Shown here one piece after another: positions 1 to 64,000 of a stretch of DNA of 64,000 bases (positions are counted from its first letter, which is position 1; each line of letters starts with the position of its first letter). The DNA lies in assembly GCF_000424065.1 (NCBI RefSeq), contig NZ_AUJE01000002.1, positions 1 to 64,000 of the forward strand, given 5' to 3'. The DNA is from Selenomonas ruminantium subsp. ruminantium ATCC 12561 (GTDB lineage: Bacteria; Bacillota; Negativicutes; Selenomonadales; Selenomonadaceae). Below the pieces are notes generated by a model that was given only the letters and a program-made list of their open reading frames with translations, did not search any database and was not told the origin of the DNA. A program made the translations under genes and the position numbers.

Positions 1-325
1 ACTGGAAAAACAGGGAATGACACAAAGCATGTCCCGCGTAGCCCACTGCATTGACAACGGGCCTATGGAAGGATTCTGGGGCATCCTTAAGCGGGAGATG
101 TACTACGGCAGACGTTTTACCAGCAAGTGTGAACTTATGCGTTCGATTGAAGCATACATTCATTATTACAACCACAAGCGTGTGCAACGTAACCTTGGTA
201 TCTTAACACCAATAGAGAAACACACCTTGTATTTAGCCGCATAAAAAAGGCCGACAGACAAATCTGTCGACCAAAGAAATCTTATATTTTTTTATTGTCC
301 TCTTGACGGGGAGCAGGTCACGAAT
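1..325 (+). mobile_element. Right-hand end of an IS3-family insertion sequence
   Basis: The window opens inside a transposase reading frame, which is followed by a short non-coding tail. The tail holds a hairpin just after the stop (CGACAGA / TCTGTCG, about 254-271). It then has a TGTCCTCTTGACGGGGAGCA-type end at about 297-325, which resembles the terminal inverted repeats of IS150-group IS3 elements. The left end and target duplication lie outside the window, so the exact boundary is inferred and could be off by several bases. Confidence 0.6.
2..244 (+). CDS. IS3-family transposase, C-terminal fragment
   Basis: This is the last 80 residues or so of an rve/DDE integrase-core transposase (OrfB type); the start is off the left edge. 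The segment DNGPMEGFWGILKRE carries the catalytic glutamate region of the DDE triad. It is followed by the typical YIHYYNHKRVQRNLGILTP tail that ends IS3-family transposases. The element probably inserted upstream of the NADH dehydrogenase gene. No frameshift is visible in the part present, so it may be an intact copy. Family assignment is secure; the subgroup (IS150-like) is inferred from the tail and end sequence. Confidence 0.85.
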   Translation: MEKQGMTQSMSRVAHCIDNGPMEGFWGILKREMYYGRRFTSKCELMRSIEAYIHYYNHKRVQRNLGILTPIEKHTLYLAA

Positions 326-440
326 GTGACAGTCCCTCTTATTATGCGTATAAAAAAGTGTAAACTGGAAAAAATAATGGCGTATTTCCTGTCGCTAAGA
401 ATAGACAATAATAAATTGACTGAAAAATGTAAATTCCCTC

Positions 441-468
441 TTGCAATTATTTTGGAACGTGCTATTAT
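441..468 (+). promoter_or_regulatory. Probable sigma-70 promoter of ndh
   Basis: TTGCAA (441-446), 16-bp spacer, TATTAT (463-468), about 85 bases before the ndh start. Both hexamers are close to consensus. Confidence 0.5.
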
Positions 469-484
469 GTTACCTATGAGAGAA

Positions 485-502
485 AAGTGCTTTTTTTCAC
501 AA
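485..502 (+). promoter_or_regulatory. Possible Rex-type redox operator
   Basis: AAGTG-N8-CACAA matches the Rex palindrome TTGTG-N8-CACAA except for two bases. It lies just downstream of the -10 box at 463-468, where a repressor would block transcription. In several Firmicutes ndh is a known Rex target. The assignment rests on one imperfect site and is speculative. Confidence 0.25.
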
Positions 503-555
503 GTTAAAGTTAAATTTTTCACGAAATGTGTATGCATAGGCTGGGAGGGCTTTTC

Positions 556-1815
556 ATGGCAGATAAGAAACCGCGTATAGTGATTGTTGGCGCAGGCTTT
601 GGCGGCGTCAAACTGGCAAAACTCTTTGCCAAGGAAGATGTAGATGTTACGATAGTAGATCGTCATAATTTCCATTTGTTCCAACCGCTGCTGTATCAGG
701 TTTCTACGGCGGTGCTGTCCACGGACGAAATCGCCTATCCTATCCGCACATTTTTCCGCAAGAATCCCAATGTGGAATTCTTTATGGCTAAAGCACAAGG
801 CGTGGACCAGTCGCGTAATGTGCTGTTGACCAATCATGGGGAAATTGCCTATGATTATCTGGTTCTGGCTGCTGGTGCTACGACGAATTTCTTCGGCATG
901 AAGGAAGTGGAGGAACACTCCTTCGGCATGAAGACTTTGCAGGAAGCTGTACATATCCGTAACCATGTGCTCCATATGTTTGAGCGTGCAAATAAATGCA
1001 AAGACCCGGAAGAACGCCGCAAGATGCTGAGCTTTGTTGTTGTCGGCGGTGGCCCGACGGGTATTGAGGAAGCGGGCGCTATTTCTGAGTTGGTGGGTAT
1101 CCAGAAAAAAGAATTCCACAATCTGGATTTTAGTGAAGTATCCATAAAGCTCATCGAAGCAACAGCCAATGTTCTGCCCATGATGCCGCAGAACCTGCGT
1201 GACCATACCGTAGAGGTTCTGCGGGGAAAAGGCGTAGAGGTTATGCTCAATACGCAGGTTGTGGGTTATGATGGACATATCATCAAGCTGAAAAATGGTG
1301 AGGAGATTCCCACCAGCACCCTTATCTGGGCTGCAGGTGTTAAGGCTGTGCCGTTCATCGCTGAGTGTGGTGGCGAGGTTGACCGGGCTGGCCGGATTAT
1401 CGTCGAGGAGAATCTGTTGGTTAACGGCAGCAAGAATGTCTTTGCTATCGGTGACTGCGCAAACTTCTGCCATGGTACGGAACGTCCTCTGCCGACGGTA
1501 GCGCCTGTAGCCACGCAGCAGGCAAAGGTCGCCCATGAAAACATTATGCGCCTGATTCGCGGTGAGAAGAATCTGCAGACCTTTGTCTATAAGGATTTGG
1601 GCGCTATGGCAACCATCGGCCGTGGACAGGCCGTGGTGGCCAAGACCAGCATGAATCCGGAAATGACGGGCTTTATCGCCTGGTGTGCATGGATGTTCGT
1701 ACATCTTATCCGCCTGGCAGGTACGCATACCAATATTACGGTCGCAATCAAGTGGACATGGAATCTGCTGTCCGGTACGCGTTTGGGACGTATCATTACA
1801 AACATTAAGTTATAA
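556..1815 (+). CDS. ndh: Type II NADH dehydrogenase (NDH-2)
   Basis: A single-subunit, non-proton-pumping flavoprotein that oxidises NADH and passes electrons to membrane quinone. The 419-residue length fits the family. An FAD-binding GAGFGG motif lies at residues 12-17, a second dinucleotide fold with GGGPTG begins near residue 164, and an FAIGDCA flavin-contact motif sits near residue 300. The C-terminal stretch is suited to peripheral membrane attachment. ATG 556 is preferred over an ATG 30 bases upstream because GGGAGGG lies just before 556. It is monocistronic and ends at a cluster of palindromic repeats. It probably helps re-oxidise NADH during fermentation or fumarate respiration, which is an inference. 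Confidence 0.9.
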   Translation: MADKKPRIVIVGAGFGGVKLAKLFAKEDVDVTIVDRHNFHLFQPLLYQVSTAVLSTDEIAYPIRTFFRKNPNVEFFMAKAQGVDQSRNVLLTNHGEIAYDYLVLAAGATTNFFGMKEVEEHSFGMKTLQEAVHIRNHVLHMFERANKCKDPEERRKMLSFVVVGGGPTGIEEAGAISELVGIQKKEFHNLDFSEVSIKLIEATANVLPMMPQNLRDHTVEVLRGKGVEVMLNTQVVGYDGHIIKLKNGEEIPTSTLIWAAGVKAVPFIAECGGEVDRAGRIIVEENLLVNGSKNVFAIGDCANFCHGTERPLPTVAPVATQQAKVAHENIMRLIRGEKNLQTFVYKDLGAMATIGRGQAVVAKTSMNPEMTGFIAWCAWMFVHLIRLAGTHTNITVAIKWTWNLLSGTRLGRIITNIKL

Positions 1816-1832
1816 ATACGATATGGCAAGAC

Positions 1833-1913
1833 GCCCGCCCGGCTGGTAATAACTTTCCTTCGCTTAGACAAGCTTGTCAAACGCTGCGGAAAGCCATCAC
1901 CAGCCGGGCGGGC
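1833..1913 (+). repeat. Palindromic hairpin element, copy 1
   Basis: Outer arms GCCCGCCCGGCTGGT (1833-1847) and ACCAGCCGGGCGGGC (1899-1913) pair perfectly. The centre has CTTTCC / GGAAAG inner pairing around the apex TTAGACAAGCTTGTCAAA. The same apex recurs in six other copies with different arms. It lies between the convergent ndh and 2245-3627 genes. Confidence 0.9.
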
Positions 1914-1999
1914 TTAGTGTATACATTACAAAACACTACCAGCCCCCACGGCTTAGTGCGTATATGATGATGGCATCAATAACATTGTATTATAAAGGC

Positions 2000-2081
2000 G
2001 CCCGCGGGGCTGGTAATATTTTTCCTTCGCCATAGACAGGCTTGTCAAAAGCTGCGGAAAAACATCACCAGCCCCGCGGGC
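2000..2081 (+). repeat. Palindromic hairpin element, copy 2
   Basis: Arms GCCCGCGGGGCTGGT (2000-2014) and ACCAGCCCCGCGGGC (2067-2081) pair perfectly. The apex is a slightly diverged ATAGACAGGCTTGTCAAA. Arm bases differ from copy 1 at matched positions on both sides, so pairing is preserved. Confidence 0.9.
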
Positions 2082-2129
2082 TTACTGCGCTGTATATTGT
2101 AGATGTGTTATATCGTAGTATTAATGGTA

Positions 2130-2212
2130 GGCAGGGAGGGGCGGCGATGACTTTCGGTCGCGTTTGACAAGCTTGTCTAAGCAGACGAAAGTTATTGCCG
2201 CCCCTCCCTGCC
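2130..2212 (-). repeat. Palindromic hairpin element, copy 3 (apex inverted)
   Basis: Arms GGCAGGGAGGGGCGGC (2130-2145) and GCCGCCCCTCCCTGCC (2197-2212) pair perfectly. Inner CTTTCG / CGAAAG pairing surrounds the apex TTTGACAAGCTTGTCTAA, the reverse complement of the apex in copy 1. The arms are unrelated in sequence to copies 1 and 2. Confidence 0.9.
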
Positions 2213-2244
2213 GGCCTTGCACTACGAACACGAAAAAAGCGAAT

Positions 2245-3627
2245 TTACTTCTTGCTGCGTTCAATAATCTGCCGTGCCACGTACACGCCGCTGGCACCTG
2301 CCTGGGAGAGACCGCGGGTTACGCCGGCACCATCGCCGATGGCGAAGACGTTTTTGAGCTCTGTTTCGAGCTGATTGGTTAGTTTTACGCGGGAACTGTA
2401 GAATTTTACTTCTACACCGTAGAGCAGGGTGTCGTCATTGGTCATGCCCGGGGCAATCTTGTCGAGTGCCTGAATCATTTCGATGAGGTTATCCACATGA
2501 CGTTTGGGCAGAACCAGTGACAAGTCGCCCGGTGTTGCCTGCAGGGTCGGGCGGGTAAAGCTCTTGCTCAGACGGTGGGCATTGCTGCGGCGGCCTTTCA
2601 TCAAATCGCCGAAACGCTGCACAATGATGCCGCCGCCCAAGAGGTTGGAGAAGGAGGCAATGCGCTTGCCGTACTGATGCGGGGAGTGGAAGGGTTCCGT
2701 GAAGCGGTTGCTGACGAGCAGGGCAAAGTTGGTGTTTTTGCTCTGCAGTTTCGGGTCGCTGTAGGAGTGACCGTTTACGGTGATGATGCCGTCCGTGTTT
2801 TCCATGACGACATGGCCGTGGGGGTTCATGCAGAAGGTGCGTACCTGGTCGCCATAACGTTTGGTGCGGTAGACGAGTTTTGCTTCATATACCTGGCTGG
2901 TGATGGGGTTCCAGATTTCATCGGGAACTTCCACGCGGACGCCGACATCGACGCGGTTGTTTTCCTGTTTCAGTCCCAAGTTTTCACATTCGTTGGAGAA
3001 CCATTCTGCACCGGCGCGGCCCGGAGCGACAATCAGGTATTCAGCGGCAATTTTTTCGCCATCATTCAGTTCGATTTCATTGCTGCCCTGACCATCGGAA
3101 TGAATGTGGGCCACAGGGCATTCAAAGCGGAATTCCACCTTGTCTTTCAGATATTCATAAGTAGCCTTGAGCATTTCCAAATTGTTTTCGGTGCCCAGAT
3201 GACGGACGCTGGCAGAGAGCAGGTGCAGGTCATGCTGCAGGGCGCGGTAGCCAATGTCGCTTTTTTCGGTACTGAACACCTGTGCGGGAGCGCCGTGTTT
3301 CATATTGATTTTGTCTACATAATAGATGAGGTCCATGACTTCTTCGTCAGACAGATATTCATTGAGCCAGCCGCCAAACTGGGTAGTAAAGTTGTATTTA
3401 CCATCAGAGAAAGCACCTGCGCCGCCGAAACCGCGCATGATGCTGCAGGGCTTGCAGCCGATACAGCTTTTGACTTTGCCAGAGGAAATGGGGCAGACGC
3501 GGGTGTAGATATCTTTGCCGCTTTCCAAAAGCAGGACTTTCAGTTCAGGGCTTTTTTCAGCTAATTCATAAGCAGCAAAGACACCGGCAGGGCCACCGCC
3601 CACGATAACAACATCATATTTTTTCAT
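2245..3627 (-). CDS. FAD-dependent dehydrogenase, COG2509 family
   Basis: A 460-residue flavoprotein of unknown substrate. The N-terminus has an FAD-binding VIVGGGPAG fold (residues 7-15). It is followed by a cysteine cluster: C45, then C55-x2-C58-x2-C61, and by a GGAGAFSDGKYN segment. This arrangement is typical of the uncharacterised FAD-dependent dehydrogenases of COG2509. A second flavin-contact motif (FAIGDGAGVTRG) lies near the C-terminus. The cysteines could bind metal or an Fe-S centre, but this is unproven. The start is supported by AGGAGG eight bases upstream. The gene has its own promoter (3753-3781) and a structured leader, and it converges on ndh. Confidence 0.85.
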   Translation of the reverse strand: MKKYDVVIVGGGPAGVFAAYELAEKSPELKVLLLESGKDIYTRVCPISSGKVKSCIGCKPCSIMRGFGGAGAFSDGKYNFTTQFGGWLNEYLSDEEVMDLIYYVDKINMKHGAPAQVFSTEKSDIGYRALQHDLHLLSASVRHLGTENNLEMLKATYEYLKDKVEFRFECPVAHIHSDGQGSNEIELNDGEKIAAEYLIVAPGRAGAEWFSNECENLGLKQENNRVDVGVRVEVPDEIWNPITSQVYEAKLVYRTKRYGDQVRTFCMNPHGHVVMENTDGIITVNGHSYSDPKLQSKNTNFALLVSNRFTEPFHSPHQYGKRIASFSNLLGGGIIVQRFGDLMKGRRSNAHRLSKSFTRPTLQATPGDLSLVLPKRHVDNLIEMIQALDKIAPGMTNDDTLLYGVEVKFYSSRVKLTNQLETELKNVFAIGDGAGVTRGLSQAGASGVYVARQIIERSKK

Positions 3628-3664
3628 AGGTACTTCCTCCTGAAAATGAACACACGAAAAGAGC

Positions 3665-3716
3665 GCAGATTAAGCCTGTATCAGGATACAAATATGTATA
3701 CTAAGGCTATCTGCGT
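3665..3716 (-). promoter_or_regulatory. Structured 5' leader hairpin of the COG2509 gene
   Basis: In the transcript of the COG2509 gene an interrupted stem CGCAGAT-AGCC / GGCT-TA-ATCTGCG encloses further short pairing (GTATCCTGATAC). It lies between the promoter and the ribosome binding site in a leader of about 118 nt. It matches no riboswitch I recognise; it could be an attenuator, a stability element or incidental. Confidence 0.4.
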
Positions 3717-3752
3717 TTGTCTTGTTTTGTAGCTTTTCGAAAAACCTTAGCT

Positions 3753-3781
3753 ATTATACGGGAACTTTTTCGATAATGCAA
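3753..3781 (-). promoter_or_regulatory. Sigma-70 promoter of the COG2509 gene
   Basis: On the minus strand: TTGCAT, 17-bp spacer, TATAAT. It is close to consensus and correctly placed about 125 bases upstream of the start codon. Confidence 0.7.
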
Positions 3782-3886
3782 GCTTTTTTTCCTGCAAAAC
3801 GAGAAAATTTAAGAAAAAATAGTGATTTTGTCATTGCGTATAATGTCTACTATAACAATAATAATATAGCTAATATAAAAATACAG

Positions 3887-3916
3887 TTGCCAAAATAGTA
3901 GCAAACACAGTATAAT
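3887..3916 (+). promoter_or_regulatory. Sigma-70 promoter of putP
   Basis: TTGCCA (3887-3892), 18-bp spacer, TATAAT (3911-3916), about 50 bases upstream of the TTG start. Confidence 0.7.
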
Positions 3917-3968
3917 TTATTCTATCGTTGTAAACTTATAATAATTCACGAACAGGGAGGAATTTGTA

Positions 3969-5447
3969 TTGACAAATCAATTGGCAATCATTAACATGTT
4001 TATTCTCTATATCGGCCTGATGATGGCCATTGGCGTATATTATTACCGCCAGACCCGTAATATGAGTGATTATTTTTTGGGCAATCGCAAGCTGGGGGCA
4101 TGGGTAACGTCCATGAGTGCCGAGGCTTCGGACATGAGCGGCTGGATGCTCATGGGCGTGCCGGGCTTTGCGTATCTTGCTGGTCTGAATGCAGGCTGGA
4201 TTGCGGTGGGTATTGCTTTGGGTACCTGGGCCAACTGGCATTTTGTAGCGGCCCGTCTTCGCAAATATACGGAGCTGGCGAAAAACTCGCTGACGGTGCC
4301 ACAGTTTTTGGAGAACCGCTTTGAGGATAGCAGTGGTCTTTTGCGCACGATTCCCGCGGTCTTTATTTTGATTTTCTTTACTATATATACATCCTCGGGG
4401 TTTGTGTCCTCCGGACGTCTGTTTGAAACGGTATTTGGCATGCCTTATGAATATGCCATTTTTATTGGTGCAGGCTCCGTAGTCTTTTACACATTAGTAG
4501 GCGGTTTTTTGGCTGTATCCCGCACGGACTTTATTCAGGGCGTGATGATGTTTTTTGCCATTCTGGTGGTGCCCATTACGGCGGCGATGGAAATGGGCGG
4601 TTATACGGCAACGGTCAATGCCATTAACGATGTGAGCCATTCCATGCTGGAACCCTTCACCAAACCGGACGGGTCAACCTTGGGGGCGATTGAACTGATT
4701 TCCCTGCTGGCCTGGGGCATTGGTTACTTTGGTCAGCCGCATATTCTGGTACGCTTCATGGCTATTTCCAGCTCCAAGGAAATCAAGCAGGCCACCCGCA
4801 TTGCGATGACCTGGGTTGTTCTTTCTTTGGCAGCAGCAGTAGCTGTGGGCATGGTTGGCCGTGTATTTCTTTCGCATGAACTGATCGGCACGGAGTCGGA
4901 AACGGTATTTTTGGTTATGACCAACGAATTATTTCCGCCGATAGTGGCTGGGCTTATTCTGTCGGCAGTGCTCGCGGCGATTATGAGTACGGCTTCAGCA
5001 CAGCTCTTAGTGGCTGCTTCGGCTTTTGCACAGGATTTTTATCGTACACTTTTGCGTAAGGAAGCAGAACAGACGGAACTTATCTGGATTAGCCGGGCTT
5101 CAGTGCTGATCATTGCTTCATTGGCTATCTTTATTGGACTTAATCCCTCGAGCTTTATTCTGGATATGGTGGCCTATGCCTGGGCAGGATTTGGTGCTGC
5201 CTTTGGTCCGGCACTGCTCTGTTCCTTGTTCTGGCGGCGTACTACCCGTAATGGTGTGCTGGCTGGAATAATTGTTGGCGGTATTACGGTATTGATTTGG
5301 AAGCAGATTGACTGGCTGGGGCTTTATGAAATTGTACCGGGGTTCCTGCTTTCTTTGCTGGCTGTTTTTTTGGTTAGTAAAATGGACAGGGAACCGGCAG
5401 ATTCAATCGTTAAAACCTTTGATGCAGTAGGAAAAAGCGAAATCTAA
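3969..5447 (+). CDS. putP: Sodium/proline symporter
   Basis: A 492-residue member of the solute:sodium symporter family (SLC5 type) with about 13 membrane segments. It is expected to import proline with Na+ across the cytoplasmic membrane. Family hallmarks include an early YFLGNRKLGAWVTSMSAEAS segment (substrate and Na+ site), the ASDMSGWMLMG stretch and a SAVLAAIMSTASAQLLV helix in the second half. The length matches PutP. The start is TTG with GGGAGG eight bases upstream; there is no in-frame ATG nearby. It is transcribed alone from its own promoter. Proline specificity is inferred from overall similarity; related family members carry pantothenate or other solutes. Confidence 0.85.
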   Translation: MTNQLAIINMFILYIGLMMAIGVYYYRQTRNMSDYFLGNRKLGAWVTSMSAEASDMSGWMLMGVPGFAYLAGLNAGWIAVGIALGTWANWHFVAARLRKYTELAKNSLTVPQFLENRFEDSSGLLRTIPAVFILIFFTIYTSSGFVSSGRLFETVFGMPYEYAIFIGAGSVVFYTLVGGFLAVSRTDFIQGVMMFFAILVVPITAAMEMGGYTATVNAINDVSHSMLEPFTKPDGSTLGAIELISLLAWGIGYFGQPHILVRFMAISSSKEIKQATRIAMTWVVLSLAAAVAVGMVGRVFLSHELIGTESETVFLVMTNELFPPIVAGLILSAVLAAIMSTASAQLLVAASAFAQDFYRTLLRKEAEQTELIWISRASVLIIASLAIFIGLNPSSFILDMVAYAWAGFGAAFGPALLCSLFWRRTTRNGVLAGIIVGGITVLIWKQIDWLGLYEIVPGFLLSLLAVFLVSKMDREPADSIVKTFDAVGKSEI

Positions 5448-5579
5448 AATTATTTTTTTTGCAGGCAGGGATTTTCTCCTGGTATAGCGAAAAATTAACC
5501 TATGGAAATTCTACAAGGCGTGTTTATATTATTTATGAGTAGTCGAGTATAAGAATTGTAGAGAAGCAGGTGAGCATTT

Positions 5580-6443
5580 GTGGAGAAAGTCAAAGTAATG
5601 ATCGTCGATGATTCGAAGGTCAGCCGTGCGATGCTTGAGGGAAATCTTTCCAAGACAAACTTTGAGGTATGTGCACAAGCCAAAAATGCTGCTGAAGCAG
5701 TGGCGCTCTATGAGCAGTACCGGCCGGCTGTGGTGACCATGGATATGAATCTTCCTGATGCTGATGGCCTTGAATGTACCCGCCGGATTCGGGCCGTAGA
5801 CCCTGAGGCCAAAATCGTAATGATCAGTGCGATGAAAGATGCCAGTCTGGTGGCCAAAGGACGGGAAGTGGGAATCAGTGCGTTTTTGCAGAAGCCGGTA
5901 GGTATTAATGAACTCATTGATACCTTGATGATTCTTTGCCAAAGTAAGGCCGGCAAAGTGGCTGTCTTACGTGAATCTTATGCCAAGCCCTTTGTAAAGG
6001 CGCTGCAGCAGGGGATTTTCAGTATGACTGGCGTGCACAGTGAGGTCGAACTGAATGAGGAAGAACGAAATTTCCTGGAAGTCAGCGGGATTGCTGTGAT
6101 TGTGGGGCTTACAGGTTTGCCAAATGGCCGGGCAATCGTCTACATGGATAGTAAAACCATGAAGGATTTTGCCATGGTGATGCTGGATGCAGAGGAAAGC
6201 GATGAGATTACGGAAGATGAAGCCAGCGAGTCGGTGGAAGAGGCTGTGAACATCATCGTAGGACGTGGTGTTTCCAATATCAATGACGTATTCAAGGATA
6301 AGGAAATGCGTATCACTCCGCCGGGAACCATTGTGGGGAGCAAGATTCGCATTGCCAGCCCGAAACTTACGACCTTCCGTATATGTGCTAGAACAAGGTT
6401 AGGCGATATTAACATGAGTGTGGGATTTGCGGAAGGAGAATGA
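5580..6443 (+). CDS. Response regulator: receiver domain fused to a CheX/CheC-like domain
   Basis: A 287-residue two-domain protein. Residues 1-120 form a CheY-like receiver with acidic pocket D10-D11, phosphoacceptor D55, S83 and K105. Residues of about 125-285 resemble CheX/CheC phosphatases and retain an ExxN motif (E221, N224), the catalytic signature of CheY-P phosphatases. It probably links receiver phosphorylation to phosphatase activity or to sequestering CheY-P in chemotaxis. The start is GTG with AGCAGGTGA upstream. It lies 4 bases before cheX, so the two are co-transcribed. The fold assignment of the second domain comes from motif and context and is less certain than the receiver. 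Confidence 0.75.
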   Translation: MEKVKVMIVDDSKVSRAMLEGNLSKTNFEVCAQAKNAAEAVALYEQYRPAVVTMDMNLPDADGLECTRRIRAVDPEAKIVMISAMKDASLVAKGREVGISAFLQKPVGINELIDTLMILCQSKAGKVAVLRESYAKPFVKALQQGIFSMTGVHSEVELNEEERNFLEVSGIAVIVGLTGLPNGRAIVYMDSKTMKDFAMVMLDAEESDEITEDEASESVEEAVNIIVGRGVSNINDVFKDKEMRITPPGTIVGSKIRIASPKLTTFRICARTRLGDINMSVGFAEGE

Positions 6444-6447
6444 TAAG

Positions 6448-6912
6448 ATGGATGCAAAATTAGTTAATCCGTTCGTCGATGCATTCACAACCGTAATGCC
6501 GCAGATGGGGTTTCCGGAACCCAAGCGGCTGAAGATGGGAGTTAAGACGAAGAATGCGGTGAGCCTGGGGGTTTCGGTTATCGTGGGCTTTACCAAGCAG
6601 ATTAGAGGCAATGTAGTCTACAATATGTCTGAGGATACGGCAAAATTCATTGCATCGACTATGATGATGGGCATGCCGGTAGCCGAATTTGACGGCATGG
6701 CGCAAAGTGCCATTTCGGAAATGAGCAATATGCTGACAGCTAATGCCGCAACAAATCTTACTGGGATGGGGTTGGAAGTCGATATTTCTACACCGTCGCT
6801 GTCCATCGGCGAGAATTTTCAGGTGAAGATAAGCGATGATAATTATCTCACGGTGGAAATGGATTTGGGCGGTCATGTAGTAGAATTGGATATTGCTGTT
6901 GAGCAACAGTGA
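6448..6912 (+). CDS. cheX: Chemotaxis phosphatase CheX
   Basis: A 154-residue stand-alone CheX, which dephosphorylates CheY-P. The motif SEMSNMLTANA carries E91 and N94, the ExxN pair that positions the attacking water in CheX. Length and the alternating glycine-rich strands fit the family. ATG 6448 is chosen because GGAGAA precedes it; an upstream in-frame GTG/ATG would overlap the previous gene. It follows the receiver-CheX fusion closely and is followed by a terminator, so the pair forms a short operon. Having two CheX-type domains side by side suggests division of labour in adaptation. Confidence 0.85.
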   Translation: MDAKLVNPFVDAFTTVMPQMGFPEPKRLKMGVKTKNAVSLGVSVIVGFTKQIRGNVVYNMSEDTAKFIASTMMMGMPVAEFDGMAQSAISEMSNMLTANAATNLTGMGLEVDISTPSLSIGENFQVKISDDNYLTVEMDLGGHVVELDIAVEQQ

Positions 6913-6918
6913 TGAAAT

Positions 6919-6959
6919 GGGACTGTAGCAAAGGGGAGCTTTTGTTGCGGTCCCTTTTT
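6919..6959 (+). terminator. Intrinsic terminator after cheX
   Basis: GGGAC (6919-6923) pairs with GTCCC (6950-6954), with inner GCAAA / TTTGTTGC pairing, followed by TTTTT. Confidence 0.7.
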
Positions 6960-7018
6960 GGAATGAAGATAATCGTTATACAGGATGTCATATAGGGGCA
7001 GTAAAAGGAGAGGAGAAA

Positions 7019-9025
7019 ATGAATTTTAACAGTTTAAGGTTTAAATTTCTGGCAGGCTTCATTCCCTTGTTTGTAGGCAGTTTTGCGGTTTTTTTTGCCA
7101 TCAGCTATTATATGTCCAGTTCGGCATTGACGCGCAATACGGATTTGCTTGCTCAGGAAATCGGAAATAGTACCGCAAAAGAGCTTGAGGCGCTTTACCA
7201 GCAGCGGGAACTCATCGTCGAATCGTTGACCACGAATCCGATTATTATGCATGGGACGCGGGAAGAACGTGTGAAGGTGCTGGCCGAAACCTTGGCCAAG
7301 CGCAATAACTTTACGATGCTGGCGTATTCCGACCCGGCTGGTCATGCCGTCAGTGACAAGAACAAGGATATGGATCGCACCAGCCGTGCCTATATCAAAG
7401 AAGTGCGCGAGACGAAGAAACCCGTGATGACGGGGCCATCCGTATCGGGTACGAGCGGCAAGCTCATTACGATCATGGCTTATCCGGTGCTGGAAAATGG
7501 TGAAGTGATTGGTATTGTCTATGGCACCATTGAACTGGATGAAATAACGAAACTGGTGGGCGATATCAAGTACATGGATACTGGTCGTGTTTATATCGCT
7601 GACCAGGAAGGCATCTGCATTGCTTACGCCCAGCTGCCGGAAGAAGTGGGCAAGATGGATTTGTCCAAGGAGGTTTCTACCAAGAAGCTGGATATGGCAC
7701 TCGTAAATGGCTTTACGAGCGCAGTACAGCAGGATAAGCAGATTTCCACGGAGTATACGACGACCAGGGGAGAAGCCTCGCAGGCGGTGTTTACGCCGGT
7801 ACATCTGGCTAACCGCACCTGGATTGCGGTATCGGTAGCCCCGCTTGCGGAAGTGCGGGCGGATGCCTATAGCCTGATGAAGATTATGGGGCTGGTTGCC
7901 GCTGTTATGGTGCTGATTATCACTGCAATCCTCTGGATATTGGCGAAGAAACTTTGTGACCCTGTGGTGGCTTTGCGCGAAGAGTGCATGATTATCAACA
8001 AGGGCGACCTGCGTGACCGGCCGCTGACGGTGAACAGTAATGACGAATTAGGCGATTTGGCCCGTGGCTTCAATGAGATGCGGCGTACGGTTCGTGAGCT
8101 CATCGGTCATATTCAGAAGAATGCAGAGAAAGTATCGGCTTCAGCGGAGGAACTTTCGGCAGCTTCCCATCAGTCGGCTGATGCCGCCAGTCAGGCAGCA
8201 CAGCAGATTACGGATATTGCCGCTGGCATTGCCCAGCAGTCCGAATCGGCAGCTGATGCGGATAAAACGGCTGTGGAAATTGCCGAGCGTACTACGCTGG
8301 TGGCAAACAGTGCCGATGCGATAGCCATTGTTACGGAACAGACCGTAGGCAGTGTCAATACGGGGCGTGATGCCATTCAAACGGTGGTGGAATCCATGAA
8401 TGCCATTGGCGACAGTACCACTACCGTGAAGTCGTCCATTAAGGAACTGGCCAAGAGTTCGGATGAAATCGGCAGAATCGTGGAGCTGATTTCCGGGATT
8501 GCGGAACAGACGAATCTGCTGGCCCTCAATGCTGCGATTGAGGCGGCCCGTGCTGGTGAATATGGCCGCGGTTTTGCTGTGGTGGCCGATGAAGTGCGCA
8601 AGCTTGCCGAGGAATCTGCCAGCTCCACGCAGCAGATTGCCAATCTCGTGACCAAGATTCAGACGGATATGAAACAGGCGGTGGCTGCCAGCGAGGAAAG
8701 CGCGGAAAGCGTAACGAGCAGCATCGACTCGGTAAATGAGGCAGATGAAATCTTTAAGTCCATTAAGGTGGCAATTGACGCTTTGGCTGAGGGTATCCGC
8801 GAGGTTTCCAGCAGCATCAAGTCGGTTTCGGATGGTACGGATTCCATGCAGCAGGCGGTAAAAGACATCGCTGGCATCAGTAATACCAATGCCAGCCGGG
8901 CTGAAGCGGTGTCGGCAACGACGCAGGAACAGTCGGCATCTGCACAGGAGATTGCCGCAGCGACCCGCGGCCTTGCCGAACAGGCAGAACAGCTGGCACA
9001 TGAGATTGAACGGTTCAAAATTTAA
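7019..9025 (+). CDS. Membrane methyl-accepting chemotaxis protein (Cache-HAMP-MCP)
   Basis: A 668-residue chemoreceptor. A first membrane helix lies at about residues 10-30. A periplasmic region of about 250 residues fits a double-Cache sensor of small molecules. A second membrane helix is at about 287-310 and is followed by a HAMP domain. A long coiled-coil cytoplasmic domain has the conserved hairpin tip [19 protein letters not shown] near residue 497. It would signal through CheA/CheW. AGGAG precedes the ATG. The ligand is not readable from the sequence. It follows the cheX pair and converges on a soluble chemoreceptor, with a shared bidirectional terminator between them. Confidence 0.9.
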
Positions 9026-9038
9026 GATTACAGCATAA

Positions 9039-9088
9039 AAAATGACTGTGACAAAGTAAGGTAAATTCTCACTTGTCACAGTCATTTT
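9039..9088. terminator. Bidirectional terminator between two chemoreceptor genes
   Basis: AAAATGACTGTGACAA (9039-9054) pairs perfectly with TTGTCACAGTCATTTT (9073-9088). The A- and T-rich ends let it work on both strands. It does not contain the apex of the palindromic element family. Confidence 0.85.
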
Positions 9089-9090
9089 GC

Positions 9091-9939
9091 TTATTTAAAG
9101 AGAGCGATAAATTTTTCAAGCTGTTCGGCAGCTTTTGTTACACGAGCCAAATGGGCGGTTATTTCTTCGGTGGAGGCCGCCTGCTGCTCGCTGATGGCAC
9201 CGGTGGTTTCGATGGTGTTGAATATGTTGTTTACGGCATTATTCATTTCGGCCAGCGTGGTTTGGATTTTCTCGGTAGCTTCCCGGGATTGTTCAGCCAG
9301 TTTGCGGACTTCCTCAGCAACTACGGCAAAGCCACGCCCCTGTTCGCCCGCGCGGGCGGCTTCAATCGCTGCATTCAGGCCGAGAAGATTGGTCTGCCCG
9401 GCGATGTTGGTAATGAAGTCAATAACCTTGAGTGTATCGCTGTTGCGGTCTTTGAGCAGCCTTGCCTGCTCAATGGACTGCTGGCCGGAACTGGCCAGTT
9501 CGCTGGCGCTTAATGCTACCTGCTCGACAGCATCATAAACCGTTTTGGTCGCACTGCCGATTTCTTCGATAGAACGCACCAGCGCAAGATTGCTTTCCAT
9601 GTCAACACCGGTACTGATGGTGCCAATGACATTGCCATGAATGCCATGGATAGGGGTGAAAATGGTTTTGATGGGGACGCCATAGACGCTGGCATCCTGA
9701 TCATCGTAGGTAATGCGGTCGAATTTGATGCATTCCTGAATGGTGGGGATATTTTTTATGGGCATACCGGGGGTAATTTTGATGTCGAGCTTCTGTCCTT
9801 TCACATAGTCGATGTACTCGGTAAGGTTTGTGAGTCCGATGACGACATCTTCGCGTACGATGCTGTTGATATAGGGAATCACGACTTTGAAAGCATTCAG
9901 GATATCCTCGTCTGTTCTAATGGTTTCTGGAAAAGCCAT
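9091..9939 (-). CDS. Soluble (cytoplasmic) methyl-accepting chemotaxis protein
   Basis: A 282-residue chemoreceptor with no membrane segment. The first 115 residues or so form a small sensor region that reads [21 protein letters not shown], as in PAS-like or single-Cache-like sensors. The remainder is an MCP signalling domain with the tip [19 protein letters not shown]. The signalling coiled coil is shorter than in the neighbouring membrane receptor. Soluble receptors of this type monitor internal state (redox, metabolites); the ligand here is unknown. An AGGAGG lies upstream of the ATG. It is transcribed against the membrane receptor at 7019-9025. Confidence 0.85.
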
Positions 9940-10076
9940 AGTAGTTACCTCCTGTAAATATAATCCAATTCATGCCGTATATATTCGTGAAAAAAAGCCG
10001 TACACCTCTAAATTTTGTAATTTTTTTTCGTGCTATGGAGGCCGCAGATAAAATCACCAAAAAAAATAAAAAACTG

Positions 10077-10105
10077 TTGGCAAGGTAGTGAGTTTAGTTT
10101 ATAAT
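10077..10105 (+). promoter_or_regulatory. Sigma-70 promoter of the DUF1934-argS operon
   Basis: TTGGCA (10077-10082), 17-bp spacer, TATAAT (10100-10105), about 30 bases upstream of the first start codon. Confidence 0.75.
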
Positions 10106-10136
10106 GGTGTACAGTATGTTTTAAAGAGGTGGCTAA

Positions 10137-10574
10137 ATGGCAGATGCTATGGTTGCGGTGACGGTAGAAGGCGTGCAGGTGGATACAGCGGGCGAAAAGA
10201 ACGTGTTGAAATCGAAAGCGAGCGGCAGGTATGCAGCGCGGGCCGGCAAGCATTATGTACGTTATGAGGATACCTCACTTCACGATAAGGAAGCGGTGCC
10301 CACGGTGCTTAAAATAAGCCGTGAAGGCCTGACGCTGATCCGCCGTGGAGCTGTGGATATGCAGCTGGAGTTTCGGCTGGGGGAAAAGACCCGTAGTGTG
10401 TATAGAACGCCCTACGGTAATTTTGATTTGCTGGTAGAAACCCATAAGCTGGATATTTACTTTAAAGATGGCCAGGGCAAGGTTTGGGCAGAATACGATT
10501 TATTCCTCAATGAGAACCTGCAGAGCCACAATACATTGAATGTAGTAATCAATGCCGAACAGGCAAATAATTAG
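10137..10574 (+). CDS. DUF1934 protein, YwiB-like
   Basis: A 145-residue protein with the beta-rich pattern of DUF1934, a small calycin-like barrel fold of unknown ligand, as in Bacillus subtilis YwiB. It contains strands such as VLKISREGLTLIRRGAVDMQLEF and an RTPYGNFDLLVETHKLDIYF segment. No signal peptide is visible. It sits 12 bases upstream of argS, as ywiB does in Bacillus, so the pairing is ancient. The start follows AAAGAGGTGG. No biochemical role can be assigned. Confidence 0.8.
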   Translation: MADAMVAVTVEGVQVDTAGEKNVLKSKASGRYAARAGKHYVRYEDTSLHDKEAVPTVLKISREGLTLIRRGAVDMQLEFRLGEKTRSVYRTPYGNFDLLVETHKLDIYFKDGQGKVWAEYDLFLNENLQSHNTLNVVINAEQANN

Positions 10575-10586
10575 GAGGACTTTGGA

Positions 10587-12242
10587 TTGGATATTAAAGA
10601 CACACTGACAGAAGCCATTGAAGCAGCGGCCAAGAGTGCCATTGCTGACGGTGTATTCCCGGAAGGGGAACTGCCCAAGGTTATTTTGGAAGTACCGCCC
10701 CAGAAGGAGTTCGGTGATTTTGCCACCAACTTTGCCATGCAGTCGGCACGCGTGTTCCATAAGGCACCGCGTCAGATTGCGGAAGAACTGGTGAAGCGCA
10801 TCGAGGGTGACTGGCTTGACCATGCGCAGATTGCCGGCCCAGGCTTTTTGAACTTTTATCTGAAGGGCAATGTGCTCTACGATTCCTTCCAGAAAATCCT
10901 TGAAGCGGGCGAAAGCTACGGCCAGCTGCCGAAAAAAGACGCACCGAAGATTCAGGTGGAATACGTCAGCGCCAACCCCACGGGGCTTCTGCATGTCGGG
11001 CATGGCCGTGGTGCTGCCGCAGGTTCTGCGCTCGTAAATCTTCTGCGGGCGGCAGGTTACCCCGTGGAAAGCGAATACTACATCAATGACGCCGGCAATC
11101 AGATGAACAATCTGGCGCGTTCTGTCAATGCCCGTTATCTGGAACTCTTAGGTCAGGATGTTGAATTCCCTGAAGATGGCTATCATGGTCAGGACATCAT
11201 CGACACGGCACGGCGCATTATCGACAAGGAAGGGGATAAATACCTCTCTATGAGCGATGATGAGCGCATGGAAATCTTCAAGGATTTGGCCTATGTTGAA
11301 AAACTGGCTACCCTTAAAGAAGATTTGGCCTCTTTCAATGTCACCTTCGACAAGTGGTTCAGCGAACGCACCCTGCATCCGGAAGCCGTCAAGGCTGCCG
11401 TGAAAATTCTGCAGGATAACGGCAATATCTACGAAAAGGATGGCGCACTGTGGCTTAAATCCACGGCTTATGGTGATGACAAAGACCGTGTAGTTATCCG
11501 CGACAACGGTGTGCCGACGTACTTGGCTGCCGATATCGCTTACCATCACAATAAATACGAACGTGGCTTTGACCGGCTTATCAACATCTGGGGCGCTGAC
11601 CACCATGGCTATGTGTGCCGCGTAAAGGCTGCTATGGACGCTCTGGGTCATGATTCGGAAAAACTCACGGTATTGCTCCTGCAGATGGTTGCCCTTTACC
11701 GTGGCGGCGAGCTCGTGAAGATGAGCAAGCGTACCGGTCAGAGCGTTACGCTGAACGAACTTATGGAAGAAGTCGGTACCGATGCTGCGCGTTATTTCTT
11801 CCTGATGCGTTCCTTGGACAGCCAGCTCGACTTCGATTTGGATTTGGCCAAGAAAAAATCCAACGATAACCCGGTGTACTACATTCAGTATGCGCATGCC
11901 CGCATTTGCAGCATTTTCCGTCAGTGCAAGGAAACGGGGCTTTCCCTGAGCGATAAGCCGGAACTTTCCCTGCTCACGGATGAATCGGAACTCGACCTCA
12001 TCAAGAAGATTGAGGAATATCCCGAAGAAATCGAACGTGCTGCCCGTGATTATGCACCGCAGCGTATTGCGCGTTACAGCTATGATTTGGCCAGTGCCTT
12101 CCATAGCTTCTACAATAAATGCCGCATTGTCGGCGTAGAGCCGAAACTTGCGGAAGCTCGTTTGGCCCTGGTGACGGTTACGGCCCATGTCATTCGTCAT
12201 TCCTTGGGAATTTTGGGTGTATCCGCACCGGAACAGATGTAA
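10587..12242 (+). CDS. argS: Arginyl-tRNA synthetase
   Basis: Charges tRNA-Arg with arginine in the cytosol. At 551 residues it is normal for class Ia ArgRS. An N-terminal additional domain precedes the catalytic fold. The HIGH signature appears as HVGH within NPTGLLHVGHGRG near residue 137, and the KMSK loop reads KMSKRTGQ near residue 380. The last 130 residues form the helical anticodon-binding domain (DALR type). The start is TTG with AGGAGGA upstream; no ATG is available in frame nearby. It shares the promoter at 10077 with the DUF1934 gene and runs into rpoE. Confidence 0.95.
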   Translation: MDIKDTLTEAIEAAAKSAIADGVFPEGELPKVILEVPPQKEFGDFATNFAMQSARVFHKAPRQIAEELVKRIEGDWLDHAQIAGPGFLNFYLKGNVLYDSFQKILEAGESYGQLPKKDAPKIQVEYVSANPTGLLHVGHGRGAAAGSALVNLLRAAGYPVESEYYINDAGNQMNNLARSVNARYLELLGQDVEFPEDGYHGQDIIDTARRIIDKEGDKYLSMSDDERMEIFKDLAYVEKLATLKEDLASFNVTFDKWFSERTLHPEAVKAAVKILQDNGNIYEKDGALWLKSTAYGDDKDRVVIRDNGVPTYLAADIAYHHNKYERGFDRLINIWGADHHGYVCRVKAAMDALGHDSEKLTVLLLQMVALYRGGELVKMSKRTGQSVTLNELMEEVGTDAARYFFLMRSLDSQLDFDLDLAKKKSNDNPVYYIQYAHARICSIFRQCKETGLSLSDKPELSLLTDESELDLIKKIEEYPEEIERAARDYAPQRIARYSYDLASAFHSFYNKCRIVGVEPKLAEARLALVTVTAHVIRHSLGILGVSAPEQM

Positions 12243-12267
12243 TTTAGGATTTGGAAGGAGAACTTTT

Positions 12268-12603
12268 TTGATTATGGATTTTATCAATAGCTCGGAAGTC
12301 GATATCGCATACCATGTGCTGACGGAAAAAGGTCAGACCATGTACTATAAGGATTTGGTTCTTGAGGTTATCGAGAAGAAGCATAAGCCAGTGCAGTCTC
12401 TGTCGGCCGCTATCTCGGAAGTGTATACCCTCATCAACATGGACAGTCGTTTCCAGCATGAAGGCGACCAGCAGTGGGGCCTTACGGAATGGAATCCGCC
12501 TGAAGTGAAGCGTCATTCTGCCCGCAGTGCAGCATCCCGTTCCAAGGCTGCCAACAAGGCAATCAACAGCCGTCAGAAGAAGCTGGAAAGCATTCAGGAA
12601 TAA
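12268..12603 (+). CDS. rpoE: RNA polymerase delta subunit (RpoE), HARE-HTH domain
   Basis: A 111-residue protein matching the folded N-terminal HARE-HTH domain of the Firmicute RNA polymerase delta factor. In Bacillus this factor increases core recycling and transcription specificity. Unlike Bacillus RpoE it has no long acidic tail; the C-terminus is instead basic and serine-rich (SARSAASRSKAANKAI). The TTG at 12268 is preferred because AAGGAG lies seven bases away; an ATG six bases downstream is possible. It sits directly before pyrG, the same order as in Bacillus. The basic tail leaves open a nucleic-acid-binding variant of the family. Confidence 0.7.
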   Translation: MIMDFINSSEVDIAYHVLTEKGQTMYYKDLVLEVIEKKHKPVQSLSAAISEVYTLINMDSRFQHEGDQQWGLTEWNPPEVKRHSARSAASRSKAANKAINSRQKKLESIQE

Positions 12604-12611
12604 GGAGGTAA

Positions 12612-14219
<1,608 letters not shown>

Positions 14220-14246
14220 TTTCTTTTTGATACGTTGATAGAGATA

Positions 14247-14295
14247 GCCTGGCGGCTTAGGGAGGTTTGACACGCTCCGCTAAGCCGTCAGGCTA
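14247..14295 (+). terminator. Hairpin downstream of pyrG, probable terminator
   Basis: AGCCTG-G-CGGCTTA pairs with TAAGCCG-T-CAGGCT (14 bp, one mismatch) and is followed by AAAACTATTTTTTG. It overlaps the left outer arm of the large palindrome at 14251, so the sequence has two alternative pairings. Confidence 0.5.
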
Positions 14296-14449
14296 AAACT
14301 ATTTTTTGTCCTTTATATCCGCGTGAAAAGTCAAAACTCGCTGCGCTCAGACAGTAGACTTTTCCCGCGGATTTTTTGTGGTGGGCAAAAAATAGTTTTT
14401 TAACGCCTGTCGACATACGCTTCGCTCTGCCAAACCTCCCTAAGCCGCC
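14251..14449. repeat. Nested palindrome I
   Basis: Outer arms GGCGGCTTAGGGAGGTTTG (14251-14269) and CAAACCTCCCTAAGCCGCC (14431-14449) pair perfectly over 19 bp. Inside are AT-rich arms (AACTATTTTTTG / CAAAAAATAGTT). Innermost are GC arms (ATCCGCG-GAAAAGTC / GACTTTTC-CGCGGAT) around the loop AAACTCGCTGCGCTCAGAC. Confidence 0.85.
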
Positions 14450-14686
14450 AGAAGCCAAGACCTACTTAGCAATAATGGCAACGCTTGCTCAGACATCGTG
14501 TATTCCATGGCATGGGCTAGTGAATAGCTGCATTTCGAATGGATAAGTGTCAATATGTGGGGGGGATGTTGTATAGGGGAGTATGAGTGAAACGCAATAC
14601 GACTGCCCTGTTGCGCGACAAGCTGCAATAAAAGTTCTGCTTTTGCAACTGATACGAAATAAAACTGACCAACTGCTACGCAGTGA

Positions 14687-14881
14687 GGACGGACAGGGTT
14701 GATATGCTAAGTGGAGCGTTCGGCTGTGGACGTTAAGAAATTATTTTTTTCGCCCAGGGCAGTGGTCAAAGGTTTTGTTTGAGCGGAGCGAGTTTAACCT
14801 TTGGCCATTGCCTTGATTAAGCGAAAAAAATAATTTTAGTCCGCAGGCGTAGCGGAACGTGCATATCAACCCTGTCCGTCC
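14687..14881. repeat. Nested palindrome II
   Basis: Outer arms run 14687-14707 and 14861-14881 (21 bp, perfect; GGACGGACAGGG... / ...CCCTGTCCGTCC). Middle AT arms AAATTATTTTTTTCGC / GCGAAAAAAATAATTT (16 bp, perfect) follow. Inner arms GGCAGTGGTCAAAGGTT / AACCTTTGGCCATTGCC (two G:T pairs) enclose a loop holding GTTTGAGCGGAGCGAGTTT, nearly the reverse complement of the loop in palindrome I. Confidence 0.85.
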
Positions 14882-14983
14882 GTCTTTGCTGAGTGTGGAT
14901 AATCCCGCCCGCTCCTGCCGTCCTTCGTAGTTCATATCGCCCCTGTCTGTCCGCCTTTGCTGAGCGTGGATATTTTGCAAAAA
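14876..14983 (+). repeat. Diverged direct repeat
   Basis: GTCCGTCTTTGCTGAGTGTGG (starting at about 14877) recurs as GTCCGCCTTTGCTGAGCGTGG about 73 bases later, with matching preceding CCTGTC. Three or so transitions separate the copies. The first copy overlaps the right arm of palindrome II. Confidence 0.6.
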
Positions 14984-15105
14984 ACTTTTCAACAAGCAGG
15001 ATAAGCCGAGGAAGCTGTAGAAATAGTGTATTATCAAAGGTGATACAGTCAATTGTAAGGAAATGACTGCAAACTGGGACTTTAGGGAAGAAAGGAGGAT
15101 TTCTC

Positions 15106-15741
15106 ATGCTTATCGATACGGCCTGTTCTTTGGCGTTCTACTGCCAGCGCTGCGGCCGAATCCAACTGCAGGATGTACCACTCTTTAGCGGGCAGATGCA
15201 TTTCGTTATGGAGTGTGGGAACTGTGGGCACGAGATGGGCAAAATTACCTTGCGGCCGCGCAAAGGACTGGAACTGACCACGGAATGCGGTGTGTGCAAC
15301 GGCAAAAACCGTCAGAGCTTTACCTGGCGGCAGCTGAAAAAACTCAGGTTTGCCAGACTTTACTGTCAGCACGATAATTTTGAACTAGGCTACATGGGCA
15401 GATGGCAGGATATCGCAGAATTTTTGGACTTCAACACAGCAGAATACGATGCCCTGCACCCTGCTGATGGAGATTGCTACATCGAGCATCAGCAGACCCT
15501 GCTGGAGGCACTGAATCGCATTCACGATTTAGCCGCCAGCGGAGAACTGGAATGTACCTGTGGCAGTGCCGACATTAAGGCAGCCCTGCAGCGTGATTCC
15601 GTACGGTTGGATTGTTGTTACTGTGGCAATTACTGCGAACTTCCGGCTAGAGATGCCAAGGATTTGCAGGCATTAAAACCCGGTCAGGGACGTAAATTTA
15701 ACTGGCGAATGCGGCCATGGCTTGACGCAAAGGAAAAATAG
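15106..15741 (+). CDS. Hypothetical cysteine-rich (zinc-ribbon-like) protein
   Basis: A 211-residue protein I do not recognise beyond its metal-binding pattern. Five cysteine clusters are visible: CQRC, CGNC and CGVC in the first 70 residues, and CTCG and CCYCGNYC near residues 150-180. This fits two or more zinc ribbons. There is no signal peptide or membrane segment, so it is probably cytoplasmic. AGGAGG precedes the ATG. It lies alone between the palindrome region and mfd, followed by a terminator-like hairpin. Zinc-ribbon proteins often bind nucleic acid or act as scaffolds; no specific function is claimed. Confidence 0.7.
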   Translation: MLIDTACSLAFYCQRCGRIQLQDVPLFSGQMHFVMECGNCGHEMGKITLRPRKGLELTTECGVCNGKNRQSFTWRQLKKLRFARLYCQHDNFELGYMGRWQDIAEFLDFNTAEYDALHPADGDCYIEHQQTLLEALNRIHDLAASGELECTCGSADIKAALQRDSVRLDCCYCGNYCELPARDAKDLQALKPGQGRKFNWRMRPWLDAKEK

Positions 15742-15774
15742 GATTATTATATAGAAATATTGACATATGAGTGA

Positions 15775-15802
15775 GGGACTATCGGCATTAGCCGACAGTC
15801 CC
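15775..15802 (+). terminator. Hairpin between the 15106 gene and mfd
   Basis: GGGACT-A-TCGGC pairs with GCCGA-C-AGTCCC around ATTA and is followed by ATTTTCG. The T-run is short, so termination may be partial. Confidence 0.55.
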
Positions 15803-15845
15803 ATTTTCGCGTAATATATGCAGATAAGAAATATTGAGGTGTAAG

Positions 15846-18800
15846 ATGAATTCTTTATTTGCTGCCCTGTGCAGCAATACAGGGGTGAAAAAACTGCAAA
15901 ACTGCTTGCAGGCTGCCCCGCAGGAAACCTTGGTTTATGGGCTGACAGGCTCCCCAAAGCATGCGATAGTGGCTGCGGCCTGGCAGCAGGCTCCTCAGCC
16001 ACTGGTAATCCTCGTACATAGCAGTGAAGCTGTTGCCGACTGGCGGGAAGATTTGCTCTCCCTGCTGCCGGGGACAGAGGTCTTGGAACTTCCTGAACTG
16101 GATATGATGACTGTGCAGGCGCAGGCCCGCAGCATGGAACGTGCTGCCCGCCGCATGGACGTGTTGGTGCGGCTGATGCACAAGGAAAATGTCATTGTCA
16201 TTGCCAGAGCGGCTGCTGCTGTGCAAAAGGGAATCAGCCGGCAGGATTTCAATCGTCTGAGCATCAGTATTGCTATAGGCGAGGAAATAGCGATGGAAAA
16301 ACTTCTGCAGCGATTAGTACAGCTGGGCTATGAACATGCAGACGAAGTGGAACGGATTGGCCAGTTCAGCGCACGGGGCGGCATTGTAGACGTCTATCCG
16401 GTCAATGGAGAGAATCCCGTGCGTATGGAATTCTTCGGCGATGAAGTGGACTCTTTGCGGGAATTTGACATCAATACCAAACGGTCCTTGAAAAATATCA
16501 GTAATACTGCTATCATGCCGTTGGCTCGGACGGACAGTGCTGGTCAGGCGGAAGTATTTCTTGCTTATTTAGAGGGCAAGGGCACAGTCATCTTTGATGA
16601 GCCTATGCGTTTGCGGGAACAGATGCGCACCATGGTGCGGGAAAATCCCGATATCAAGAATAAAGTATTTTCCTGGGAAAACCTGCAAGCGGCGGCCCGG
16701 GAAAATCGCGTGATTTATTCGGCAATGCTTTTGCAGCAGGTTCATGGTGCAGAGGCTGCCCAGACCATCAGTTTTACCGCCACCGGTGTAGCCAGTTTCC
16801 ATCAGCAGATGGACCTTTTGATGAATGAAATCAGCCGCTGGCTTGCGCAGAAACAACAGATACTTATTCTTCTGTCAGAAAAGGCCAAGGCAGATTCTTT
16901 GCGGGAACTTTTTGCCCGAAATCGTTATCCCTCATTGGTGGTGGATGCAGAAGCTAAGCTGCGCACAGACTGTATCAATATTCAGGTAGGCAGTTTGATT
17001 AATGGCTTTGAACTGGCCGCGGCCGGCCTGGTGGTGGTGACGGAGAGAGATATTTTCGGCCACGCTAAGCGGCGTGCAATCCGCAGGGAAAGCAAGAGCG
17101 AAAAACTATCGCATTTCCGGGACATCAAGCCTGGTGATTATGTTGTACATGCGGCGCATGGGATTGGCAAATACATCGGTGTGGAAACGCTGGATATAGG
17201 CGGGATTCATAAGGATTACCTGCATATCAAATACGGCGGGGACGATAAACTCTATGTTCCTACAGAACAGGTAAACCTCCTGCAAAAATACATCGGCACC
17301 GAAGGCGAGGTGCCCCGCCTGCATCGCATGGGCGGTACCGAATGGGCCAAGGCCAAGGCACGGGCCAAAAAATCTGTGGAGGATATCGCCAAGCAGCTCA
17401 TTGAGATTTACGCCAAGCGTAAACAGGTTAAGGGCTTTGCCTTCTCACCGGATGACAGTACCCAGCATGATTTTGAAGATGCCTTTCCCTATCAGGAAAC
17501 CGATGACCAGTTAAAGGCCGCCGCCGAAATCAAGGCGGATATGGAAAAGGAAAAGCCCATGGACCGTCTGCTCTGTGGCGATGTGGGCTTTGGCAAGACC
17601 GAGGTGGCCATCCGTGCGGCTTACAAGGCGGCTATGGACGGCAAGCAGGTGGCAGTGCTCGTGCCGACAACCGTTTTGGCACAGCAGCATTTTCAGACTT
17701 TTAACGCCCGCTTTATGGACTTTGCACCGAAGGTCGATGTTATCTGCCGTTTCCGCACCGCCAAGGAGCAAAAGCAGACCATTGAAAAGGTCAAGATGGG
17801 GCAGGTGGATATCCTTATCGGCACTCATGCCATTCTCAACGAGAACAAGGTACAGTTTAAGAATCTGGGTCTGCTGATTGTGGACGAGGAACAGCGTTTT
17901 GGCGTCAAGCAGAAGGATAAAATCCGCAAACTAGCGGCGGGCATTGATGTGCTGACCTTATCGGCTACGCCAATTCCCCGCACACTGCACATGTCTTTGG
18001 TCGGAGCAAGGGATATGAGCATCATTGAAACTCCGCCTGCTGACCGCTTACCTGTTCAGACCTATGTGGTAGAGGATAATGATAGTGTGATTGCCGGGGC
18101 CATCAAGCGTGAAATCAAGCGTGGTGGACAGGTATACTTCGTCTATAACCGTGTAGACAACATCGACCGCATGCGGGAAAAACTCGAAAAATTGGTGCCT
18201 GATGCCCGCATTCAGACTGCGCATGGTCAGATGCCGGAAGAACTTTTAGAGCGAGTGATGATGGATTTCTACGAGGGCGAATACGATATCCTTCTGGCGA
18301 CCAGTATCGTAGAAAATGGCCTGGATGTAGCCAACGCCAATACCATCATCGTCTACAATGCCGACCACTTTGGCCTTTCGCAGCTCTATCAGATGCGGGG
18401 GCGTGTGGGCCGTTCCCATCACATGGCGTTTGCTTACTTTGTCTATCAGGCCGATAAAATCCTCACGGAAACAGCGGAAAAGCGGCTGCAGGCCATGAAG
18501 GAATTTGCCGAGCTTGGCGCAGGTTTCAAGATTGCCATGCGGGATTTGGAAATCCGCGGTGCAGGCAATCTTCTGGGCTCACAGCAGCATGGGCATATTG
18601 CCAGTGTCGGTTTTGAAATGTACTGTAAGCTCCTCGAAGAAGCTGTGGATAAACTGCAGCATGGGGAAAAGGAAGTGGCGGAAGTACAGCCTGACCCGAT
18701 TATTGACCTGCAGGTAGAAGCCTACATTGACGGCGATTACGTCAGCGATGCCATGCATAAGATTGAGATTTACCAGCGTATTGCCGGCATCCGCACAAAC

Positions 18801-19193
18801 GAGGAAATTGCAAATCTCCTTGAGGAACTGATTGACCGTTTTGGCGAACCTGCGCCGGCGGTGATGAATCTTTTGGAAGTCGCCAAAATCAAAAATTATG
18901 CGCGAGAGCTCAAAATCCGTACCATCAGCGAACTGCCTAAGGCATTGGATGTGTATATTCTGCCAGGATATCGTCTGCCTGCGAAAGGGCTTTTGGCCGT
19001 GGATAAGGTATTGGGCCGCAGTATGCGCTCTCTGCCGGGGAAAAACGGCTATCGTTTTGTCCTTCATGAGAGCCAGAAAAAGCGGATAACGAATTTTGTC
19101 CTGCGCCTGCTGCTGCTGGCCAGCGGCAAGGAAGAAGCAGCTCTGCAGGAATCCGGCAGGATACAAAAAGAAAAAATAACAGCAAGGAAATGA
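15846..19193 (+). CDS. mfd: Transcription-repair coupling factor
   Basis: An ATP-driven translocase that removes stalled RNA polymerase from DNA lesions and recruits UvrA. It has 1115 residues, normal for Mfd. An N-terminal UvrB-like part is followed by the RNA-polymerase-interacting region beginning near residue 420 ([16 protein letters not shown]). A RecG-like helicase core has Walker [10 protein letters not shown] near residue 578, a DEEQ box and the [12 protein letters not shown] motif. A C-terminal TRCF domain follows. ATG 15846 is chosen because GAGGTG lies just upstream; a TTG 12 bases earlier overlaps that site. The downstream gene overlaps or nearly touches the stop. Position and order match the Bacillus mfd-yabN-divIC-yabR-tilS-hpt-ftsH region. 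Confidence 0.95.
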
Positions 19194-19198
19194 GAGAT

Positions 19199-19885
19199 AT
19201 GGCAAAGATAACGGTATTAGGCTTAGGCCCCGGTCATGCGGGGCTGATTACCCGGGAAAGCTGGGCGATTATGGAGCGTGCGGAGCATCTTATCCTGCGT
19301 ACGAAAATCCATCCTACGGTTGCGGCCCTTGACGAAGCCGGCATAACGTATACAACCTATGACGGCTATTACGAGGAGGCGGCAGATTTTGAAACGCTTT
19401 ATCATAGCATTGCCGAAGACCTGCTGAAAAAAGCCGAAGAATTGGGCGGATTGGTCTATGTTGTACCGGGTAGTCCCTTGGTGGCAGAACGGACGGTGGT
19501 CCTGCTGCGTGATATGGCGGAAGGAACCCCTGTGGAAGTGGATATTCGTCCCGGCATGAGTTTTGTCGAGGTTATGTACACCCGTTTGGGCATTGACCCT
19601 GTAGAGGGGCTGACCATACTCGATGCGCTCGATATTGAAACGTTAAACGAGGCGCCTGCGCAATCGCTGATTATCACACAGGTCTACAGCCAGCCCATCG
19701 CCTCCGATGCCAAATTGATGCTCATGGACTTATATCCGGATGAATACGAGATAACCTATATTCACAACTTGGCGATGGAGGACGAAAGCATCCGGCAGAT
19801 TCCTCTATATGAACTTGACCGTCAGCCGGATTTAGACCATCTGACCAGCCTCTATATCCGTCCCTTGGCGGCAAAAAAGGGCTGA
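19199..19885 (+). CDS. Tetrapyrrole methylase-like protein (N-terminal half of YabN)
   Basis: A 228-residue SAM-dependent methyltransferase-fold protein beginning with ITVLGLGPGHAGLIT. It corresponds to the N-terminal half of Bacillus YabN, in which a tetrapyrrole-methylase-like domain is fused to a MazG nucleotide pyrophosphohydrolase. Here the frame stops after the methylase domain, no MazG segment follows, and the next gene is HU. The ATG at 19199 has AAGGA at a good distance; an earlier ATG at 19190 overlaps the mfd stop codon. Co-transcription with mfd is likely. The substrate of this family's methylase domain is not established. Confidence 0.75.
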   Translation: MAKITVLGLGPGHAGLITRESWAIMERAEHLILRTKIHPTVAALDEAGITYTTYDGYYEEAADFETLYHSIAEDLLKKAEELGGLVYVVPGSPLVAERTVVLLRDMAEGTPVEVDIRPGMSFVEVMYTRLGIDPVEGLTILDALDIETLNEAPAQSLIITQVYSQPIASDAKLMLMDLYPDEYEITYIHNLAMEDESIRQIPLYELDRQPDLDHLTSLYIRPLAAKKG

Positions 19886-19931
19886 AACAGGCTAAATTTG
19901 TGGGTTTGTCAGGCTTTTTTGCGGAAAACCC

Positions 19932-19960
19932 TTGATTTTTCCGGGCGTTTCTGTTAAATT
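19932..19960 (+). promoter_or_regulatory. Sigma-70 promoter of the HU gene
   Basis: TTGATT (19932-19937), 17-bp spacer, TAAATT (19955-19960). A leader of about 75 bases follows. Confidence 0.55.
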
Positions 19961-20036
19961 CTCTTATAGCGGAGCAAACCGCAGGGCTGGCGGCCTGCCG
20001 TCAGCAGTAATAATCTTCTTTAAGGAGGCTACGCTC

Positions 20037-20312
20037 ATGAATAAAACTGAATTAGTAGCTAATATTGCAGAAAAATCCGGTCTGACGAAAAAGGATGCTG
20101 AAAAAGCTCTGGGTGCTTTCTTTGAAAGCGTACAGCAGGCTCTGATTGAGGGCGACCGTGTGCAGCTCATCGGCTTCGGTACTTTCGAAGTGAAAGAACG
20201 TGCTGCTCGCAAAGGCCGCAACCCCCAGACGGGCAAAGAAATTGAAATTCCGGCAGCTAAAAACCCGGTGTTCAAAGCTGGCAAGGCATTGAAGGATGCA
20301 GTCAACGGCTGA
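20037..20312 (+). CDS. hup: DNA-binding protein HU
   Basis: A 91-residue histone-like nucleoid protein that bends DNA as a dimer. It begins [20 protein letters not shown]. It contains the [21 protein letters not shown] segment, including the beta-arm region [19 protein letters not shown] that inserts into the minor groove. Length and sequence are typical of HU rather than IHF. AAGGAGG lies seven bases upstream of the ATG. It has its own promoter and a strong terminator, so it is likely highly expressed independently of mfd. A similar HU gene sits in this neighbourhood in related Firmicutes. Confidence 0.93.
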
Positions 20313-20325
20313 TTAAACAAATAAG

Positions 20326-20355
20326 AAAAACCGTGCCCTTCGGGGCACGGTTTTT
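20326..20355 (+). terminator. Intrinsic terminator after HU
   Basis: ACCGTGCCC-TTC-GGGGCACGGT flanked by AAAA and TTTTT: a strong GC stem with a tetraloop-like TTCG and a T-tract. Confidence 0.95.
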
Positions 20356-20374
20356 GTGCTAACAGGAGAAGATT

Positions 20375-21121
20375 ATGCAGGAGAAACGAATTTTGATTTC
20401 CGGGGGAACCTCGGGAATCGGTTTAGCCGCGGCAAAATTGTTTTTGTCGGCGGGGGCTAAGGTGGCCTTGCTGGGGCGGTCGGCCCAGCGGGGAGAAGCG
20501 GCAATGCAGGAACTTAGTGCCGCTGAGCAGGCGATATTTGTTCAAGGTGACGTCAGCTTGCGGGCAGATTGCCAGCGGGCAGTAAAGCAGATGGAAACGT
20601 TTTGGGGCGGTCTTGATGTGCTGGTCAATTCTGCAGGCATCTATGTGGAAGGTGCCATTGAAGATATGACGGAGAAGCAGATTGCTGCGGTTATGGATAT
20701 CAATGTGAAGGGCACTTATTACCTGAGTCAGGCAGCTGTGCCACTTCTTAAGAAAACAAGGGGGAATATCGTGAACGTGGCCTCTGACGCCGGCGTTCAT
20801 GGCAATTATTATTGCAGTCTGTATTGTGCGAGCAAAGGGGCTGTGGTGCTGTTTACGAAAGCCCTGGCTTTGGAACTGGCTGGTTTTGGGGTACGGGTCA
20901 ATGCGATTGCTCCCGGCGATATCCTGACGCCGCTGACGGAAACGCAGCTGGCAGAAGCTCCGGACAGGGAGGAAGCCCTGCGGGAAATGGCTTCGGTTTA
21001 TCCTTTGGGGCGTATTGGTACGCCGGAGGAGGCTGCTGCTGCCATTAGTTTTTTGGCCTCTAAAGAAGCTTCCTTTATAACAGGGACGATTTTAAGCGTA
21101 GATGGTGGTCTCACTGCCTGA
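20375..21121 (+). CDS. Short-chain dehydrogenase/reductase
   Basis: A 248-residue classical SDR with cofactor motif GGTSGIG (residues 10-16), NSAG (85-88) and catalytic S137, Y150 and K154 (YCASK). A glycine-rich dinucleotide fold precedes an R at position 35 (GRS), which tends to favour NADPH. It resembles FabG and other 3-oxoacyl or sugar/alcohol reductases, but substrate specificity cannot be read from sequence. ACAGGAGAAG precedes the ATG. It follows the HU terminator, and the GT28 glycosyltransferase begins about 55 bases after its stop. An isolated FabG-like reductase outside a fatty-acid cluster is more likely a general oxidoreductase. Confidence 0.8.
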   Translation: MQEKRILISGGTSGIGLAAAKLFLSAGAKVALLGRSAQRGEAAMQELSAAEQAIFVQGDVSLRADCQRAVKQMETFWGGLDVLVNSAGIYVEGAIEDMTEKQIAAVMDINVKGTYYLSQAAVPLLKKTRGNIVNVASDAGVHGNYYCSLYCASKGAVVLFTKALALELAGFGVRVNAIAPGDILTPLTETQLAEAPDREEALREMASVYPLGRIGTPEEAAAAISFLASKEASFITGTILSVDGGLTA

Positions 21122-21175
21122 TTTGTGTTACAATAGGCAGGTGTGAACTATTGCGGAGGAGAGGGAGCGATAAAG

Positions 21176-22297
21176 ATGGCCGCTAAGAAAATCTTAATAT
21201 TGACAGCGTCCATCGGTTCCGGACATATCAAGGCCGCAGAAGCGGTGGCGGAGGAGCTTGTACGCCAGCAGCCGCAGGCAGAAATCGTCACGGTAGATTT
21301 TATGGCGCGTTCCACCTCTTTTTGGCATTGGCTGACCAAGAAAATCTATTTGGAAATGCTGAATTTCGTGCCGAATCTCTATGATGTATTTTACCGGTTT
21401 TCCAGTAGTGAAACTGGCGGTAATTGTGGCAAGAATATGTTTGCCCTGTTTATGCTGCCGGTTTTTAACCGTTTGCAGGCGGAGCACCGGCCGGATTGTG
21501 TGATTTGTACGCACCCATTCCCGGCAGGGACCGTGTCCCTTTGGAAAGGGAAGCATCATAGCAGTTTGCCTCTTTCTGTGGTAATGACGGATTATTCGCT
21601 GCATCCCATGTGGCTGTCCAGTGGTGTAGACAGCTATTTTATGGCTACCGAAGATATGCGGCAGGGAATGATTGAGCATGGATTTGCCGTAAAGACCCTT
21701 CATGCGGAGGGAATTCCCATCAGCGCAGAAGTTCAGGGGCTGCCTGCCAAAGAGGACTTACGCAAAGTACTGGGCATTGGCCGGGAAGAACGCGTGATTC
21801 TTTTAATGGGCGGCGGCCTGGGACTGGGTGGTATTGAGCAAACTTTGCAGGAACTGGAAAAAATAAAACAGTCTTTCGTGTTGTTGGTGGTTGCCGGGCG
21901 TAATGAACAGCTGCAGAAGCAGGCGGAGAATTTTGCCGCAGGTTCGCATCATACCATTCGCACATGGGGGTATACGGATGAAGTGAAACGGCTGATGCGG
22001 GCGGCAGACCTTTTGATTACCAAGCCTGGTGCGCTGACCATAAGTGAAGCCTTTGCCTTGGGCACGCCAATGCTTTTGCATGACCCCATTCCCGGTCCGG
22101 AAACGGAAAATGCCGTCTATGCTACCCGACACGGCGCGGCTGTCTGGCTCCATCCTGGCGAAAAACTGGCCGCTGCCGTGGAGGAGATTTTCCAAGGAGA
22201 CAGCCTTTTGCAGATGCACGAACAGGCATTGACTCTGGCAAGACCGTTGGCCAGCCAAAAAATCGTGAAAATAATTTTATCGGCAGCAGGTTTTTAG
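21176..22297 (+). CDS. UgtP/MGDG-synthase-type glycosyltransferase (GT28)
   Basis: A 373-residue glycosyltransferase. The N-terminus ILILTASIGSGHIKAAEAV matches the MGDG-synthase N-terminal domain, which binds the lipid acceptor. The C-terminal half has the nucleotide-sugar site pattern LLMGGGLGLGGIEQ and LITKPGALTISEA ending in PGPETENA. In Bacillus, UgtP makes glucosyl-diacylglycerols, the lipoteichoic acid anchors. Here a membrane glycolipid role is inferred. ATG 21176 has GAGGGAG eight bases upstream. There is no signal peptide; the protein is expected at the inner membrane surface. Confidence 0.8.
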   Translation: MAAKKILILTASIGSGHIKAAEAVAEELVRQQPQAEIVTVDFMARSTSFWHWLTKKIYLEMLNFVPNLYDVFYRFSSSETGGNCGKNMFALFMLPVFNRLQAEHRPDCVICTHPFPAGTVSLWKGKHHSSLPLSVVMTDYSLHPMWLSSGVDSYFMATEDMRQGMIEHGFAVKTLHAEGIPISAEVQGLPAKEDLRKVLGIGREERVILLMGGGLGLGGIEQTLQELEKIKQSFVLLVVAGRNEQLQKQAENFAAGSHHTIRTWGYTDEVKRLMRAADLLITKPGALTISEAFALGTPMLLHDPIPGPETENAVYATRHGAAVWLHPGEKLAAAVEEIFQGDSLLQMHEQALTLARPLASQKIVKIILSAAGF

Positions 22298-22365
22298 GTA
22301 CAGGATGGGGAATTATATAATTGCAGGTTTCGCAGGTATCAATTTTTGAGAAGATTGGTGATAGC

Positions 22366-22839
22366 ATGGCGGTATTTCAACTGCAAAAAAATGGAACCAA
22401 TTATATATGCCCCAAATGTGGCCGTCTCTTGCGTTTTGTAGATGGCACGGCAGTACAGATAGTAAAGGGCCGTGCAGATATGGCCTCAATTTTACCTAAA
22501 TATGAGTGCCAGTCGTGTGGCATTTATTTTCAGGAATTGTTGGGTTCCGGGTTCTATGATGAACATGACCTGCCTAAGCAGGAGACTGGCGGAAAGAACA
22601 GGGAAAATTGGGTAGCTACGGGAAACCTTAAACCCATGGAACTCAAGCGTGATCAGAACAATCAATGTCTCTGCCCACGGTGTGGAGAGATGATGGATTA
22701 TGTGGAAGGCCGGGCGGTGACGCTCGTCAATGGACGGCCGGACATGGAAAATGTAAAAGACCATTTCCATTGTGCAAACTGTGAATCCTATTTTCGCCGG
22801 ATTGCAACCACAAATTATTTTCAATGGTCAGAAAAGTAG
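22366..22839 (+). CDS. Hypothetical protein with two tandem zinc-ribbon repeats
   Basis: A 157-residue protein made of two copies of one module. Repeat 1 runs from YICPKCGRLLRFVDG to the CQSCGIYFQEL region (about residues 11-60). Repeat 2 runs from CLCPRCGEMMDYVEG to the CANCESYFRRI region (about 100-148). Both share the pattern CPxCG-x-x-x-x-x-V-[DE]-G-x-AV-x-x-VxGRxDM then CxxC. Each pair of CxxC motifs should bind one zinc ion. There is no membrane segment. The start is set by GGTGATAG before ATG 22366. It lies between the GT28 gene and divIC. I do not recognise the family; two such ribbons suggest binding to nucleic acid or a protein partner. Confidence 0.7.
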   Translation: MAVFQLQKNGTNYICPKCGRLLRFVDGTAVQIVKGRADMASILPKYECQSCGIYFQELLGSGFYDEHDLPKQETGGKNRENWVATGNLKPMELKRDQNNQCLCPRCGEMMDYVEGRAVTLVNGRPDMENVKDHFHCANCESYFRRIATTNYFQWSEK

Positions 22840-22846
22840 ATTTAGC

Positions 22847-22875
22847 TTGCCATGAAAAAAGTTTGCGGTTATTAT
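22847..22875 (+). promoter_or_regulatory. Sigma-70 promoter of divIC
   Basis: TTGCCA (22847-22852), 17-bp spacer, TATTAT (22870-22875). Confidence 0.6.
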
Positions 22876-22907
22876 AGAGTAGATTGATTTTTTTTAGAGG
22901 AGGGATA

Positions 22908-23195
22908 ATGATGAAACCAAGGAAACAGCGTGGCATAAACTGGTTTGCGCTGATTATGCTGGCCATTATTGTCTACTTTTCTTCGATTCTGATTTCTCAG
23001 CAGGTATATCTAAGCCAGGCGGCAGATGATTATGCATCGGCAAAGTCCAGATTAGAGGCCGCAGAGAAGGAGAATGCTGCTCTGAAAGAAGAAGCCCGGC
23101 AGTTAAATGAGCTGAGCTATATTGAAAAAGTAGCCCGGGAAGAACTGGGCATGACCAGGGCAGGGGAACTTCCCTATAGTGTTGGTCATAAGTAA
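22908..23195 (+). CDS. divIC: Septum formation initiator, DivIC/FtsL/FtsB family
   Basis: A 95-residue bitopic membrane protein. A short basic N-terminus (MMKPRKQRG) is followed by one transmembrane helix (residues of about 11-32). A heptad-rich coiled coil follows (AKSRLEAAEKENAALKEEARQLN), and the family's tail motif IEKVAREELGMTRAGEL ends it. These proteins form a complex with FtsL and FtsQ/DivIB that activates septal peptidoglycan synthesis. GAGGAGGG lies before the start; two adjacent ATG codons are possible. The position before yabR, tilS, hpt and ftsH equals that of divIC in Bacillus. Confidence 0.85.
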   Translation: MMKPRKQRGINWFALIMLAIIVYFSSILISQQVYLSQAADDYASAKSRLEAAEKENAALKEEARQLNELSYIEKVAREELGMTRAGELPYSVGHK

Positions 23196-23207
23196 AGCGT
23201 TGTATGC

Positions 23208-23238
23208 CTTGACACTCCTGAGTTGTCAAGGGTATAAT
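23208..23238 (+). promoter_or_regulatory. Promoter of the S1-domain gene with an overlapping inverted repeat
   Basis: TTGACA (23209-23214), 18-bp spacer, TATAAT (23233-23238): near-consensus. The -35 box is half of an inverted repeat CTTGACA (23208-23214) / TGTCAAG (23224-23230), which could be an operator. Confidence 0.65.
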
Positions 23239-23279
23239 AAATCCTGTATTTTCAAATACTCTAAGGAGGAAGAATTAAT

Positions 23280-23744
23280 TTGTCCATTGAAGTTGGCAGC
23301 GTGCTGGATGGTGTCGTATCGGGCATCACAAATTTTGGAGCATTTATTGAATTGCCAGAGGGGAAAACCGGACTTGTACATATTTCAGAAGTTGCAGATG
23401 AGTATGTAAAGGATGTCCATGACTTCCTGGCAGAAAAAGACAAGGTTAAGGTAAAGGTAGTAGCCATTGATGAAAAGGGAAAGATTGGCCTTTCCATCAA
23501 GCAGCTGCAGGAGAAAAAGGCAGAGGCAGAAGCTGAAGCCCCAGCTCGTGAGCGTTCTTCCTTCCGTGCCCCGAAGAATAATTTTGGCGGCCGTGACTTT
23601 AGAAAACCGAATCGTTACAGTGCTACTTCGGCGTCTTTTGAGGATAAGCTTTCCAAATTCCTCAAGGACAGCGATGAGCGTCTGACGGACTTGCGTCGCA
23701 AGACTGATTCCAAGCGTGGCGGGCGTGGTTCCCGTCGTGACTGA
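23280..23744 (+). CDS. yabR: S1 RNA-binding domain protein, YabR-like
   Basis: A 154-residue protein. Residues 1-75 form an S1/OB-fold RNA-binding domain (GSVLDGVVSGITNFGAFIEL ... GLVHISEVADEYVKD ... GKIGLSIKQL), which matches Bacillus YabR and the S1 domain of polynucleotide phosphorylase. The rest is a low-complexity basic tail with arginine/glycine/serine-rich segments ending in KRGGRGSRRD. Such tails often add non-specific RNA affinity. TTG is the start, with AAGGAGGA nine bases away. It is likely ribosome- or RNA-associated. It has its own strong promoter and is followed by a weak terminator before tilS. Confidence 0.85.
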   Translation: MSIEVGSVLDGVVSGITNFGAFIELPEGKTGLVHISEVADEYVKDVHDFLAEKDKVKVKVVAIDEKGKIGLSIKQLQEKKAEAEAEAPARERSSFRAPKNNFGGRDFRKPNRYSATSASFEDKLSKFLKDSDERLTDLRRKTDSKRGGRGSRRD

Positions 23745-23762
23745 TGGTCTGGCATAAACTGG

Positions 23763-23787
23763 AAGCACTCTGCAAAGGGTGCTTTTA
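23763..23787 (+). terminator. Weak hairpin between the S1-domain gene and tilS
   Basis: AAGCACTC pairs with GGGTGCTT followed by TTATAC. The stem is short, so read-through into tilS is likely. Confidence 0.45.
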
Positions 23788-23810
23788 TACTTTATGATGA
23801 GGCGTTCGTT

Positions 23811-25205
23811 ATGCGGGAAAAAGTAGAGCAGTTTTGTCGGCAACATAAGCTATTGCCGGATGGCAGCAGAATCCTGGTGGCCTGTTCCGGTGGTGCAGAT
23901 TCTTTGGCCCTGCTGGATATTCTTAAGCAATTGGCTCCCAGTCATCAGTGGCAGATTTTTGCCGCTCACTATGAACATGGTATTCGGGGCGAAGAATCTT
24001 TGGCCGATGCGGCTTTTGTGGCAGATTTTTGCCAGCAGCATCAGATTCCCTGCTTTGTTGAACATGGGCAGGTGCCGCAAGCAGCAAAGGAAAATGGTCA
24101 AACTTTGGAACAGGCTGCCCGAAGCCTGCGCTATGCTTTTTTGCAGCGGATTTGCCGGGAGCAGAAACTGGATTTTATTGCTGTTGCCCATCATGCCGAT
24201 GATCAGGCTGAAACGGTGCTGATGCGCATTTTGCGGGGGACAGGAATCAAAGGAATCTCGGCAATGCGTCCTGCAAGTGGGAAAAACGCTTGTTTGGTGC
24301 GTCCGCTTCTGGGACAGAATAAGGCTGATATTTTGGAGTATTGTCATCAACAGGGGCTGGCCTTTCGTGAAGATGCCACCAATTTTGCAGCAGATTGTAC
24401 GCGCAATCGTTTGCGGTTGGAGTTGCTGCCGCAGCTTAGAAAGGCATATAATCCGGAAATCAGTCGTGTGCTTTGTCAGCTGGCAGAAGTGGCTGCTGAG
24501 GAAGAGGATTTTTTGCAGGCGGAAGTTGACCGCTGCTGGTCAGCTGGTGATTATGTACAGCAGGACGGTCGTGCTTTGGTGCAGCAAACTGCAGCAACCT
24601 TACATCCGGCTTTGCAGCGTGGTCTGATTCGCAGGCTATGGGAAAATACCACAGGTTCTGCACTCGACCTTACTTATCAGCAGACGGAGTCAATTCGTCG
24701 TTTGCTTTTGCAGGGGACAACGAGCAGCCAGCAGGAACTTTCACATGGCTATACGGCTCATTTGGCCTATGGGTATCTGACCATTGACCAAGCGTTATCC
24801 GGCGAGCCAATGGAAAAACAAGAGTCTTTGCCGGAAACGGTGCTGGACATTTCCCGGACAACAGATTGGGGCAGATATCAGTTGGTGGCAGAATGGCGGG
24901 ACAGCATTAGCCTGCATACACTGCCCCATGAATTATATTTGTATCCGCAGAATTTTTCGGGAGAATTGGTTTTGCGTACGCGCAGGCCGGGAGATTTTAT
25001 CCAGCTGCCGGCAGGCCGTAAGACCTTGAAAAAATTAATGATTGACGATAAGATCCCGCAGGCAGAGAGAGAGAGAGTCCCCCTTCTGGCGATGGGCAGT
25101 GAAATCATTTGGATGATTGGCCGCAGGCGCAGTGCAAGATGTTTGCCGGACGTTTGCGATTATCATAAAATTTTGTATCTCAGGTTTGAGGAGAGAGGAA
25201 TTTAA
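23811..25205 (+). CDS. tilS: tRNA(Ile)-lysidine synthase
   Basis: Converts the wobble cytidine of the CAU anticodon of tRNA-Ile2 to lysidine, so that it reads AUA. It has 464 residues. The PP-loop ATP-binding motif SGGADS is at residues 26-31, and the conserved AHHADDQAETVLMRILRGTG stretch contacts ATP and tRNA. The C-terminal TilS domain ends with RRPGDF, then KKLMIDDKIPQAERERVPLL. The Shine-Dalgarno sequence is weak, which fits translation coupled to transcripts from upstream. It is followed two bases later by hpt, the usual pairing in Firmicutes. Confidence 0.93.
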   Translation: MREKVEQFCRQHKLLPDGSRILVACSGGADSLALLDILKQLAPSHQWQIFAAHYEHGIRGEESLADAAFVADFCQQHQIPCFVEHGQVPQAAKENGQTLEQAARSLRYAFLQRICREQKLDFIAVAHHADDQAETVLMRILRGTGIKGISAMRPASGKNACLVRPLLGQNKADILEYCHQQGLAFREDATNFAADCTRNRLRLELLPQLRKAYNPEISRVLCQLAEVAAEEEDFLQAEVDRCWSAGDYVQQDGRALVQQTAATLHPALQRGLIRRLWENTTGSALDLTYQQTESIRRLLLQGTTSSQQELSHGYTAHLAYGYLTIDQALSGEPMEKQESLPETVLDISRTTDWGRYQLVAEWRDSISLHTLPHELYLYPQNFSGELVLRTRRPGDFIQLPAGRKTLKKLMIDDKIPQAERERVPLLAMGSEIIWMIGRRRSARCLPDVCDYHKILYLRFEERGI

Positions 25206-25207
25206 GT

Positions 25208-25759
25208 ATGTTACATGAAGATATCGAAAAAGTAGTTTTTTCGGAAGAACAGATTCAGCAGCGCATCAAAGAGATGGCAAAAGAGATTACGGATGACTAT
25301 AAGGACGTAAAGGAAGATATCTATTGCGTGGCCATTTTAAAGGGCGCGGTGATGTTCTATACGGATTTGCTGCGTCATTTGGAACTGCCTGTCCGCTTTG
25401 ACTTTATGATTGCTTCCAGCTATGGCAATGGGACATCCACGACGGGGTCCGTAAAGATTCTTAAAGATTTGGATTACGATATTGAAGGAAAACACCTCAT
25501 CGTTATCGAAGATATAATCGATTCGGGTACTACGATGAATTATCTGAATAAGTACTTCAAGGAACGCAAGCCGAAATCCGTAAAACTCTGTTCGCTGCTG
25601 TCCAAGCCGTCCCGTCGGTTGGTGGAAGTTCCCATCGATTACTGCGGCTTTGAAGTCCCGGATGAATTCCTGGTGGGCTATGGCCTTGATTATGCAGAAG
25701 TTTACCGTAACCTGCCGTATATCGGTGTGTTAAAGCCCGAGATTTACACAGAACAATAA
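25208..25759 (+). CDS. hpt: Hypoxanthine phosphoribosyltransferase
   Basis: Purine salvage: transfers phosphoribose from PRPP to hypoxanthine or guanine. It has 183 residues. The PRPP-binding signature VIEDIIDSGTTM sits near residue 100, a flexible-loop region SSYGNGTSTTG at about residue 75, and the purine-binding VPDEFLVGYGLDYAE toward the end. Length and motifs are typical. It starts three bases after the tilS stop, with GAGGAGAGAGG upstream, so the genes are translated together. ftsH follows within about 40 bases, as in Bacillus. Confidence 0.93.
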   Translation: MLHEDIEKVVFSEEQIQQRIKEMAKEITDDYKDVKEDIYCVAILKGAVMFYTDLLRHLELPVRFDFMIASSYGNGTSTTGSVKILKDLDYDIEGKHLIVIEDIIDSGTTMNYLNKYFKERKPKSVKLCSLLSKPSRRLVEVPIDYCGFEVPDEFLVGYGLDYAEVYRNLPYIGVLKPEIYTEQ

Positions 25760-25801
25760 AAATCCTGAGAGGCATTGACTTCTCGGAAGGAGGGCAATGG
25801 A

Positions 25802-27805
25802 TTGAATAAGTTTCTACGCAATGTAGGGTTCTATTTGTTGATTATTCTGGTAGCCATTTCCATTATTGACTACTTTTCGACAAGGAACACAACAAAGCAG
25901 GAAGTGGGTTATACCAATTTCCTGCAGCAGGTGGATGAAGGAAAGGTAACCAAGGTTGTCCTCATCCAGAATACCATTCGTGGTACGCTGTCTGATGGTA
26001 CGGAGTTTACGACGATTACTCCGGATGCGCCGAACAGCGACCCCAAGCTCTTTGAAAAGCTTTCTGCCAAAGGGGTAGAAATCAATGCGGAAAATCCGCC
26101 GGAACCACCTTGGTGGTCCACGATGTTCTCGTCCCTGTTGCCGATACTCCTGCTTGTCGGTGTATGGTTCTTCATCATGCAGCAGACGCAGGGCGGTGGC
26201 GGCCGGGTGATGTCCTTTGGCAAGAGCCGTGCCCGCATGAGCGGTTCGGATAAGATTAAGGTCAACTTCAAAGACGTGGCCGGGGCTGATGAAGCCAAGC
26301 AGGAACTTGAAGAAGTGGTTGAGTTCCTCAAGCATCCCAAGAAGTACAACGACTTGGGGGCCCGCATTCCGAAGGGCGTATTGCTCTTTGGCCCTCCGGG
26401 TACTGGTAAGACCCTCTTGGCCCGTGCCGTTGCCGGTGAAGCTGGTGTGCCGTTCTTCTCCATTTCCGGTTCGGATTTCGTGGAGATGTTCGTCGGTGTC
26501 GGTGCTTCCCGTGTGCGTGACCTCTTTGATCAGGCCAAGAAGAATGCGCCTTGTATTGTCTTCATCGACGAAATTGATGCCGTAGGCCGTCAGCGTGGCG
26601 CTGGTGTCGGCGGTGGTCACGATGAACGCGAGCAGACGCTGAACCAGTTGCTTGTTGAGATGGATGGTTTTGCCGCTAATGAAGGCATCATCATCGCAGC
26701 AACCAACCGTCCGGATATCCTCGACCCCGCACTTCTGCGTCCGGGCCGCTTCGACCGTCAGATTGTGGTGGACAAACCCGATGTGCGCGGGAGACTAGCA
26801 ATCCTTAAAGTACATACTTCCGGCAAGCCGGTGGATGAAGGCGCAGACCTCGACATCCTGGCACGCCGTACCCCGGGCTTTACCGGTGCTGACCTCAGCA
26901 ACCTCGTGAACGAAGCAGCCCTCTTGGCTGCCCGCCGGGATAAGAAGAAGATTTACATGCAGGAACTGGAAGAAGCCATTGAGCGCGTTATGGCCGGCCC
27001 TGAGCGCAAGTCTCACATCATGAACGATGAGGAAAAACGCCTGACGGCTTACCATGAGGGGGGGCATACCCTCGTGGGCATGATGCTCAAACATGCTGAC
27101 CCTGTGCATAAGGTTACGATTATTCCGCGCGGCCGTGCCGGCGGTTACACGCTGATGTTGCCGAAGGAAGACCGCAACTACGCCACCAAGTCGGAACTGC
27201 TCGATAAACTCAAGGTTGCTATGGGCGGCCGGGTAGCGGAAGAAATCGTGCTCAAGGAAATCAGCACGGGCGCTTCGCAGGATATCCAGCAGGCAACGCG
27301 TATGGTGCGCGGCATGGTCATGCAGTACGGCATGAGCGATGTGCTCGGTCCTGTGGCGTATGGTGAAAGCCAGAACCATCAGGTATTCTTAGGCCGCGAC
27401 TTCCATCAGGAACGCAACTACTCCGAAGAAGTAGCCAGCGAAATCGATAAGGAAGTCCGCAAGTACCTCGAAGATGCCTATGAGGCCTGCCGTAAGATCA
27501 TTACGGAGAACCGCGATAAGCTGGAACTTATTGCTCAGGCACTTATGGAACGTGAAACCCTCACAGCCAAGCAGCTTGAAGAACTGCTCGAAACGGGTAA
27601 GATTTCCGAGGAAGAAACCAAGGAACCGCCGAAGGATGATAACGATGGTCCCAAAGACGGTGACCCCGCTTTGATTCCGCCGACGACATTGGTACAGCAG
27701 GCACAGAACGAAGCCCTTGATGCGGAAGCAGAAAAGGAAAAAGAACCCGTGTCCGTTGGTGAAATCAAAGAACCCAAATTTAATGTAACGCATTACGATA
27801 AGTAA
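25802..27805 (+). CDS. ftsH: ATP-dependent zinc metalloprotease FtsH
   Basis: A membrane-bound AAA+ protease that degrades misassembled membrane proteins and some regulators. It has 667 residues. One N-terminal transmembrane helix, a short extracytoplasmic domain and a second helix (near residues 108-128) precede the AAA module, with Walker A GPPGTGKT near residue 197 and Walker [10 protein letters not shown]. The zinc protease motif HEGGH is near residue 418; many FtsH proteins have HEAGH. The C-terminus is acidic and proline-rich. The TTG start at 25802 has AAGGAGGG upstream; a nearer ATG at 25798 is in a dead frame. It ends at a strong bidirectional terminator. Confidence 0.95.
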
Positions 27806-27812
27806 ATACATG

Positions 27813-27853
27813 AAAGAACCCCTGCAGGACGGAAAAGCCTGCAGGGGTTCTTT
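27813..27853. terminator. Bidirectional terminator after ftsH
   Basis: AAAGAACCCCTGCAGG pairs perfectly with CCTGCAGGGGTTCTTT, serving both ftsH and the convergent permease gene. Confidence 0.92.
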
Positions 27854-27860
27854 ATAATGA

Positions 27861-28907
27861 TTAATCTCTTTTTTTGGCCAGCCAGCGGGAGGCCTGTTCC
27901 TGCTTTCGGATAAGGACTCTGTCTTTGTAGATATCCTCAATTACCAGCTTGCAGATGGCGATGAAGGGAACGGCCAAAAACATGCCGGCACCACCAAGCA
28001 GCTCTCCCCCCAGCACAATGCCGAGGATTATGGCTATAGGATGCAGATTTAGTGACTTGCCAATCAAGGTCGGATAAATAAAATTGTGATTAATCTGGGT
28101 CAGAAGCAGATAAAAACCTGCTGTCTGCAGAGCGGTGACGGGGTTGACGGTAGCCGTCAGCAGCGTACCGAAAGCAGAGGCCACCGTAGGCCCCAGTACC
28201 GGGATAAATTCACAGATGCCGGATACTACGGCGAAGACCGATGCATAGGGCAAATTGCGAATGGTAAAGTACAAAAAGACGATTACAGCCGTGATGCAGC
28301 AGATAACCAGCTGGCTGCAGATATAGACGCGCAGAGCGCTCAGAATCCGGTCGAAAAGCTGCATGACCCGCCGATAATCCCGAGTGGGAAAGAGACCTGC
28401 CAAATAACTTTGTATCTGTTCACCGTCTTTCAGGAGATAGAAGGTGACAAAGAAGATGATTACGAGGTCAATGACCTTGCTGAAGAGTGATAAAAGTAAA
28501 GTAAGCGAGGATTTCAAGGCGGTCATGCTGGCGTTTTTCATTTCCGCCCAGATATCATCAAGCTCACTTTGCAGGAAATCCGATTCCCGCAGCCAGGGCA
28601 GATTTTGAACCTCTTCGGTTATTTGTGGAAAATCTGTGACAAACCGGCTGAAGGTAGGGATAAAGCTTTTGGATACCAGCATTAAGAGCAGCAGGGCAAG
28701 GCTGATAAAACAAAGTAGTACCAGCCCTGCCGCTAAAGACCGGGGCATTTTTGCCGACAGCTTTTCCGTCACAGGAAGAAGCAGCAGCTGCAACAAAAGA
28801 GAAATAAAGATGATAAACGCCAGCTGGGGCATATACCAGAAGGTGGATAACAGGATAATAAAGGTGAGTGCCAAAAGGATTGAGGTACGATATTTTTTGA
28901 TGGACAT
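27861..28907 (-). CDS. AI-2E family transporter (PerM/YtvI-like permease)
   Basis: A 348-residue polytopic membrane protein of the AI-2 exporter / PerM superfamily. The pattern is an N-terminal helical hairpin, a soluble stretch of about 70 residues, then five or six membrane helices. The family signature LGPTVASAFGTLLTATVNPVTALQTAGFYLLLTQINHNFIYPTLIGKSL appears near residue 235, here with its usual P-x-L-G-x-S/K-L. Members export autoinducer-2 or act in Na+/H+ exchange; the role here is unknown. GCAGGAG lies upstream of the ATG. It is the second gene after the M48 protease (12-base gap), so the two form a minus-strand operon. Confidence 0.85.
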   Translation of the reverse strand: MSIKKYRTSILLALTFIILLSTFWYMPQLAFIIFISLLLQLLLLPVTEKLSAKMPRSLAAGLVLLCFISLALLLLMLVSKSFIPTFSRFVTDFPQITEEVQNLPWLRESDFLQSELDDIWAEMKNASMTALKSSLTLLLSLFSKVIDLVIIFFVTFYLLKDGEQIQSYLAGLFPTRDYRRVMQLFDRILSALRVYICSQLVICCITAVIVFLYFTIRNLPYASVFAVVSGICEFIPVLGPTVASAFGTLLTATVNPVTALQTAGFYLLLTQINHNFIYPTLIGKSLNLHPIAIILGIVLGGELLGGAGMFLAVPFIAICKLVIEDIYKDRVLIRKQEQASRWLAKKRD

Positions 28908-28919
28908 AGAAACTCCTGC

Positions 28920-29996
28920 TTATTTGATTTTGTTCAGGCGGTCAGCCAATGTGCCAGCGCTTTCGTCGCCTGTTGTGCAGGTGATAATGGGCTGCTGGCC
29001 AAGCATGACGGTATTGCCGTTGGTATAGGCGTTTTGGTTATTGTGTCCATTGTGGTAAGCTGCAGCCAGATTGCCCATGACGAAGTAGGCCCGCTCCTTG
29101 GCACTCATGCCACCGGCAGCAGCAGGGGTGCAGAATACCTTGGTATTGACTTTGATAACCCCATCGTTGTTGGTAACATGCCCGTTGCTGTATTGGTTGA
29201 GTTTTTTAGCGTAGGCATCCCGGCGGTCATCATTGGCCGGATGGTCAGAGAGAAACTGCTCGAAAGAAGACGGCTGGCTCTTGGACATATCCATGACCCG
29301 TTGCCAGACTGCAGCACAGGCGCCAGGATTGTAGCCGGCACGGCTGATGTAGTCAAAGGCTAAAGCATCGGCTTCCCGCTCCATCGGTTTGGTAATATGG
29401 CGGTTGTTTATCACCGTGGCCATGATTACCCCAACCTGAGAACCGGTGGCCGCGCCTAAAATCTGCATGTTCAGGGAGCGACGGGCACCTTTAGCTGGAT
29501 GATCTTTTTGTCCATGCCCCATCTCATGTGCCAGTACCACGGCGATTTCGTCTTCATTTTTCAGTACTTTGTATAAGCCTGTGTTAACACTTAGATTATG
29601 ACCTAAAGTACAGAAAGCATTGAAACTTTTCTCGTTGTTGATAAAATAGTTGTACGGTTTTTGGTAAACCGAGGAATCAACGGCTCCGATTCCACGAGTA
29701 AGATTGGTCATGATGCGGGTTAATTGCTGATTAAGGTAGGCATCGCCATTAACTCCGTATTTTTTTTTCATTTGAGCAAATAATTCCTGACGGCCCGGCT
29801 CCGTATTATTGTATTTGTTGATGGTACTGTTCAGCTGGCTATGGGCAGCTGCACCGGAGATGACAGCGCCAAGAATGCTGGCTGTACTAGCTTCGGCTGA
29901 CGGGAGAGCAGTTGGCGCATAACTGATAGGTAAGGAAAGGCAGAGTGCGGTAAGGCCGGTAAGTATTTTTTTCTGTAAGTTTTTCTTATTCATCAT
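28920..29996 (-). CDS. Secreted M48-family zinc metalloprotease
   Basis: A 358-residue protein with an N-terminal signal peptide (about residues 1-38, hydrophobic core ILTGLTALCLSLPIS). The catalytic HEMGH is at residues 157-161, and the third zinc ligand lies in MEREADALA. A C-terminal region includes SDHPANDDRRDAYAKKL, as in BepA/YcaL-type periplasmic proteases that control outer-membrane protein assembly. In a diderm Firmicute a periplasmic quality-control role is plausible but inferred. AGGAGG lies six bases before the first of two adjacent ATG codons. It is followed closely by the AI-2E permease gene. Confidence 0.82.
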   Translation of the reverse strand: MMNKKNLQKKILTGLTALCLSLPISYAPTALPSAEASTASILGAVISGAAAHSQLNSTINKYNNTEPGRQELFAQMKKKYGVNGDAYLNQQLTRIMTNLTRGIGAVDSSVYQKPYNYFINNEKSFNAFCTLGHNLSVNTGLYKVLKNEDEIAVVLAHEMGHGQKDHPAKGARRSLNMQILGAATGSQVGVIMATVINNRHITKPMEREADALAFDYISRAGYNPGACAAVWQRVMDMSKSQPSSFEQFLSDHPANDDRRDAYAKKLNQYSNGHVTNNDGVIKVNTKVFCTPAAAGGMSAKERAYFVMGNLAAAYHNGHNNQNAYTNGNTVMLGQQPIITCTTGDESAGTLADRLNKIK

Positions 29997-30174
29997 CCAC
30001 AACCTCCTAATACACATATCTTATCTGTATTTATTATAGCGAAAAAAGACAAGATTGTGTTAATTTTCCTTAATTTTTAATGCGATTCTAACGATAATAT
30101 AAATGGAGCGCTGGTATAGTCAAGGAAAGACGGCTGCCGAAGCGCTACCTTTAGCGATGGAAAGGCAGGAAAGC

Positions 30175-31200
30175 ATGATGCAGGAAAAAATTTGGCGCAC
30201 TTGCCGGTTGATGAAAAATGGTCTGGCGCATAAAGTGCAATATAATCAGGCAACAATCGATAATTTGTTCTTTCCCTTTCTGCGGCATATGAGTAAGATG
30301 CAGCAGAAGATGGGACGGCGTATGGTGGTGTTCTTAGCTGCGCCTCCGGGCGCAGGTAAGTCTATGCTGGCCTATTTTTTGGAAAGGCTGTCCAACACCG
30401 ATGAAAATCTTGTACCAGTACAGGCTTTGGGGATAGAAGGCTTTTATTATCCGCAGGCTTACCTCAATACGCATGATATTGAACAGGAGGGCAGCAGGAT
30501 ATCGCTCAAGAACATCAAAGGGAGCCCGGAAACCTTTGCGGTGGATAAGCTTATTGGCAAGCTTACAGACCTGCGTACGAACGATGTGCGCTGGCCGATT
30601 TATGATCATACCACACATGATGTAGTGGAGGAGATTGTGACTGTACGCAGATCCATCGTCATTGTAGAGGGTACCTGGCTGCTTTTAGGGGAAAAACGTT
30701 GGCAGAATGTCCGTTCTCTGGCAGATTACAGTATATTTGTCAATGTAGAACCGACTGTGTTAAAAGAATGGTTCATTCGCAGGAAAATAGCCGGAGGCAG
30801 TACAATCGAGACGGCTGTACAACTTTATCAGCAAAAAGAACGCCAAAAAGTGGAACGTTGCCTGAGAAAATCCTGGCCGGCCGATGAAACATGGCAGCTC
30901 CTGTCTGATGGCGACTATCAACTAAAAGGCAGGATTATGCCGACGAGAATGGTGGACCGAAATGCTCTTTGGAAAAAACCGGATATACAGCTTAATAATA
31001 CTTTGCTGGGAGGCCTGAACAACCGCAATGCCGGTCAAGGCATACAAATGCCCCTTTATGATGAAGGTTATGCCCACGGCATGGAAGAAGCCCGCAAGGT
31101 TATCCTAAAGAAACTTTACGAAAGCGGCACGATGAGCAGCAAGGCGCTACTGGATACCTTCCAGGTCACCGCAGAGGAACTCAGGGACATCATCAAATGA
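30175..31200 (+). CDS. P-loop kinase-like protein (nucleoside/uridine-kinase superfamily)
   Basis: A protein of about 341 residues with a P-loop FLAAPPGAGKS (about residue 55 from this start) and an IVIVEGTWLLL strand. The order resembles uridine kinase, pantothenate kinase and fructose-kinase-like proteins of the PRK superfamily. It also carries YDHTTHDVVEE, similar to the substrate-binding region of that group. The C-terminal 80 residues are not typical of those enzymes and end in a short helical segment (SSKALLDTFQVTAEELRDIIK). The start is uncertain: ATG 30103 is possible, but it lies at the expected transcription start and has no ribosome binding site, whereas AGGCAGGA precedes 30175. 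The substrate is not known. Confidence 0.65.
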   Translation: MMQEKIWRTCRLMKNGLAHKVQYNQATIDNLFFPFLRHMSKMQQKMGRRMVVFLAAPPGAGKSMLAYFLERLSNTDENLVPVQALGIEGFYYPQAYLNTHDIEQEGSRISLKNIKGSPETFAVDKLIGKLTDLRTNDVRWPIYDHTTHDVVEEIVTVRRSIVIVEGTWLLLGEKRWQNVRSLADYSIFVNVEPTVLKEWFIRRKIAGGSTIETAVQLYQQKERQKVERCLRKSWPADETWQLLSDGDYQLKGRIMPTRMVDRNALWKKPDIQLNNTLLGGLNNRNAGQGIQMPLYDEGYAHGMEEARKVILKKLYESGTMSSKALLDTFQVTAEELRDIIK

Positions 31201-31295
31201 TGGTGTAATAGAAGTGTAATGTCAGCAAAACTTGCAACTGTGAGCAGAGGCGAGTTTTGATTATAAGAAAAATAAGACAATAGCGAAATAGTAAA

Positions 31296-31374
31296 GCCCG
31301 GTGGCCGGGGATGCCTTTCCGTAACGTTTGACAAGCCTGTCTAAGTGAAGGAAAGGTATCCCCGGCCACCGGGC
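31296..31374 (-). repeat. Palindromic hairpin element, copy 4 (apex inverted)
   Basis: Arms 31296-31320 and 31350-31374 pair (GCCCGGTGGCCGGGGA... / ...TCCCCGGCCACCGGGC, with one interior mismatch) around TTTGACAAGCCTGTCTAA, the reverse complement of the family apex with one base changed. It lies between convergent genes. Confidence 0.9.
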
Positions 31375-31415
31375 GCCTTAATACCACGATGTAAACTATA
31401 AGCAGTAAGCCGCAG

Positions 31416-31706
31416 TTATTTAACTTTACTGGAGAACAGATACACAAGCACCGTCAGTACAATGCCCCCAATACCCCACTCCACACCTTTTTCCACAAAG
31501 GCGTAGCCTGTAGCGGCAAGGCAGAAAAGCACGGCCCAGAAGGTCTGCTTGGCGTTTTCCTTGCGGAAGGCGAAGGTGTTGTAGTCCACGCCGGTAAGCT
31601 TTTGGAAGCATTCGGGGCAGATAATTCGCTTCCCGCCGTCCTCCGTTTTATTGACAAGTGCCTCATTTTCCGGCAAATCGCGCTGGCACTCCGAGCATTT
31701 CAACAT
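31416..31706 (-). CDS. Small zinc-ribbon membrane protein
   Basis: A 96-residue protein. The N-terminal 40 residues have two CxxC pairs (CSEC and CPEC), which should bind one zinc ion. The C-terminal half has two hydrophobic helices (about residues 54-69 and 75-91) ending in a basic SSKVK. The topology suggests a cytoplasmic zinc ribbon tethered to the membrane. ATG 31706 is preferred because GGGGG lies about eight bases upstream; a nearer ATG at 31712 lacks spacing. It converges on the kinase-like gene with a palindromic element between them. The function is unknown; similar small proteins are widespread and uncharacterised. Confidence 0.65.
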   Translation of the reverse strand: MLKCSECQRDLPENEALVNKTEDGGKRIICPECFQKLTGVDYNTFAFRKENAKQTFWAVLFCLAATGYAFVEKGVEWGIGGIVLTVLVYLFSSKVK

Positions 31707-31784
31707 ATTCATTACCCCCAAAAAATAGCCAAAATAAATACCTTATTCATTTTACTTCATTTAGGGTGTTTTGGCTAGGATTTC

Positions 31785-31813
31785 TTGACACTCATGGGGA
31801 AAAACATTAAAAT
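31785..31813 (+). promoter_or_regulatory. Sigma-70 promoter of rny
   Basis: TTGACA (31785-31790), 17-bp spacer, TAAAAT (31808-31813). Confidence 0.75.
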
Positions 31814-31881
31814 AGTAGGGTATAGTTGTAGAACTATCCATAAAAACAAATAATGCATGAACGCAAATAAGAAACAAGGGG

Positions 31882-33429
31882 GTGAGTATTATCGTTATCG
31901 AAATAGTAGTAGCGGTAATAATCGCAGCAGTCATCGGTGCCGGGGCAGGTTATACGGCGCGTAAGCGAACCGCCGAAGCCCAGATTGGCTCCGCTGAAGA
32001 AGAAGCAAAACGCATTGTAGCGGACGCGGAAGAAAAAGGCGAGACGAAGAAGAAGGAAGCCCTGCTCGAAGCGAAGGAAGAAATCCATCGCCAGCGTCAG
32101 GAACTGGATCGTGAGACGAAAGAACGTCGCAGCGAACTTCAGCGTCAGGAACGCCGCGTAGTACAAAAAGAAGAAAATCTTGACCGCAAGCTGGATTCTC
32201 TGGAGAAGAAAGAGGACAGCCTTAACCGTAAGGAAGCCCGTATCGACAAGACCCAGCAGGCGATTGATGAGATGCACGAAAAGCAGAAGACGGAACTGGA
32301 ACGCATTTCCAGCCTCACTGCGGAAGAAGCAAGGGTAATGCTCATGGCCGAAGCCGAAGAAGAACTGAAGCACGAAAAGGCCATGAAAATCAAGGAGTAT
32401 GAGCAGCAGATTAAGGATGAATCGGACAAGAAGGCCCGCGATATCCTGAGTCAGGCCATTCAGCGCTGCGCTGCTGACCATGTGGCAGAAACCACGGTTT
32501 CCGTGGTGGCTCTGCCCAACGATGAGATGAAAGGCCGTATCATCGGCCGTGAGGGCCGCAATATCCGTACGCTCGAAACGCTGACGGGCATTGACCTCAT
32601 CATCGACGATACGCCGGAAGCCGTTATCCTTTCGGGCTTTGACCCGGTACGCCGGGAAACGGCCCGCATTGCACTCGAAAAACTCATTCAGGATGGCCGC
32701 ATCCATCCTGCCCGCATCGAAGAAATGGTGGAAAAAGCCAAGCGGGAAGTGGATATGCGCATCAAGGAAGCCGGTGAACAGGCAACCTTCGATACCGGTG
32801 TGCACGGCATTCATCCGGAGCTCATCAAGCTCTTGGGTCGTCTGCGCTACCGCACGAGTTATGGTCAGAATGTGCTGAATCATTCCATCGAGGTTTCGCA
32901 TTTGGCTGGCGTCATGGCCTCTGAACTCGGCTGTGATGTAACGCTGGCTAAGCGCGGCGGTCTCCTCCACGACATCGGCAAGTCTATTGACCATGAAGTG
33001 GAAGGCAGCCATACGACCATCGGTGCTGACATTGCCCGTAAGTTCCGGGAATCCAAGGATGTCATCAACTGCATTGCCGCTCACCATGGCGATGTGGAAG
33101 CAGCCAGCGTTGAAGCGGTGCTCGTTGCTGCTGCTGATGCTGTATCGGCAGCTCGCCCAGGTGCTCGCCGGGAAAGCTTGGAATCCTATCTCAAGCGCCT
33201 CAAGAGCCTTGAGGAAATCGCTGAGTCCTACGAAGGTGTGGAACGTTGCTTTGCCATTCAGGCAGGCCGTGAAATCCGTGTCATGGTTAAGCCGGACAAG
33301 GTGGACGATGCTGAGGCTGTGGCTTTGGCACATAATATTGTCAAGAAAATCGAAGACGAGCTCGAATATCCTGGTCAGATCAAGGCCACGATTATCCGTG
33401 AGACCCGTGTTGTCGATTATGCTAAATAA
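31882..33429 (+). CDS. rny: Ribonuclease Y
   Basis: A membrane-anchored endoribonuclease that starts mRNA decay in many Firmicutes. It has 515 residues: an N-terminal transmembrane helix ([17 protein letters not shown]), then a long charged coiled coil to about residue 200. A KH domain follows ([19 protein letters not shown]), then an HD domain ([10 protein letters not shown] and HDIGKS, residues of about 335-370). The start is odd: the GTG at 31882 directly abuts the AAGGGGG purine run, leaving no normal spacing. An ATT at 31888 would be better placed, so the true initiation codon is unsure. It heads an rny-unknown-ymdB-spoVS cluster, the Bacillus order with one inserted gene. Confidence 0.93.
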
Positions 33430-33451
33430 CGCATATAGCGCAATATGTCAG

Positions 33452-33481
33452 GAGGGTGCAGGGTGTAAGCCTTGCGCCCTC
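33452..33481 (+). terminator. Hairpin after rny, possible attenuator
   Basis: GAGGGTGCAGG pairs with CCTTGCGCCCTC (with G:T pairs), but no T-tract follows, so it may slow rather than stop transcription into the next gene. Confidence 0.35.
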
Positions 33482-33501
33482 TTAGTACATGAGAGGAATA
33501 G

Positions 33502-34047
33502 ATGATGTTTGGATTTAACCTTAGTGAAAAAAATCCCGGCAGCCGCAAAGAAATGAGTACCGGCGTGCAGCTCTTGGCATCTATGCTGGTCTGCTATCCG
33601 GAACTCTATTCTGTGACTTACGAGCCGCGGGATACGGAGATAACGCTGGATTTTGTGGTCAAGGGCAAGATGCCCAAGGCAGAGATGGAAGAATTTGCCA
33701 CGCTGCTCGACAAGAGCTTGCAGACCTATCATGACCTGCATGGTGAAGACCCTGTATGGCTGGCGGTGGATGCCGATGTGAACGGCGAGCTTATGACGGT
33801 GCATGTGCGCCGGCAGCTTTCGACCATGCTGCGGGGAGAACTGGATTTGCTGGTGGAGTTGTTTGGTGACAAATTTGGCGATGCACTGCAGATGGATTCC
33901 CATACGTTGACGACATTAGAGCCGGAGTTTTCCAATATGCAGAGCAATCTTTTGGACCAGATGTTTGATCTGGCCCAAAGCAGCCGCATCAAGGAACGGA
34001 TGATTGGTATGCGGGATAAGGATAAAGTCGTGGTATACAACCGCTGA
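33502..34047 (+). CDS. Hypothetical protein between rny and ymdB
   Basis: A 181-residue soluble protein with no signal peptide or membrane helix. It has an alpha/beta pattern: two strands (LYSVTYEPRDTEITLDFVV), a helix (AEMEEFATLLDKSLQTYHDL), further strands (WLAVDADVNGELMTVHVRR), then a helical acidic tail that ends in SRIKERMIGMRDKDKVVVY. I do not recognise the family. Its position inside the otherwise conserved rny-ymdB pair, with only a 12-base gap to ymdB, suggests work in RNA turnover or in the cyclic-nucleotide/biofilm pathway of YmdB. GAGAGGAAT precedes two adjacent possible ATG starts. Confidence 0.7.
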   Translation: MMFGFNLSEKNPGSRKEMSTGVQLLASMLVCYPELYSVTYEPRDTEITLDFVVKGKMPKAEMEEFATLLDKSLQTYHDLHGEDPVWLAVDADVNGELMTVHVRRQLSTMLRGELDLLVELFGDKFGDALQMDSHTLTTLEPEFSNMQSNLLDQMFDLAQSSRIKERMIGMRDKDKVVVYNR

Positions 34048-34059
34048 GAGGAGTAATTT

Positions 34060-34839
34060 ATGCGCATAATGCTGACGGGAGACGTAGTAGGCAAACCGGG
34101 CCGCAAGGCGTTTCAGAAATACACTGCCCAATTAAAGGCAGAAAAAAATATTGATATGGTTATCGTCAACGGCGAAAACTCTGCCGGGGGCAAGGGCTAC
34201 ACCCGGAAATCTTTGGATGGGCTCTATCATGGCGGTGCTGACGTCATCACCTCCGGTAACCATGTCTGGGATAAAAAAGATGTCTTTGAATTCATCGACC
34301 AGGAACCCTTTTTAATTCGTCCGGCCAACTATCCGGATGGAGCGCCGGGCAAGGGCTATTGCATTTATCCCTTCAAGGCCAAAAATATCGGCGTGGTGAA
34401 TCTTTCGGGCAGGGCACTGATGCCTGCCCTGGATTGTCCGTTCCAAAAAATCGAGGAAATCCTGCGGGATCTCAAAAAAGAATGCGATATTATCCTGCTC
34501 GACTTCCATGCCGAAACCACTTCGGAGAAAATGGCGATGGGCTGGTATCTTGATGGCCGCGTAAATGCTGTGGTGGGTACGCATACCCATATTCAGACAT
34601 CCGATGAACGCATTTTGCCGCAGGGCACCGCCTATATCACGGATTTGGGCATGGTCGGCCCCTGGAATTCGGTACTAGGGGTTAAGACGGAGATTATCCT
34701 GCAGAAATTTACGACTGCTATGCCCTGCCGTTTTGATTTGGAAGAAAGCGGACCAATGGTATATTCTGCCCTGATTGTGGATATTGATGATAGTACCAAT
34801 CGCACAACAGGTGTAGAACGTATTTTAATAAAAGAATAA
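34060..34839 (+). CDS. ymdB: YmdB-type metallophosphoesterase
   Basis: A 259-residue calcineurin-fold phosphoesterase (TIGR00282 type). The metal-ligand motifs are GDVVGKPG near the start, NGENSAGGKG, TSGNHVWDKK and a late GTHTHIQTSDERILPQGTAYITDLGMVG. The Bacillus homologue hydrolyses 2',3'-cyclic AMP and affects RNase Y, biofilm and motility decisions. AGAGGAG lies before the ATG, and the gene follows the unknown gene after 12 bases. It is the third gene of the rny cluster. Metal binding is visible; the physiological substrate here is inferred from the homologue. Confidence 0.92.
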   Translation: MRIMLTGDVVGKPGRKAFQKYTAQLKAEKNIDMVIVNGENSAGGKGYTRKSLDGLYHGGADVITSGNHVWDKKDVFEFIDQEPFLIRPANYPDGAPGKGYCIYPFKAKNIGVVNLSGRALMPALDCPFQKIEEILRDLKKECDIILLDFHAETTSEKMAMGWYLDGRVNAVVGTHTHIQTSDERILPQGTAYITDLGMVGPWNSVLGVKTEIILQKFTTAMPCRFDLEESGPMVYSALIVDIDDSTNRTTGVERILIKE

Positions 34840-34977
34840 TTACGGATAAAGATTTTTTCAGCAAGCAGGATTTTGAGGTTCTATGCAGAATACTACCTTA
34901 GTATCAGTTAGTTCATGTTATAGAAAAAACGTAGAACATTGTTGCAGTTTTGTTGTAAGAGAGGACGTGTGCTAATC

Positions 34978-35238
34978 ATGGAAATCTTAAAAGTATCTGC
35001 GAAATCGAACCCGAATTCAGTAGCGGGGGCTCTGGCTGGTGTACTCAGGGAGCATTCCAGTGCGGAAATGCAGGCAATCGGTGCTGGTGCACTCAATCAG
35101 GCGGTAAAGGCGGTAGCCATTGCCCGCGGCTTTGTAGCACCGCATGGTATTGACCTTATCTGCATTCCAGCATTTACCGATATCAATATTGAAGGTGAGG
35201 AACGCACAGCCATTAAGCTTATTGTTGAGCCGCGCTGA
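34978..35238 (+). CDS. spoVS: Stage V sporulation protein S
   Basis: An 86-residue Alba-like nucleic-acid-binding protein, nearly invariant among Firmicutes. It begins MEILKVSAKSNPNSVAGALA and contains VKAVAIARGFVAPHGIDLICIPAFTDI. In Bacillus it is needed for late sporulation, but homologues occur in many non-sporulating bacteria. Its presence here therefore does not by itself indicate spore formation. GAGAGGAC lies before ATG 34978. A gap of about 140 bases separates it from ymdB, so it may have its own promoter. It ends the conserved rny-ymdB-spoVS order. Confidence 0.93.
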   Translation: MEILKVSAKSNPNSVAGALAGVLREHSSAEMQAIGAGALNQAVKAVAIARGFVAPHGIDLICIPAFTDINIEGEERTAIKLIVEPR

Positions 35239-35260
35239 TTCGGTTACAGGAGTGACATAA

Positions 35261-36097
35261 ATGGCAAGTGATTTGCATATGCACACAACCTTCTCTGATG
35301 GAAAATTAACACCGGAGGAGCTTGTGGCAGCGGCAAAAGCTGCCGGTCTCAAATATATAGCCATCACCGACCATGATACGATTGACGGTGTGAGCTATCT
35401 TTATGAGAACGGAATGTATCCCACCAAGGGGATTCATGTGATTCCCGGCATTGAGTTCAGTGCGCATCATCCGGTGCATGAGATACATATTTTGGGATTT
35501 AATGTGGATATCTATTATCCCGATTTGCTGGATAAACTGAATGATGTAACAGAGGCACGCTGGACACGTTTCAGCGATATGGTGGCAAAACTTCAGGAAT
35601 CAGGTTATCCGATAACTGAAGGTGAAGTGCTGACTTTAGCCGGAGCCAGCAAATCCATCAGCCGTTCCCATATTGCCCGGATTTTGGTAAAGAAAGGGTG
35701 CTTTTCTTCGGTAAGGGAGGCGTTCTCTGCCGTTTTGGAAAAAGGTAAGCCCGCTTATGTTCCGCATTATCATTTGGAAGTGGAAGAAATCATCGAACTG
35801 ATTAAAGCAGCAGGCGGCACGCCTGTACTGGCGCATCCCAAGCTGGTGGACGATGATGATTTGGTGCGCGATATCTGTCAGCGGGGCATTGAGGGGATAG
35901 AGGTATTCTATCCGCGCCATGATGCGGCTGATACAGAACGTTATTATAAGATGGCGCAGGAGTTTAATCTGCTGCCGGCCGGAGGGTCAGACTTCCATGG
36001 TTATCCTACCCGGCAGCCTTCGGAAGTAGGTATTTTTACCATTGAAGACAAATGGGCAGAGGCGTTTTATCGTCCTTTGGGAAAGTTTAATAGCTAG
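35261..36097 (+). CDS. PHP-domain phosphoesterase (TrpH/YciV-like)
   Basis: A 278-residue PHP-family metal-dependent phosphoesterase. The first metal motif is [11 protein letters not shown] (residues 4-14), followed by [10 protein letters not shown], an H in [18 protein letters not shown], then LAHPKLVD and GGSDFHGY near the end. The family includes 3',5'-nucleoside bisphosphate phosphatases (RNase AM/TrpH), which break down pAp and the 5' ends of RNA. That role here is inferred. It starts 23 bases after spoVS and is followed by the P-loop/Asp23 gene with a 15-base gap, which suggests one transcript. Confidence 0.85.
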
Positions 36098-36112
36098 TCA
36101 GGAGAGCTGTGT

Positions 36113-36946
36113 ATGGATGTGATCGCTTTGGTCGGGCCCAGCGGTACCGGCAAAAGTCACCACGCGCTGATTGTGGCGCATAAACATAAGGCTGACGCCA
36201 TTATCGATGATGGTATCCTGATTAAGGATGGCAGGATAGTGGGTGGCCATTCAGCAAAAAAAGAACCGAGCAAAATCATGGCTGTACGGCGGGCGATTTT
36301 TGTCCTGCCGGGACATGCCGAGGAAGTGCAGGCGGCTATCAAAGAGGCCAAACCACACCGAATCCTGATTTTGGGGACTTCGGAGAATATGGTCTTTAAG
36401 ATTGCGAAAGCCCTGCATTTGCCGCATATTGCCAAGATTATTCATATTGAGGACGTGGCAACCAAACAGGAAATGGAGAAAGCACAGTATCATCGGCTCA
36501 AAGAGGGCAAGCATATCATTCCTGTGCCCACCATTGAACTGAAACCTCATTTTTCCGGTTTTTTGGTAGACCCGTTGCAGACCCTTTTTAAGCGGTCATC
36601 GACCCAAAGGCGCCGCCTGGGGGAGAAGTCCATCGTTCGGCCGGTATTCAGTTATTATGGAAAACTGATTATTGATGATTCAGCCATTAAGTCTATTGTG
36701 CAGGCTGCTTTAAAAAAAATCGAAGCCATCACCAAGGTCGATGGCCTGCAGGTAAAGCATATGATGCAGGGCTCTGAAGATCAAGGCTTGAAGATTGTCT
36801 GCGGTGTAGTACTTACCTATGGAAATCATATTCCCACGCTGCTGGCGCAGGCACAGAAAGAAGTGCGGGACGCGGTGGAGTTTATGACGGGAATGATTGT
36901 GCATGAGGTCAATATTCAGGTAAAAACTTTATACGTTAGGGCATAA
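36113..36946 (+). CDS. P-loop NTPase fused to an Asp23/Gls24-like domain
   Basis: A 277-residue fusion. The N-terminus has a Walker A motif GPSGTGKS (residues 8-15) and an ILILGTSENMVFKIAKAL region, resembling a small nucleotide-binding domain. From about residue 170 (RPVFSYYGKLIIDDSAIKSI) to the end, the sequence follows the Asp23/Gls24 alkaline-shock domain. Its last strand reads IVHEVNIQVKTLYV, as expected for that fold. Asp23 proteins usually lack an ATPase and tie stress response to the cell envelope; coupling to a P-loop is unusual. It ends an operon that starts at spoVS or the PHP gene and is followed by palindromic element copy 5. The domain call for the C-terminus is from pattern only. 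Confidence 0.7.
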   Translation: MDVIALVGPSGTGKSHHALIVAHKHKADAIIDDGILIKDGRIVGGHSAKKEPSKIMAVRRAIFVLPGHAEEVQAAIKEAKPHRILILGTSENMVFKIAKALHLPHIAKIIHIEDVATKQEMEKAQYHRLKEGKHIIPVPTIELKPHFSGFLVDPLQTLFKRSSTQRRRLGEKSIVRPVFSYYGKLIIDDSAIKSIVQAALKKIEAITKVDGLQVKHMMQGSEDQGLKIVCGVVLTYGNHIPTLLAQAQKEVRDAVEFMTGMIVHEVNIQVKTLYVRA

Positions 36947-36977
36947 GTGGGTTTGGTTGACATCGTGGTGTAAAGAC

Positions 36978-37056
36978 GCCCGGTGGCTGATGATTGCTTT
37001 CCTTCGCTTAGACAAGCTTGTCAAACGCTGCGGAAAGTAATCATCAGCCACCGGGC
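36978..37056 (+). repeat. Palindromic hairpin element, copy 5
   Basis: Arms GCCCGGTGGCTGATGATT (36978-36995) and AATCATCAGCCACCGGGC (37039-37056) pair perfectly. Inner CTTTCC / GGAAAG pairing and the apex TTAGACAAGCTTGTCAAA are as in copy 1. A short T-tract (TTTTTC) follows, so this copy could act as an intrinsic terminator for the plus strand. Confidence 0.9.
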
Positions 37057-37152
37057 TTTTTCTTGTGTTATTGTGATTTTTCTGGTCTGGCATGACGATA
37101 GATGCCTTCCCTGCTGAGGGCTGCGATTCTTGGTTTTGCTCTATTAAGGAAG

Positions 37153-38388
37153 TTAGCGCAGGGAATTGATGGTTACCAATATCAAGGCCAGCCCTTGCCC
37201 TGCTAAGGATCCCCAGGCGGGGAGGAAGGGGAAGCCAAAGGTGTAGAAGGCACCTGCAGCAGGCGGGAGAATCAGGAGGAAGGTGATGAGGGAAATCAGT
37301 TTGTTCGTTTGGATGCGACTGAGTGTTTGCTTGCCGATTTCCTGCAGGGCAGCAAAGTCCCAAAGTAGGCCACTGTGCAGGTAAATGGCATGGGAGTTAT
37401 GAGGCTCTGCAGGGGAGTCTGCAATATCCATCTCGTTGGTGACGGGCATAGTCTTGGGAGCGGGAGCTAGTTCGATAAGTGCATCGACCGCTTTGGCGAT
37501 TTCCGGATTGGTCTGTCCGCGTCCCACAAAGGCAACACCGGTACCACGCGCCTTTAAAAGCTGAATTTCCCGAAGTTTTCCCTCTACGGTCAGCTGGCCG
37601 TGGGCAGCATCGATATCTGCTTTTTTGCCGATGGTTTCGGCTGTACGCTTATTTTCCCGCGTAAGCATCACGGTATGGATATGTTGTCGCTTTAATTTGC
37701 GGATTGCTTTTAAGGTATCCTCGGAAAGGGCATCGTCGATGGTGATGATGCCCCGGCAGTATTTACCATTAGCGACAAAGACTGTACTGTGCCCTTTTTG
37801 GGCCAGTTGGTCATTTTTGGTGATGAGTTCGGCGCTGATGTCAATGCCTTCCCGTTTTAGCCAGGGAAGGGTTCCTACTCGTATGGAATTGCGTCCGACG
37901 ATGGCTTCCACGCCGCAGCCGGGGATTTCGGTGAAGGTATTGGCTTCTAAAATTTGCAAGCCACGCTGACTGGCTGTTTCATAGATAGCCCGGCCCAATG
38001 GATGAGTCGCTTGCTTCTCTGCAGAGGCAGCGAGACTCAAAAGCGCATTTTGACTGATGCCTGCCGGATAGAGATTGGATACATAGGGATGACCTTCCGT
38101 AATAACACCATGGCGGGCCAGGATTAAGGTGTCAATGTTGCCAATTTCCGCCAGCTGGCTGTCACTGGCCAGTGTGATATCGTTTTTTTTCGCCTGTCGT
38201 GCCCCACGGGTGTAAGGAAGAAGTTTTCCCAGCATATAGGGCAAGGGTAAGCCGGCGATGAATACCGCTGCGGCAGCGTTTATCACGGTGATATCATCGA
38301 GGCCGGCACTGTGCCAGTAATAACCGATTCCACTTGCCAAAAGTACAGAGAGAATGGATAGATAAAGACTTGTACGATTTTTTTTCAT
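37153..38388 (-). CDS. Degenerate, truncated P1B-type ATPase-like protein (probable pseudoenzyme)
   Basis: A 411-residue protein that aligns with the C-terminal half of heavy-metal P1B ATPases but has lost the catalytic residues. The metal-binding CPC is LPL (about residues 48-50). The phosphorylated DKTGT is A91-R-H-G-V95, although the flanking TEG remains. The GDGxNDxP motif reads GRGQTNP (289-295), and TGD is lost (MLTREN). Retained are the HP motif (H129-P130), the GCG loop, HSTVFVANG and C-terminal helices. The actuator domain and early membrane helices are missing. ATG 38388 has GAGGAG six bases upstream. The frame is clean, which argues for a conserved non-catalytic role rather than decay. 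It could be a regulator or partner of a true metal pump. Confidence 0.75.
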   Translation of the reverse strand: MKKNRTSLYLSILSVLLASGIGYYWHSAGLDDITVINAAAAVFIAGLPLPYMLGKLLPYTRGARQAKKNDITLASDSQLAEIGNIDTLILARHGVITEGHPYVSNLYPAGISQNALLSLAASAEKQATHPLGRAIYETASQRGLQILEANTFTEIPGCGVEAIVGRNSIRVGTLPWLKREGIDISAELITKNDQLAQKGHSTVFVANGKYCRGIITIDDALSEDTLKAIRKLKRQHIHTVMLTRENKRTAETIGKKADIDAAHGQLTVEGKLREIQLLKARGTGVAFVGRGQTNPEIAKAVDALIELAPAPKTMPVTNEMDIADSPAEPHNSHAIYLHSGLLWDFAALQEIGKQTLSRIQTNKLISLITFLLILPPAAGAFYTFGFPFLPAWGSLAGQGLALILVTINSLR

Positions 38389-38489
38389 AAGCATCTCCTC
38401 GTTTCTTTACAACATATTCGGCAAGAGAAAATGTTTTTCCTTCATTTCCTGTATACATTTCTATATAGAGGAAATTTATAGCGAATTTA

Positions 38490-38518
38490 TTTACAACTTA
38501 ACAATAGTCGATTATAAT
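38490..38518 (+). promoter_or_regulatory. Sigma-70 promoter of the alanine symporter gene
   Basis: TTTACA (38490-38495), 17-bp spacer, TATAAT (38513-38518). Confidence 0.65.
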
Positions 38519-38554
38519 AACGTTGTTCTAATGTTTTTTGAGGGAAGTGAATGT

Positions 38555-39970
38555 ATGAATTTTGCAACATTAATGGCGGACATTAATAATTTTGTCTGGG
38601 GCCCTGTGATGCTGGCCTTGTTGGTAGGTACTGGTGTGTTTTTGACCGTGCGCCTGCACTTTTTGCCCTGGCGCAATCTTATTTATGCGATTCGCATGAT
38701 TTTCCGTCATCGCGATGAACATGAAGGTGATATTTCGCCTTTCCAATCACTGATGACTGCGCTTTCTGCTACGGTGGGGACAGGCAATATTGTCGGCGTG
38801 GCTACGGCCATGGTGCTGGGTGGACCTGGTGCTTTGGTCTGGATGTGGATCAGTGCGGCCTTTGGCCTTTCTACGAAATATGCTGAGTCCGTACTGGCGG
38901 TAAAATACCGTGAGACCAATGCCGTTGGCGAAATGTCCGGCGGCCCCATGTATGCCATGCGCTATGGCATTAAAAATAAGCTTGCCGGACGTACGCTGGC
39001 GTTTCTCTTTGCCTTGTTTGTCGTGCTGGCTTCCTTCGGTATCGGCAATATGACACAAGCCAATTCCATTGCCATGGCCCTGACGCATAGTTATGGCGTG
39101 CCCAGCTATGTAACGGGCGCTGTGATTACGGTGCTGGCCTTGTCGGTCCTGATTCGTGGCATCCGTAGTATCGGCAAGGTGTCGAGTGTAGTCGTGCCGG
39201 GCATGGCAGCGTTTTACTTTGTGACGGCTGCGATTGTAATCATTGCCAATATTGAAGCTGTACCTGCTGGTGTGGCCGAGATGTTCCGCATGGCGTTTTC
39301 CTTTGATTCTGTGGCTGGCGGTGTGGGCGGTTCCATCGTGGCATCCATGCTCACGGCCATGCGCTGGGGCGTAGCCCGCGGTGTGTTCTCCAATGAAGCC
39401 GGCTTGGGCTCTGCACCGATTGCGGCAGCAGCTGCTCAGACCGACCATGCGTCTCGTCAAGGCTATGTGAATATGACGGGGACCTTCTTTGACACCATGA
39501 TTGTCTGCATGCTGACTGGTTTGGTTATATCTTCCTCCGGCATGCTGGGCGTGGTTAATCCTGAAACGGGCGAACTGTTTTCTGGTGCAGAACTCACCAT
39601 TGCGGCCTTCAGTACCGTATTTGGCGATTACGGCAAGTTGATTATCTCCATTTCGCTAAGCCTGTTTGCTTTCTCGACCATCTTAGGCTGGGAATACTAT
39701 GGTGAAAAGGCCTTGGAATACCTGATTAAGAAACGTCCGGTCATCATGGGCTATCGCATTCTCTTTAGTCTCGTAACCTTTGTTGGTGCTACCACAGCTC
39801 TGGAAGTCGTCTGGAACTTCTCCGATACCATGAACGGTCTGATGGCAATTCCTAACCTGATCTGTCTCTTGTGGCTCAATAAGGATATTGCCGATGAATG
39901 CTTTGCCTTCCAGCGTGAAGTGGTCGTTAAGGAAAAACGGGGCGAAGTTGTGGATATGACCGACGAATAA
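38555..39970 (+). CDS. Alanine:cation symporter (AgcS family)
   Basis: A 471-residue sodium/alanine (or glycine) symporter with about ten membrane helices. The family pattern is clear: FQSLMTALSATVGTGNIVGVATA near residue 68, GPGALVWMWISAAFGLSTKYAE, and FSNEAGLGSAPIAAAAAQT near residue 280. These include the glycines and asparagine that bind Na+ and substrate in MmAgcS. ATG 38555 is chosen because GGGAAGTGA precedes it. It is a single-gene transcript with its own promoter, ending at two palindromic elements. Import of alanine or glycine is inferred from the family. Confidence 0.9.
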   Translation: MNFATLMADINNFVWGPVMLALLVGTGVFLTVRLHFLPWRNLIYAIRMIFRHRDEHEGDISPFQSLMTALSATVGTGNIVGVATAMVLGGPGALVWMWISAAFGLSTKYAESVLAVKYRETNAVGEMSGGPMYAMRYGIKNKLAGRTLAFLFALFVVLASFGIGNMTQANSIAMALTHSYGVPSYVTGAVITVLALSVLIRGIRSIGKVSSVVVPGMAAFYFVTAAIVIIANIEAVPAGVAEMFRMAFSFDSVAGGVGGSIVASMLTAMRWGVARGVFSNEAGLGSAPIAAAAAQTDHASRQGYVNMTGTFFDTMIVCMLTGLVISSSGMLGVVNPETGELFSGAELTIAAFSTVFGDYGKLIISISLSLFAFSTILGWEYYGEKALEYLIKKRPVIMGYRILFSLVTFVGATTALEVVWNFSDTMNGLMAIPNLICLLWLNKDIADECFAFQREVVVKEKRGEVVDMTDE

Positions 39971-39997
39971 GCATTTTTTACAGCGTGGTGCTAAGAT

Positions 39998-40076
39998 GCC
40001 CGCCCCGCTGATAATACTTTCCTTCGCTTAGACAAGCTTGTCAAACGCTGCGGAAAGTATCATCAGCGGGGCGGGC
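39998..40076 (+). repeat. Palindromic hairpin element, copy 6
   Basis: Arms GCCCGCCCCGCTGAT (39998-40012) and ATCAGCGGGGCGGGC (40062-40076) pair perfectly. The inner stem and apex TTAGACAAGCTTGTCAAA are identical to copies 1 and 5. Confidence 0.9.
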
Positions 40077-40140
40077 TGGGCTATAGCAGCAATATACTAG
40101 CGGTAACAGTAATCGCAATATTAATTCCTCGATACTAACT

Positions 40141-40219
40141 TAAAAGGGCCGGGACAACTATTTCTGAAGCGTTTGACAAGCCTGTCTAAGCGGAAGAAAT
40201 AGTTGTCCCGGCCCTTTTA
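40141..40219 (-). repeat. Palindromic hairpin element, copy 7 (apex inverted)
   Basis: Arms of 25 bp, perfect (TAAAAGGGCCGGGACAACTA... at 40141-40165 and its complement at 40195-40219), around TTTGACAAGCCTGTCTAA. It is inverted relative to copy 6, which is 65 bases away. Confidence 0.9.
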
Positions 40220-40250
40220 TCTCGATGTAAACCTAATCCCATGGTGCATA

Positions 40251-40787
40251 CTATCTTACGATATCGTTTTTATTGAGGTCGAACTCCAAATGGCTGGCGG
40301 TGTGATTTTTGCCCTTTTGTATCCAGAGCACATGCCCATCAAAGACGACGATGTGGGTCTTCCAATTGTAGCGCATATTGTCCGCGTGGATAACCAGGCC
40401 GGGACGTTCTACACCGCAGCGCGTGCCAAAGAACCAGGCTGTGTTTTCCGTTATTTCGGCATACAGGGCATCGCCGGTAAAATGAAGCTCACCTTCGGTG
40501 ATGAGCGCGTGACCGTCAGCCCAAACTTGTAGCGTACTGGCATTTATCTTGGCCGTGTCTGCTGTGATGGTGAAATCCTGACATTGAATGCAGACATTGC
40601 CGGTCAGCGTATAGAGTCCGGTCTCTTCACTATAATCGCTGTGGTCGGCGCTGACCACAGGTTTATATTTGCTTTTTGCCATATCGGCATTAATGGTGTT
40701 CCCGCTGCCAAGGCTGCCAGCCATGCAGAGGGTGAACATGCTGGTTAGTATTCCCAGCATGAGCAAGGATATGCGTATATAATTCAT
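40251..40787 (-). CDS. LptA/OstA-like periplasmic LPS-transport protein
   Basis: A 178-residue protein with a signal peptide (hydrophobic core ISLLMLGILTSMFTLCMA). It is followed by the repeated beta-strand pattern of OstA/LptA jellyroll domains: YTLTGNVCIQCQDFTITADTAKI, then ADGHALITEGELHFTGDALYAEI. LptA bridges the inner and outer membranes to carry lipopolysaccharide. Its presence is the best evidence in this window that the organism is a diderm. The start is set by AAGGAG seven bases before ATG 40787. It is a single minus-strand gene converging on the alanine symporter, away from other lpt genes. It could be a diverged LptA paralogue with a specialised role. Confidence 0.8.
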   Translation of the reverse strand: MNYIRISLLMLGILTSMFTLCMAGSLGSGNTINADMAKSKYKPVVSADHSDYSEETGLYTLTGNVCIQCQDFTITADTAKINASTLQVWADGHALITEGELHFTGDALYAEITENTAWFFGTRCGVERPGLVIHADNMRYNWKTHIVVFDGHVLWIQKGKNHTASHLEFDLNKNDIVR

Positions 40788-40841
40788 ATAATCCACTCCT
40801 TGTCTGATTGTTTGCTTTTATTTTACCGCAAAATCCTCTGT

Positions 40842-40871
40842 TTGGCAAAATATGTCTAAATAGGTTATACT
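40842..40871 (+). promoter_or_regulatory. Sigma-70 promoter of dgt
   Basis: TTGGCA (40842-40847), 18-bp spacer, TATACT (40866-40871). Confidence 0.6.
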
Positions 40872-40903
40872 TATAGAAAAGGTAAAGTGGAGGGGGCGCG
40901 AAG

Positions 40904-41920
40904 ATGAATGTGCGAGAACGGATTGAGGAACAGGAATATCAGATTCTTTCGCCTTTGGCGGCTAAAAGCCGGGAGGCCAGCAGAAAACACCCCATGGAGG
41001 AGTGTGATTTTCGTACGAAATTCCAACGGGATAGAGACAGGATACTCCATTCCAAAGCCTTTCGCCGCCTAAAACATAAAACGCAGGTATACATTGTAGC
41101 AGGTGATCACTATCGTACCCGCATGACGCATAGTCTGGAGGTATCCCAGATTTCCCGTACCATTGCGCGGGGGCTGCGCCTGAATGAGGATTTGGCTGAG
41201 GCGATTGCCTTAGGTCATGACGTAGGACATACTCCTTTTGGCCATGCGGGAGAATCGGTCATGGATAAGCTGATTGGTCATTTTACACATAACGAGCAAA
41301 GCTTGCGTGTGGTCGAATTTTTGGAGCGGGGCGGGCAGGGGCTGAACCTGACCTTTGCGGTAAAAGACGGGATTGTCAACCACACGGGCAAGAATCTGCC
41401 GCACACTTTGGAAGGCCGTATTGTACGCATCGCAGACCGGATTGCCTATCTTTGCCATGATTATGATGACAGCCTGCGGGCGGGCCTTATTAAGGACGGC
41501 GATTTACCTGCTGAGGTCTATGCCCGCCTGGGCACGGATACCTCCCGCATGATTACCAGTATGGTGTCCGATATGATTATGACCTCGCAAGGGACTGGTG
41601 ATATCCTGCAATCGGCCGCAATCAAAAACGCGATGGATATTTTCCGCGAATTCATGTTTACGCATATCTATCATTCCGATAAATTATCGAGAGAACGGGA
41701 ACAGGCCGCCTTTGTTCTGCAAGCGCTTTATCACTATTTCTTGGACAATTTTGCCCAGCTGCCGCAGGAATTTATCCGCCGGGAAGAACGCTGGGGAAGG
41801 CAGAAAATCGTCACCGATTATGTGGCAGGACTTACCGACAGCTATGCGGTAGCACTTTTTGAAGAAATATTTATTCCTCCGGTACGGCAGGGATTGCAAA
41901 AAAATAAAAAAGGATATTGA
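40904..41920 (+). CDS. dgt: dGTP triphosphohydrolase-like HD protein
   Basis: A 338-residue HD-domain dNTP triphosphohydrolase (YedJ/dGTPase-like family). Metal ligands are in THSLEVSQISRTIARGL and in the HD motif LGHDVGHTPFGHAGE near residue 105; a later ADRIAYLCHDYDD completes the site. The N-terminus contains the family stretch RTKFQRDRDRILHSKAFRRLKHKTQV. It removes triphosphate from dGTP or other dNTPs and so limits dNTP pools. AGTGGAGGGGGCG lies before the ATG. It is the first gene of a run leading to dnaG and rpoD; a similar dgt-dnaG-rpoD order is common in Firmicutes. Confidence 0.9.
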   Translation: MNVRERIEEQEYQILSPLAAKSREASRKHPMEECDFRTKFQRDRDRILHSKAFRRLKHKTQVYIVAGDHYRTRMTHSLEVSQISRTIARGLRLNEDLAEAIALGHDVGHTPFGHAGESVMDKLIGHFTHNEQSLRVVEFLERGGQGLNLTFAVKDGIVNHTGKNLPHTLEGRIVRIADRIAYLCHDYDDSLRAGLIKDGDLPAEVYARLGTDTSRMITSMVSDMIMTSQGTGDILQSAAIKNAMDIFREFMFTHIYHSDKLSREREQAAFVLQALYHYFLDNFAQLPQEFIRREERWGRQKIVTDYVAGLTDSYAVALFEEIFIPPVRQGLQKNKKGY

Positions 41921-41943
41921 CAAAACGGGTAGAATACTATAAT
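41917..41943 (+). promoter_or_regulatory. Possible promoter upstream of dnaG
   Basis: TTGACA (41917-41922) and TATAAT (41938-41943) are perfect hexamers, but the spacer is only 15 bp. The dgt stop codon overlaps the -35 box. Activity may be weak or need help. Confidence 0.45.
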
Positions 41944-42083
41944 GTAAAAAGAACTGTATGCAAAAAATGTTATAGTATACGCAGATTTTTTTGGAAAAAA
42001 GAAGGATATTGTAAAAGATTAGCGAATTGTATACAAGTGTCTTTTTGATTCACAGTTGTTAAGCTACAGATAAGGGGATTTTT

Positions 42084-43886
42084 ATGCACAGAGAGGATAT
42101 GGACGAGTTTGTGGAACAAGTTACGGCTCAGTCGGACCTCCTGCAAATTGTGCAGAGCTATGTTCCTTTGAAACGCAAAGGAAATCGGTATTGGGGCTGT
42201 TGCCCCTTCCATGGCGAAAAGACCCCTTCTTTTTCTGTGGTTCCCGACAAGGGGTTTTTCTATTGCTTTGGCTGCCACGCCGGGGGAAATGTATTTAAGT
42301 TTTTATCCTTAATCGAAAACATTTCCTATTTCGAAGCGATTAAGCTGCAGGCAGAAAAGCTGGGGATTCCCATGCCACAACGGCAGAAGACCCCAAAGGA
42401 AATCGCCCGGGACAAGGAAATTGCGGATTTACGCAAGGTTAACGAGATGGCAAGGGACTTCTTTCATAACTGCCTGACCATGACAAGGTTAGGCGAGCCG
42501 GGGAAGGCGTATTTTGCGTCCCGTGCCATTTCGGCGGAAACAATTGAAGAATTCAAGCTTGGTTTTGCTCCCCATGCCTGGGATAAGCTCAGTACTGCTT
42601 TTTTGAAGCGGGGAGTGAAACAGGAATTCTTGCTCTCAGGAGGTTTGGCTGCTGAGCGGCAAAACGGTGACGGGATATATGACCGTTTCCGCAACCGTAT
42701 CATGATTCCCATCGCGGATGAACGCGGCCGGGTGGTTGGCTTTGGCGGGCGGGTATTGGATGATAGTACGCCCAAGTATCTGAATACGCCGGAAACTGTG
42801 CTCTTTAACAAGCGCCGGATTCTCTTCGGGCTGGACAGGGCAGGCCGTGCCATCAAGCAGGCAGGTTATGCCATTGTGGTGGAAGGCTATATGGATGCCA
42901 TATCCGTATTCAGCGCCGGAGTCAGGAATGTGGTCGCTTCTTTGGGCACAGCGTTTACCGCAGAGCATTGCAAGCTTTTATTGCGGTATGCTTCTGCGAT
43001 ATACTTTTGCTATGACAGCGATGATGCAGGGCAAAAGGCCACAATCAGGGCGCTTTCCATTGTGCAGGGCACAGGGGCGACTGTGCGGGTCATAGTGGTC
43101 CCGGATGGCAAAGATCCGGACGAGTATATCCGCAAGCATGGTGCTGAAGCTTTTGCGCAGCTGGTCAAAAAAGCATTGCCCTTGGTGGAGTATCGCCTGC
43201 AGTATGTGTTGAAGCATTTTGATCACGATAGCCTGGAAGGCAAGGTAAAGGCATTGCATGCCATGCTGCCGGTATTGACGGGAATTCGTGAACCGGCTGT
43301 TTTAGGCGAATACATCAAGCGGCTCGCACAGGCGCTCCTGTTGGACGAAGGCATAGTACGGGACGAACTTCGGCGGTTTGGGCATCAGCCCCTGCCTGAA
43401 GACAACGGCCCGGTGCAGCGTGAACCGATAAGGCAGGCTGTCCGGCGCACGGATACTGCCCTGCAGAGAGCGGGACGTATCGTTATCCGTCTGGCTGCCC
43501 AGGATGCGGGTATTTTGCAGCATTTTACAGCTATGGTACCGCTGGAGGGAGTGAACGATGCTGTTCAACGAGAAATTTTGACAGTCTTGCAGGAGTTCAT
43601 GGCCCAAGGGAAGAATTCTAATGATACTGAGTTGGCGGGCAGACTTAGCGAAGCGGCTATGGCGGAGTTTTCCAGAGCCATGGTGGAAGATTTGGGCGTG
43701 CTAAGTGAAACCGAAGCTTATAGCAATGCAGTGCGTGTCTTGCGCAAGGCATATTTGAATATGCGTTATGTGGAGCATTCTCAGCGGGCGGCAGAGCTTG
43801 CCCGTCAGGGAGACACAGCGTATGTGGCTGAACTCAATCAGGCGCAGAAAATCAAAAGCGAAATGGAAGAGTTGCAGTTTGAGTGA
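42084..43886 (+). CDS. dnaG: DNA primase
   Basis: Makes RNA primers for DNA replication. It has 600 residues. An N-terminal zinc ribbon (CPFHGEKTPSFSV ... FFYCFGC) is followed by the primase catalytic core. The Toprim fold is near residues 265-350 (YAIVVEGYMDAI, then CYDSDDAGQ). The C-terminal helicase-binding region is present but poorly conserved, as usual. The start is set by AAGGGG six bases before ATG 42084. It is followed by rpoD after about 40 bases, the classic dnaG-rpoD pair of the macromolecular synthesis operon. Confidence 0.95.
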   Translation: MHREDMDEFVEQVTAQSDLLQIVQSYVPLKRKGNRYWGCCPFHGEKTPSFSVVPDKGFFYCFGCHAGGNVFKFLSLIENISYFEAIKLQAEKLGIPMPQRQKTPKEIARDKEIADLRKVNEMARDFFHNCLTMTRLGEPGKAYFASRAISAETIEEFKLGFAPHAWDKLSTAFLKRGVKQEFLLSGGLAAERQNGDGIYDRFRNRIMIPIADERGRVVGFGGRVLDDSTPKYLNTPETVLFNKRRILFGLDRAGRAIKQAGYAIVVEGYMDAISVFSAGVRNVVASLGTAFTAEHCKLLLRYASAIYFCYDSDDAGQKATIRALSIVQGTGATVRVIVVPDGKDPDEYIRKHGAEAFAQLVKKALPLVEYRLQYVLKHFDHDSLEGKVKALHAMLPVLTGIREPAVLGEYIKRLAQALLLDEGIVRDELRRFGHQPLPEDNGPVQREPIRQAVRRTDTALQRAGRIVIRLAAQDAGILQHFTAMVPLEGVNDAVQREILTVLQEFMAQGKNSNDTELAGRLSEAAMAEFSRAMVEDLGVLSETEAYSNAVRVLRKAYLNMRYVEHSQRAAELARQGDTAYVAELNQAQKIKSEMEELQFE

Positions 43887-43927
43887 ATTTGTATGGAGTA
43901 TTAAGGTCGTGGAAAGGGGTATGCTGA

Positions 43928-45070
43928 ATGGCTGAAGCGAAGAAGAAGAATGTCGCGCAGGCTGAGGCTGGCAATAAGAACCACAGTTCGGCGATTGTGG
44001 AGAATCTGTTGTCCAAAGGAACAAAAAACGGTGGTACATTGACGTATGGAGAGCTGGTAGAGGCCCTTCAGCAGGAAGACCTGACCCCTGACGAAATTGA
44101 CCGTATGTATGATACCTTCAGCCAGCAGGGGATTGAAATCGTAGATGATTCCTCGACTACGGACGTAGGGGACGATGATATTGAGCTTGATGATAAAGAT
44201 GCCGAAGAAGTCGAAATTGACCTTTCGGTACCCGAAGGCATCAGCATTGATGACCCTGTCCGCATGTATCTGAAGGAAATCGGCCGTGTGCCCTTGCTTA
44301 CGGCTGATGAGGAAGTGGCTTTGGCCAAGAGGATGCAGGAAGGCGATGAAATCGCCCAAAAGCGTCTGGCTGAAGCCAACCTTCGTCTGGTGGTCAGCAT
44401 TGCCAAGCGTTATGTGGGCCGCGGGATGTTGTTCCTCGATTTGATTCAGGAAGGCAATTTGGGTCTTATCAAGGCGGTAGAAAAATTCGATTACACCAAG
44501 GGTTATAAGTTCAGTACCTATGCGACCTGGTGGATTCGTCAGGCCATCACCCGCGCCATTGCGGACCAGGCACGTACCATCCGCATTCCGGTACATATGG
44601 TGGAAACCATCAACAAGCTGATTCGCGTGTCCCGTCAGCTCCTGCAGCAGCTGGGCCGTGAACCGTCGCCGGAAGAAATCGCCAAGGAAATGGAAATCAG
44701 CGTAGAACGCGTCCGGGAAATTATGAAGATTGCCCAGGAGCCAGTATCGCTGGAAACGCCAATCGGCGAAGAAGAAGATTCCCATTTGGGCGACTTTATC
44801 GAAGACCAGGATGCACCGGCACCGGCGGACGCCGCCTCCTTCATGCTGCTCAAGGAACAGTTGGAAGAGGTTCTCGATACGCTGACGCCGCGTGAGGAAA
44901 AAGTCCTGCGCCTGCGCTTCGGCCTTGATGATGGCCGGGCACGCACGCTGGAAGAAGTTGGCCAGAACTTTGGCGTTACCCGTGAGCGTATCCGCCAGAT
45001 TGAGGCCAAGGCACTGCGGAAACTTCGTCACCCCAGCCGCAGCCGCAAGCTCAAGGACTTCCTGGACTAA
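43928..45070 (+). CDS. rpoD: Primary sigma factor RpoD (SigA)
   Basis: Directs RNA polymerase to housekeeping promoters. It has 380 residues, the size of Firmicute SigA. A region 1.1-like helical segment lies near residues 20-60 and an acidic linker follows. Region 2 has [49 protein letters not shown]. Region 3 follows, then region 4 ends in [39 protein letters not shown] lies eight bases before the ATG. It is probably co-transcribed with dnaG and has a terminator downstream. The near-consensus -35 and -10 boxes found across this window are what this factor should recognise. Confidence 0.96.
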
Positions 45071-45085
45071 GACCATGAATACCCA

Positions 45086-45116
45086 GGGTGTAACATTTGC
45101 GTTGCACCCTTTTCTT
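45086..45116 (+). terminator. Intrinsic terminator after rpoD
   Basis: GGGTGTAAC pairs with GTTGCACCC (one G:T pair) around ATTTGC and is followed by TTTTCTT. Confidence 0.8.
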
Positions 45117-45143
45117 ATTGCATAAAATAAAGGAGGAATCCTT

Positions 45144-45833
45144 ATGCATTTAGATGATCGATTACAGGCACTAGCCGACTTCGTGCCGCAAGGCGCGCGG
45201 GCGGCCGATATTGGCACCGACCACGGCTATCTGGCCGTAGCCCTTATTCAGCAGGAAAAGGCCGATTTTGTCGTGGCCGGGGATAAAAATCGCGGCCCTT
45301 ATGAAGCCGCTAAACGCACCGTCCATGAATACGCCATCAGCGAAGAGCAGATTTCTGTGCGCTTAGGCGATGGACTCGAAGTCGTAAAGCCCGGCGAAGT
45401 AGACACGGTCTGCATTGCCGGCATGGGCGGCATCTTGATGAATACGATTTTGGAAGCCAGCCCGGAAGTGACGGAAGCATTGAAAACGCTAGTGCTTCAG
45501 CCGATGAATGGTGCGCCGGAACTGCGGGAATGGCTCTATGACCATGAATGGCATATCGTGGACGAAAATCTCGTCATTGATGATGGACGCATTTACGAAA
45601 TCATCAAAGCCGAGAAGGGCAGCCGCAAGAAACCATCAGGCCTTGATTTGCTGGTTGGCCCCAAACTTTGGAAAAAGAAACCGCCACTTTTAAGACACCA
45701 TATCGAAGCCCTGCTCTTCCAGCAGCGCCGCATCTTAAATGGCATGGAAAAAAGCGACCGGGCCAAGGGCGATAAGCGTTTTGCCCAGGTGAAGCGGCGG
45801 GTCAAGGCATTGGAGGAACGGCTGAAATGGTAA
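45144..45833 (+). CDS. trmK: tRNA (adenine(22)-N1)-methyltransferase TrmK
   Basis: A 229-residue class I SAM methyltransferase that makes m1A22 in tRNAs. The SAM-binding motif reads DIGTDHGYLAVAL (residues 21-33). It is followed by a VVAGDKNRGPYEAA acidic-loop region and a CIAGMGGILM motif near residue 94. The C-terminal third is a charged helical segment that contacts tRNA. AAGGAGG lies before the ATG. It overlaps the following Nif3 gene by seven bases, the usual trmK-nif3 pairing. Confidence 0.92.
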   Translation: MHLDDRLQALADFVPQGARAADIGTDHGYLAVALIQQEKADFVVAGDKNRGPYEAAKRTVHEYAISEEQISVRLGDGLEVVKPGEVDTVCIAGMGGILMNTILEASPEVTEALKTLVLQPMNGAPELREWLYDHEWHIVDENLVIDDGRIYEIIKAEKGSRKKPSGLDLLVGPKLWKKKPPLLRHHIEALLFQQRRILNGMEKSDRAKGDKRFAQVKRRVKALEERLKW

Positions 45834-46630
45834 AATGTCAGGTGGTCATGGACGCCTTGGAGCGCATTGCACCCAAGCGTTTGGCTGAGGATTGGGACAA
45901 TCCGGGATTGCTCGTTGGTGCCTTTAATCAGGATATCCGCAAGATACTCGTCTGTCTTGATGTCAGCGATGCTGTAGTGGAGCAGGCCGTAAAAACAGGC
46001 GCCAATATGATTGTGGCCCATCATCCGTTGATTTTTAAGGGCATCAAAAAAATCCGCACGGACTTGCCTTTAGGTGCAAGGCTGCAGAACCTTTTAAAGC
46101 ACGATATTGCTGTTGCGGCAGCCCATACGAATCTCGATATCGCTGTGGGCGGCGTCAATGATGTGCTGGCCGAAGCCATTGGCCTTGGTAAGCTGTCCAC
46201 CTTTGTCATCACTTCGCAGGAAGAAGATGGCACGGTGGAGAGCCTGGGGCGCATCGGCAGTCTGCCTGCGCCAATGGATGTGACGGATTTTGCCCGGCAG
46301 ATTCGGGAGGCCCTGCCCACGGAACATGTGCGTCTGGTCAATGCCGGCCCGCGTCCTGTGCGCAAGGTGGCCCTCTGCAGCGGCAGTGGTGCTGAATTTA
46401 TCCAAAAGGCCGCCTTTATGGGCGCCGATGCCTATGTCACAGGCGATGTGAAATACCATGAGGCGCAGACCGCTGTGGAAATGGGCATGCACGTTATCGA
46501 TGCCGGCCATTTTGCCACGGAGTTTCCGGTGGTGGAAGTCCTGCGCGAGCGACTGGCGGCAGAACTTGCCGAATACGATATGGAGGTTATCGCCGACCAG
46601 GAGTCCGGTGATTTCTTCACCATTGTTTAA
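45827..46630 (+). CDS. Nif3-like dinuclear metal centre protein
   Basis: A 267-residue member of the NIF3/YqfO/DUF34 family. Metal-binding histidines are in MIVAHHPLIFKGIKKI (near residue 63) and AAAHTNLDIAVGG; the later motifs GDVKYHEAQTAVEMGMHVIDAGHFATE complete the site. The family forms hexameric rings and may have a GTP cyclohydrolase type I-like or regulatory role, but the reaction is not firmly known. It overlaps trmK by seven bases and its stop overlaps a start codon of the next frame, so translational coupling is likely. The length is shorter than Bacillus YqfO, which carries an inserted PII-like domain absent here. Confidence 0.9.
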   Translation: MVKCQVVMDALERIAPKRLAEDWDNPGLLVGAFNQDIRKILVCLDVSDAVVEQAVKTGANMIVAHHPLIFKGIKKIRTDLPLGARLQNLLKHDIAVAAAHTNLDIAVGGVNDVLAEAIGLGKLSTFVITSQEEDGTVESLGRIGSLPAPMDVTDFARQIREALPTEHVRLVNAGPRPVRKVALCSGSGAEFIQKAAFMGADAYVTGDVKYHEAQTAVEMGMHVIDAGHFATEFPVVEVLRERLAAELAEYDMEVIADQESGDFFTIV

Positions 46631-46668
46631 TGGTCTGGCAAAAAATAAAGAAAGTTTTAGGAATGAAT

Positions 46669-47598
46669 ATGACAAGTAATGTGCTGAAAAAGCAAGCCGC
46701 CCGTTATACACAGATTACCTTGGGGGCGCTGATTGTTTGTTTAGGATTTAATCTCTTTATTATCCCCGCTCACCTGCTGACTGGTGGTCTTAGCGGTGTG
46801 GCGTTGATTATCTACTATCTGACCGGACTGCCTGTTGGTATGCAGAATATCGTCTACAACCTGCCGATTCTCTATCTGGCCTACCGCGTTTTTGGCCGTC
46901 TCTATGCCTGGGATACCATTGTGGGAACGGTTGTGCTGTCGCTGATTTTGGATGCGACCCACTTTATGGTAAGCTGGAACATCACGCAGGACGGCATGCT
47001 CAATGCCATCTTTGGCGGCGTGATGGCGGGCATCGGCTTTGGTATCATCTTTCGCGCCAACGCCAACACCGGCGGCCTTGATGTTGTGGGCGCCGTGGCC
47101 AAGAAATTCTATTCTTTGGACATAGGAACCTGCATCTTTGTGATGAATTTTGTCATCGTCATGGCATCGGCATGGATGTTCAACATCGATGAAGCCCTCT
47201 ATACGCTCGTATCCATCTATGTGACGGCGGAACTTACAAACCGCGTTGCAGCCGGCCTTAACCGCGAAAAATCCATCTTTATCGTATCCCCGGCAGCGCA
47301 GCAAATCTGTCAGGATATCATGGAGAATGTTCATCGCGGCGTAACCTATATCGAAGGCAAAGGCGGCTTTGCCCGGGAACACAAGGATATTCTCTTTATC
47401 GTGGTGCGCCTGACGCAGGTGAGCCGCGTAAAAGCCATTGTGGACCATTACGACAGCCAGGCCTTTATGATTGTCTCCGATACGTCCGAGGTGTCCGGCA
47501 AGGGCTTTACCCTCGAATGTGAATCCTATCAGGATGCCCGCGCCAAATGGCTGGAAGAACAGGAAAGACAAAGGGAGATTGCAAGCGGACAGTTCTAA
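46669..47598 (+). CDS. YitT-family membrane protein (DUF2179)
   Basis: A 309-residue protein. Five or so N-terminal membrane helices (ALIVCLGFNLFIIPAHLLTGGLSGVALIIYYLTG...) form the YitT/DUF161 transmembrane domain. A cytoplasmic domain of about 80 residues follows, beginning IFIVSPAAQQICQDIMENVHRGVTYIEGKGG, which matches DUF2179. The transported substrate, if any, is unknown. ATG 46669 is preferred because AGGA lies six bases away. Two closer ATG codons lack spacing, and the first of them overlaps the Nif3 stop. A hairpin separates it from leuS. Confidence 0.85.
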   Translation: MTSNVLKKQAARYTQITLGALIVCLGFNLFIIPAHLLTGGLSGVALIIYYLTGLPVGMQNIVYNLPILYLAYRVFGRLYAWDTIVGTVVLSLILDATHFMVSWNITQDGMLNAIFGGVMAGIGFGIIFRANANTGGLDVVGAVAKKFYSLDIGTCIFVMNFVIVMASAWMFNIDEALYTLVSIYVTAELTNRVAAGLNREKSIFIVSPAAQQICQDIMENVHRGVTYIEGKGGFAREHKDILFIVVRLTQVSRVKAIVDHYDSQAFMIVSDTSEVSGKGFTLECESYQDARAKWLEEQERQREIASGQF

Positions 47599-47622
47599 CC
47601 AAAGGTTGCGGTTTTTGTAAAC

Positions 47623-47671
47623 TTGCGTTAGAACGAGAACAGAAAGTGTTTTCTGTCTCGTTGTAGCGCAA
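47623..47671 (+). terminator. Long hairpin between yitT and leuS
   Basis: TTGCG...ACGAGA-A-CAGAAA pairs with TTTCTG-TCTCGT...CGCAA around GTGT. No strong T-tract follows. A second short dyad TTTTTGC-CTATA-GCAAAAA lies just after (about 47680-47697). It is either a terminator or part of the leuS upstream region; no T-box sequence is present. Confidence 0.5.
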
Positions 47672-47750
47672 TTATGTATTTTTGCCTATAGCAAAAATTG
47701 AACAACTGCGCTATAATACACTTATTGTGAAAAAATAGGAGGAGATTGCT

Positions 47751-50225
47751 TTGGATAAATACTCACCCCAGGAGATAGAAAAAAAATGGCAGGATCAGTG
47801 GGAAAAAGATGCTGCCTTCAAGACGGAAATGGACGAAAATCGCCCGAAATATTACGCGTTGGAGATGTTCCCTTACCCATCGGGCAACCTGCATATGGGC
47901 CATGTCCGTAACTACTCCATCGGTGATGTTATGGCCCGCTACAAGACCATGGAGGGCTTCAATGTGCTCCATCCCATGGGCTTTGACTCCTTTGGTATGC
48001 CGGCCGAAAACGCCGCTATCAAGAATAACGTAAAGCCTGCGGACTGGACGTTCTCCAATATCGAAAACATGAAACGCCAGCAGCGTTCCATGGGCCTGTC
48101 CTACGACTGGGACCGGGAAGCCATCACCTGCACTCCGGAATACTACAAGTGGACGCAGTGGCTCTTTGAACTCTTCTACAAGAAGGGCCTGGCTTATAAG
48201 AAAAAGGCATCCGTTAACTGGTGCGATACCTGCGGTACGGTGCTCGCTAACGAGCAGGTTATCGACGGCAAATGCTGGCGCTGTGACTCCGAAGTACAGA
48301 AAAAAGACCTCTCCCAGTGGTTCCTCAAAATCACGGATTATGCCGATGTGCTCCTGAAAGACCTCGACAAGCTCAAAGGCTGGCCCGAACGCGTAAAGAC
48401 CATGCAGGACAACTGGATTGGCCGCAGCGAAGGTCTGGAATTCGAGATGCCTGTAGAGGGATTGGATGAAAAACTCTCCGTCTACACGACCCGTCCCGAT
48501 ACGGCTTATGGTATCACCTTTGTCGCCCTGGCTGCCGAAAATCCGCTGGTGGAAAAAATCTGCGAGAACAACCCGAAAGCCGCCGAAATCAAGGCCTTCT
48601 GCGATAAGGTTCGCAACCAGTCCGAAATGGAGCGTACCTCCAGCGAATCGGAAAAAGAAGGTATCTTCACGGGCGTTTACGCCATTAATCCGTTCAACGG
48701 CAATAAAGCACAGCTTTGGGTGACGAACTATGTACTGGCTGACTATGGTACGGGTGCCGTTATGGGCGTGCCCTCCGGCGACCAGCGCGACTGGATGTTT
48801 GCCAAGAAGTATGACCTGCCAATTATCCTGACCCTGCAGCCGAAGGACAAAGAACTCAAGCTTGAGGAAATGGACGCTGCCTATACGGATAAGGACGGCG
48901 TATTGGTCAACTCCGGCAAGTTCACGGGCATGGAAATCCACAAGGCCATGAGCGGCATCATCGACGAAGCCGAGGCACAGGGCTTTGGCAAGCGCAAGGT
49001 CAACTACCGCCTGCGTGACTGGCTGATTTCCCGTCAGCGTTATTGGGGCGCACCGATTCCGGTTATCCACTGCCCGCATTGCGGCGAAGTGCTCGTGCCG
49101 GAAGAAGATTTGCCGGTAAGACTGCCGGAAGATGTCTCCTTCGACAGCGGCGCTCTGTCTCCGCTTGCTACAAGTGAAGCCTTCGTCAACTGTAAGTGCC
49201 CGAAGTGCGGTGCCGATGCCAAGCGTGAAACGGATACCATGGATACCTTTATCTGCTCCTCCTGGTATTACCTGCGCTACACCGACCCGAAAAACGATCA
49301 GGCACCCTTTGCTAAGGATAAAGTCAACTACTGGGCACCTGTTGACCAGTACATCGGCGGTATCGAGCATGCGATTCTGCATCTCCTGTATTCCCGTTTC
49401 TTTACCAAGGTGCTCCATGATGCTGGCCTCGTAGGTTTTGACGAACCGTTCTCCAACCTGCTCACGCAGGGCATGGTCTTGAAAGACGGCTCCAAGATGA
49501 GTAAGTCCAAGGGCAACGTGGTTTCCCCGGAAGAAATCATTGCCAAGTACGGCGCCGATACGGCAAGACTCTTCATCCTGTTCGCCGCTCCGGTTGACCG
49601 TGACCTTGAGTGGAGCGATCAGGGCGTAGAAGGTGCGTTCCGCTTCCTGGGCCGCGTATGGCGTATCCTCGACCACTTCGAAGATATGGTTAAGGCAGGT
49701 AAGGACAGCTATGATGTGTCCGCGCTGACCAAGGAAGAAAAAGACCTGCGCCGCGTGCTGCATGTAACCATCAAGAAGGTTACGGAAGATATCCGCGATC
49801 GCTTCATGTTCAACACGGCGATTTCCTCCATTATGGAACTTGTAAACGCCGCTTATGCCTTCCAGGACAAGGAACTCAATGCCGGTTTGGCAAGAGAGTT
49901 TGCCGCAGCGCTTATCAAGATGCTGGCTCCCTTTGCGCCCCACATTACGGAAGAATTGTGGAGCAACCTGTTCGGCGAAGGCAGTGTCCATCAGCAGCAG
50001 TGGCCGAAATACGAAGAAGAAGCCACGAAACTTGCGGAAATTGAAATCGTCCTGCAGATTAACGGCAAGGTAAGAGATAGAATCACCCTGCCGGCTGACA
50101 TTGACAAAACGGCTATGGAAGCAGCCGTCAAGGAACTGCCCAGAGCAAAAGAGCTCACCGAGGGCAAGACCATTGTCAAGGTTATCTGCGTTCCGAAGAA
50201 ACTGGTTAATATCGTTGTGAAATAA
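47751..50225 (+). CDS. leuS: Leucyl-tRNA synthetase
   Basis: Charges tRNA-Leu. It has 824 residues, typical of bacterial LeuRS. The HIGH signature reads HMGH in [14 protein letters not shown] (residue of about 47). A zinc-binding CDTC...CWRC knuckle is present at about 160-180. A CP1 editing domain with TTRPDTAYG near residue 240 hydrolyses mischarged tRNA. The KMSKS loop is KMSKSKGN near residue 583. The start is TTG with AGGAGG upstream; a TATAAT lies at 47712-47717 but its -35 is poor. It ends at a strong terminator. Confidence 0.95.
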
Positions 50226-50257
50226 AGCGGAAAATCTGCACTAAAGTATTACAAAAG

Positions 50258-50299
50258 AAATCCCACGATAGAGGGCTGAACTCCTATCGTGGGATTTTT
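50258..50299 (+). terminator. Intrinsic terminator after leuS
   Basis: AAATCCCACGATAG pairs with CTATCGTGGGATTT followed by TTG, a strong 14-bp stem with T-tract. Confidence 0.9.
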
Positions 50300-50439
50300 G
50301 CATATCAGATTGAGATTGCTAGGCAAGGTCCTAGCAGTCTTTTTTTGGTGGGAAAATTTTGCGTAGAAAAAGGGCGATCTCCTGTAAATCCGGTATTTAT
50401 CGGTCAGCAGGGGATTGCCTTTTTAATTGTATACAACAA

Positions 50440-50473
50440 AAGAGTCTCAAAAAGTGTACTTTTTGAGACTCTT
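50440..50473. promoter_or_regulatory. Palindromic candidate operator 1
   Basis: A 34-bp palindrome with 16 of 17 positions matching: AAGAGTCTCAAAAAGT - GT - ACTTTTTGAGACTC, then TT. Its half-site AGTCTCAAAAAGT recurs twice downstream. It could be a terminator-like hairpin for leuS read-through, but the repeated half-site points to protein binding. Confidence 0.55.
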
Positions 50474-50548
50474 GAATTTACAAACTACATTATAGCAAAG
50501 GACTTTTACAAAGTCCAATTTTTTTCTAATTTTTTTATTATACAGGGG

Positions 50549-50628
50549 CTTTTTGAGACTCTTAGGCTCTAAAATGACATTTTTTGCAATGTTTTACTAC
50601 AGTCTCAAAAAGTACACATTTTGAGACT
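50549..50628. promoter_or_regulatory. Candidate operators 2 (half-site) and 3 (palindrome)
   Basis: CTTTTTGAGACTCTTA (50549-50564) is a lone inverted half-site. AGTCTCAAAAAGTA / CACATTTTGAGACT (50601-50628) is a full palindrome with 11 of 14 paired positions, ending 49 bases before the ribbon-helix-helix start. All share the AGTCTCAAAAAGT core of operator 1. Confidence 0.5.
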
Positions 50629-50676
50629 TATGCTATTGCAAATGTGCATGTAAAAAATATTAGGGGGGATTACGAA

Positions 50677-50844
50677 ATGTTCGAGGTCAAACAGACCGAG
50701 GAAATGCTCAATAAGACGTTCCGGCTGCCAGCCAGCTTGCTGGACGAGCTGGCAAGGATTGCCGAGCATGAAAAAGTGTCTGTGAACAATCTGGTACGGC
50801 AGTGCTGTGAGTACGCGCTAAATAATATGAAGACGGAGAAATAA
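50677..50844 (+). CDS. Small ribbon-helix-helix DNA-binding protein
   Basis: A 55-residue Arc/CopG-type protein. The pattern is a short strand (KTFRLPASLLDELARI) followed by two helices with a turn (HEKVSVNNLVRQCCEYALNNM). Such proteins bind DNA as dimers, inserting a two-stranded sheet in the major groove. AGGGGGGAT precedes ATG 50677. It sits four bases before the chain-length gene and just after three related palindromes, so autoregulation and control of the polysaccharide operon are plausible. No antitoxin partner toxin gene is adjacent, which argues against a toxin-antitoxin pair. The function is inferred. Confidence 0.75.
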   Translation: MFEVKQTEEMLNKTFRLPASLLDELARIAEHEKVSVNNLVRQCCEYALNNMKTEK

Positions 50845-50847
50845 TAC

Positions 50848-52194
50848 ATGGAAAATAATGTACAGAAAGAAGAATCAATCGATTTAGGAAAATTAATGCA
50901 AATCCTATATAATCGCCGCAAGACAGTAGGTACTATCGTGGGCAGTTGTACAGCATTGGCACTTATCGTGTCGTTTGCCCTGCCCAAAACATATGAATCC
51001 ACCACACTGGTGCAGACGCGCAACGGGGCAGGCGTTGCTGGTGTAGCCGTTATGGCCGCTATGCTGGGGGGAGGCTCTGGTGGATCCGAGCTTAACTATA
51101 TCGAGTTAATGAAAACCCGCACTGTTTTGGATCCGATTATCGACCAGATGGAGTGGGATGATGAGAAAGATAAGCCACAGGCTAAGGATTTTGCCAAGAA
51201 ATTCCTCAAAATTGAGAATACCAAGCAGACGAACCTGATTACCGTTACGGCCACAGGCAAGAGTCCGGAAGAAGCACAGATGATCAGTCAGAACGTTGTG
51301 GACAATTTTCTGGCAATGCAGACCGATAAAGCCAAGCAAACCCAGAGCACGTTAATCAAATTCCTAAATGAACGCATAGACGAAGCGAAACAAGAGGCCG
51401 AAGAGGCTCGTACGAAATTTGCAGAATACCAGCAGAAACATAAGGTCTACAGTCCGGATGACCAAGCAAAAGCCGCTGTAGCCAAAATGAATGCTTTTGA
51501 CGATGCTCTAGGCAATATGGTAGTAAAGCAAAAATCCAATCAGGCAAAACTGGAAAGTGTATCGGCAAAACTCGGGGATATGCGCAGCAGCAGTCAGGCA
51601 TTCCATATCAATGATAACGAAAATGTCATGGCATTGCGCAAACAGATTGTCGAGGCTCAGGTGGGTTTGGTCAGTTTGCGTGAGCGTTACACAGAAGAAC
51701 ACCCCAGCGTGATTTCTGCGCAGGAAAAAATTGCTGCTTTGCAGCAGAAGTTGTCTGAAGAAGTAAATGCTATCGTGGCTTCTAAATATACCAGCCTCAA
51801 TCCGGCTCAGGCAGACTTAATTAAGGAGCAGGCCAATGCAGAAGCCAGTATAGCCATCGCGCAAGCCAGCGAAGCAGCCATTAAGGAACGCAGAGCAGAA
51901 AAGGAAAAAGAACTGGAAAATTTCCCGCAGGAAATGCTGGAATACCTCAGCCTTCAGCGAGAGGCTAGCATAAAAGAGGGCATCTATAGCAGCCTGGTTA
52001 AGCAATGCGAAGACAGCAAGATTAAGGAAGCCATGGAGTCCATGGATATTCAGGTTATTGACCCAGCAGATCTGCCGGATGAGGACAAACCGGCAAGCCC
52101 GAAAAAGCTGCTGATTACCGGCATTGGTTTTGTTATCGGCTGTTTAATCAGCTTTGGCTACGGACTAATCCAGTATAAAAAAGAAGAAGCATAA
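50848..52194 (+). CDS. Wzz-family polysaccharide chain-length regulator
   Basis: A 448-residue inner-membrane protein with Wzz/PCP topology. A first helix is near residues 30-50, and a long periplasmic part includes extended coiled coils (residues of about 170-260 and 330-390, e.g. EAKQEAEEARTKFAEYQQKHK). A second helix lies at about 423-440 (LLITGIGFVIGCLISFGYGLI). No C-terminal tyrosine-kinase domain is present, so it is a PCP-1/2a-like protein rather than a kinase-fused one. A glycine-rich AMLGGGSGG segment is near residue 75. It starts four bases after the ribbon-helix-helix gene. Confidence 0.85.
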   Translation: MENNVQKEESIDLGKLMQILYNRRKTVGTIVGSCTALALIVSFALPKTYESTTLVQTRNGAGVAGVAVMAAMLGGGSGGSELNYIELMKTRTVLDPIIDQMEWDDEKDKPQAKDFAKKFLKIENTKQTNLITVTATGKSPEEAQMISQNVVDNFLAMQTDKAKQTQSTLIKFLNERIDEAKQEAEEARTKFAEYQQKHKVYSPDDQAKAAVAKMNAFDDALGNMVVKQKSNQAKLESVSAKLGDMRSSSQAFHINDNENVMALRKQIVEAQVGLVSLRERYTEEHPSVISAQEKIAALQQKLSEEVNAIVASKYTSLNPAQADLIKEQANAEASIAIAQASEAAIKERRAEKEKELENFPQEMLEYLSLQREASIKEGIYSSLVKQCEDSKIKEAMESMDIQVIDPADLPDEDKPASPKKLLITGIGFVIGCLISFGYGLIQYKKEEA

Positions 52195-52207
52195 AGGAGC
52201 GTTGGAT

Positions 52208-53599
52208 TTGCAAAATCGCAAATTTCCCCAATCACGGAAGTTAATACTCTTTCTGGGTGATATGGCATGGATTGCCATAGCCTACATTATTGCGACAAGC
52301 ATAATTTTGGACAGAGATATTATTGTCAATAATATTTATTTGTATTCCGGCATGCTGCCGGTGACCATGGTTATCAGTAGTCTTTTACTGAATATTAACG
52401 GCTTGTATTCCATTGGAAGAAAACGTTTTGCAGAAATCATTCTTAGTACATTTGTAGCGAATCTGTGTACCCTTATTCTCGTGATGGCACTGAGTTTTTT
52501 CTTTTATGAATCTTCCTATTCAAGAGGGGTAATCGCGCTAAGTGCAGTGCTATCCACCAGCATGTTGATTTTATGGCGTTATTTTGGTTGGCAATTGGAG
52601 CAGAAATTGCATAGTAAGCGCACCGTCATGTTGATGGGAACTGCTGAAGAATGCGACCATGTATACAATCGGTTGCGCCTGCAGCCACAGCTGAAATTAA
52701 AGCTTAAATATATCTGTACAGAGATAGAGACAAGCGACTGGCGCAAAGCAGCAGAGGATATAGACGTCATTATTCTTTGTCCGGAAATGCGTCACCGTTA
52801 TAAAGTGTCCGTTATCAATTACTGTCATCAAAATGGCAAAACTGCGCTATTGATTCCGAATACCTATGAAATTTTCTGTACTGGCGCAGAATTAGATAAG
52901 ATTGATGATATTCCTGTATTACGTCCACAAAGCCTTTATCCCAGCCTAGAAGTGCGTTCATTGAAGCGTTTACTGGATATTGTATTGTCCGGAATTGGGT
53001 TTATCTGTGCCTTGCCCTTTATGGCCGTAACAGCTATAGCCATAAAGATATTTGACCCAGGACCAATTCTTTACAGTCAGATTCGTACAGGAAGAAATGG
53101 AAAAGAATTTCGTGTATATAAATTCCGCACGATGAGAGTGGATGCCGAAAAATATACTGGTCCCATGTTGGCGCAAGAAAATGATCCGCGAATTACCAGG
53201 TTAGGAAAATTCCTGCGTACAGTACGTTTGGACGAACTGCCGCAGATATGGAACGTAGTTATCGGCGATATGAGCCTTGTTGGTCCTAGACCGGAACGCC
53301 CGTTCTTCGTAGAGCAATTCACAAAAGAAATACCGGAATATGCCTACCGTCATAATGTTAAGCCCGGCATTACCGGCATGGCACAGGTCTATGGCAAATA
53401 CAATACGACACCGTTTGACAAGTTGGTTTATGACTTGATGTATATCGAAAAGTGCGGGCTTTTGATGGATTTGACCATCATCATTCAAACGGTAAAGGTA
53501 CTGTTCACCAAGAGTGCCACGGAAGGTGCGGGAATTGAACAGAAGCCGTTGAATATTGAAAAATACGATATTGGGAAAGATATTTATGGAGATTTTTAG
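52208..53599 (+). CDS. Polyprenyl-phosphate sugar-1-phosphate transferase (WbaP-like)
   Basis: Probably attaches the first sugar phosphate to undecaprenyl phosphate and so starts each repeat unit. It has 463 residues. Four N-terminal membrane helices and a soluble domain of about 100 residues precede the bacterial sugar-transferase domain near residue 258 (SLKRLLDIVLSGIGFICALPF). Family motifs are DPGPILYSQIRTGRNGKEFRVYKFRTM and the later RLDELPQIWNVVIGDMSLVGPRP. TTG 52208 is chosen because the AAAGGAG is eight bases away; TTG 52202 is too close. It follows the Wzz gene with a 13-base gap. Whether it transfers galactose, glucose or another sugar is unknown. Confidence 0.87.
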   Translation: MQNRKFPQSRKLILFLGDMAWIAIAYIIATSIILDRDIIVNNIYLYSGMLPVTMVISSLLLNINGLYSIGRKRFAEIILSTFVANLCTLILVMALSFFFYESSYSRGVIALSAVLSTSMLILWRYFGWQLEQKLHSKRTVMLMGTAEECDHVYNRLRLQPQLKLKLKYICTEIETSDWRKAAEDIDVIILCPEMRHRYKVSVINYCHQNGKTALLIPNTYEIFCTGAELDKIDDIPVLRPQSLYPSLEVRSLKRLLDIVLSGIGFICALPFMAVTAIAIKIFDPGPILYSQIRTGRNGKEFRVYKFRTMRVDAEKYTGPMLAQENDPRITRLGKFLRTVRLDELPQIWNVVIGDMSLVGPRPERPFFVEQFTKEIPEYAYRHNVKPGITGMAQVYGKYNTTPFDKLVYDLMYIEKCGLLMDLTIIIQTVKVLFTKSATEGAGIEQKPLNIEKYDIGKDIYGDF

Positions 53600-53608
53600 G
53601 AGGAGCAA

Positions 53609-54370
53609 ATGATAGATAGTTTAGTGTCAATTATTACGCCTTGCTATAATGGAAGCAAATATATTGCAGAAACGATAGATTCGGTGCTTAATCAAACTTA
53701 TAAAGATTGGGAAATGATAATCGTCGATGATGGATCTAGTGATAATTCATCTACAATTATAAAAAGATTCGTTGCAAAAGATGAGAGAATCAAATATGTT
53801 TATCAAGAAAATGCTGGTTCAGCAGCAGCTAGAAATAACGGCATAAGAAAATCAAAAGGTCGATATATTGTATTGTTGGATGCTGACGACATATGGGATG
53901 CAGACTTTTTAACAGAACAGTTATCGTACATGAAAAAAAATAATGCAGTTTGTGTATGTAGTGCCTATAGAATGATTGACGAAAATTCTCAAGTTGTTTC
54001 AACAATTACAATGCCAAAACAAATTATAACAGAAGACGATATGCTGGTTAGAAATTATGTTGGATGTTTGACAGGGATGTACGATTCAAAAAAATACGGG
54101 AAAATCTATTTAAGAGAAGAGTTAAAAAGTATTCGCGATGATTATGCTTTTTGGCTTGATATTATAAAATTAGAAGGAAAAGCCTATGGTAATAGAAAAA
54201 TTTTAGCTAGTTATAGAGTGCTTGCTAGTTCGACGACAGGAAACAAACGTAAGCTAATAAGTAAACAGTATAAATTTTATAGACAGTATTTGAAGCTGGG
54301 GCGTATAAAAGCCTTAACAAATATGTTAATTTGGGGAATAGATGGCATGCGTAGGTTTGGTGGTATATAA
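53609..54370 (+). CDS. Family 2 glycosyltransferase
   Basis: A 253-residue inverting GT-A glycosyltransferase. The N-terminus has VSIITPCYNGSKYIAETIDSVLNQTYKDWEMIIVDDGSSD, with the nucleotide-sugar site, and DADD near residue 92 gives the metal-binding DxD. A short C-terminal domain follows. The donor and linkage are unknown. AGGAGG lies before the ATG. Its stop overlaps the start of glf by one base. From here on the DNA is visibly more AT-rich than upstream, marking the exchangeable part of the locus. Confidence 0.88.
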   Translation: MIDSLVSIITPCYNGSKYIAETIDSVLNQTYKDWEMIIVDDGSSDNSSTIIKRFVAKDERIKYVYQENAGSAAARNNGIRKSKGRYIVLLDADDIWDADFLTEQLSYMKKNNAVCVCSAYRMIDENSQVVSTITMPKQIITEDDMLVRNYVGCLTGMYDSKKYGKIYLREELKSIRDDYAFWLDIIKLEGKAYGNRKILASYRVLASSTTGNKRKLISKQYKFYRQYLKLGRIKALTNMLIWGIDGMRRFGGI

Positions 54371-55464
54371 TGTATGATTATTTGATTGTCGGTAGTGGTT
54401 TGTTTGGATCTGTTTTTGCTTATGAAGCAAGAAAAAATGGAAAAAAAGTATTAGTGTTGGAACGACGATTACACGTCGGTGGTAATGTTTATTGTGAAAA
54501 ACTAGAAAATATAAATATTCATAAATATGGTGCGCATATATTTCATACTTCAGATAAAAAAATATGGGATTATGTAAATCAGTTTGTTGAGTTCAATAAC
54601 TATGTTAATTCACCAGTGGCCAATTATAAGGGAGAACTATATAATCTTCCGTTCAATATGAACACTTTTACCAAGCTTTGGGGAATTGTAACGCCAAATG
54701 AGGCAATAAGCAAAATTGAAGAACAGCGTGCGGTGATTAAAGAAGAACCGAAGAATTTAGAAGAGCAGGCAATTTCGCTTGTGGGTATGGATATCTATAG
54801 GAAATTGATTAAGGGCTATACGGAAAAGCAATGGGGTCGCAGCTGTACGGAATTGCCCGCTTTTATCATCAAGCGTCTGCCGGTACGTTATACCTTTGAT
54901 AACAACTATTTTAATGACCGTTATCAGGGAATCCCTGTTGGGGGCTATAACAAGCTGATTGATGCTCTCCTTGATGGAATTGAGGTACGTACAGGTGTAG
55001 ACTATAACGAATCTCGCGCTGAATATGAAGGAATTGCACAGAAGGTCGTTTATACCGGTCCTGTGGATGCTTATTTTGATTACAAGCTTGGTCAGTTGGA
55101 ATACCGTGGCCTGCGTTTTGAAACGGAAAGATTGGAAGAAGTCAATCATCAAGGTGTAGCAGTTATGAACTACACGGAGCGTGAAATTCCTTATACTCGC
55201 ATAATTGAGCATAAGCATTTTGAATTCGGTACGCAGCCCGTTACTTATGTGACAAAGGAGTATCCTGCAAATTGGCAACCGGGGGAAGAAGCTTATTATC
55301 CAGTAAACAATGAATGTAATCAAAATTTGTATCGGCAATATAAAGCATTAGCCAATGATGAAAATGGTGTTATCTTCGGTGGTCGATTAGCTGAATATAA
55401 ATATTATGACATGGATGATGTAATAGCAAGTGCATTAAAATGTGTCAATGATGAATTGGTATAA
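54370..55464 (+). CDS. glf: UDP-galactopyranose mutase
   Basis: Converts UDP-galactopyranose to UDP-galactofuranose with reduced FAD. It has 364 residues. FAD binding starts with YLIVGSGLFGSVFAYEA (residues 4-20); HIFHTSDKKIWDYV near residue 57 and the later GYTEKQWGRSCTELP complete a typical Glf. Galactofuranose is therefore predicted in the surface polysaccharide. It overlaps the preceding glycosyltransferase by one base, so the two genes are translated together. The mid-gene base composition is closer to the chromosome than its flanks, which may reflect recombination or strong codon constraint. Confidence 0.93.
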   Translation: MYDYLIVGSGLFGSVFAYEARKNGKKVLVLERRLHVGGNVYCEKLENINIHKYGAHIFHTSDKKIWDYVNQFVEFNNYVNSPVANYKGELYNLPFNMNTFTKLWGIVTPNEAISKIEEQRAVIKEEPKNLEEQAISLVGMDIYRKLIKGYTEKQWGRSCTELPAFIIKRLPVRYTFDNNYFNDRYQGIPVGGYNKLIDALLDGIEVRTGVDYNESRAEYEGIAQKVVYTGPVDAYFDYKLGQLEYRGLRFETERLEEVNHQGVAVMNYTEREIPYTRIIEHKHFEFGTQPVTYVTKEYPANWQPGEEAYYPVNNECNQNLYRQYKALANDENGVIFGGRLAEYKYYDMDDVIASALKCVNDELV

Positions 55465-55482
55465 TTGGTGTAATGATAAGTT

Positions 55483-55749
55483 ATGTTGAAACGAAAATTT
55501 AGTATTATAGTATCGATTTATAATGTAGAAAATATTTAGAAAGAAGTATATTATAAAGAATTATTGGAGGGAAATGATATTGGCTGTCTAACGGTGGTGA
55601 TGGATAGAAATTTTCTAGAGATAAAAATATCTAAAGAATGGAATGAAAACTATATAATTGGCTTGATTTATTACATAATGGTAAAAGATTATAGATCGAA
55701 TTTTGATTTTGACCGCTATCGTGATTATAAGGATATAAGAGATAAATAG
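55483..55749 (+). pseudogene. Decayed family 2 glycosyltransferase remnant
   Basis: A frame that reads MLKRKFSIIVSIYNVENI then meets TAG (55537-55539) matches the start of a GT2 enzyme. In the same frame after the stop come YYKELLEGNDIGCLTVVMDR, which resembles the GCLTVMYD region of GT2 proteins, and a tail DYRSNFDFDRYRDYKDIRDK. The central nucleotide-binding part is missing, so large internal deletions and a stop are both present. This is recognition by pattern only; an ATG-started 61-codon piece (55564-55749) could still be transcribed but is unlikely to be functional. Confidence 0.5.
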
Positions 55750-55837
55750 AATGATTTGTCCCAATATATGCAGAAGATACTAGGATGTAATTAAGGAGTG
55801 TAGTATTAGGATAGTGGTCTTTGAAAGGGAGTTGTTT

Positions 55838-56908
55838 ATGAAGGCTGTTATAGCCGCATTGAGGTATTCACCGGCACACATACAGTTGATGATAGCGTAT
55901 GAAAAAGTATTAATGCAGTTAGGGTATCAAGTTTCATTTTTGCTTGTCTCACAGTATATTGGTTGTGCAGAATTTAAAACATATTCTAGAGAACGAATTT
56001 TATTGGATATAGAAGAATTGGAAGAAAATAAATATGATGTATTAATTTCAGTTTGTGCAGCGTTAGATAATATTAGACTTTCTAAGAAAGCTAATCAAAA
56101 AAACATATCGTTATTTTATATCTTCCACGAACCTGATGTGACATGGCATCGTATGAAAAGTGAGTTGCCGATTGGCACATTAAAGCTGATTATTGCGGGG
56201 GTTAGTTCATATATAACCTGTAAAAATTCTGCCGGAATTATTGTAGCTTCTGACTATGCATATAATCAGTATTTTAATTCATTTAGAAATGCTAATCCTA
56301 ATGTAAAAAAAATCCCTTTGCTTTTTTATGATGAAATAAGCAAAGAAGATATAAAACATGCAGTTAAGAAAACTTTTTCCTATATAGGTACTGCGTGTAA
56401 AGCACATGCTTTTTCTTGCTTCATAGATACAATAAAATCTATGTACCACAATAATCTTGCAGTTTCTTGTCTTATTGCAACTAAATCAGATATAACTGAT
56501 GTGCTTGATGATGAATTGCGACAAATGCAGGAGAATGGTGTTTTGGAAATTCATCATGGAAAAGTCATGTCTAATGCGGAAATTAATAAATATTATTTAA
56601 ATAGTTTCTGTGTTTGGAATGCTTATGCAGTGAGTACGCAAAGCGGTGTGTTAGGAAAAGCCTTTATGGCTGGTACGCCGGTTATTGCAAATGATACAGG
56701 TGCATTTCGTGAGTTTGTATCAAGTGGCGTAGATGGTGAGTTTGTGGATTTGAAGAACAAAGATGATATAATCGATAAAGTTATGAAAATAAAGAATAAT
56801 CTTGCAGGTTATTCAAGAAATGCTCGGATAAAATATGAAAAAATATTTGCATATAGTAGTAATGTAGATAAGATAAATAATCTTTTAGAACGTAGGTGTA
56901 ATAACTAA
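55838..56908 (+). CDS. Family 4-like glycosyltransferase
   Basis: A 356-residue GT-B protein. The N-terminal half is poorly conserved (KAVIAALRYSPAHIQLMIAYEKVLMQLGYQVSFLL). The C-terminal half has the GT4-type donor site pattern (SYIGTACKAHAF, then VMSNAEINKYYLNSFCVWN, AFMAGTPVIANDTGAFREFVSSGVDGEFVD), in which the E of the usual EX7E is replaced by a less clear arrangement. ATG 55838 has GGGAG six bases upstream. Its stop overlaps the start of the next gene by one base. Donor and acceptor are unknown. Confidence 0.75.
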   Translation: MKAVIAALRYSPAHIQLMIAYEKVLMQLGYQVSFLLVSQYIGCAEFKTYSRERILLDIEELEENKYDVLISVCAALDNIRLSKKANQKNISLFYIFHEPDVTWHRMKSELPIGTLKLIIAGVSSYITCKNSAGIIVASDYAYNQYFNSFRNANPNVKKIPLLFYDEISKEDIKHAVKKTFSYIGTACKAHAFSCFIDTIKSMYHNNLAVSCLIATKSDITDVLDDELRQMQENGVLEIHHGKVMSNAEINKYYLNSFCVWNAYAVSTQSGVLGKAFMAGTPVIANDTGAFREFVSSGVDGEFVDLKNKDDIIDKVMKIKNNLAGYSRNARIKYEKIFAYSSNVDKINNLLERRCNN

Positions 56909-57921
56909 TGATAATAACAAAAACTCCTTTTCGCATGTCTTTTTTTGGCGGTGGAACAGACTTGAAATCGTTTTATGAAAAACATGGTGGTTCTGTTTTG
57001 TCGACGACTTTTGACAAGTACTGTTATGTGGTGGTAAGGCATTTGCCAAGATTTTTTGATTATACAAGTGAATTGGTATATGCTCATACGGAGCGGATAG
57101 ATAATATAGAAGATATCGAACATCCATTGATTCGCAATACGATGAAATATAAAAATATACATGAGATTCGACTTTCATATGAAGCAGATTTGCCAGCGAG
57201 AACTGGTTTAGGGACATCTTCTTCCTTTGCTGTTGGTATGTTGAATGCTTTCTATGCTTTGAAAGGGAAACAAGTCGATAAAAAAAGATTAGCTGATGAA
57301 GCTATACATATTGAACGTGTTTTGTGCAATGAAGCAGGCGGTATTCAAGATCAAATAGCGGCAGCATTTGGTGGGTTTAATCGAATTGATATGAATAAGG
57401 ATGGATATACGGTAAAACCTATCATAATGTCCAATGAACGTAAAAGGTTACTTAATGATAAACTTATGTTATTTTTTACGGGCTTCTCTAGATTTTCCGC
57501 GGATATTCAAAAAGAAACAGGTGCAAATCTTGAAGAAAAAGAAAAGCAACTGTTAGAAATGAAATCTCTAGTAGATGAAGCTGAAGATATACTAATTTCC
57601 AAAAGGAATTTAGTAGAATTTGGTGAGCTACTCCACTACACATGGATGCTAAAACGCAATCTTTCACAAGCAGTAAGTAATGATACAATAGATAATCTTT
57701 ACGATAGAGCACGCAAGGCAGGTGCTGTTGGTGGTAAATTATTAGGTGCTGGTGGCGGTGGCTTTGTAGTCCTGTATGTAGAGCCAGAACAACAAAGTCG
57801 GGTATTAGAAGAATTGCGTGATTTGCTTTATGTGCCATTTTGTTTTGAAAATGCGGGGACACAGGTTATTTATTATAATTCTGAGGATTATGAATTACCA
57901 TTACGGTTTATGAATGCCTAA
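56908..57921 (+). CDS. hddA: GHMP kinase, D-glycero-D-manno-heptose 7-phosphate kinase type
   Basis: A 337-residue GHMP-family kinase. It begins with the family opening TPFRMSFFGGGTDLKSFY. The ATP motif is LPARTGLGTSSSFAVGMLNAF near residue 96, and a C-terminal GGKLLGAGGGGFVVLYV loop completes the site. This pattern matches HddA, which makes heptose-1,7-bisphosphate for GDP-heptose. Other heptose genes (gmhA, gmhB, hddC) are not in the window and may lie beyond its right edge. Fucose kinases look similar. The start overlaps the previous stop (TAATG). AT-rich codon use fits an exchangeable cassette. Confidence 0.75.
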   Translation: MIITKTPFRMSFFGGGTDLKSFYEKHGGSVLSTTFDKYCYVVVRHLPRFFDYTSELVYAHTERIDNIEDIEHPLIRNTMKYKNIHEIRLSYEADLPARTGLGTSSSFAVGMLNAFYALKGKQVDKKRLADEAIHIERVLCNEAGGIQDQIAAAFGGFNRIDMNKDGYTVKPIIMSNERKRLLNDKLMLFFTGFSRFSADIQKETGANLEEKEKQLLEMKSLVDEAEDILISKRNLVEFGELLHYTWMLKRNLSQAVSNDTIDNLYDRARKAGAVGGKLLGAGGGGFVVLYVEPEQQSRVLEELRDLLYVPFCFENAGTQVIYYNSEDYELPLRFMNA

Positions 57922-57965
57922 AGAGAAAAATTACATCTGCAAAATTATAATAGGATGTGTTTTGT

Positions 57966-59210
57966 TTGATTAGAATACAGGATTTCTTTCTTGCATATAC
58001 ATTGTTCATAATGTTGATGCCAGGTAATGTATTTAAACTGACAAGTCTTTATCACATGGAAACGCCTGGATATATAGGATATACTGCCGTTGATTACGAT
58101 TTTAGTGTATTGATGATTCCAATTATTTTATATGGTTCATATATTTATTATAAAAATTATGATTATCGATATTTGGCATTATTAATATTATTGTTTGTTA
58201 ATGATGTTATGAGAGATATGTTAGACTTGGGAAAATTCTTTGCTATTGGTGATTACACATATTACTTGGCTTTTACGTGTGGCGTTTTATCAGCGTATAT
58301 ATTCTATTATGTATTGTTAGAGAAAAATATAAAATATTTTCATTATTTTTGGCTAGTAAATATAATAACACAAGTAGGAAATGTTTTTTGGGGAAATTCA
58401 CCATTTGAGGGGCGCTGGTATGCTATAAATTTCGGTTTGGCTGAAACAGGAATAATATCAATGATGGGATTGTTTATGATTATATTTTCAGGAAAAAATA
58501 AATCAAATTTTGAAAAGTTTATGATTCCTATATATTTACTATCTATGATTTTGGCTGGCTCAAGAAGTAGCTTTGTTTTTCTTTTATTAATTTGTTGTAT
58601 TTATAAAATAAGAAATGCAAATATATCAACAAAAAGCATTGTTAGGTTTTCTATATTTTTTATATGTATGTGTAGTGTTGTTATAATTATTTTTTTGACA
58701 AATGACAAAGTACAAAGTAGTGTATCAGAAATGGTCGAGTTTTATAATTACCTATTGAGTATAGATTTGCAATCGTTAAATTTGACTAAGATAGATGAGC
58801 GCATTGCAACAGAATCTTTATTTGGAAGATTTTATTCGATATATTGGGGAATTTTAATTTTAATAGATAATCCATTTGGTTTGGGATCTTCTGTTATTTT
58901 GATTCAGGATGGTATAAAATCTTTAGGCGGTTATCCATCTTTTCCACATTCGAGTTTTTTGTCATATTGGTTATTGTTTGGAATAGTAACATGGATAATT
59001 ATTATTTATGGTATTACAAGACTCAAGGCACTTATTAAAGAAAAATCAAAATATGAAATGATAGGGTGGTATTTGTTTATATCCTTTTGGTTTTATGGTG
59101 GGCCACCTACAATGAATTTTAAGGCTTGGTTCATGTGGGGAAGTATATTTTTAATAATTAGTAATGAGAAGTATTTAAAAAAATATGATAATGATGTTAG
59201 TGAGGTTTGA
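57966..59210 (+). CDS. wzy: Probable Wzy-type polysaccharide polymerase
   Basis: A 414-residue protein with about ten to twelve hydrophobic segments and a large loop near residues 250-310, the topology of Wzy O-antigen/capsule polymerases. Sequence conservation in this family is very low; motifs such as LAGSRSSFVFLLLICCIYKI (near residue 200) are typical of the O-antigen ligase/polymerase superfamily. The start is probably TTG 57966, eight bases from AGGATG; a GTG nine bases earlier overlaps that site. Placement between glycosyltransferases and the flippase supports the call. It could be a ligase instead. Confidence 0.7.
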   Translation: MIRIQDFFLAYTLFIMLMPGNVFKLTSLYHMETPGYIGYTAVDYDFSVLMIPIILYGSYIYYKNYDYRYLALLILLFVNDVMRDMLDLGKFFAIGDYTYYLAFTCGVLSAYIFYYVLLEKNIKYFHYFWLVNIITQVGNVFWGNSPFEGRWYAINFGLAETGIISMMGLFMIIFSGKNKSNFEKFMIPIYLLSMILAGSRSSFVFLLLICCIYKIRNANISTKSIVRFSIFFICMCSVVIIIFLTNDKVQSSVSEMVEFYNYLLSIDLQSLNLTKIDERIATESLFGRFYSIYWGILILIDNPFGLGSSVILIQDGIKSLGGYPSFPHSSFLSYWLLFGIVTWIIIIYGITRLKALIKEKSKYEMIGWYLFISFWFYGGPPTMNFKAWFMWGSIFLIISNEKYLKKYDNDVSEV

Positions 59211-59217
59211 TATTATA

Positions 59218-60312
59218 ATGAAGATTCTTGCAATGTATTTACCGCAATATCATGAAATAAAAGAAAATAATGAGTGGTGGGGAGAAGGATATACTGAATG
59301 GAATGCGGTGAAAAATGCAAAAAAACTTTTTAAAGAGCATATACAACCAAGGGTTCCTTTGAATAATAATTATTATGATTTATCTGACGAGAATGCTAAA
59401 ACTTGGAAATGGCAAGCTAATTTAGCCGAGCAATATGGTGTGTATGGATTTTGTATATACCATTATTGGTTTGGTGAAGGAAAGCAATTGCTAGAAAAAC
59501 CTATGGAAATTTTATTAAAGCATCCTGAAATTAAAATTAATTATTGTGTTTGCTGGGCAAACCATAGTTGGCGAAGAACGTGGTATGGAGTGCAGGATGA
59601 AATGCTCATGGAACAAAAATATGGTGATGAGAGAGAATGGGAAAAACATTTTTATTATTTATTACAATTCTTTAAGGATAAAAGATATATAAAAATAGAT
59701 AATATGCCTGTAATAAATATCTATCATTCATGGGATATTGAATGTTTAAAAGAAATGCGTGTTATTTGGGATGAATTAGCTAAGCTAAATGGGTTTAATG
59801 GTGTATATATTGTTTCTGGTAATACAGGAGTTAAATTGGAAAATAGATATGATTTAATTGATGCATTTTATAATTTTGAGCCTAGTTTTACACTTACGAA
59901 TAAAATGAATATATATAAGCGTGTCGGATACGTTATAAAAAGAAAATATCGCTCACTTTTTAATAAAATGAAAAGAGAAAAAATGTTAGAGGGGGGGATA
60001 GTGGATGCAAATGATTTATACGATATAAATTATAAATGTATTGCAAGAGGTGGTAAAAAATGTTATTTGGGAACATTCCCTCAATGGGATGATACACCTA
60101 GAAGGCAATATAAAGGAATGGCTTATATTAGCGATAAAAATAAATTCAAAGATAACTTGATAAAAATAAGAGATACATTACGAAAATATAATAGAGAAGA
60201 TGATTTTGTTTATATCAATGCATGGAACGAATGGGGGGAAGGTGCATATCTTGAGCCTGATGAAAATAACAGATATTCTTTCTTAGAAAGTATAAAAAAT
60301 ATTCAGTTATAA
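59218..60312 (+). CDS. WbsX-like / GH99-like domain protein
   Basis: A 364-residue protein of the WbsX (glycosyl hydrolase 99-like) family. It begins ILAMYLPQYHEIKENNEWWGEGYTEWNAVK, and later has GFCIYHYWFGEGKQLLEKP and WANHSWRRTWYG. The end has the conserved YINAWNEWGEGAYLEPD. Members are common in O-antigen and capsule clusters and are thought to act as glycosyltransferases or hydrolases on oligosaccharide intermediates. Which one holds here is not known. ATG 59218 fits the family's short leader, although the GTGAGG upstream is a little far. No signal peptide is present. Confidence 0.8.
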   Translation: MKILAMYLPQYHEIKENNEWWGEGYTEWNAVKNAKKLFKEHIQPRVPLNNNYYDLSDENAKTWKWQANLAEQYGVYGFCIYHYWFGEGKQLLEKPMEILLKHPEIKINYCVCWANHSWRRTWYGVQDEMLMEQKYGDEREWEKHFYYLLQFFKDKRYIKIDNMPVINIYHSWDIECLKEMRVIWDELAKLNGFNGVYIVSGNTGVKLENRYDLIDAFYNFEPSFTLTNKMNIYKRVGYVIKRKYRSLFNKMKREKMLEGGIVDANDLYDINYKCIARGGKKCYLGTFPQWDDTPRRQYKGMAYISDKNKFKDNLIKIRDTLRKYNREDDFVYINAWNEWGEGAYLEPDENNRYSFLESIKNIQL

Positions 60313-60334
60313 GTTATTATATCTAGGTGATGAT

Positions 60335-60357
60335 TTTGATAAAATATAATTATCAAA
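60335..60357. repeat. Short inverted repeat upstream of the flippase gene
   Basis: TTTGATAA (60335-60342) and TTATCAAA (60350-60357), eight paired bases in AT-rich DNA. It may be a weak terminator or incidental. Confidence 0.3.
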
Positions 60358-60470
60358 TGTGATAGATGCATGCTGATTGAGTAAATAGTAAATATAGACG
60401 TTCTTTGTAGATAAAAATAAAGGATGGGATTATAATTTTACAAAAATCTTTTTTTTCGCGTGTTGCCAAA

Positions 60471-61877
60471 GTGTTTGTCCTTAAAGTTTTTGCAGCAATT
60501 TTAGCATTTATTATACAAGTACAACTGAGTGGATTGTTGGGAATAGATGGATATGGAAGCTTTAGTTTAATTTTATCTGTAGCCAATGTGATAAGTATTT
60601 TTCCGCTGTTAGGAATGGATTCGGGATTGATACGCGAGGTTGCATCTGCAAGTTCACTTGGAGTCAGAAAATGGTATGCGCTAGTATCATTTTTATGTTC
60701 TTTTGCATTGCTGATTTTTCTTGGGATATTGATGCTGCCGATTTTTCCATATATTGCAAAAGTGTTGTCATTACCGGCTGATATGTTGTTGTTACTGATG
60801 AGTTATCTAGTATTACTGGTGTTTAATACCCTAGCTGGTGCATTCTTGCAAGGGGAGCAACGTAATGTTTTTAATGATGGAACTTTGGTTTTGACACTAA
60901 TAGGAAAATTGTTTTGCATTTATTGGTTAGGAATAATTGGAGCTGGATTGCAAGATGTTTTATTTGCTTATATTTTCCTAGAATTTATTTGTACTGTGGG
61001 CCGATGGAGCAATATTGTCTTTCGTTATAGGCATATGAATATTGAACGGCAGCCTCTAGTGGATGTAAAGAGATATTTACTATATTGTATACCACTATTT
61101 TTTGTATCATCCATTGGTATAGTTCAGTGTTCTTTACATCGATTTGTCACAGCATTTTTTATGGATAATTATAACGTGGGCATTTTGCGTGTATGTGAGA
61201 ATTTTAGTGCAGGGTTAGCACTTTTTGTTGCACCGTTTGTTACAACATGGCCATTAATGGCGGCTTATTATAAAGAAGCACGTTTGGATGATATACGAAA
61301 AATGTTTGAGGAATCATCTGTAATAATAACAATGTTAATCATGCCTGCTTTAACATTTATTTTGGTATGTGCACCAGAATTGTTTCAATTGTTTCACTTA
61401 TCCGTTCTTGATAATCCAACTTTAATAACCGTCTTGTTCATTTTTTGCTTAGGTACGGTGTACGATGCAATTATCGGTCCAGCAGGAGCTTTATTGAAAA
61501 TGACAGAGTACTCAAGGGTTGCATTTTATAATTCAGCAATTTTATTGGTGTTAACGATTATATTTAGTTATGTGCTTATACCAATGTTTGGTTTAATCGG
61601 TGCAGCCAGTGCATTATCACTTTCACATTTTGTAATAAATACTATGAATGCTTATCAAAATTATAGATTCTTTAAATTGATGCCTTATGGTAGACGGCAA
61701 ATAGAATTAATTTTATTTGCCGTTCCAGTTGCTGGAATGTTATTGTATTTACGAGAAAAAGTTATTTTCACACCATTTCTCAATATTATAATTTATGGCA
61801 TCTCTATTTATTTTATCTTTATGATATGGGCTTATATACGTAATCCAGTATTATTTAAAAAAACAATTAAAAGGTAA
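60471..61877 (+). CDS. wzx: Wzx-type oligosaccharide flippase
   Basis: A 468-residue polysaccharide biosynthesis protein of the MATE-like flippase superfamily with about 12 to 14 membrane helices. The family opening VQLSGLLGIDGYGSFSLILSVANVISIFPLLGMDSGLIREVA (near residue 20) and the central NYNVGILRVCENFSAGLALFVAPFVTTWPLMA support it. It flips undecaprenyl-linked repeat units to the periplasm. The GTG at 60471 has no ribosome binding site. The frame stays open upstream to 60411 and reads a plausible KSFFSRVAKVFVLK, so a non-ATG start near 60429-60435, after AAAGGATGGG, is possible. Substrate specificity is unknown. Confidence 0.8.
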   Translation: MFVLKVFAAILAFIIQVQLSGLLGIDGYGSFSLILSVANVISIFPLLGMDSGLIREVASASSLGVRKWYALVSFLCSFALLIFLGILMLPIFPYIAKVLSLPADMLLLLMSYLVLLVFNTLAGAFLQGEQRNVFNDGTLVLTLIGKLFCIYWLGIIGAGLQDVLFAYIFLEFICTVGRWSNIVFRYRHMNIERQPLVDVKRYLLYCIPLFFVSSIGIVQCSLHRFVTAFFMDNYNVGILRVCENFSAGLALFVAPFVTTWPLMAAYYKEARLDDIRKMFEESSVIITMLIMPALTFILVCAPELFQLFHLSVLDNPTLITVLFIFCLGTVYDAIIGPAGALLKMTEYSRVAFYNSAILLVLTIIFSYVLIPMFGLIGAASALSLSHFVINTMNAYQNYRFFKLMPYGRRQIELILFAVPVAGMLLYLREKVIFTPFLNIIIYGISIYFIFMIWAYIRNPVLFKKTIKR

Positions 61878-61897
61878 TTATGATAAAGGTGATTTGA

Positions 61898-63115
61898 ATG
61901 ATATATAGATTAATAAATAAACTATCTGCACCAGTGATTAATGCTTTGGTAATGGTTCTTAATTTGTTTATTAGACGTGATAATCATATTGTATTGTTCG
62001 GCGCATGGATGGGGATGAATTTTGCTGATAATACACGTAATTTATTCCAATATCTGCATAATCATGGTCATGAATATGGATTTCATAAAGTGATTTGGGT
62101 TACGCGAAAACAATCCATTTGTGATGAATTAACAAATATGGGATATGAGTGTTATATGATGTATGATATTCGGAGTATTTATTATCATATTAAAGCAGGA
62201 TATCATATTAATTGCAATTGTAATTATAGTTCCGGTAAATATGCTGGTGATTTTATAGGGCATCTTTCCGCGGGGGCAAAAAAGTATAACCTGTGGCATG
62301 GTATTCCATTAAAGGCTGGAAGTGATGTAAAGTTTCGCCGAAAAGATAATATTGTTAAAAAGATATACAATAAATTTTCATATAGCAAGTTTTTTAAATC
62401 TCTGTTTACTCAAGGGCAATGGGATAAAGTTCTATATGCTTCATCTGGCAGGTTATGTACAGAAAGATGTTCTATATTCCATGGAAGAGAAAAATCAAGC
62501 TATATAGAGTGTGGATTTCCAAGAAATCTGCCAGTACCTAAGATGACGTGTAAAGAGCAAATAATTTTGGATACGATAGAAAAATTTGACCATGTTATAA
62601 TTTATTTGCCAACTTTTAGAGATAATGGTTCCTATGAGCACCCTTTGATGAATGATATGTTGAAGGATTATATAGTGGAAAATGATATATTGTGGATAGA
62701 AAAGGAGCATTCGGCAGAGAAACATGATATTCCGAAGATAGAGGATATTCATTTTTGCTATTTGCCTAAGAGTTTTGATGTGAATGTGATTTTATCTTCA
62801 ATAGAGTTGTTGATTACAGATTATTCATCTGTTTGTTATGATGCTTTCTATTGGAATAAACCTGTCCTATTTTATAGTCCTGACTTTGAAGAGTATAATA
62901 ATAATGAACGTGGTTTCTTATGTGATTATTTATCAGTTGTTGATAAATTTTGTGCTTATGATAGTGATGGATTGCTTGTTAATATAAGAAGATATGTGGA
63001 AGATAATGGTTATAAGGATAAACTGGTAGAACATAGTATAGTGCAAAAAAATAAAGCGTATGATTTTGAGTTTAGCTATTATAGTATATGTGGAAAGTTA
63101 TTTTCAAATAAATGA
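61898..63115 (+). CDS. CDP-glycerol glycerophosphotransferase family protein
   Basis: A 405-residue TagB/TagF-type enzyme that transfers glycerol phosphate from CDP-glycerol to a glycan acceptor. Motifs include LWHGIPLKAGSD near residue 133 (the catalytic histidine region), IIYLPTFRDNG near residue 230 and LITDYSSVCYDAFYWNKPVLFYSPD near residue 306. A membrane-associating amphipathic N-terminus is present. In a diderm it would decorate a capsule or O-antigen with glycerol phosphate rather than build wall teichoic acid. AAAGGTGAT lies before the ATG. It is followed by a glycerol-phosphate dehydrogenase gene, which strengthens the assignment. Confidence 0.88.
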   Translation: MIYRLINKLSAPVINALVMVLNLFIRRDNHIVLFGAWMGMNFADNTRNLFQYLHNHGHEYGFHKVIWVTRKQSICDELTNMGYECYMMYDIRSIYYHIKAGYHINCNCNYSSGKYAGDFIGHLSAGAKKYNLWHGIPLKAGSDVKFRRKDNIVKKIYNKFSYSKFFKSLFTQGQWDKVLYASSGRLCTERCSIFHGREKSSYIECGFPRNLPVPKMTCKEQIILDTIEKFDHVIIYLPTFRDNGSYEHPLMNDMLKDYIVENDILWIEKEHSAEKHDIPKIEDIHFCYLPKSFDVNVILSSIELLITDYSSVCYDAFYWNKPVLFYSPDFEEYNNNERGFLCDYLSVVDKFCAYDSDGLLVNIRRYVEDNGYKDKLVEHSIVQKNKAYDFEFSYYSICGKLFSNK

Positions 63116-63142
63116 GTTTATTAAAAGCTTTGGTGATAGGTG

Positions 63143-64000
63143 ATGAATAATAACGTTATAAAAATAGGAATTGGGAGAATTTATGAGATTGAACGTACTC
63201 TCAAAGATTATGGAGTGTCTGGAAAAGTTTTATATATTGCTGGCCCATATGTTGATTCTCTTTATGGGAATGTAGTACGTCCACAAATAAAAGCTGTTGG
63301 AGAAATAAAAGAACAAGCGGTTGAATATAATACTATAACCTATGCTATGGAGGTGGCAGAGCGAGTTATTGCTACAGATATAGCATGTATAGTGGCTATG
63401 GGCGGCGGAAAAATATTGGATGTTGCCAAATATGCTGCGTTTATTTCTAAACGTCCGTTTCTCTCGATTCCTACAACTATGGCACATGATGGAATTGTGT
63501 CACCTATAGCAGTTCTTAAACGGCAGGATGGAAAACCTAAAAGTTTAGGTTGTACTATGCCATCGATGATGGTTATGGATACAGGGCTTATAGCAGATTG
63601 CCCGCTACATTTGATTCAAGCAGGGATAGGAGATACAATTTCTAACTATATGGCGCTTAAAGATTGGGATTTTGCTGTTGAACGTGGAAAAGATGAAATG
63701 AATGGATATGCCTATATGATGTCACGTACATCTTTAGACGCACTAATGAAGACACAGTTTGATAGTATATGCCCAGAGTTTTTAGAGGTTCTTGCAAATT
63801 CGTTGATATTATCAGGGATTGCTATGGACTATGCAGGAAGTAGTAGGCCGGTAAGTGGTTCGGAACATCTTTTTTCACATGCGTTAGACTATTACTGTGA
63901 TAAACAGAACTTGCATGGTTTTAATGTAGCTTTAGGAACTGTAGCGGTTTTGAAAATTATAGGCGAAGATCCTTCGTGGGTTATTTCTTATTTGAAGAAA
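63143..64000 (+). CDS. sn-Glycerol-1-phosphate dehydrogenase (AraM/EgsA type), truncated by the window edge
   Basis: The reading frame is open to the last base, giving 286 residues of an iron/zinc-containing alcohol-dehydrogenase-family protein. Motifs are GGGKILDVAKYAA near residue 93, SIPTTMAHDGIVSP near residue 112, GIGDTISNYMALKDW near residue 160 and SGSEHLFSHALDYY near residue 240; the last contains histidine ligands. This matches AraM of Bacillus and archaeal G1P dehydrogenases, which reduce dihydroxyacetone phosphate to sn-glycerol-1-phosphate. GATAGG precedes the ATG. Beside a CDP-glycerol transferase it suggests a glycerol-1-phosphate-containing polysaccharide. About 60-110 residues lie beyond the edge. 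Confidence 0.8.
   Translation, partial: MNNNVIKIGIGRIYEIERTLKDYGVSGKVLYIAGPYVDSLYGNVVRPQIKAVGEIKEQAVEYNTITYAMEVAERVIATDIACIVAMGGGKILDVAKYAAFISKRPFLSIPTTMAHDGIVSPIAVLKRQDGKPKSLGCTMPSMMVMDTGLIADCPLHLIQAGIGDTISNYMALKDWDFAVERGKDEMNGYAYMMSRTSLDALMKTQFDSICPEFLEVLANSLILSGIAMDYAGSSRPVSGSEHLFSHALDYYCDKQNLHGFNVALGTVAVLKIIGEDPSWVISYLKK

Follow-up and report, generated by a model that had tools for sequence, protein, structure and literature searches.

The window analysed here, a stretch of 64,000 nucleotides from Selenomonas ruminantium subsp. ruminantium ATCC 12561 (contig NZ_AUJE01000002.1; genome G000, 3.39 Mb in 67 contigs), contains a gene whose product resembles part of a P-type ATPase (Table 1). 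A preliminary description, made from the sequence alone, had read this gene as an intact frame of 411 codons with a good ribosome binding site, and this reading holds: the frame is open, and since the MKK that begins at ATG 38388 is invariant in 11 aligned sequences and is preceded by AGGAG, the 411-codon start is the likely one. Residue numbers taken from the structural model and from the conservation analysis count from an upstream in-frame ATG (413 aa) and exceed the 411-aa numbering by two. The gene is flanked on one side by a divergent symporter-like gene, which we take to be of the AGCS type, and on the other by a convergent gene. Both this convergent neighbour (36113-36946) and a neighbour of the orthologue in genus g14 (7490-7900 of L067) appear by eye to contain an Asp23/Gls24-like part, possibly by coincidence.

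Table 1. Features of the pseudo-ATPase gene and its product, in window coordinates
Feature	Position	Strand	Basis or remark
Pseudo-ATPase gene	37153..38388	minus	Open frame, 411 aa, stop codon within range
Ribosome binding site AGGAG	38395..38399	minus	6 bases ahead of ATG 38388, read from sequence
First membrane helix, corresponding to M3 of CopA	38308..38376	minus	Predicted helix 7-29 and CopA match
Second membrane helix and extension, corresponding to M4	38185..38295	minus	Predicted helices within 34-70
LPL where CPC (metal-binding) is expected	38242..38250	minus	Motif reading
ARHGV where DKTGT is expected (A91, 411-aa numbering)	38104..38118	minus	Motif reading
N (nucleotide-binding) domain, most constrained part	37732..38085	minus	dN/dS and conservation
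HP motif of N domain (H129-P130)	37999..38004	minus	Kept
GCGVEA, the GxG loop of the N domain	37903..37920	minus	Kept
Second part of P domain, degenerate active site	37465..37731	minus	Sequence comparison
GRGQTN where GDGxND is expected	37507..37524	minus	Motif reading
Third and fourth membrane helices, corresponding to M5-M6, metal residues lost	37156..37365	minus	Predicted helices and alignment

The motif losses reported in the preliminary description can all be read in the sequence: the Asp of DKTGT is alanine (A91), CPC is LPL and GDGxND is GRGQTN, while HP is kept. In addition, the YN of M5 has become TF, and the Met and Ser of M6 are replaced by Q and L. The actuator domain is missing, as had been claimed, since PF00122 is not listed for the frame in Pfam, where the only match over the cut-off is PF00702 (HAD Hydrolase). 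PF00122 occurs three times in this genome, in three other open reading frames of 858, 643 and 732 aa; because all three matches sit in other frames of 643-858 aa, no separate gene supplies the actuator domain, and a split pump with this domain in another gene is ruled out for the window's genome. With the NCBIfam profiles, the protein scores 153.3 bits for TIGR01525 (P1B), far below the cut-off of 346.25, and 59.9 bits for TIGR01494 (general P-type), just under the cut-off of 62.3. What it shares with the P1B family is an N domain with HP and GCG, the fold and common descent; what it lacks is the Asp, the CPC, YN, Met and Ser residues, the actuator TGE, GDGxND and a TIGR01525 score over the cut-off. 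With Asp, metal ligands and A domain all missing, a P-type ATPase cannot pump.

Structure prediction with AlphaFold was carried out for the window protein in alignment with 10 orthologues. The model of the window protein has a mean pLDDT of 72 and a pTM of 0.56 (the five models lie between 44 and 72), and its confidence is low at 96-100, 152-160 and 312-328; in the GxG-loop region, pLDDT falls below 50 at 152-154 and 156-160. Comparison using Foldseek and VIA-align matched the model to M3 to M6 of CopA (7r0g; TMq 0.77, Z 22.9, rmsd 3.9 over 383 residues), with an alignment that spans the whole protein (residues 6-413 against 336-724 of 7r0g), and the best sequence match in the PDB is also CopA (3j08, E 2.4e-32). 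Since CopA is matched over the whole length, the protein represents M3-M4-P-N-P-M5-M6 of a pump without its front half.

Within the genus, 20 of 22 genomes, counting that of the window, have an orthologue, the other 19 copies being 39-86% identical to the window protein; completeness is 83% and 86% in the two genomes where none was found. If close relatives had intact orthologues of full length, the window copy would be a recent pseudogene, but all 20 copies within the genus are dead, the term that we use for copies without the catalytic residues, and intact forms occur in four other genera. A family-wide search matched 173 of 189 genomes at E <= 1e-35 (a search of the order returned the same 189 genomes), an upper bound because weak matches can be the resident CopA, exemplified by a match in G044 that lies in an 855-aa frame. 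Loci from 122 Selenomonadaceae genomes were inspected one by one and aligned, giving 115 dead copies, 6 intact pumps (L063, L139, L066, L138, L072 and L082, from genera g10, g12, g25 and g26) and 1 intermediate. The intermediate, L085 of G177, keeps the Asp (DRSGT), has TPA for CPC and shows no TGE string that we could find. Measured from stop to stop, the frames of 95 dead copies are shorter than 500 aa, two are of 538 and 587 aa, and 18, from genera g9, g16, g19, g20 and g21, are of 627-757 aa; these long copies lack CPC, DKTGT and the CxxC of the HMA domain, and a TGE-like string is present in only one. The dead set takes in L017 (in-frame stop), L094 (fragment) and copies cut at contig ends. 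In-frame stops were flagged in a few orthologues (G020, G139, G024, G035 and G045); those of L017 / L041 (G020) and L094 (G139), which are TGA and TAG, possibly mark true recent pseudogenes or assembly errors.

The 16 family genomes that had given no match at E <= 1e-35 were re-examined using a dead orthologue as the query, and short frames appeared in G012, G013, G103, G140 and G152, outside the 122 classified loci. No short copy was seen in genera g7 and g8, complete genomes included, where the matches sit in frames of at least 652 aa, nor in G089 and G113. A class-wide search of 380 genomes with a dead member as the query (E <= 1e-48) matched 11 genomes outside the family, and among the matches listed, which are frames of 758-842 aa in 8 of these genomes and leave G224, G272 and G280 aside, there was no short dead form.

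Alignment of the dead copies demonstrated that the losses noted in the window recur throughout: the Asp of DKTGT is kept in 0/115, and both Cys of CPC likewise in none, although the Pro between them is retained in 107/115. The residue at the Asp position varies (P 26, N 22, G 21, S 21, A 16, T 4, R 3, C 2). YN survives in a single copy (L141), the Met in 7/115, the Ser in 25/115 and the first Asp of GDGxND in 29/115; 93/115 still have the P-domain Lys. Pseudoenzymes are well known among kinases and proteases, and the sequence-level features of one are found together here: catalytic residues lost across orthologues, an intact gene and purifying selection. The orthologues and the dN/dS values given below rule out a recent pseudogene or an assembly error as the origin of the window gene.

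Dead and intact forms occupy one locus and are orthologues of a CopA-type copper pump, here designated CopA-alpha, as their shared gene order and the trees show. Both forms have divergent ispE, GntR, glmU and prsA on one side and cydABCD on the other, names that, cydA apart, are assumed from sequence resemblance; cydA was checked by Pfam PF01654 (a total of 156 in the presence list). Of 102 testable loci, 53 have ispE nearby, and of 119 testable for cydA, 39 have it immediately downstream in the same orientation (36 dead, 2 intact and 1 intermediate), the gap being as small as 34 bases in genus g22. The preliminary description had raised the prospect that orthologues adjoin metal genes; the neighbours are cydABCD in part of the family and other genes elsewhere. 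The interval separating ispE from cydA in g8 was searched for a remnant of the gene, as was the region preceding cydA in g7; neither gave a convincing match. In g8 (L114, L115 and L116), where no pseudo-ATPase was found, the ispE-cydA interval codes for a protein of some 290 aa that has several clusters of the CxxC type, and in g27 (L083, L122 and L124) this protein, of the 4Fe-4S type by eye, is encoded beside the pseudo-ATPase.

In a first tree, for which the catalytic columns were removed and 81 of 119 rows used (38 near-duplicates or incomplete rows were left out), the intact forms branch ahead of the dead ones. In a second tree, intact and dead alpha copies form one clade (94/98) beside the CopA of two other families, and the resident CopA of the same genomes, CopA-beta, belongs to a separate clade (99/99) with the CopA of a third family. 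Both trees gave long-branch warnings for many dead rows, and two other P1B pumps (L002 and L003) fall inside the alpha clade on long branches in the first tree and are the outgroup in the second.

A set of 34 genomes was searched with the resident CopA of the window's genome as the query. A separate CopA-beta was present in all 28 genomes without an intact alpha and in none of the 6 with one; 26 of the 28 carry a dead or intermediate alpha, and in G059 and G061 no alpha was found. In the six intact-alpha genomes, alpha itself is the best match (47-50% identity) and the rest are other P1B pumps (34-37%). CopA-beta sequences fetched from 20 of the 28 genomes have DKTGT, CPC and TGE without exception; the match in G028, G035, G142 and G148 is partial or broken by contig ends. 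This distribution suggests that the second pump took over and thereby freed the first, and it may reflect one event on the tree rather than 34 independent ones.

Selection on the dead form is purifying. Between dead orthologues dN/dS is 0.045-0.154 over 23 pairs; the values are 0.027-0.043 for the window's two flanking genes (8 comparisons) and 0.050 and 0.065 for two pairs of intact alpha. By domain, 15 dead pairs pooled gave 0.036 for N, 0.072-0.074 for P, 0.134 for M3-M4, 0.138 for M5-M6 and 0.193 for the linker. In four CopA-beta pairs the order is reversed, with N at 0.207 against 0.041-0.110 elsewhere, and in the single intact alpha pair examined by domain, N is again the highest (0.058). 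When close dead pairs are taken singly, N ranks lowest in dN/dS among the four larger domains in 14 of the 19, the P-b value being undefined in one of the 14. By identity, N is the most conserved of the four domains in 136/136 testable cross-genus dead pairs (from an alignment of 113 rows, L017 and L094 left out; a set of 18 rows for the genera gives 153 pairs, of which 136 are testable in four domains) as opposed to 0/325 CopA-beta pairs, and at matched overall identity (0.5-0.9) in 262/326 dead pairs as opposed to 0/302 CopA-beta pairs, counts that are not independent because pairs share sequences. Domain constraint is thus turned over in the dead copies relative to CopA-beta. The preliminary description had seen in the selective losses the mark of a repurposed, catalytically dead protein; the absence of the Asp from every dead copy, the low dN/dS and the shift of constraint to the N domain support that view; the partnership with a real metal ATPase that it also put forward would be compatible with these results. 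The protein is almost certainly a conserved dead P1B-ATPase, and its identity is firm, that of a genuine P1B-type pseudo-ATPase, old and widespread within a single bacterial family.

Within the N domain, the dead copies conserve Ala123 (115/115), Glu126 (109/115), His131 (102/115), Gly161 (115/115), Glu163 (115/115), Gly174 (114/115), Gly201 (114/115) and Gly215 (115/115), all in the 413-aa numbering. The Pro of HP is kept in 82/115, as against 102/115 for its His, and in the GxG loop the second Gly and the Glu are present in 115/115, the first Gly in 88/115. From the alignment with CopA, we take these conserved positions to include the Glu, the His and the GxG that hold ATP in CopA and ATP7B. 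At the position that we equate, in a presumed register, with N1150 of ATP7B, Asn is found in only 15/115 dead copies. In a study of ATP7B, the isolated N domain has an ATP Kd of tens of micromolar, G1099, G1101, G1149 and N1150 lie close to ATP, and the H1069Q substitution leaves ATP affinity unchanged (PMC3203118).

The window gene is thus the orthologue of a copper pump, CopA-alpha, which some Selenomonadaceae still have in its place between ispE cluster and cydABCD. The dead alpha copies have lost the Asp and the metal residues and, in most of them, the complete front half including the A domain. The remainder, four membrane helices and the P/N head, has stayed under purifying selection, for a function that we infer to reside in the N domain, most likely the binding of ATP or another nucleotide without hydrolysis. 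The membrane-anchored protein would in this way change the state of a partner protein, its membrane part possibly serving as a loosely constrained anchor. Because selection keeps the N domain most, we favour a nucleotide-binding, non-hydrolysing membrane regulator or adaptor, an assignment drawn from sequence that we make tentatively, at somewhat below even confidence; some new role at the membrane is probable. For the statement as a whole, in which a retired copper pump has found new use as a pseudo-ATPase anchored in the membrane and probably acts as a nucleotide-binding regulator or adaptor, the chances seem to us evenly balanced. More speculatively, the conversion may date to the ancestor of most sampled Selenomonadaceae, in which, after a second pump took over, the first would have become a nucleotide sensor signalling through its N domain to a membrane partner such as a respiratory or transport complex; this scenario is conceivable and we hold it with reserve.

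Conservation of the N domain could also reflect contact with a protein instead of a ligand. The N domain would then be a protein-binding surface without nucleotide and the dead protein a scaffold or modulator, for example of CopA-beta, which has the same fold. The occurrence of CopA-beta in 28/28 genomes without an intact alpha, 26 of them with a dead or intermediate copy, is in keeping with this, as is the variation of some pocket residues (the His is lost in 13/115 dead copies and the first Gly of GxG in 27/115). However, residues of the nucleotide pocket (Glu, His, GxG and RVG) are among those conserved best, and since CopA-beta is also present in G059 and G061, where no alpha copy was found, beta does not need alpha; we consider this explanation unlikely, if worth keeping in mind. 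An accessory or assembly factor of the cytochrome bd oxidase, its role inherited from the place ahead of cydA, would account for the 39 loci with cydA directly downstream, at a gap as small as 34 bases, but 80/119 loci have no such adjacency and the cyd genes of the window's genome are on another contig. Moreover, 19 of 122 genomes have no cydA match, 17 of these with a dead copy; several of them are incomplete, yet G019, G146, G155 and G157 are 98-100% complete. Conversely, G059-G063 have cydA and no alpha copy was found there. Neither co-occurrence nor linkage with cydA being strict, a strict partnership is weakened, and a role with cytochrome bd appears improbable.

The fast evolution of the membrane helices and the linker, the in-frame stops in a few orthologues and the failure to find a short copy in g7, g8, G089 and G113 could be taken as signs of a decaying relic without function. 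The selection data largely contradict such decay: dN/dS stays within the range given above in all 23 pairs, the N domain is as constrained as the flanking genes, and long open frames are found in nearly all 115 copies, so that we give this reading very little credence. Catalysis of an uncommon sort, namely a HAD-type reaction that uses a different nucleophile, would agree with the PF00702 Hydrolase match and with the P-domain Lys kept in 93/115 dead copies, but the position of the Asp has no common substitute, being P, N, G, S, A, T, R or C, and the first Asp of GDGxND remains in only 29/115; retained catalysis is accordingly highly improbable.

Among known systems, soluble P-type-ATPase-like HAD proteins of the MJ0968 kind consist, like the window protein, of a P/N core without a complete pump; unlike it, they are catalytically active and have no membrane helices. 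With CopA and the P1B copper ATPases (TIGR01525, TIGR01511; 3j08, 7r0g) the window protein shares the order M3, M4, P, N, P, M5, M6 together with HP and GxG, and it is orthologous to the intact CopA-alpha of four genera; in contrast to CopA it is devoid of the Asp, CPC, GDGxND, the A domain, the HMA domain and M1/M2. Human TMEM94/ERMA is likewise a P-type-ATPase-like membrane protein for which the absence of a phosphorylation cycle is argued and TGES is described as absent, but that protein possesses ten helices, a domain resembling A and an Asp (D417) (PMC12134183), and its status is disputed (PMC13322241). PINA, a truncated splice form of ATP7B, resembles the window protein in having neither the metal-binding domains of the N terminus nor membrane helices one to four (PMC3750203); it arises, however, by splicing from the gene of an active pump, and weak copper transport has been reported for it in yeast (PMC3750203), whereas the window gene stands alone and its catalytic residues are gone. 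Among the matches listed in the open-access literature, to which most subscription journals do not belong, we found no description of dead P-type ATPases that form a family in bacteria, and the closest published cases were TMEM94 and PINA; the same literature yielded none on truncated, degenerate or inactive P-type ATPases or on a P-type ATPase as a pseudoenzyme, none on a Selenomonas P-type ATPase with cytochrome bd and, judged by title, none on cydABCD with a P-type ATPase. Genes of this kind may be misread as copper or heavy-metal transporters. Within one bacterial family, this single locus exists as an intact pump, as a dead form of full length and as a dead form of half length, so that the change of a transporter into something else can be traced and put to the test.

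The window also contains a dispersed repeat with the core CCTTCGCTTAGACAAGCTTGTCAAACGCTGCGGAAAG, located at 1857-1893, 31315-31351 (minus strand, 3 mismatches), 37001-37037 and 40021-40057. By eye, long complementary arms are present at about 36980-37060, and the repeat is possibly a REP-like hairpin element. It is found at 16 places in the genome at <=2 mismatches, compared with 0 for the control.
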